IMG/VR virus record: IMGVR_UViG_3300033143_002134
Span: 1 to 20,243 of that record
Reading direction: 5' to 3' (one strand)
DNA length: 20,243 nucleotides
Origin: a virus
The translations under genes were made by a program, and so were the position numbers. Positions 1-20,243 of this stretch are shown in pieces. The notes beneath the pieces were generated by a model. That model had not been told where the DNA came from. It was given only the letters and a program-made list of their open reading frames with translations, and did no database searches. How positions within the stretch are numbered: the stretch's first letter is position 1; every line of letters starts with the position of its first letter.

Positions 1-1
1 T

Positions 2-691
2 CGGAATTATGGGAGCATACCACATTTATCAATATCTAAATTATCACAGCAAGCAGATAAAAAAATACAAATAGGTCAAGAAATAATACTCACTAAAAAA
101 GCGAGAGACTGGAAGGATACTATTATAGTTACTGAAAAGCTAGATGGGTCTAATGTGGGGGTAATTAAAAATGATGGGGTTTTAAGAGCTATAACTAGAA
201 AAGGGTATGATGCCAAGACAAGCCCATATTCTCAACACCATTATTTTGATAAATGGGTGCAAAACAATCTTGAAAAATTTGAGTGGCTACCAGAAGGGTA
301 TCGGGTTTGCGGTGAATGGATGCTTTTAACTCATGGTACTAAATATGATATTACTTACGGTAGCCCTTTTGTAGCTTTTGACTTGATAAGTGACAAAAAT
401 GAAAGATTTAGCTATGTAGAAATGTTGAAAATTTTATCATTTTATCATATCCAAACAGTGACGCTGGTTCACATAGGGCAACCAATTTCAATAAAAAATT
501 CCCTAAGTCTGTTAGGGCAATTAGTATTTACTGTGGCAGGTGAGAAGCCAGAGGGCGTTGTCTATAGATGTGAGAGAGAAGGGAGAGTGGATTTTTTGGC
601 TAAATATGTGAGAGCAGATAAAATTGATGGTGAATATTTGGGAGCAAAAGAAGTATGGAACAAGGGAACTGAAAAATACATGATTAGGTAA
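2..691 (+). CDS. RNA ligase, Rnl2-like (5' end outside window)
   Basis: ATP-dependent ligase of the nucleotidyltransferase superfamily, probably sealing nicks or breaks in RNA. The frame is open from base 2 and the true start lies upstream. Visible motifs: motif I EKLDGSN at 134-154 with the adenylated lysine at 137; GEWMLL (motif III); FDLI (motif IIIa); EGVVYR (motif IV); LAKYVR (motif V). The segment YGSIPHL before motif I is the kind of N-terminal stretch seen in Rnl2-type and phage RNA ligases. A start limited to the GTG at 155 would remove the catalytic lysine, so it is rejected. In known phages such ligases repair cleaved tRNA or have unknown roles. Here it precedes structural-type genes and shares the window with an odd tRNA-like gene. 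The alternative is a DNA ligase of the same superfamily, but no OB or BRCT domain is visible. Confidence 0.85.
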   Translation, partial: RNYGSIPHLSISKLSQQADKKIQIGQEIILTKKARDWKDTIIVTEKLDGSNVGVIKNDGVLRAITRKGYDAKTSPYSQHHYFDKWVQNNLEKFEWLPEGYRVCGEWMLLTHGTKYDITYGSPFVAFDLISDKNERFSYVEMLKILSFYHIQTVTLVHIGQPISIKNSLSLLGQLVFTVAGEKPEGVVYRCEREGRVDFLAKYVRADKIDGEYLGAKEVWNKGTEKYMIR

Positions 692-751
692 AAGAGCTTG
701 ACAAATTGATGTCGCCTTTTATTATTAAGAAAATAATTAGAGGTGAAAAAA

Positions 752-1129
752 ATGGCTATAAGTTATAGTACAACAGCAGCCCAAATAATACTCAATTCGA
801 TGGATACGAGAATAGACGGGGGAACGTTAATTCTGCAAACTAGTGGCGATGTAGAAGTAGCAACTATTACAATTGCAGCAACAAACGCTTTTGCAAGTGT
901 GACTGGTAGCGTTGGAACATTTGCAACAATGACAGCAGACGCAGACGCAACAGGGGGTTTAGCCGAAAAGTTCGAGATACAACAATCAGATACAACAGTT
1001 GAATGTACAGGGACAGTAAGCACTATATTGGCTGGTACTGGAGATATTCAAATCACAGACAATACAATAGCAGTAGGCGCATCACTAGATATGTCTAGTG
1101 GCTCACCTATAACTTTTACAATTCCATAG
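752..1129 (+). CDS. small beta-rich phage protein, probable virion or tail-region component
   Basis: 125 residues, rich in Ala, Thr and Ser, with no Cys and alternating hydrophobic residues that suggest all-beta structure. The layout (MAISYSTTAAQIILNSM, then a GGTLILQT strand, a long AT-rich middle and a closing strand SPITFTIP) recalls a group of about 125-residue phage proteins found in structural operons; this is recollection, not a search. The ATG at 752 is chosen over the in-frame GTG at 743 because the Shine-Dalgarno AGAGGTG (739-745) sits 6 bases before 752 and would overlap the GTG. It is followed after 10 bases by the next gene of the run. Confidence 0.7.
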   Translation: MAISYSTTAAQIILNSMDTRIDGGTLILQTSGDVEVATITIAATNAFASVTGSVGTFATMTADADATGGLAEKFEIQQSDTTVECTGTVSTILAGTGDIQITDNTIAVGASLDMSSGSPITFTIP

Positions 1130-1139
1130 AGGTAATTAA

Positions 1140-1433
1140 ATGGCAACAACCGATACAATAAGGTTTCAACAAGATGAAGTCGACGCAAAATTAAGAAATA
1201 TAGATAGAGATTTAGCGAATGCCACACAAGTTTTTAGAGATATAAAGACAAAAGTTGACGCTTTTCAAACTGATTACGCTACATATAGAACAACTGTTAA
1301 TAACTATAATTCTGCTAGTACAACAGAAGCAGATGCAAAAGAAATACTAGGACAGCAAGAAAGTAAAGTTGGAACTATAAAAGCAAAATTAGACGGGACA
1401 GTGATTTATCTAAACGAAACAGCCGGGTTTTAA
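1140..1433 (+). CDS. small helical protein, probable coiled coil
   Basis: 97 residues, mostly charged and helical in character: a heptad-like N-terminal half (VDAKLRNIDRDLANATQVF) and a polar middle, ending YLNETAGF. I do not recognise it. It starts at ATG after GAGGTAATTAA and its stop abuts the ATG of the fibre-like gene (TAA then ATG), so translation is probably coupled. Position and coiled-coil character would suit a chaperone, linker or trimerisation protein for the following fibre-like gene, but that is inference. Confidence 0.65.
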   Translation: MATTDTIRFQQDEVDAKLRNIDRDLANATQVFRDIKTKVDAFQTDYATYRTTVNNYNSASTTEADAKEILGQQESKVGTIKAKLDGTVIYLNETAGF

Positions 1434-2951
1434 ATGGCAATATTTGCAGTAGATACGGACGGGGTCAGCGGTAGTTATTCAAGTTTAAATGCGGCGTTGG
1501 CTGCTCTCCCTGCTACATTCACAGCAGACAACACTATCACCCTTGCTGCTAGTACATCAGTGAAGGACACGACAAGTTGTGCCGCAACTGTAATAGATAC
1601 CACGTCCAGTTATACGCTTACTATAACACCTTCTGACGACAACTACATATACAGCCCTGCGGACACCGCAGAATTAAGTTTTATTCATTCTTTCGGTATG
1701 ACTTACAATATTACAATAGACGGCGTCCAGTTTGAAAAACCGTCAATGTCGGCAAACTACCAACCTATATTAAGTTTCGATGCTATTCGAGACGGCGTTA
1801 TAATTGTTAAAAATAGTAGTTTTATAAGCCAGCAAACAGGAACAGCAAGAGAACGACTTATAGAAACCACGTTAAATGTTTCTTATAATGCGACCTTAAC
1901 AATAGTAAACAACTATCTAAGGACAAAAGGAACAAGCACAAGCACGGCCGTATCATGTATAAATCATGGCTCGGATAGACCCACATATGTTTATAATAAT
2001 ACTTTCGTAGGGCGTAGAGCTAATTTAACAAATGCTTCTAATGCTCTTTATATAAACAATATAATTGACACTGTTGCTGCTGGTGGCACTGTTTCGGGAT
2101 CATCCGACTACAATATGTTTTCAGGGGCTTTTGACTTTTCGGGGACGAATGATGAGCAAAGTCAATCTTTTACTTTTACTGATTTATCAAGTGATGATGT
2201 TCATTTAGAAAGTGGGGATACTGGCGCAAGGGGAAAAGCAACAGATCTATCTAGTGACGCCAATTTTGCTTTCGATTACGATCAAGACAATGTAACTCGG
2301 TCGGCATGGGATGCAGGAGCATTCGAGTTTGTTTCTGGTGGTGTCGAATTAACTGGAAACTTAGAGCCAATATTTTCGAGCGGTGGTCAGATAACTCAAT
2401 CGCAAGTTATACAAGGTAATCTTGAACCAATATTTACAAGTGCAGGACAGATAGACCAATCACAGACTTTAGTTGGAAATCTAGAACCCGTGTTTTTATC
2501 AGCAGGGCAGATAGAACAAAGCCAAGAAATACAAGGAAACTTGCAACCGATTTTTACAAGTGGTGGGCAGATAGTACAAGTAACAGGTGTAGAATTAGTC
2601 GGAAATCTAGAACCTATTTTTACCAGTGCAGGAGAGATTGAACAAACTCAATTTATAGTTGGAAATCTAGAACCTATTTTCACCAGTGGCGGACAAATAG
2701 AAGTCGTCGGAGATGTTGAGTTAGTAGGAAACTTGCAACCGATTTTTACAAGTTCCGGAGAAATAACACAAGCACAAGAAATACAAGGTAATCTAGAACC
2801 TATTTTTACAACAGGTGGCAGAATTGTTGTTGATGGTGAACTGGATTTAGATAATGCCTTGCTATTAGGAACATATACACCAGAAGAAAGATTGACTTTA
2901 GCTAGTTACACCCCTACAGACAAATTGATACTTGGTACATATACGAGGTAA
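1434..2951 (+). CDS. fibre-like protein: beta-helix-type N-terminal part plus eight GNLEPIF repeats
   Basis: 505 residues. Residues 1 to about 300 have short Asn/Thr/Ser-rich strands with runs like NITIDGVQFEKPS, VIIVKNSSFIS and LTIVNNYLRT, typical of right-handed parallel beta-helix (pectate-lyase-like) proteins used in phage tail fibres and spikes. Residues 308-464 hold eight copies of GN-L-E/Q-P-I-F-x-x-x-G-x-I. The C-terminus has three short related units (LGTYTPEERL, LASYTPTDKL, LGTYTR). No signal peptide or catalytic triad is evident. It follows the preceding gene without a gap. Likely role: extracellular virion fibre or surface-binding protein; glycan degradation is possible but unsupported. 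Repeat number may vary between relatives. Confidence 0.7.
   Translation: MAIFAVDTDGVSGSYSSLNAALAALPATFTADNTITLAASTSVKDTTSCAATVIDTTSSYTLTITPSDDNYIYSPADTAELSFIHSFGMTYNITIDGVQFEKPSMSANYQPILSFDAIRDGVIIVKNSSFISQQTGTARERLIETTLNVSYNATLTIVNNYLRTKGTSTSTAVSCINHGSDRPTYVYNNTFVGRRANLTNASNALYINNIIDTVAAGGTVSGSSDYNMFSGAFDFSGTNDEQSQSFTFTDLSSDDVHLESGDTGARGKATDLSSDANFAFDYDQDNVTRSAWDAGAFEFVSGGVELTGNLEPIFSSGGQITQSQVIQGNLEPIFTSAGQIDQSQTLVGNLEPVFLSAGQIEQSQEIQGNLQPIFTSGGQIVQVTGVELVGNLEPIFTSAGEIEQTQFIVGNLEPIFTSGGQIEVVGDVELVGNLQPIFTSSGEITQAQEIQGNLEPIFTTGGRIVVDGELDLDNALLLGTYTPEERLTLASYTPTDKLILGTYTR
2355..2825 (+). repeat. eight in-frame protein repeats (GNLEPIF type)
   Basis: Eight units begin with GNLEPIF, GNLEPVF or GNLQPIF and end in G-Q/E/R-I, spaced by 5-11 residue linkers such as TQSQVIQ and EQSQEIQ. 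Several units are nearly identical at DNA level (ggaaatctagaacctatttt occurs in units 5 and 6), which points to recent duplication or gene conversion. Confidence 0.9.
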
Positions 2952-2954
2952 GAA

Positions 2955-3278
2955 ATGAAATACATGAACGAAGATGACACGAGACCTATTAAAATACAGC
3001 TAACAACTACAGACGATTACAGCAGCGCAACTGCTAAATTTAATATAACAGCACCAGACGGAACAATAGAAGAACGCACCGCAACAGTTGAGCAAACAGG
3101 GACACCACCAGCAAGCACAACGGTTGATATTTATATTACACCAGATGGAACTTTTGAACTAGGTGAAAACAGGATCAAGATCCCAGTAACTAACGCTGGT
3201 GAGGTCATAACATACCCAACGGATACTTGCGAATCTATAGACTTAACAGTTTGTGCAATGCCAGACGTGACCCCATAA
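2955..3278 (+). CDS. small phage protein, possible BppU-N-like/Ig-like domain
   Basis: 107 residues. It opens with a DDTRPIKIQL strand, then alternates polar strands and turns (AKFNITAPDGTIEE, TTVDIYITPDGTF, ENRIKIPV). This pattern resembles the N-terminal baseplate-anchoring domain that begins many phage tail-fibre or upper-baseplate proteins (BppU N-terminal type), but similarity is only by eye. It lies directly after the fibre-like gene and its stop overlaps the next start (TAATG), so it is co-translated with the resolvase-like gene. A virion accessory role is inferred. Confidence 0.6.
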   Translation: MKYMNEDDTRPIKIQLTTTDDYSSATAKFNITAPDGTIEERTATVEQTGTPPASTTVDIYITPDGTFELGENRIKIPVTNAGEVITYPTDTCESIDLTVCAMPDVTP

Positions 3279-3793
3279 TGAAAGAATCAATCTTTCAATT
3301 CGAGCTTAAAGGCACTTTTCAAGATTTAGGTTGTTGGACGTTGAAAATTCCAGATATGATTAAGACAAAAGAAACTAGATTTATCCCAAAGAAACCAGCG
3401 GATTTAATTGTCATATGTGGGCTAGTACCTCTTTTAATCGAATGTAAGCAAATAAAGAAATGGCAGAAAATTAACCCGAACTACTTCGGCAACACTAAAG
3501 AAAAGCTTTTAAAAGTACCCTTTACAGAATACCACCAAATAAAAGAGCTAGTAAAGTTTAAAGAGGTCGCAGGTGGTTTAGCTTATTACGCTATTAACAT
3601 AAGGATAAAAGAAGAGAAAATAAACAAGTGCATATTTATCCATATAGATACTATGCTAAACATCCTTAAAAAAGGCGGTATCTCTAAAGACCAGCTAAAA
3701 ACGATGGCTTCACACGGGTATCAAGGGAAATTAAGACGATTTAACACAGAAAGATTCAGAAAACACTTTCAATTAGGTGAATTTAAAAAGTGA
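3278..3793 (+). CDS. RecU-like Holliday junction resolvase (PD-(D/E)XK nuclease)
   Basis: 171 residues. A PD-(D/E)XK active site is visible: D42 in KPADLIVI, then E55 and K57 in LLIECKQIK. Further on, EYHQIKEL with GGLAYYAINI matches the HQ...L...GG.A pattern of RecU, which resolves four-way DNA junctions. It is somewhat shorter than bacterial RecU (about 200). The ATG at 3278 is chosen because it overlaps the previous stop; the longer in-frame option from 3227 would sit inside the preceding gene. It probably works with the ERF annealing protein in phage recombination or in removing branches before packaging. Another PD-(D/E)XK endonuclease role cannot be excluded. Confidence 0.75.
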   Translation: MKESIFQFELKGTFQDLGCWTLKIPDMIKTKETRFIPKKPADLIVICGLVPLLIECKQIKKWQKINPNYFGNTKEKLLKVPFTEYHQIKELVKFKEVAGGLAYYAINIRIKEEKINKCIFIHIDTMLNILKKGGISKDQLKTMASHGYQGKLRRFNTERFRKHFQLGEFKK

Positions 3794-3821
3794 TTTTTTT
3801 TATAATAATAACAAATAATAC

Positions 3822-3850
3822 TTGACAAACATAGTAATATATTCTATTGT
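3822..3850 (+). promoter_or_regulatory. sigma70-like promoter P1
   Basis: TTGACA (3822-3827), 17-base spacer, TATTGT (3845-3850). It is followed 30 bases later by the ATG at 3880. The surrounding AATAATACTTGACAA is repeated at two other sites in the window. Confidence 0.65.
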
Positions 3851-3879
3851 CTAATTAAATCAAGTGAAGAGGGGACATT

Positions 3880-4050
3880 ATGACAGAACAAAGCTTAATA
3901 AATCCGGAGTATTTTGAAGAGACAAAGCCATTTAACAAAGCAGAATACATTGAAGAAATAGCAGAAGAGTATAAACAAAGACAAATAAGAATATTGAACG
4001 AATTATCAGAATGTGAAATTTGTGAATTATATAAAGAGGTAATAGAATGA
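3880..4050 (+). CDS. 56-residue acidic phage microprotein
   Basis: First gene after promoter P1, with Shine-Dalgarno AGAGGGG 7 bases before the ATG. Translation gives 56 residues beginning MTEQSLINPEYFEE, strongly acidic and helical, with a CEIC pair near the end. The stop overlaps the next ATG (ATGA). Function unknown. As the leading gene of an early-type unit it could be a host-takeover or regulatory protein, but nothing in the sequence shows this. Confidence 0.55.
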   Translation: MTEQSLINPEYFEETKPFNKAEYIEEIAEEYKQRQIRILNELSECEICELYKEVIE

Positions 4051-4277
4051 ACGACAAGGGAACATCAGCAGATTTTTGTAAAGAAATAGAAGAAATAAAA
4101 AGGGAACTTGAACAGGGAGATTTTGTGAAAAAATATAAGGATTTAGTAGACACTATTAACTGTTTATATGAGTTTATAAAAGAAGAAGAGCGATTAAATG
4201 ATAGCGGAGTGGAAGCATTAGAAAATTTTATCAGTGGTGAGCTGAACATATTAGAAACGTTAAAAAGAAGAATGTGA
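4047..4277 (+). CDS. 76-residue coiled-coil-like phage protein
   Basis: Starts at an ATGA overlap with the upstream gene. The sequence is charged and helical throughout (EIEEIKRELEQGDFVKKY; ENFISGELNILETLKRRM), with a predicted coiled-coil character and no recognisable domain. Function unknown. Confidence 0.6.
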   Translation: MNDKGTSADFCKEIEEIKRELEQGDFVKKYKDLVDTINCLYEFIKEEERLNDSGVEALENFISGELNILETLKRRM

Positions 4278-4286
4278 GGTGACAGA

Positions 4287-4460
4287 ATGAGTTTAAGGAA
4301 AATAACAATAATTTTAGACGATGATGAAGCTGACGCACTAGTAGAAGGAAAAGAAGCATCAAAGAACGATGTAAGTTTTTGTGAGTATGAGTATAAGCAA
4401 AGCTTAGAATGTGCCGTATTTCATATAATAAGAAATCATATAAAAGGGCTATCGGAATGA
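4287..4460 (+). CDS. 57-residue hypothetical phage protein
   Basis: The ATG follows GAGGTGACAGA, a good Shine-Dalgarno. The product starts MSLRKITIILDDDEADALVEG, a strand then helix arrangement like the N-terminus of small ferredoxin-like or ribbon-helix-helix proteins, but it is too short to classify. It overlaps the next gene by four bases (ATGA). Confidence 0.55.
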   Translation: MSLRKITIILDDDEADALVEGKEASKNDVSFCEYEYKQSLECAVFHIIRNHIKGLSE

Positions 4461-4549
4461 ACTGCAAACAGTGTGCAAAATATAAATATTGCAAAGCTCA
4501 CAGATTGATTAACCCTATAGAATGTAGCTATTTTGTGAGGTCAATATGA
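4457..4549 (+). CDS. 30-residue Cys-rich microprotein
   Basis: A very short frame, MNCKQCAKYKYCKAH followed by a tail containing CSYF, with four Cys and one His able to bind a metal. Its reality is supported by the exact ATGA overlaps at both ends (4457-4460 and 4546-4549), a pattern shared with its neighbours. It resembles the Cys-rich openings of the proteins at 8030 and 10292. Function unknown. Confidence 0.45.
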   Translation: MNCKQCAKYKYCKAHRLINPIECSYFVRSI

Positions 4550-4722
4550 GCAAGGAATTAAGAGAACTACTACACGACTTAGAGAAGAACAAAATAATAA
4601 CTAAGGGCTATTCGGACAAGGTTCTAGGCTTACTAGAAAGAGACTTAGCAAGAGCAGAAGAAGTATTACACGCTATAATTTCAGAGACATTTAATAGTGC
4701 AGATAACGAGATACTACATTAA
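4546..4722 (+). CDS. 58-residue helical phage protein
   Basis: Begins at an ATGA overlap preceded by GTGAGG. 58 residues, mainly helical and charged (MSKELRELLHDLEKNKIITK; LLERDLARAEEVLHAI). No domain recognised. It ends 12 bases before the next gene's ATG. Confidence 0.55.
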   Translation: MSKELRELLHDLEKNKIITKGYSDKVLGLLERDLARAEEVLHAIISETFNSADNEILH

Positions 4723-4734
4723 AGGAGTGAGAGG

Positions 4735-4824
4735 ATGGGAGATAAAATAGATATAATTACTATTATAGTGATATTAAATCTATATATGACTACATGGAAC
4801 TTATTAAAAAAGAATGACAAATAA
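4735..4824 (+). CDS. 29-residue single-pass membrane peptide
   Basis: AAAGGAGTGAGAGG precedes the ATG, a strong ribosome site that supports expression of this tiny frame. The product has a hydrophobic core (IDIITIIVILNLYM) of about one membrane span followed by a short Lys-rich tail, so it would sit in the inner membrane. It could be a small holin-like or host-targeting peptide; there is no direct evidence. Confidence 0.4.
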   Translation: MGDKIDIITIIVILNLYMTTWNLLKKNDK

Positions 4825-4837
4825 AAGGAGCGAGAGA

Positions 4838-4957
4838 ATGCCCAAATATAATATATTTGATGAAGGAATAAAAGACGCACCTTTAAGATTTAGGATTAAG
4901 CACCGGATAATGTGTTTTTTAACTAGAATAAGATTAGATTATTTTGATAAAGAATAA
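4838..4957 (+). CDS. 39-residue basic microprotein
   Basis: AAAAGGAGCGAGAGA precedes the ATG. The product is basic (RFRIKHRIM; LTRIRLDYFDKE) with no domain recognised. Support is the strong ribosome site and fit in a tightly packed series; coding cannot be proven from this sequence alone. Confidence 0.4.
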   Translation: MPKYNIFDEGIKDAPLRFRIKHRIMCFLTRIRLDYFDKE

Positions 4958-4969
4958 AAGAGGTAAGAG

Positions 4970-5146
4970 ATGAACAGAATTAAGTTAATAGGTAAAACAG
5001 TTTTAAGTCTAATAATAGAGATAGTATTTTATGCAATACTTTTAATATTCTTTATATTGTATATCCCAGTATTTATTTTCAGTAGTAAGTATCTAAACAA
5101 AGCTTTAGATATAATAAAATTGCCTGGTATTAGGGACGGTGAGTGA
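4970..5146 (+). CDS. 58-residue membrane protein
   Basis: After AAGAGGTAAGAG the ATG opens a 58-residue protein with one long hydrophobic stretch at about residues 14-38 (IEIVFYAILLIFFILYIP), then a polar, basic C-terminal tail. A single transmembrane helix or hairpin is likely. Its stop overlaps the next ATG (TGATG). Role unknown; phage-membrane or holin-like functions are only possibilities. Confidence 0.5.
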   Translation: MNRIKLIGKTVLSLIIEIVFYAILLIFFILYIPVFIFSSKYLNKALDIIKLPGIRDGE

Positions 5147-5499
5147 TGAGCTATAAAATTTGGCAAGAACCGGCAAATATAACGGGGTTTAAGAAATCAA
5201 AGACAGGTATTAAATTAAGTGTGGATTTGCTCGACAATATAAGCCCTGAAAGCTGGGCGCATTTATCAACGTTGACAGATCAAGACGGGTGGTTCACTTT
5301 TAACGTGCATCAAATTGAGGCAGAAGATATTATTGACTTACCAGAGCTTAAAAAGACTGAGAAGAAAAGCAAAAGTCAACAACTTAGAGAGACATTATTC
5401 GGTTTATGGAGTAGGGAAAAAAGCGAAAAAGATTTTAAAGATTATTATGGTGCTATGATTGACAAGCTTATTGAACATTATAGTAAAAAGGGGTATTGA
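5146..5499 (+). CDS. conserved-type phage protein upstream of HNH nuclease
   Basis: 117 residues, no named domain. It contains KTGIKLSVDL, SWAHLSTLTDQDGWFTFNV and a C-terminal KDYYGAMIDKLIEHYSKK segment; I recall similar proteins in phage recombination or early regions but cannot name a family. The ATG at 5146, overlapping the upstream stop, is preferred to the GTG at 5143. The stop abuts the ATG of the HNH gene, so the two are likely co-translated and may act together in DNA metabolism. Confidence 0.65.
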   Translation: MSYKIWQEPANITGFKKSKTGIKLSVDLLDNISPESWAHLSTLTDQDGWFTFNVHQIEAEDIIDLPELKKTEKKSKSQQLRETLFGLWSREKSEKDFKDYYGAMIDKLIEHYSKKGY

Positions 5500-5820
5500 A
5501 TGATATTAACGAAATACGAACTACTACAAAGAGACAGCTTTATGTGTCAAAATCCAAAGTGTAACAAGATAGGAAATATAGACACTTTGCAAATAGCGCA
5601 CAGGGTCAAGCAGGGATCTGGAAGCATAAAGACAGTACAGAACTTTATAGAACGAAAATATAATAAGGTGATAACTAAGAAGCAAGCTAAAGACATTATA
5701 AATGATGAGCAAAACGTTGTCATTGCTTGCCCTTTATGCAACAGCGGATTTAACATATATTTCAAGACTAAGATCATGGAACAAAAAATAATAGATATTT
5801 ATGAAAAAGAATACAAATAA
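5500..5820 (+). CDS. HNH-type endonuclease
   Basis: 106 residues. Zinc and catalytic layout: C16 and C21 (CQNPKC), H34 in QIAHRV, N72 in DEQNVV, then C77 and C80 with CPLCN. This is the order expected of HNH (beta-beta-alpha-metal) nucleases, though a final His is not obvious. A small phage HNH protein next to ERF and a RecU-like enzyme suggests a role in recombination, or a free-standing homing nuclease. The stop TAA lies inside the AATAATACTTGACAA element carrying the next promoter. Confidence 0.7.
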   Translation: MILTKYELLQRDSFMCQNPKCNKIGNIDTLQIAHRVKQGSGSIKTVQNFIERKYNKVITKKQAKDIINDEQNVVIACPLCNSGFNIYFKTKIMEQKIIDIYEKEYK

Positions 5821-5823
5821 TAC

Positions 5824-5852
5824 TTGACAAAATATATAATAAAATATAATGT
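5824..5852 (+). promoter_or_regulatory. sigma70-like promoter P2
   Basis: TTGACA (5824-5829) with TAATGT at 17-base spacing (5847-5852); a better TATAAT (5845-5850) lies at only 15. It drives the ERF gene, whose ATG is at 5879. It is close in sequence to the promoter at 9752 over the whole -35 to -10 span. Confidence 0.7.
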
Positions 5853-5878
5853 AAGTAAAAAGTAAAGAGGAGTAGAGA

Positions 5879-6466
5879 ATGAAAACATCAGACACTATAA
5901 TAGAAATATCAAAAGCATTATGTGAAGCAAGCAAAGAGTTAAAAAACGTAGATCAGAATGCAGACAATCCATTTTATAAATCTAAATATGCGGACTTACC
6001 TCATATTATAGACACGGTCAAAGAGACTTTATATAAAAACGGTTTATGTGTAATACAAGACGCTTTATTAAGTGAAGAGAAACATATCAATGTTAAGACT
6101 TTATTAGCGCACATTTCAGGTGAATGGATAGAAACGACTGTTACCGTACCTTGTACAAATGGCAATAGATACGATGCTCAAACGGTCGGCGGTGCTATTA
6201 CTTACGGTAGAAGATATGCTTTATCAGCTTTATTAAATATTAGTAGCGAGCCAGACGATGACGGTAACGGATTAGTAGGTAAAGAAAAAGAAAATAATCA
6301 AAGAGTAGATATAGAGAAGGTTGTTGCAACATTAAGCAAAATGACCCTAGAAGAAGCTAGAGAGTTTGAAAAAGAAATACTAGGAAAATGCAAAACCCAG
6401 AAACAAACTGATTATGCTCAAAGTAAATTTGATTATAGATATAAGCAGTTAGGGGCTAACAAGTGA
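5879..6466 (+). CDS. erf: ERF-family single-strand DNA annealing protein
   Basis: 195 residues. ERF-family hallmarks: NPFYKSKYADLPHII near residues 30-45, and GGAITYGRRYALSALLNI with the following EPDDDGNG tail at about 108-132. ERF proteins (type: P22 Erf) anneal complementary single strands in phage recombination and genome circularisation. The charged C-terminal third is variable, as usual. The start follows AAAGAGGAGTAGAGA. It is transcribed from its own promoter and overlaps the next gene by four bases (GTGA). Confidence 0.88.
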   Translation: MKTSDTIIEISKALCEASKELKNVDQNADNPFYKSKYADLPHIIDTVKETLYKNGLCVIQDALLSEEKHINVKTLLAHISGEWIETTVTVPCTNGNRYDAQTVGGAITYGRRYALSALLNISSEPDDDGNGLVGKEKENNQRVDIEKVVATLSKMTLEEAREFEKEILGKCKTQKQTDYAQSKFDYRYKQLGANK

Positions 6467-6645
6467 ATAAAAGAAAGCAAATAGAGAATACTGTAAAAGA
6501 CCTAGTATCTTCACTTTTGTATTATGACCGTAAAGAATGCGACCATTTAAAACCGTACGAAATAGAAGAAGCAATTGCCAGAAAAGAAATATCAATTGAT
6601 GAGATAGTCTACATTTTTGATAAGGAATTAAGGGACAATGTATGA
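6463..6645 (+). CDS. 60-residue hypothetical phage protein
   Basis: Starts at GTG in a GTGA overlap with erf. The product has a helix followed by EEAIARKEISIDEIVYIF; no domain recognised. The four-base overlaps at both ends support coding. It may assist the annealing protein, by position only. Confidence 0.55.
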   Translation: MNKRKQIENTVKDLVSSLLYYDRKECDHLKPYEIEEAIARKEISIDEIVYIFDKELRDNV

Positions 6646-6887
6646 AAAAGAAAGAGTTAATAATTGCAAACGAAGCATCAGACAGAATAATACACAGACT
6701 TAATGGTCGTATATATGGACTAGAGCGAATGGTTAAAGAACTTGTATATATTATAATGGAATGTAGAAACGAATTTCACCAATCATATGATCAACCAATT
6801 ATGGTGCTTTATTTGGAAGAGGCTATTAAAAAAATGACAGGTAAAACAATAGAAGACTTACTAAATGGAGAAAAAGATGATAATTAG
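6642..6887 (+). CDS. 81-residue helical phage protein
   Basis: ATGA overlap with the upstream gene. Helical and charged, beginning MKKKELIIANEASDRIIHRL, possibly a coiled coil; one Cys. No family recognised. It overlaps the start of the next gene. Confidence 0.55.
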   Translation: MKKKELIIANEASDRIIHRLNGRIYGLERMVKELVYIIMECRNEFHQSYDQPIMVLYLEEAIKKMTGKTIEDLLNGEKDDN

Positions 6888-7200
6888 AAGAAGCATACAG
6901 TTAGGTGAAGAGATAAAAGAAAAGCTGACAATAGAGCAACACAACGAACGAGAGAAATACTTTAGTGTTTACCTTAAAAATTTACTTATGCACTATGTAC
7001 ATACTGGGAAATTTAGAAGATTAGAAGTTAGAAAAGACGAGATTAAAAGAGGGTTAGCAAGCCCGACCACTATTTTAATTTCAGAGAATGAAGATAACAG
7101 ATTAAACCAGGCATTAAACGAGATAAACAGATGTAGAAACGACTTTGCTAATATGGTAGCAGTAACAGAGCTTAAAAGTAAAGGGGCTAAAAATGACTAA
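6877..7200 (+). CDS. 107-residue hypothetical phage protein
   Basis: Basic N-terminal half (IIRRSIQLGEEIKEKL; GKFRRLEVRKDEIKRG) and a helical C-terminal half. The basic opening could be DNA-binding, but no fold is clear. The ATG at 6877 is preferred to the in-frame ATG at 6865 because GGAG (6867-6870) sits 6 bases before it and would overlap the earlier one; the four-residue difference is not decisive. Confidence 0.6.
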   Translation: MIIRRSIQLGEEIKEKLTIEQHNEREKYFSVYLKNLLMHYVHTGKFRRLEVRKDEIKRGLASPTTILISENEDNRLNQALNEINRCRNDFANMVAVTELKSKGAKND

Positions 7201-7447
7201 ACCAATATTCGATAATGAAGAAGAGGCAAAACATATAATAGGCATAGTAAGAGGCAATAGCGATCTTGATAAAAGCCAATTACTTGATTTATTCAAATCA
7301 TATAAGCTGATTAAAAAAACACCATTAGAAGAAGCTAGAGCAAAATACAAGGCAAAATTTAACGGCTGTTTAATTCTAGGAAGTCCAGAAGAACATGTGT
7401 ATATAGAAGAACTAGAAAAAGAAAACGAGAGGCTTAAGAATGACTAA
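7193..7447 (+). CDS. 84-residue hypothetical phage protein
   Basis: Overlaps the upstream gene by eight bases. Acidic N-terminus, a helical middle (SQLLDLFKSYKLIKK) and a C-terminal charged helix ending EELEKENERLKND that looks like a coiled coil. Unknown function. Confidence 0.6.
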   Translation: MTKPIFDNEEEAKHIIGIVRGNSDLDKSQLLDLFKSYKLIKKTPLEEARAKYKAKFNGCLILGSPEEHVYIEELEKENERLKND

Positions 7448-8033
7448 AAAAGAAGTGTCTGCGATGTACAACAAAAACCCGAAAAAACTATATAGTTATA
7501 TAAGGAATTTTTACATGATAAGCCAACTACAAGAATTTAATTTAGGCGGGATCAGATATGAAAAAGCAGACAGCAAAGACGCTTTTGACGATATTTTATT
7601 TTACTTTGATATGGACGGCCATATATTTATTACTAGTGGCACTACTGAGGCAGGTTTATACTACACTAATAACCCTCTAAATAAAGAAGGTGCTGCAAGA
7701 CTAGGCAACGGCTTTCATAAAGGAATCTGGGGACGTGGATATCATAAAGGGAAATATGCTGCGTTAGTTCAAAGAGAAGGGGCGCAATGCGTAATTTCTA
7801 GAGACACCAATAAGAACCAAAAGAAAGATAAAGAAGAGAATTACAGATTTGTATCAATAGGCTTGAACTTTCACAGGGCATCATTGAGCAAGAAACTATT
7901 TAAGATAGGCAAGTACAGTGCAGGGTGTATAGTAGCCAACAGTAAAAAAGATTATGATAGAATTATGGTTAAAGCCTACGATTCAAGCAATGTAAAGTTT
8001 AATTTCATGTTATTAGATGGGGATAAAATATGA
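7440..8033 (+). CDS. YkuD-like (L,D-transpeptidase-fold) phage protein, possible peptidoglycan enzyme
   Basis: 197 residues. The C-terminal half has GLNFHRA with H145 and, 15 residues on, S160-A-G-C163 (KYSAGCIV). This matches the H...[S/T]xGC signature of L,D-transpeptidases, with C163 as likely nucleophile and Ala replacing the usual His before Gly. Upstream, TSGTTEAGLYY, NKEGAARL and YHKGKYAALVQ followed by ISRDTNKN recall a group of phage YkuD-like proteins that I remember from low-GC and Bacteroidetes phages. No signal peptide is seen, so access to the wall would need a holin or tail delivery. Likely role: endolysin or wall-modifying enzyme, by inference from the fold. It lies in an apparent early region, not a lysis cassette. 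Confidence 0.6.
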   Translation: MTKKEVSAMYNKNPKKLYSYIRNFYMISQLQEFNLGGIRYEKADSKDAFDDILFYFDMDGHIFITSGTTEAGLYYTNNPLNKEGAARLGNGFHKGIWGRGYHKGKYAALVQREGAQCVISRDTNKNQKKDKEENYRFVSIGLNFHRASLSKKLFKIGKYSAGCIVANSKKDYDRIMVKAYDSSNVKFNFMLLDGDKI

Positions 8034-8236
8034 ATTGTAAAGATTGTTTATTAAGAGATACGTTTACAGTTGATTGCAATAAGTGCAAAAAAGATAAATC
8101 TCTACACGCTCAAATAGTGAAATGGAACAGCGATTATCAAATATTAAACTCAAGAATTGAAGAGGCAGTATCAGAAGGTGCAGCGTCTAAAAAAGGGATA
8201 ATGTCGAAAGTAAGAGATGCTATAATTAAACAGTGA
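8030..8236 (+). CDS. 68-residue Cys-rich phage protein
   Basis: ATGA overlap with the YkuD-like gene. Opens MNCKDCLLRDTF then CNKCKKDK: two CxxC pairs, a probable small zinc-binding knuckle. The rest is helical and polar (IEEAVSEGAASKKG). Function unknown. Confidence 0.55.
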   Translation: MNCKDCLLRDTFTVDCNKCKKDKSLHAQIVKWNSDYQILNSRIEEAVSEGAASKKGIMSKVRDAIIKQ

Positions 8237-8262
8237 TTATATTAGCGAAAGCTTTAATATAA
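8237..8262 (+). other. GAAA-loop hairpin after the Cys-rich gene
   Basis: TTATATTAGC (8237-8246), loop GAAA, then GCTTTAATATAA (8251-8262): ten pairs with a two-base bulge and a GNRA tetraloop. There is no following T run, so it is more likely an RNA 3' end or processing structure than a standard terminator. Confidence 0.5.
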
Positions 8263-8269
8263 AATTTAA

Positions 8270-8357
8270 GAACGAGGCAATGAATGAGTAAAGTGGAGTT
8301 GTAGTTTTGTTGTGTAGTAGAAAGGTCAATTTGAAACAACAAAGATGTTAGTCGTTC
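8270..8357 (+). ncRNA. possible structured RNA of unknown class
   Basis: An 88-base noncoding segment closed by GAACGA (8270-8275) and TCGTTC (8352-8357), with an inner eight-pair helix TTTTGTTG (8305-8312) and CAACAAAG (8337-8344). It lies between the GAAA hairpin and the tRNA-like gene and holds no convincing frame. Class unknown. The helices could be chance in AT-rich DNA; covariation would decide. Confidence 0.3.
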
Positions 8358-8378
8358 ATCTTTAAAAATCGACACAGC

Positions 8379-8480
8379 GGCAAGGTAGCTCAATGGTAGA
8401 GGCTTCGCACTATAGAAGACACAAACATTGCGTGTTGTGATCAAGGCGGAGGGGTGCAGGTTCGAATCCTGCCCTTGCCC
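8379..8480 (+). tRNA. tRNA-like gene with a 37-base anticodon loop
   Basis: Acceptor stem GGCAAGG (8379-8385) pairs perfectly with CCTTGCC (8473-8479); unpaired base 73 is C and no CCA is encoded. D arm GCTC, AATGGTA, GAGG (three of four pairs). Anticodon stem TTCGC (8404-8408) pairs with GCGGA (8446-8450), one G-U. Variable loop GGGGT. T arm GCAGG, TTCGAAT, CCTGC is perfect. The loop spans 8409-8445, 30 bases too long, and contains its own helix (CACAA 8420-8424 with TTGTG 8435-8439). No U33 is found at the second loop position, so no anticodon is assigned. It may be an intron-bearing tRNA, a tRNA mimic or a decayed gene. Confidence 0.6.
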
Positions 8481-8503
8481 ATCTTAAAATAAGGAGTGAG
8501 ACA

Positions 8504-8860
8504 ATGAAAAAATTATTATTAAGTTTAGTTTTATTAGTAGGGTGTTATGATGCTGGTATAATTACTGGTATTGATTGGGGTGAAGATTACACAGAAGAGC
8601 AATTGATACGATATGAATTAAGTGTTGACGACTCTGTAGATTCTGTTATAGTAGAAGTAGTGATAGTAAAAAGGCAAGAGAGTACTTATTATTATTCAGT
8701 AGAAGAGAATAGTAAACTATATGAAATATACATTGATGTCAACCTTGCAAGCAAGCAAGAGATTACTATTACTATAGACGGGTTAACTAGATACAAGGGA
8801 ACACGCTTAAACCAATTAACAGACATATATGTAGATAATGTGACAGTAACAGAGCTATAA
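8504..8860 (+). CDS. small lipoprotein
   Basis: 118 residues. MKKLLLSLVLLVGC is a short type II signal with lipobox LVGC, so the mature protein would be lipidated at C14 and membrane-anchored. The mature part is acidic and beta-rich (SVIVEVVIVKRQES; QEITITIDGLTRYK), suggesting a small Ig-like or beta-sandwich domain. AAGGAGTGAGACA gives a strong start. Phage lipoproteins of this kind include superinfection-exclusion factors and Rz1-like spanins. It is too long and not Pro-rich enough for typical Rz1, so exclusion or a surface role is the better guess, unproven. Confidence 0.65.
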   Translation: MKKLLLSLVLLVGCYDAGIITGIDWGEDYTEEQLIRYELSVDDSVDSVIVEVVIVKRQESTYYYSVEENSKLYEIYIDVNLASKQEITITIDGLTRYKGTRLNQLTDIYVDNVTVTEL

Positions 8861-8876
8861 AAGGAGTAAAGAGAAG

Positions 8877-9203
8877 ATGAACAAAGTAAAACAAAGATAT
8901 TTTAACGTAGAAAAACAAGAGCGAGAATGTAGCAAATGTGGTGAAATCAAACCATTTACAGACTTTAGCCTTGACAAGCCTACAGGATTACCAAGAGCGA
9001 AATGCAAAAAATGTCAGGCTATAGATGCTCACGAGTACAATAAAACTTATAAGCTTAAATTTACAAAAGAAGAGTACAACGAAAAGAAGAGAAAAAGATA
9101 CACTGAAAAGCAATTAAAAGCGTGTCAATCAGACGAAATTAAGGTAGATAAAGAAGCAGCAGAAAAGTATATGCAAAGTAAAAAAAGAGTAGGTTTAATA
9201 TAA
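8877..9203 (+). CDS. zinc-ribbon protein, HNH-associated type
   Basis: 108 residues. ECSKCGEIKPFTDFS followed by CKKCQ makes a four-Cys zinc ribbon of the type placed ahead of HNH domains in phage endonucleases. After it comes a very basic helical region (YNEKKRKRY) but no His-Asn-His active site, so either only the zinc module is kept or this is a stand-alone DNA-binding protein. Strong start AAAAGGAGTAAAGAGAAG. It abuts the next gene (TAATG). Confidence 0.6.
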   Translation: MNKVKQRYFNVEKQERECSKCGEIKPFTDFSLDKPTGLPRAKCKKCQAIDAHEYNKTYKLKFTKEEYNEKKRKRYTEKQLKACQSDEIKVDKEAAEKYMQSKKRVGLI

Positions 9204-9385
9204 TGGTCAAGATAAGCGATTATTACGTAGAAACAGATTGTACAGTATGTGGGATTAAAATAATAGTAGAAAGCGAGAACGCAAATAAAAACAATGTTGA
9301 CATATGTGATAAGTGTTTTAAGATTAAGTATGGAGTGTCAGACGAGGAGCTACTAAATGCGATCAAAACAATTAGAGAATTATGA
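9203..9385 (+). CDS. 60-residue zinc-ribbon microprotein
   Basis: CTVCG near residue 14 and CDKCF near residue 35 form a CxxC...CxxC ribbon, likely binding one zinc. The remainder is helical. It starts in the TAATG overlap. Function unknown; small DNA-, RNA- or protein-binding roles are usual for such ribbons. Confidence 0.55.
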   Translation: MVKISDYYVETDCTVCGIKIIVESENANKNNVDICDKCFKIKYGVSDEELLNAIKTIREL

Positions 9386-9545
9386 CCACATAGACAACTA
9401 TTATAAAGAAATCCCTTACGATTTCTGGATAGCAGAATACTTGTCTTGTAAACATAATCTTAAATGGTTCGGTAGAACTCCTAGACCATTAAAAGACTGG
9501 TTTGAACAGCATCATGAAAATATAGCGGACAGGTGGCATATTTAA
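9357..9545 (+). CDS. 62-residue Trp-rich phage protein
   Basis: Overlaps the previous gene by 29 bases, with GAGGAG (9344-9349) well spaced from the ATG. Four Trp and several His and Tyr (YDFWIAEYLSCKHNLKWFG; DWFEQHH). No family recognised. Its stop overlaps the next ATG. Confidence 0.55.
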   Translation: MRSKQLENYDHIDNYYKEIPYDFWIAEYLSCKHNLKWFGRTPRPLKDWFEQHHENIADRWHI

Positions 9546-9748
9546 TGAATAACTTATATATAGAGATCCATAGAGAATACCCAGAAGAGAAAAGAGTTGA
9601 CTACATAATAGGCGATCTAGTAGTTGAGTTCTATCCAGATAAGATAGTTTGTTTTGACTGTGAAACAACTTATGAAGAACTAGAAGCTATTACAATGGTA
9701 AAGGAAACATATTATGACAAGTGGTTAAAAGACTTAGATAAAGAATAA
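9545..9748 (+). CDS. 67-residue acidic phage protein
   Basis: The ATG at 9545 overlaps the upstream stop (TAATG) and has AGGTGG at 9531-9536 eight bases ahead; the in-frame GTG at 9533 lies inside that ribosome site and is rejected. Strand-rich (YIIGDLVVEFYPDKIVCF) then helical. Function unknown. Its TAA is part of the AATAATACTTGACAA promoter element. Confidence 0.55.
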   Translation: MNNLYIEIHREYPEEKRVDYIIGDLVVEFYPDKIVCFDCETTYEELEAITMVKETYYDKWLKDLDKE

Positions 9749-9751
9749 TAC

Positions 9752-9780
9752 TTGACAATATATATAATATAAAATAAAGT
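9752..9780 (+). promoter_or_regulatory. sigma70-like promoter P3
   Basis: TTGACA (9752-9757), 17-base spacer, TAAAGT (9775-9780), followed 12 bases on by the ATG at 9793. About 22 of 25 bases after the -35 match the promoter at 5824. Because the start site would fall close to the AAGGAG, the leader is very short. Confidence 0.6.
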
Positions 9781-9792
9781 AAGGAGTGTAAG

Positions 9793-9951
9793 ATGAATAA
9801 CGAAGAATTGGAGAAAAAACAAAAGACTTATTTCGAATATGCTAAATCTTTAGCAGAAACAGAAAAGAAGATAATGCTATTGTTAGACGACCAAAGGCGG
9901 ATTAAAGAGTGCATGGCTATTTTAGCAAGGGACATATGTGATGAAGAATAA
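9793..9951 (+). CDS. 52-residue charged helical microprotein
   Basis: First gene after promoter P3, with AAGGAGTGTAAG before the ATG. Entirely helical in character (EELEKKQKTYFEYAKSL; LDDQRRIKECMAIL), a probable coiled coil. Function unknown. Confidence 0.5.
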   Translation: MNNEELEKKQKTYFEYAKSLAETEKKIMLLLDDQRRIKECMAILARDICDEE

Positions 9952-9952
9952 C

Positions 9953-10126
9953 ATGAACGATATAGAAAAGAGCCTATTATATGACTTTTGTATAGAGCGG
10001 ATAGATAAAACAGAGTGTGAAGGGTGTCAATATTTAGCATTTTATGAAGGGAATAGGCATTGTAGTTTATTTCTGGTTTATATGACAGAAAGATGTGACG
10101 AATGTATTGGAATATTTGGACTATAA
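9953..10126 (+). CDS. 57-residue Cys-rich phage protein
   Basis: Six Cys, including CEGCQ and CDECIG, and one CS following a His, suggesting zinc binding. Several possible starts exist (GTG 9938, ATG 9941, ATG 9953); 9953 is taken because it avoids overlap and has GAAG six bases ahead, but 9941 is equally possible. Function unknown. Confidence 0.5.
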   Translation: MNDIEKSLLYDFCIERIDKTECEGCQYLAFYEGNRHCSLFLVYMTERCDECIGIFGL

Positions 10127-10139
10127 AGAGGTAAAGAGA

Positions 10140-10292
10140 ATGAGATGGACAGTACATAAATATGATAAAGATATAAACATAGGGTTCTGCTTAACCTACC
10201 ACGCCCACTTGTGGAGTAAAAGCGTTAAACATTTTCATATATTCGTTGATGTTGGCAGATGGTGTATAGAAATAACTATGGGTAACGAATAA
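10140..10292 (+). CDS. 50-residue phage protein
   Basis: The ATG follows AAAGAGGTAAAGAGA, the recurring ribosome site of this region; the longer in-frame GTG at 10095 lacks one. The product is rich in His and Trp (YHAHLWSKSVKHFHIFVDVG) with strand-like spacing. It overlaps the next start (TAATG). Unknown function. Confidence 0.5.
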   Translation: MRWTVHKYDKDINIGFCLTYHAHLWSKSVKHFHIFVDVGRWCIEITMGNE

Positions 10293-10468
10293 TGCTATGC
10301 TATAGAGACAGAACCTTCTGCAATGACGTTACTTGTAAAAAGTTCAACACTTGTAAAACTGCTCTTACTACAGAGATAAGCAATGGAGCTATAAGAATAG
10401 GACTACCAATAGCTCAATATACAGACAGATTAGAATGTTATAAAGAGGTGCAAAATGAAAGCTTATAA
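10292..10468 (+). CDS. 58-residue Cys-rich phage protein (CYRD...FC type)
   Basis: Starts MLCYRDRTFCNDVTCKKF, then CKTALT and later GLPIAQY and LECYKE: six Cys. I recall a widespread group of small phage proteins opening CYRDxTFC with a PIA.F and C-F/Y-E near the end; the match is from memory. Likely zinc binding; function not established. It overlaps the next gene by 14 bases. Confidence 0.55.
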   Translation: MLCYRDRTFCNDVTCKKFNTCKTALTTEISNGAIRIGLPIAQYTDRLECYKEVQNESL

Positions 10469-10619
10469 ATGTGATTGTTGCGGGGAACTAAAAGAGGGTG
10501 AATCTAAATACAGCCTATGCGCACAAGATGAAATTGACACGATGTACGATATATGTGAAGATTGCTTTAAACCAATAGAGTTCACCATAAAGATGATGCA
10601 AATGGAAAGGAAATCATAA
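10455..10619 (+). CDS. 54-residue zinc-ribbon microprotein before terS
   Basis: CDCCGE near residue 6, C23 and CEDCF near residue 37 give a ribbon-like arrangement. AAAGAGGTG lies before the ATG. Its TAA overlaps the ATG of the terminase small subunit, so it may be translationally coupled to packaging genes. Function unknown. Confidence 0.55.
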   Translation: MKAYKCDCCGELKEGESKYSLCAQDEIDTMYDICEDCFKPIEFTIKMMQMERKS

Positions 10620-11005
10620 TGACTAAGACACTAACAGACAAAGAAGAAGCCTTTTGCCAAGCTTATGTCAATGACCCAGAGACTAGATGGAACAAGACTC
10701 AGTCAGCAGTTAAGGCAGGATATAGCGAACATTCAGCAAGACAGATCGCTCATGATACATTGTCAAAACAGTACGTAAAAGACAGAGTCAACCAATTATG
10801 TGTAGAGTCAAGAGATACCAACGGCCAACTAATAAATCAAGTTATAGACGAATACAGGAAGCTTGCCTTTAAAGAAGAGGACGACCAAATCAAGGTAGCA
10901 GGCTTAAAAGGTCTTGCTCAATATTTAGGCATGGACAAACAAGTAATAGAACATACTGGAGACATGGCAGTAACTATAAACGTAACAGGAGTTAAGAGTG
11001 ATTGA
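10619..11005 (+). CDS. terS: terminase small subunit
   Basis: 128 residues. LTDKEEAFCQAYV followed by NKTQSAVKAGYSEHSARQ is the N-terminal helix-turn-helix of the Terminase_2 family (SPP1 gp1 type), which recognises the packaging site and stimulates TerL. The central helices oligomerise; a short beta tail (MAVTINVTGV) closes it. It comes one 60-residue gene before terL, the usual order. No pac site can be identified by eye. Confidence 0.9.
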   Translation: MTKTLTDKEEAFCQAYVNDPETRWNKTQSAVKAGYSEHSARQIAHDTLSKQYVKDRVNQLCVESRDTNGQLINQVIDEYRKLAFKEEDDQIKVAGLKGLAQYLGMDKQVIEHTGDMAVTINVTGVKSD

Positions 11006-11180
11006 TAATAAGATATATAAGCCAGTATATAAGCTAATGAAATCATTCGGCTTTCACAGAAGAAAAGCAAAACCATTAGTCAGACGTATAGTAAGAGTAC
11101 AAAAGGATTTAGCAACATATGAGAACAAGGGCAGTGTGGCAGACCTCGTTAATGCTTTAGAAAATAAATGCTTAATATAG
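10998..11180 (+). CDS. 60-residue basic protein between terS and terL
   Basis: GTG start overlapping terS by eight bases and overlapping terL by 13. Strongly basic (GFHRRKAKPLVRRIVRVQK), likely nucleic-acid binding. The overlaps on both sides argue that it is translated. It could help terminase, or be a spacer frame; no family recognised. Confidence 0.5.
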   Translation: MIDNKIYKPVYKLMKSFGFHRRKAKPLVRRIVRVQKDLATYENKGSVADLVNALENKCLI

Positions 11181-12352
11181 ACCTAAAGATACCAGATAAA
11201 CTGCTACCTCTTTACAACGCTAAAGACAGGTTTATTGATATATACGGCGGTAGGGGATCGGCTAAGAGTTGGACAGTAGCGGACTTCTTATTGATTAAGG
11301 GAGTTAAAAACAGAAAACGCATACTCAACACTAGAGAGATACAGAAATCAATTAAAGATTCAGTACATAAGTTATTTTGTGACAGAATAAGGGCTTTAGG
11401 TTTAGAGTCTTTCTTTGATATTACAGACAGGGCTATAAAAGGTCAGAACGGGACTGAGTTATTGTTTCATGGACTAAAGCACAACCCTGATATTATTAAG
11501 TCAATGGAAGGTATAGATTACGCATGGTGTGAAGAAGCTCAGTCATTGAGTAGAAAGTCATTAGAGATATTAACACCAACCATCAGAAAGCCAAACAGCC
11601 AGATAATATTTACATACAACCCTACTAACGACTATGACCCAGTACATAAAGACTACACCCTAGCAGATAGGGACGACTGTTTGAAGATAAATATAAACTA
11701 CTCAGACAATCCATTCTTTCCAGAAGTACTTAAAAAAGAACTAGAATATGACAAAAAGACAGACCACGACAAGTATCTGCATAAGTGGGAAGGTAAGTGC
11801 ATTCTACACTCAGAAGCACAAGTCTTTTATGATAAGTGGGAAGTTAAAGAGTTCGATACACCTAAAGATGTAGAACTTAACTACGGTGCTGACTGGGGGT
11901 TCGCTAAAGATCCAACTTGTTTAATACGTAGTTTTGTTATTGACAACGAGCTATTTATAGATTTTGATTGTTATGGAATAGGTGTTGACCTAGACGATAC
12001 ACCAGCCTTATTTAGAATAGTACCGGATTCAGACAAGAATCTAATAATAGCAGATAGTGCAAGACCTGAGACAATAAGCCATATGAATAATCAAGGCTTT
12101 AATATCAGGGGTGCAAAGAAGGGTGCTGGTTCTATTATAGACGGAATACAAAAGATCAGGGGCTTTTATAGAATATATATACACCCTAGATGTAAAGCAA
12201 CAATAGACGAATTTAGACATTACTCATGGAAGGAAAACGCAACAACAGGCGAATTGATGAACGTGCCAGAAGATAAGAGCAACCATATTTGTGACGCCCT
12301 ACGTTATAGTTTGGAAGGGCTACAAGAGTACGCAATAATAGAGAGGTGGTAA
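11168..12352 (+). CDS. terL: terminase large subunit (PBSX/Terminase_3 type)
   Basis: 394 residues, near the usual 400-430. ATPase domain: Walker A GGRGSAKS (27-34), Walker B IDYAWCEEA (116-124), coupling motif IIFTYNPT (146-153). Nuclease domain: acidic residues in GADWGFAKDP (D242), IIADSARPE (D296) and HICDALRYS (D377). The enzyme pumps DNA into the prohead and cuts it. All key residues are present, so it should be active. It shares 13 bases with the preceding small gene, and its stop overlaps the methyltransferase ATG. Confidence 0.95.
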   Translation: MLNIDLKIPDKLLPLYNAKDRFIDIYGGRGSAKSWTVADFLLIKGVKNRKRILNTREIQKSIKDSVHKLFCDRIRALGLESFFDITDRAIKGQNGTELLFHGLKHNPDIIKSMEGIDYAWCEEAQSLSRKSLEILTPTIRKPNSQIIFTYNPTNDYDPVHKDYTLADRDDCLKININYSDNPFFPEVLKKELEYDKKTDHDKYLHKWEGKCILHSEAQVFYDKWEVKEFDTPKDVELNYGADWGFAKDPTCLIRSFVIDNELFIDFDCYGIGVDLDDTPALFRIVPDSDKNLIIADSARPETISHMNNQGFNIRGAKKGAGSIIDGIQKIRGFYRIYIHPRCKATIDEFRHYSWKENATTGELMNVPEDKSNHICDALRYSLEGLQEYAIIERW

Positions 12353-13266
12353 TGATCGAGTTGTATCATGGCGATTGTTTAGAAATAATGGACGAACTTA
12401 TAAAAGACGGTGTCAAAGTCGACGCTATTATTACAGATCCACCATATAATATTAAAAAAGCCGAGTGGGATAAGTGGCAAGATAAAATTAAATATGCTGA
12501 ATGGCTAGTAAATTGTTTTTCAAAAGCAAGGCAATTATTAAAGGATAACGGATCTTTCTATTTTTTCCATAATGATTTTATGCAGATTGTCAATATTCAA
12601 AACTTAATAACGGAAAAGACAGATTATGTATTTAAACAATTTATAGTATGGAATAAAAGGTATGAGGCAAGTACAAGAAAATATTATTTTGACAATGTTA
12701 TTAAATCAAATATTGACAGAAACTACAGATTAATGGCTGAATATATATTATATTACACTTTACAAGACGAAACAGGGTTTTCTAGTGTAATGCAATACTT
12801 CAAGGGAGAACGAGAAAAACTCGGATGGACATATGATAAGTGTGACAAATATTTAGGTATAAAGGCTAGCTCGTGTTATTGGGACAAGCCCACAACACAC
12901 GAGTACAGGATCCCAGAAGAAAAGCATTATAAAAAATTGCAGGGAACAGGGCACTATAAAAGAGCATATGAAAGTGTTAAAAAGGAATACGAAAGTTTGA
13001 GATATACATTTAATAATCAAAAAACACATCACTCAATATGGAATTATGAAATAGCCAAAAAACAAGGGCATATAACACCAAAACCAATTGATTTAATGGA
13101 AAACATAATTAAACATTCTACTAACGAAAATGATTTAATTCTTGATTGTTTCATGGGATCAGGCACAACAGGCGTATCTTGCAAGAACTTAAACAGAAGT
13201 TTTATAGGTATCGAAAAAGAAGAGAAATATTTTAAAATAGCACAAGACAGAATAGGCAAACAGTGA
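12352..13266 (+). CDS. DNA adenine methyltransferase (DPPY, beta-class order)
   Basis: 304 residues. DPPY at 29-32 (catalytic motif IV) near the N-terminus and the AdoMet-binding DCFMGSGTTG at 265-274 near the C-terminus, with IGIEKEEKYF after it: beta-class order for amino-methyltransferases, probably N6-adenine; N4-cytosine is possible. The region between is a long target-recognition segment. The ATG at 12352 overlaps the terL stop and follows GAGAGGTGG. No partner endonuclease is nearby, so it is an orphan, likely protecting phage DNA from host restriction. It sits as an insert between terL and portal. Confidence 0.88.
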   Translation: MIELYHGDCLEIMDELIKDGVKVDAIITDPPYNIKKAEWDKWQDKIKYAEWLVNCFSKARQLLKDNGSFYFFHNDFMQIVNIQNLITEKTDYVFKQFIVWNKRYEASTRKYYFDNVIKSNIDRNYRLMAEYILYYTLQDETGFSSVMQYFKGEREKLGWTYDKCDKYLGIKASSCYWDKPTTHEYRIPEEKHYKKLQGTGHYKRAYESVKKEYESLRYTFNNQKTHHSIWNYEIAKKQGHITPKPIDLMENIIKHSTNENDLILDCFMGSGTTGVSCKNLNRSFIGIEKEEKYFKIAQDRIGKQ

Positions 13267-13273
13267 GGACAAA

Positions 13274-14683
13274 ATGATAAACCAGGCAAACAGAATACCA
13301 ACACAAAGTAAAGTTATATGGGATCAAGACGAGAAGATATCTAAAGAGATCTTAGTTAAAATGATAATGGAATATCTAAGCAGTGCAGAATTTAAAAGAC
13401 TAGAGATGTACGGCAAATACTACGAAGGGATCAACCCAGATATAACAGGTAAATACTTAGACAGAAGATATAGAAACAAAACACCAAACAACTACATACC
13501 AACAGCTTATTATAGTACAGTAGTAGACACTATGTCGGGCTATATGTTTTCTAACGTTCAATATATACCTGACAAGCCAGCAGACAAGAAATATGCTGAG
13601 GCTCTTAATGAACTATTTAAAGAGAACAACAACGATATAAAGGAAATGAAGACAGGCGTTGCAGCCCTTGCATATAATAAAGGGATTGAGCTAGTCTATA
13701 CTACAGGGGACGGAATAGGAACACCAGCAATCAAGTACGCTAATATAGACCCTAGACAAGTACTTCTAGTATGGAATCAAAACATTGAACCTGACATCGT
13801 ATGTGGTGTAAGAATAACTAAGTCAAACAATCCAGATTATGAGTATAATGTTGACGTTATTTATAAAGACGAATGGCAATTTTATTATATGAAAAGTGGT
13901 GAGCTATCAGAGAGGAAGCCAATTAGGGAACTATTCTTTGATGAATGCCCTTTTATATTATACAATGCCGAAATGATGAATGATAACAGCCCATACCAAA
14001 CAATATTACCTTATATAGATGCTCTTGACTACCTAGTAAGTGGTAATAGTAATGAGGTCGAAAGATTGGTTGATGCTATCCTTGTATTAGGTAAGAAGCT
14101 TAAGCCAGAAGATAAAAGGGATATGAGCGAGTGGAAGGTTCTAGAGGGTATGGCTAAAGAGGGTGGCAGTGATAGGTCAAAAGCCGAATATATTACTAAG
14201 GACATGAGTCCCCAATTTAGAGAATACGTTTCTAAGCTACTGATTAACGAGATACACAAACACAGCCACGTTATTGACTGGTATAGCCCAGATCAAGGGT
14301 TGACTGGTGAAGTATCAGCTAAGGCAATGATAACACGCTTATTTGACATGGATATGGACAGCAGAAGAAAAGAAAAGATCTATAAGGAAGGGTCAGAAAA
14401 AAGAGTGAGACTTGTTAATACCCTTCTAGAAGCCACAGGACAGCCCACAGGAGCAGTTAAGATAGTATTCAACAGAACTACACCAGACGACTTTGAAGCT
14501 AAGGCAGCAGCATTAAATCTAATAGCTTTTATATCAGATAAGACAAAGCTAAAACTAGTAGGACTAGACCCAGAAGAAGAACTTGAATTACTAAAAGAGC
14601 AAAAAGAACAAAATATGGCAGACTTTAATTTAGGATTAACAGAACCAGAAGAAGAGGAGACAGAAGAAGAGGTTGAAGCTTAA
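13274..14683 (+). CDS. portal protein, SPP1 gp6 type
   Basis: 469 residues, normal for the SPP1-type portal family. It forms the dodecameric ring through which DNA enters the head. Recognisable segments: GKYYEGINPDI and NNYIPTAYYSTVVDTMSGYMF in the first 100 residues; GVAALAYNKGIELVYTT; ANIDPRQVLLVW (wing and clip region); IDALDYLVSGNSNEVERL; and a C-terminal acidic tail (EEEETEEEVEA). The stop overlaps the next ATG (TAATG). Confidence 0.92.
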   Translation: MINQANRIPTQSKVIWDQDEKISKEILVKMIMEYLSSAEFKRLEMYGKYYEGINPDITGKYLDRRYRNKTPNNYIPTAYYSTVVDTMSGYMFSNVQYIPDKPADKKYAEALNELFKENNNDIKEMKTGVAALAYNKGIELVYTTGDGIGTPAIKYANIDPRQVLLVWNQNIEPDIVCGVRITKSNNPDYEYNVDVIYKDEWQFYYMKSGELSERKPIRELFFDECPFILYNAEMMNDNSPYQTILPYIDALDYLVSGNSNEVERLVDAILVLGKKLKPEDKRDMSEWKVLEGMAKEGGSDRSKAEYITKDMSPQFREYVSKLLINEIHKHSHVIDWYSPDQGLTGEVSAKAMITRLFDMDMDSRRKEKIYKEGSEKRVRLVNTLLEATGQPTGAVKIVFNRTTPDDFEAKAAALNLIAFISDKTKLKLVGLDPEEELELLKEQKEQNMADFNLGLTEPEEEETEEEVEA

Positions 14684-15747
14684 TGTCTTGGGAAAACTTT
14701 CAAAATGACGCCTTTAACCTTACAGACAAAGAAGTCAAAAGACTAGCACGTCAAGTACTAGCTGAATACAGAACAGCTACAAAGACAATAAACGCTCAAT
14801 TAACTAATGTATACGCCAACATATTAAGCGGTGTTAAGCCAGAGAATTACTATAATGAAATGATTAAGCGTGATAGACTAGAGAACCTATTAAACCAAAT
14901 CAATAAAGACTACTCGAAGGTGGCAAAAAGGGCTGGTATACTGACTAAAAACAGCATTGCACTAGCCTTTTCTAACACTTACTACCGAAAAGCCTACGCT
15001 ACAGAGTGGTTAGTACCCAACGCCCGTTTAGGTATATTGCCTAATAAACTAGTAGAATTAACCACATTAGGAACAAAGAAAGCATGGGACGAAATAACAA
15101 AGAGCATTATCAAGAAATTTGGTGATAAGCTGAATTATATGCCACAAAAAGGAACATTGACAAGCTTATTGGCTGCTAATAGGAATAAGGAACTAGAAAA
15201 TCTTAGATCAGCAATAACACAGGGGTTTATTAACCAACAGTCAAAAAATAGCACCATGCAGATAATAAGGCAGATAATAGGGCATGAAGCCTTGAAAGAC
15301 GGCACACTCACACTTACAGGTGCTAAGTCTAACGCTATGCGAATATTAAGAACAGAGACCAACAGAACCGCTAATATGGGCTCATACGCTCAGACTAAGT
15401 ACGCTGATGAACACGGTATTGAAATGGAGCGACAAATGCAAGCGGTTCTTGATATAAATACAAGAGCGCAAAGTCAAAGCATGGACGGTCAAAGAAGAGG
15501 AGTTGACGAACCTTTTAATTACCCAAAGCCGGGAGTAACTGCAATGACACCGGGTACAACAGGCGTTGCCGCTTATGACATTAACGACCGTGAAACTGTT
15601 ATTGACATTATAGACGGGGAAGACCCACAGATTAGAAGAGGTAGAAACCCCGAAACAGGCAAGAATGAAGTATTTGAATATAAAGACTATAATCAATGGG
15701 CTAAGGATAAAGGTCTAAAACAAGATAAATCTGGAAGGTGGGTATAA
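14683..15747 (+). CDS. minor head protein, Mu F / SPP1 gp7 type
   Basis: 354 residues, directly after the portal as in SPP1-like and Mu-like heads. The helical N-terminal two thirds lead to the conserved MRILRTETNRTANMGSY segment (about 220-236) and a C-terminal domain with HGIEMERQMQAVLD, RGVDEPFNYP and the closing NQWAKDKGL. These proteins bind the portal and act in DNA entry or ejection. A toxin-like C-terminal extension is not present. It overlaps the next small gene by one base. Confidence 0.88.
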   Translation: MSWENFQNDAFNLTDKEVKRLARQVLAEYRTATKTINAQLTNVYANILSGVKPENYYNEMIKRDRLENLLNQINKDYSKVAKRAGILTKNSIALAFSNTYYRKAYATEWLVPNARLGILPNKLVELTTLGTKKAWDEITKSIIKKFGDKLNYMPQKGTLTSLLAANRNKELENLRSAITQGFINQQSKNSTMQIIRQIIGHEALKDGTLTLTGAKSNAMRILRTETNRTANMGSYAQTKYADEHGIEMERQMQAVLDINTRAQSQSMDGQRRGVDEPFNYPKPGVTAMTPGTTGVAAYDINDRETVIDIIDGEDPQIRRGRNPETGKNEVFEYKDYNQWAKDKGLKQDKSGRWV

Positions 15748-15905
15748 TGACAATACTATTAACAGACAACGAGATAGCAGAATTGGTTAAAATAGCAGGC
15801 AAAGAGAAGACGCCAGACTTTGATCCTTGTAAAGACTGTCCTAACTACAGCCCAGAACGTTTAACTATGTGTCATTGTATATTAGGCAGTAAATTCACAT
15901 ACTAA
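15747..15905 (+). CDS. 52-residue Cys-rich phage protein
   Basis: Starts in the TAATG overlap with the minor head gene. C-terminal half CKDCPNY then CHCILG: four Cys, a zinc-knuckle-like layout shared with other small proteins here. Function unknown. Its end runs into the repeat block that precedes the scaffold genes. Confidence 0.5.
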   Translation: MTILLTDNEIAELVKIAGKEKTPDFDPCKDCPNYSPERLTMCHCILGSKFTY

Positions 15906-15946
15906 ACATAAATATAGCAAACATATATTAGTAAACATAAATATAG
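15904..15946 (+). repeat. three tandem AAACATAAATATAG repeats
   Basis: Copies at 15904-15917 and 15933-15946 are identical (14 bases); the middle copy 15919-15931 is AAACATATATTAG. Starts are 15 and 14 bases apart. The block lies just upstream of a TTGACA and the scaffold gene, where an activator or repressor could bind. Confidence 0.7.
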
Positions 15947-15954
15947 TAAAGTCC

Positions 15955-15987
15955 TTGACAATCTAAACAGTACTTGTCTAATAAGAT
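15955..15987 (+). promoter_or_regulatory. possible promoter P4 for the scaffold-capsid genes
   Basis: A perfect TTGACA (15955-15960) is present, but the -10 is poor: TAATAA at 18-base spacing or TAAGAT at 21. Together with the upstream repeats this suggests an activator-dependent late promoter. About 50 bases separate it from the ATG at 16033. Confidence 0.4.
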
Positions 15988-16032
15988 AAAAGAGAAGTCT
16001 ATAAAATTAGATAAAATATAAGGACTTAAAAA

Positions 16033-16254
16033 ATGACAACAGAAGCAAATCAGGAATCAGGTACAACCGTACAGGATCAGGAAACAACAACAACAGAACC
16101 AACAATGCAAGAGCTAGTTCAAAAGGAAATAGCAAAATTTCAAGAGCAGTCTAAACAAGAGCAAGAACACTTTAAAAAAGAGATTGCAGGTCTAAACAGA
16201 AAGATATCAGAGCAAGATAAGACCATTGAAGAAAAAGACCTTGATCAATCTTAG
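16033..16254 (+). CDS. scaffold protein, N-terminal part (frame breaks at 16252)
   Basis: 73 residues before TAG at 16252. The Gln/Thr/Glu-rich opening and coiled coil (FQEQSKQEQEHFKKEIAGL) are typical of phage scaffold proteins, which guide capsid assembly and are then removed. Position just before the major capsid gene fits. The frame stops mid-coil and the rest of a scaffold protein continues in the -1 frame from 16245. The start has only AAGGACTT upstream, a moderate ribosome site. Confidence 0.7.
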   Translation: MTTEANQESGTTVQDQETTTTEPTMQELVQKEIAKFQEQSKQEQEHFKKEIAGLNRKISEQDKTIEEKDLDQS

Positions 16255-16592
16255 CAGAAACTAAGACACTAAAAAGAGACAGAGTAGTTGACAAGGCTCT
16301 CTTTGATGCGGGTTTACCACAAGATTTTGCAAAGCGCATCAATGGAGAAGACCAGGACACTATTTCAGAAGACGTAACAGCATTTCAAGAGTTTATTAAC
16401 GCAGAGGCTGAAAAAAGAGCTGAAGCAATAATCAATAAACGACTTGGCGGCGAAGCACCAGAAGCCGGAGCAGCGGCAAGCGGTAGCGATAGAGCTAAAC
16501 TAATAGCGAAGTACAATGAAGCAGAGAAAAACGGAAACGGGAGTTTAATGATGGCAATAAAAGACCAGATTAAAAAGCTACCGAAAGACTAA
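16245..16592 (+). pseudogene. scaffold protein, C-terminal part in shifted frame
   Basis: Open from 16245 to TAA at 16590 with no start codon near its beginning. It reads LAETKTLKRDRVVDKALFDAG, then RINGEDQDTISEDV, then NKRLGGEAPEAGAA and a C-terminal MAIKDQIKKLPKD, the basic helical tail expected of scaffold proteins (DUF4355-like, from memory). Joined with the upstream part it would give about 186 residues, a normal length. A one-base insertion or two-base deletion near 16245-16254 would restore one frame. The cause may be a sequence error, mutation or recoding. Confidence 0.65.
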
Positions 16593-16613
16593 ATAATTTA
16601 ACGAGGTAACAGA

Positions 16614-17570
16614 ATGGCTTATACAGACAGCGAAGATCTTAACTATAGGGGCCCACTATATTTAATAGGTGCTTATCAAACACCCTTCTTATCAATGATA
16701 GGTGGATTAAATACGGGATCAAGAACAAATAATTTTATATTTCCAATGGCACAACCATGGAATTTATCATCACCAAGTCAACCAGCTATAACAGAGACAG
16801 TAAGTGCTGCGGCAGGAACACCAACAACAATAACTAGAGGCGAAGATACGAACACAGTTCAAATTTTTAAAGAAGATGCCTCAGTAACTTTCATGAAACA
16901 ATCTCAGTATGGGCAAATGAGTGGCATTAACACGAATGATGCTAATCCGGTAACTAGCGAACTAGGGTTTCAGAAAAACGGTGCATTAAATCAAATGGCT
17001 GTTGATATGGACTACTCATTTTTGAACGGTACATATGCAGCAGCAGCGAACTCTACAACAGCAGCTAAGACAAGAGGTGTTATTACAGGGGCGACTTCTA
17101 ACGCAGTAGCCGGGAGTTCAGCAGCTTTATCTAAAGATATGATTGACGAATTGGTCAGAACTATGGCGGCAAGTGGGGCAAAGTTTCAAAACATGGTATT
17201 GTTTTGCAACGCTCTACAGGTACAGAGAATAACAGAGATATACGGATATGCTCCGCCGGATAGAACGATTGGCGGTTTAGCTGTTAGAACTATTCTAACA
17301 GATTTTGCAACAATGGGCATTGTGTACGCACCTAATGTACCAGCGGCTACTATTTTGGTTGCTGATTTATCAGTTTGCAAACCAGTCTTTGTTCCAGTAA
17401 GTTTTGACGGGGAAGATTTTCAAGCCGATGTGGTATCTGGTTCGGATGTACTTTGGACACCTACAGCAATTACAGCAGCACAAAAAGGCGGTTTCTTTTA
17501 CTCTCAGGCTGGTATTGACTATGGCCCAGAAGAGTATCATGGTAAAATAACAGGACTAGCAACTAGTTAG
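16614..17570 (+). CDS. major capsid protein, SU10/DUF5309 type
   Basis: 318 residues. HK97-fold capsid protein of the SU10 type. The opening YQTPFLSMIGG, the LGFQKNGALNQMAVDMDYSFLNG segment (spine helix), and the late DLSVCKPVFVPV and GPEEYHGKITGL segments match the DUF5309 layout as I recall it. No cleavage prodomain is evident, which fits use of a separate scaffold. Strong start GAGGTAACAGA. It is followed by a hairpin that would let more capsid message accumulate than downstream message. Confidence 0.85.
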   Translation: MAYTDSEDLNYRGPLYLIGAYQTPFLSMIGGLNTGSRTNNFIFPMAQPWNLSSPSQPAITETVSAAAGTPTTITRGEDTNTVQIFKEDASVTFMKQSQYGQMSGINTNDANPVTSELGFQKNGALNQMAVDMDYSFLNGTYAAAANSTTAAKTRGVITGATSNAVAGSSAALSKDMIDELVRTMAASGAKFQNMVLFCNALQVQRITEIYGYAPPDRTIGGLAVRTILTDFATMGIVYAPNVPAATILVADLSVCKPVFVPVSFDGEDFQADVVSGSDVLWTPTAITAAQKGGFFYSQAGIDYGPEEYHGKITGLATS

Positions 17571-17598
17571 TAGAAAAAAATAAAATTACAGAACGAAT

Positions 17599-17617
17599 GG
17601 GGGCTTAGACCCCCTTT
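17599..17617 (+). terminator. weak intrinsic terminator or attenuator after capsid gene
   Basis: GGGGG (17599-17603), six-base loop CTTAGA, CCCCC (17610-17614), then TTT. A strong GC stem in AT-rich DNA, but only three T, so termination is probably partial; downstream genes have no other visible promoter. Confidence 0.6.
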
Positions 17618-17631
17618 GTAAGAGGTATATA

Positions 17632-18609
17632 ATGTCAGCAAGATCATATAAGGAAGTAGTTAAAAATCCAGCACTAAGACGATATGTAAAAGGTAATGTA
17701 TCTTTTACAGCAGCAGACTCAGGGGCAGGCGTAACAGCTGGTGATTTACTAGAAGTAACTAGTGGAGAACTTAAAACAGCAACAGAGCAAAACGCAGTAT
17801 TTTTGGGTATTACGAGAAAAACAGTAGCGGCAACTGGACAAGTAGAAGCGGAACATGGTTTCGTACCAGTTAAAACAGCTTCACCAATAGCTAACCTTGA
17901 TTTACTAGGTGCAAGGGGAAGCGGTCGAGTAGGTTCATGGATGGCAGCACAAGCCACTTTGGTAGCAGCAGAAGCAGGCGGTAACTTTGCTAATCAACCA
18001 GCAGGTGACGGTGTAACGGTAGTCTCAGCAGCAGCAGGGGACACCACTCAGACGGTTACTATATACGGCACTATTACAGGTGCTTTAACTACAGTTACTA
18101 CAGAGACAGTTACATTAACAGGAACTACAGACGTTGACACGGACATCACTACCTGGGTAACTATTCTAGGTGTTGAAATAAGTGCAGCTACAGCGGGTAA
18201 TATAGAAGTATCTGAAACAAGTGGCGGAGCAGCAATTACAACAATCACAGCGGCTACACTTACAGCAGGGATTGCAACAATGGCAACAACACAAGCTTAC
18301 GGGCTTATTCCTAGACATGATGCAGACGGGGTCAGTGCAGTGCCGGTTGGTCTTATAGGAACAGCAGTTGACGGAACAGCTTTAACGGTTGTTGATGATC
18401 TTAACGGTACAACAGAAGAAGATCACGGGACTACAGCCTTCGGGTCAGTAACTAAAGTCTTGATTGGTGCGGTGGCTTCAACAGTTGATGCAAATTTCTT
18501 GACTAACGAAAACGCAGACTCAGCAGGTAATGAGGTAGGAATGGCACAAGAGGCGGCAACAGCAAGCGGACAAGTAATTGACGCTTACATTCAACCGTTT
18601 TTCTCATAG
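17632..18609 (+). CDS. probable head decoration protein with inserted beta domain
   Basis: 325 residues, next to the major capsid gene where decoration or accessory capsid proteins lie. N-terminal part (1 to about 120): VKGNVSFTAADSGAGVTAGDLLEVTSGELKTA and ITRKTVAATGQVEAEHG, like small phage decoration proteins. Residues about 126-218 are Thr-rich (TVTIYGTITG, TETVTLTGTTDV, TTWVTILGVEISAATAGNIEVSE), an all-beta module of the type inserted in phage surface proteins. The C-terminal part (219-325) returns to the first style. No enzyme motif. Start after GTAAGAGGTATATA. A capsid-surface role is inferred from position. Confidence 0.6.
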   Translation: MSARSYKEVVKNPALRRYVKGNVSFTAADSGAGVTAGDLLEVTSGELKTATEQNAVFLGITRKTVAATGQVEAEHGFVPVKTASPIANLDLLGARGSGRVGSWMAAQATLVAAEAGGNFANQPAGDGVTVVSAAAGDTTQTVTIYGTITGALTTVTTETVTLTGTTDVDTDITTWVTILGVEISAATAGNIEVSETSGGAAITTITAATLTAGIATMATTQAYGLIPRHDADGVSAVPVGLIGTAVDGTALTVVDDLNGTTEEDHGTTAFGSVTKVLIGAVASTVDANFLTNENADSAGNEVGMAQEAATASGQVIDAYIQPFFS

Positions 18610-18618
18610 AGGGAAATA

Positions 18619-19170
18619 ATGATTATTAACTTAATTACATTGTCTACTGTCAAAACACAGTTGGGGCTTGCAACTACAGAAAACGACACTGCTATAACAG
18701 CAATGATCCCTTTAGTGTCAAATGACGTTAGACGTATATTAAATATAAATTATGATGTTCGATATGTAGCGGTATTTAATGATAGTGCCGCTACTATTAA
18801 CTTTGGTGTAACAGCGGCCAGATTGCCGTTTACATTAGGGCAAGTAATTTATAACCCAAACATAGAAGAAGATACTTATCTGTCAGCTTACAACCCAGAT
18901 GATGGACTATACACTATTACCAACACACCAACAGACACGGGGTCTTGGGTATACCCAACAATACAGATATCACAGTGGCCAGCAATCAGTAAAATGATAT
19001 GGTACAAGACTACTATAAACAACACAAGTTCAGTAAATGAAGAGAAACTAAAGTCTTATAGTGTAGGGCCTATCTCAAAGACTTACGCAGATTCAGAAAT
19101 AAATAAACAATGGAACTATCCACAGACTCTACTTGACGATTTAGGCATTCCATATGCAGAGGTGGGCTGA
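18619..19170 (+). CDS. head-tail adaptor (connector) protein
   Basis: 183 residues. The opening LITLSTVKTQLGLATTENDTAITAMIPLVSNDVRRIL is the helical head-completion fold of gp15/gp6-type connector proteins, which sit under the portal. The middle region (DDGLYTITNTPTDTGSWVYP) is a beta insertion larger than in the smallest members (about 100 residues). The C-terminal half (SYSVGPISKTYADSEI) has the 'S.g..S.ty' pattern of the same proteins. It overlaps the following gene by one base. Confidence 0.7.
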   Translation: MIINLITLSTVKTQLGLATTENDTAITAMIPLVSNDVRRILNINYDVRYVAVFNDSAATINFGVTAARLPFTLGQVIYNPNIEEDTYLSAYNPDDGLYTITNTPTDTGSWVYPTIQISQWPAISKMIWYKTTINNTSSVNEEKLKSYSVGPISKTYADSEINKQWNYPQTLLDDLGIPYAEVG

Positions 19171-19712
19171 TGGGTGGAGACAGTTTAATAAAAGGTATGT
19201 CAAAATCAAAGTCTGATGGTATCGTAACATATGATTACTTTAATGACCAAATAGAAAAAGGTCTTATGTTCGCTATTGCAAAAAGGTTTAAAATAGGTGG
19301 CGAAGCAGTTTTGGATCTAGTTCTAGACCCTACTGCATACGCTGGTGATGGTTTAATTTTTTTGCCAGTAGCGTATAAGGCTACAGGTGGCCCGGTTCTT
19401 ATTGATTTTTATGCAGGGACAGACGCAGATGCAGACGGGACTTTATTAGTTCCCACAAACAGAAGCCTTTTGTCAAGTAACACTACAGACATGGTATGGC
19501 GATCAGGGGCGACAGTAAACACGGCAGGCACGGCAGGCGGTGAATTTCTAGTCCCATCTGATGGTTTAGCCGCTTCAGCAAAAGCAGGTGGCGAATCACA
19601 AGGTGATTTAATAACCATTTTAAATCCGGCTATTAAATATTTATTAAGAATAACTAACAGCGATTCTACAGAAGAGACAATCCACGTTACATTGAATTGG
19701 ATAGAAAAATAA
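19170..19712 (+). CDS. probable virion protein, paralogue A
   Basis: 180 residues, beta-rich. It opens MGGDSLIKGMSKSKSDG and holds NRSLLSSNTTDMVW, LITILNPAIKYLLRITN and closing IHVTLNWIEK. It shares its first ten residues and the LSSNTT region with the next gene. I recall a family of phage structural proteins with N-R-N/x-S-S-N-T-x and 'DYLLKITN' segments, of unassigned structural role. Overlap with the adaptor stop suggests coupling to head-completion genes. Confidence 0.6.
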   Translation: MGGDSLIKGMSKSKSDGIVTYDYFNDQIEKGLMFAIAKRFKIGGEAVLDLVLDPTAYAGDGLIFLPVAYKATGGPVLIDFYAGTDADADGTLLVPTNRSLLSSNTTDMVWRSGATVNTAGTAGGEFLVPSDGLAASAKAGGESQGDLITILNPAIKYLLRITNSDSTEETIHVTLNWIEK

Positions 19713-19723
19713 AGGGGGCTTAA

Positions 19724-20243
19724 ATGGGCGGAACTAGCTTAATAAAAGGAATGGTGGAAGGGCTTACGAAGTTTATGGCAGTAATAAGCTCAGACCATGC
19801 ATATATACATGATGGCATAGCATACACAGCGATAGTAGATAGTGGGTCAATATCGGCTGCTTATGATATAGCTTTCACGACTCCAACAGTAGCAAGCGGG
19901 AAGTTTATCCATTGGAGACCAATAGGAGCAACGACAAGCGCAGATTATGTCAGTGCTACACTTCGAGAAGGGGACTCTTACACATCAGGTTCGGCGGTAA
20001 CACCTATAAACAGAAATAGGCTGTCTAGTAATACCACTACTATGCAGACATTTGTTAAAAATGCTACAGTCGACCCCTCTGGTACTATCCTACAACAAAC
20101 AGGAATAGGAACATCAGGAAACCCCGCATCACAAGCAGGTGGTGGGGCAGGTGCTGATGAAGAACTTGTTTTAAAGCAAGACACTGATTACGTTTTAACT
20201 CTTGTACCAGACGGGGCTACGACTTGTTTATTGTCTTTGTTTT
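19724..20243 (+). CDS. probable virion protein, paralogue B (3' end outside window)
   Basis: At least 173 residues, cut by the window edge. It begins MGGTSLIKGMVEGLTKFM, then SSDHAYIHDGIAYTA, INRNRLSSNTTTMQTF and LKQDTDYVLTLVPDG. Its order of motifs follows the preceding gene, including the shared start, so the two are tandem paralogues with diverged middles. AAAGGGGG precedes the ATG. Probably a virion surface or neck component; function unproven. Confidence 0.6.
   Translation, partial: MGGTSLIKGMVEGLTKFMAVISSDHAYIHDGIAYTAIVDSGSISAAYDIAFTTPTVASGKFIHWRPIGATTSADYVSATLREGDSYTSGSAVTPINRNRLSSNTTTMQTFVKNATVDPSGTILQQTGIGTSGNPASQAGGGAGADEELVLKQDTDYVLTLVPDGATTCLLSLF

What the first reader, a model, noticed from the sequence alone, without database searches (positions are those of the whole stretch)
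8379..8480. tRNA-like gene with a 30-base insertion in the anticodon loop
Perfect 7-bp acceptor and 5-bp T stems, a canonical TTCGAAT loop and AATGGTA D loop, and a 5-bp anticodon stem surround a 37-base loop carrying its own 5-bp helix. Bacterial and phage tRNA introns are normally group I or II and far larger, and none leaves a U at loop position 2 here. The RNA could be a tRNA with a tiny intron, a tRNA mimic without decoding function, or a decayed gene that kept its outer arms. Preserved pairing in the outer arms argues against simple decay.
Basis: partly seen in the sequence, partly recalled or inferred. Interest (0 to 1): 0.65.

Follow-up and report, generated by a model that had tools for sequence, protein, structure and literature searches.

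The report
Phage tRNA mimic with swollen anticodon arm
A phage genome carries a gene whose RNA would fold like a transfer RNA at the end that enzymes grip, but whose code-reading loop is blown up to 37 bases, so it most likely does not read the genetic code; it may be a tRNA look-alike with another job, although a broken tRNA gene cannot be excluded.

Summary
Window 8379-8480(+) is a tRNA-like gene (RF00005, 43.6 bits, E 1.8e-6) with perfect acceptor and T stems, tRNA tertiary-contact bases, a 5-bp anticodon stem and a 37-nt loop. The inner 5-bp helix is not significant: 42% of shuffles have one as good. ARAGORN calls no tRNA. No bulge-helix-bulge; U33 survives only in a shifted register giving a Leu anticodon in a non-Leu body, so an intron is unlikely. 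The nearest independent relative (L002) keeps the acceptor/T half at the same site, with one mismatch per stem, but has another D arm and another insert; it carries two more odd tRNA-likes, one with a 5-nt anticodon loop and one acceptor-T minihelix. Best reading (0.45): a non-decoding tRNA mimic in which only the top half is kept. A decayed tRNA is nearly as likely (0.33). Comparable genes are common in viral contigs. One covarying subfamily sits beside a Ro60-like DUF2828 protein, so it is Y-RNA-like; the window's insert failed that family's model (2.1 bits) and its phage shows no such protein.

The parts
8379..8480 (+). whole tRNA-like gene, 102 nt
   Evidence: RF00005 43.6 bits; also in L004 at 7212-7313, 100% identical over 260 bp
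8379..8385 (+). acceptor stem, 5' strand GGCAAGG
   Evidence: 7/7 pairs with 8473-8479
8388..8402 (+). D arm GCUC-AAUGGUA-GAGG; 3 pairs, G10-G25 mismatch
8404..8408 (+). anticodon stem, 5' strand UUCGC (C8403 adds a 6th pair)
8409..8445 (+). 37-nt enlarged anticodon loop (30 nt more than the normal 7)
8420..8439 (+). inner hairpin CACAA-N10-UUGUG; not better than chance
8446..8450 (+). anticodon stem, 3' strand GCGGA
8451..8455 (+). 5-nt (type I) variable loop GGGGU
8456..8472 (+). T arm GCAGG-UUCGAAU-CCUGC
   Evidence: 5/5 pairs
8473..8479 (+). acceptor stem, 3' strand CCUUGCC; C73 at 8480, no encoded CCA
8504..8860 (+). downstream lipoprotein-like ORF (118 aa); its start lies about 25 nt after the tRNA-like 3' end, as at the same site in L002
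7440..8033 (+). upstream ORF with endolysin-family similarity (context only)
   Evidence: phrog_33083, E 2.9e-14
2..691 (+). RNA ligase (context; considered as a possible splicing or repair partner, not supported)
   Evidence: PF09414 E 2.9e-22, EKLDG motif; no link to odd tRNA-likes, 8/50 vs 3/35 records

Best explanation
A non-decoding tRNA mimic. The RNA keeps what tRNA-processing and tRNA-binding proteins grip: the acceptor-T top half and the D/T elbow bases. In place of a decoding anticodon arm it carries a long, irregular hairpin arm. Inferred steps: it is transcribed with the + strand genes between an endolysin-like and a lipoprotein-like gene, trimmed by host RNase P and 3'-end enzymes, given CCA by the host enzyme, and persists as a stable RNA that titrates, or presents its arm to, tRNA-binding proteins instead of decoding. 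Shown: the anatomy, the lack of a usable anticodon loop, and retention of an acceptor/T half at the same site in one diverged relative. Not shown: expression, processing, and any partner or target.
For: Perfect 12-bp top half plus elbow contact bases. No 7-nt U33 loop in the natural register. At the same place before the lipoprotein gene, L002 keeps T arm and acceptor (80% identity over 69 bp) while D arm and insert differ. L002's phage has two more top halves without a normal decoding arm: 3390-3458 with a 5-nt loop, and an acceptor-T minihelix in L337 at 2288-2246. Similar genes are common in viral contigs: of 81 pattern matches 53 have paired outer arms and 39 of these lack a canonical anticodon arm. 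One subfamily of this architecture is demonstrably maintained: 17 of 23 pairs show compensatory change, inner hairpin included, and it lies beside a Ro60-like protein.
Against: No conservation data on the window's own insert: L004 is essentially identical and L002's insert is unrelated. The inner fold is not better than chance and the D stem has lost a pair. L002's copy has one mismatch in each outer stem and scores only 24 bits. 26 of 28 further terL-relative records have no tRNA-like match. The insert does not match the one maintained subfamily, and no Ro60-like gene was found in this phage or L002.
Confidence: 0.45

Rival explanations
1. A decayed tRNA gene: a phage tRNA took a roughly 30-nt insertion in its anticodon loop and is now a young pseudogene whose other arms have not yet eroded.
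For: One insertion would leave the outer arms intact; G10-G25 is already broken; the inner helix is not better than chance; L002's syntenic copy has mismatches in both outer stems; relatives without any tRNA exist.
Against: 12/12 outer pairs and the elbow bases are intact; L002 keeps top halves three times without a normal decoding arm; tRNA-likes with enlarged anticodon regions recur in phages and one subfamily is clearly maintained.
Confidence: 0.33
2. An RNA-processing punctuation mark: the acceptor-T minihelix is a minimal RNase P/RNase Z substrate that cuts the late phage transcript between the endolysin-like and lipoprotein-like genes; the anticodon arm is free to drift.
For: Retention of only the top half in the window and three L002 elements, one a bare acceptor-T minihelix; the 3' end lies about 25 nt before the next start codon in the window and at two L002 elements.
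Against: Most relatives have no such element; no transcript-end data. It overlaps with the mimic reading and cannot be told apart by sequence alone.
Confidence: 0.12
3. A working tRNA with a tiny intron removed by an unknown endonuclease and sealed by the phage RNA ligase.
For: The phage encodes an RNA ligase; one stem register, CUUCG/CGGAG, would leave CUCAAGG with U33 and anticodon CAA.
Against: No bulge-helix-bulge; a Leu anticodon in a type I body is unexpected; RNA ligase is absent from the L002 record and not linked to odd tRNA-likes; the same pattern in cellular genomes finds many archaeal intron tRNAs, whose loops begin normally, unlike this one.
Confidence: 0.05
4. A Y RNA proper, partner of a Ro60-like protein encoded elsewhere in this incomplete genome.
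For: Same layout as the subfamily found beside Ro60-like DUF2828 proteins; the record is a 20-kb fragment while relatives are 36-40 kb.
Against: The insert-only covariance model of that subfamily scores 2.1 bits; no TROVE or DUF2828 in G003, G001, G002 or G011, and no DUF2828 profile match in the window.
Confidence: 0.04
5. A phage attachment site carrying part of a host tRNA.
For: Phage attachment sites often hold tRNA 3' halves (general knowledge).
Against: The 5' half is tRNA-like too, it lies amid structural and lysis genes, and no tyrosine integrase is present in G000, G001 or G003; serine integrases were not tested.
Confidence: 0.01

Closest known systems
Canonical type I bacterial tRNA (Rfam RF00005)
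   Same: acceptor, T arm, D loop, elbow contact bases, 5-nt variable loop
   Different: 37-nt anticodon loop without U33 in the natural register; D stem 3 bp; ARAGORN does not call it
Bacterial Y RNA (YrlA), tRNA mimic that tethers Ro60/Rsr to PNPase (described in PMC8394870 and PMC7790460)
   Same: tRNA-like D, T and acceptor arms plus an extra non-tRNA helical part
   Different: YrlA's 5' and 3' ends form the Ro60-binding stem; here the ends are in the acceptor stem as in tRNA and the extra helix sits in the anticodon arm; no Ro60 gene found
Subfamily A1 found here: tRNA-likes beside DUF2828/Ro60-like genes (Aeromonas phage Aeh1, L060, L072, L244, L284, L307, L311)
   Same: tRNA ends, intact top half, enlarged anticodon arm with an inner hairpin
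   Different: A1 has a covarying 7-bp hairpin followed by an ACAGCAA-like motif and a Ro60-like gene in the genome; the window has neither
Archaeal intron-containing tRNA (bulge-helix-bulge)
   Same: extra sequence in the anticodon loop
   Different: no bulge-helix-bulge; no normal loop after excision in the natural register
Engineered tRNA scaffold (an RNA of interest replaces the anticodon arm; recalled from Ponchon and Dardel's method, cf. PMC3753655)
   Same: works-like analogy: the tRNA top half could protect a foreign hairpin from nucleases
   Different: natural and untested; analogy only

Membership tests
functional elongator tRNA | 7-bp acceptor and 5-bp T arm with TTCRANN loop | tested here: met
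functional elongator tRNA | 5-bp anticodon stem with 7-nt loop carrying U33 | tested here: not met
   37-nt loop beginning AC
functional elongator tRNA | expressed and aminoacylated | not testable with these tools
   no RNA data
BHB-intron tRNA | bulge-helix-bulge at exon-intron junctions and a normal loop after excision | tested here: not met
   MFE and splice enumeration; only a shifted register leaves U33
group I/II intron tRNA | intron core recognised by Rfam models | tested here: not met
   only RF00005 reaches threshold; no intron model even at E up to 5; insert 30 nt
Y RNA / subfamily A1 | insert with the 7-bp hairpin and ACAGCAA-like motif | tested here: not met
   insert-only model R2: 2.1 bits
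Y RNA / subfamily A1 | Ro60-like partner (TROVE or DUF2828) in the genome | tested here: inconclusive
   none in G003, G001, G002, G011, but the window's genome is incomplete
tmRNA | tmRNA architecture with tag reading frame | tested here: not met
   ARAGORN and Rfam find none
tRNA pseudogene | erosion of outer stems across relatives | tested here: inconclusive
   window 12/12 outer pairs; L002 copy 6/7 and 4/5; only one diverged relative
phage attachment site | tRNA 3' part only, next to an integrase gene | tested here: not met
   5' half present; no tyrosine integrase in G000, G001, G003

The most novel reading that the evidence does not exclude
The gene is one of a large, little-described class of phage RNAs that keep the tRNA top half as a handle and swap the bottom half for lineage-specific hairpins, acting as decoys or scaffolds for tRNA-binding proteins; the Ro60-linked subfamily would be the one branch with an identifiable partner.
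Probability: 0.3. Interest if true: 0.7.

Novelty: new variant of a known kind. Interest (0 to 1): 0.4.

Why it matters
Gene finders either skip such genes (ARAGORN here) or label them as ordinary tRNAs: the Aeromonas phage Aeh1 element is annotated tRNA-Val and the PX29 one a two-piece tRNA-Leu. If phages keep tRNA-shaped RNAs that cannot decode, counts of phage tRNAs and codon-supply arguments are partly wrong, and tRNA mimicry becomes a candidate phage tool against tRNA-cutting defences or for steering RNA decay. The Ro60-linked subfamily found on the way makes that idea directly testable.

Tried and rejected
Intron (no bulge-helix-bulge). RNA ligase as a splicing partner (8/50 vs 3/35 records, absent from L002's record). 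Attachment site. Type II parse with a long variable arm: CUUC/GAAG stem with an 8-nt loop, 1.3 kcal worse than the simplified cloverleaf and no U33. Y RNA membership by insert model R2; the whole-tRNA model R1 scores 54.8 bits but also scores ordinary tRNAs, so it is not diagnostic. DNA relatives among GenBank phages: no match for the 6-kb neighbourhood, only short T-arm or D-arm matches for the element. terL in cellular genomes: none, so the host is unknown. Lipoprotein neighbour in viral contigs: only the near-identical record. Promoters and terminators no better than chance. Literature searches found no description of this architecture in phages; the key Y RNA papers (Chen 2014; Burroughs and Aravind 2016) could not be read here, so prior description of the A1 subfamily cannot be excluded.

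Full report
What is there. The window is a 20,243-base virus record. At 8379-8480(+) Rfam's tRNA model matches end to end with 43.6 bits and a 37-nt stretch inside the anticodon stem, while ARAGORN calls no tRNA. The acceptor stem (7/7), T stem (5/5) and anticodon stem (5/5, plus C26-G44) pair; the D stem has three pairs and a G10-G25 mismatch. A scan for an acceptor with contiguous T arm finds this place and no other 7/7 + 5/5 place in the window, against 0 per shuffled record. The inner hairpin is not significant. The lowest-energy fold makes the arm one long irregular hairpin. All genes around it run on the + strand; the tRNA-like lies between a small ORF behind an endolysin-like gene and a lipoprotein-like ORF.

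Close relatives. L004 is nearly identical over 12 kb and carries the same element, so it tells nothing. L002 (terL 67% identical) has, at the same place before its lipoprotein gene, an element at 4795-4910 whose T arm and acceptor match the window's (80% over 69 bp) with one mismatch in each stem, a Leu-type D arm and a different insert. The same phage has 3390-3458, a tRNA-like whose anticodon arm reads GGUAU-UGAAA-AUACC, a 5-nt loop, and an acceptor-T minihelix without a D arm (L337 2288-2246). L003 has none. Of 28 further terL-relative records 26 have no match; L149's record has one ordinary tRNA near its end and L223's record a sub-threshold match. Within the window-L002 pair the top half persists and no element has a normal decoding arm.

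Beyond close relatives. Of 81 matches in held loci, 53 have paired outer arms and 39 of those lack a canonical anticodon arm. The same pattern in one genome from each of 84,980 cellular species gave 102 stretches; of the 80 held, 50 have paired outer arms without a canonical anticodon arm, roughly half of them archaeal tRNAs with introns and half bacterial tRNA-likes. Collection sizes differ and the viral scan was truncated, so no rate ratio is claimed. Searches with the window's own T-arm/acceptor 3' strand returned mostly odd tRNA-likes; L007 is an ordinary tRNA-Ser.

A maintained subfamily. Nineteen elements (A1) share a hairpin followed by an ACAGCAA-like motif; 17 of 23 predicted pairs show compensatory change. 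Eight of nine phage records with A1 also encode DUF2828, against one of 41 others in the same search (hypergeometric about 1.5e-7, worked by hand; record lengths differ and the link was noticed after the fact). In bacterial loci L244, L284, L307 and L311 the protein gene lies next to or near the RNA, with RtcB in L244. Pfam was run only on the L307 protein; RtcB in L244 was recognised by eye, and the L244, L284 and L311 proteins by their alignment with the phage proteins (A3). A modest AlphaFold model (pLDDT 66) has phage phiLo Ro60 as its best solved match and the only one at E below 0.001 (E 9.5e-5, TM 0.34); a sequence profile search of solved structures did not find Ro60. A1 is therefore most likely a Y RNA of tRNA topology. 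This shows that the window's architecture can be a functional RNA; it does not show that the window's element is one.

Is the window's element an A1 RNA? No, by the tests run: an insert-only model gives 2.1 bits, and no DUF2828 or TROVE was found in its near-identical record or relatives. One search had no positive control and G000 itself was not, but G003 covers most of the window.

Mechanism. I favour a non-decoding mimic processed as a tRNA. Shown: anatomy, no usable anticodon, top-half retention in one relative. Inferred: transcription, processing, stability, partner. Decay remains close behind because the insert has no comparative support and the D stem and L002's outer stems show mismatches. 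Punctuation by RNase P fits the same facts. An intron is poorly supported.

Noticed in passing
L060 4649-5198 with ORF 5293-6858; L244 4649-4758 with 5170-6699; L284; L307; L311; L072; Aeh1 96384-96505: Subfamily A1: covarying tRNA-like RNAs with an enlarged anticodon arm beside or in the same genome as DUF2828/vWA proteins that resemble phage Ro60, with RtcB in L244; probably Y RNAs with tRNA-like ends.
   Followed up: partly
L251 2460-2576, L252, L253, L267, L271, L288, L298, L310, L236: Related-looking tRNA-likes in Flavobacterium and other Bacteroidota; in L251 followed by a 746-aa ORF without a confident Pfam family and by RtcB.
   Followed up: partly
L037, L053, L067, L069, L080, L091, L106, L283: Second subfamily (A2) with GUUCCUA after the inner hairpin; no DUF2828 in the phage records searched; partner unknown.
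   Followed up: no
L245 3766-5108 (Candidatus Paraprochloron terpiosi): Run of at least six expanded tRNA-likes of about 120-136 nt in a cyanobacterial symbiont chromosome.
   Followed up: no
L043, L054, L055, L057, L059, L079, L090, L093: Viral tRNAs with CUUAUAC-type loops (UAU anticodon) and long, type II-like variable arms.
   Followed up: no
AY266303 96384-96505; GU396103 83777-83893: The same Aeromonas phage element is annotated as tRNA-Val in Aeh1 and as a two-piece tRNA-Leu in PX29; unannotated in other relatives.
   Followed up: yes
L039, L051, L058, L065, L078, L085, L104, L108: Another recurrent viral tRNA-like family with AGUAGGCAAACAAAUG-like sequence in the enlarged arm.
   Followed up: no
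window 2-691: RNA ligase (PF09414) at the window edge; absent from the L002 phage record.
   Followed up: yes
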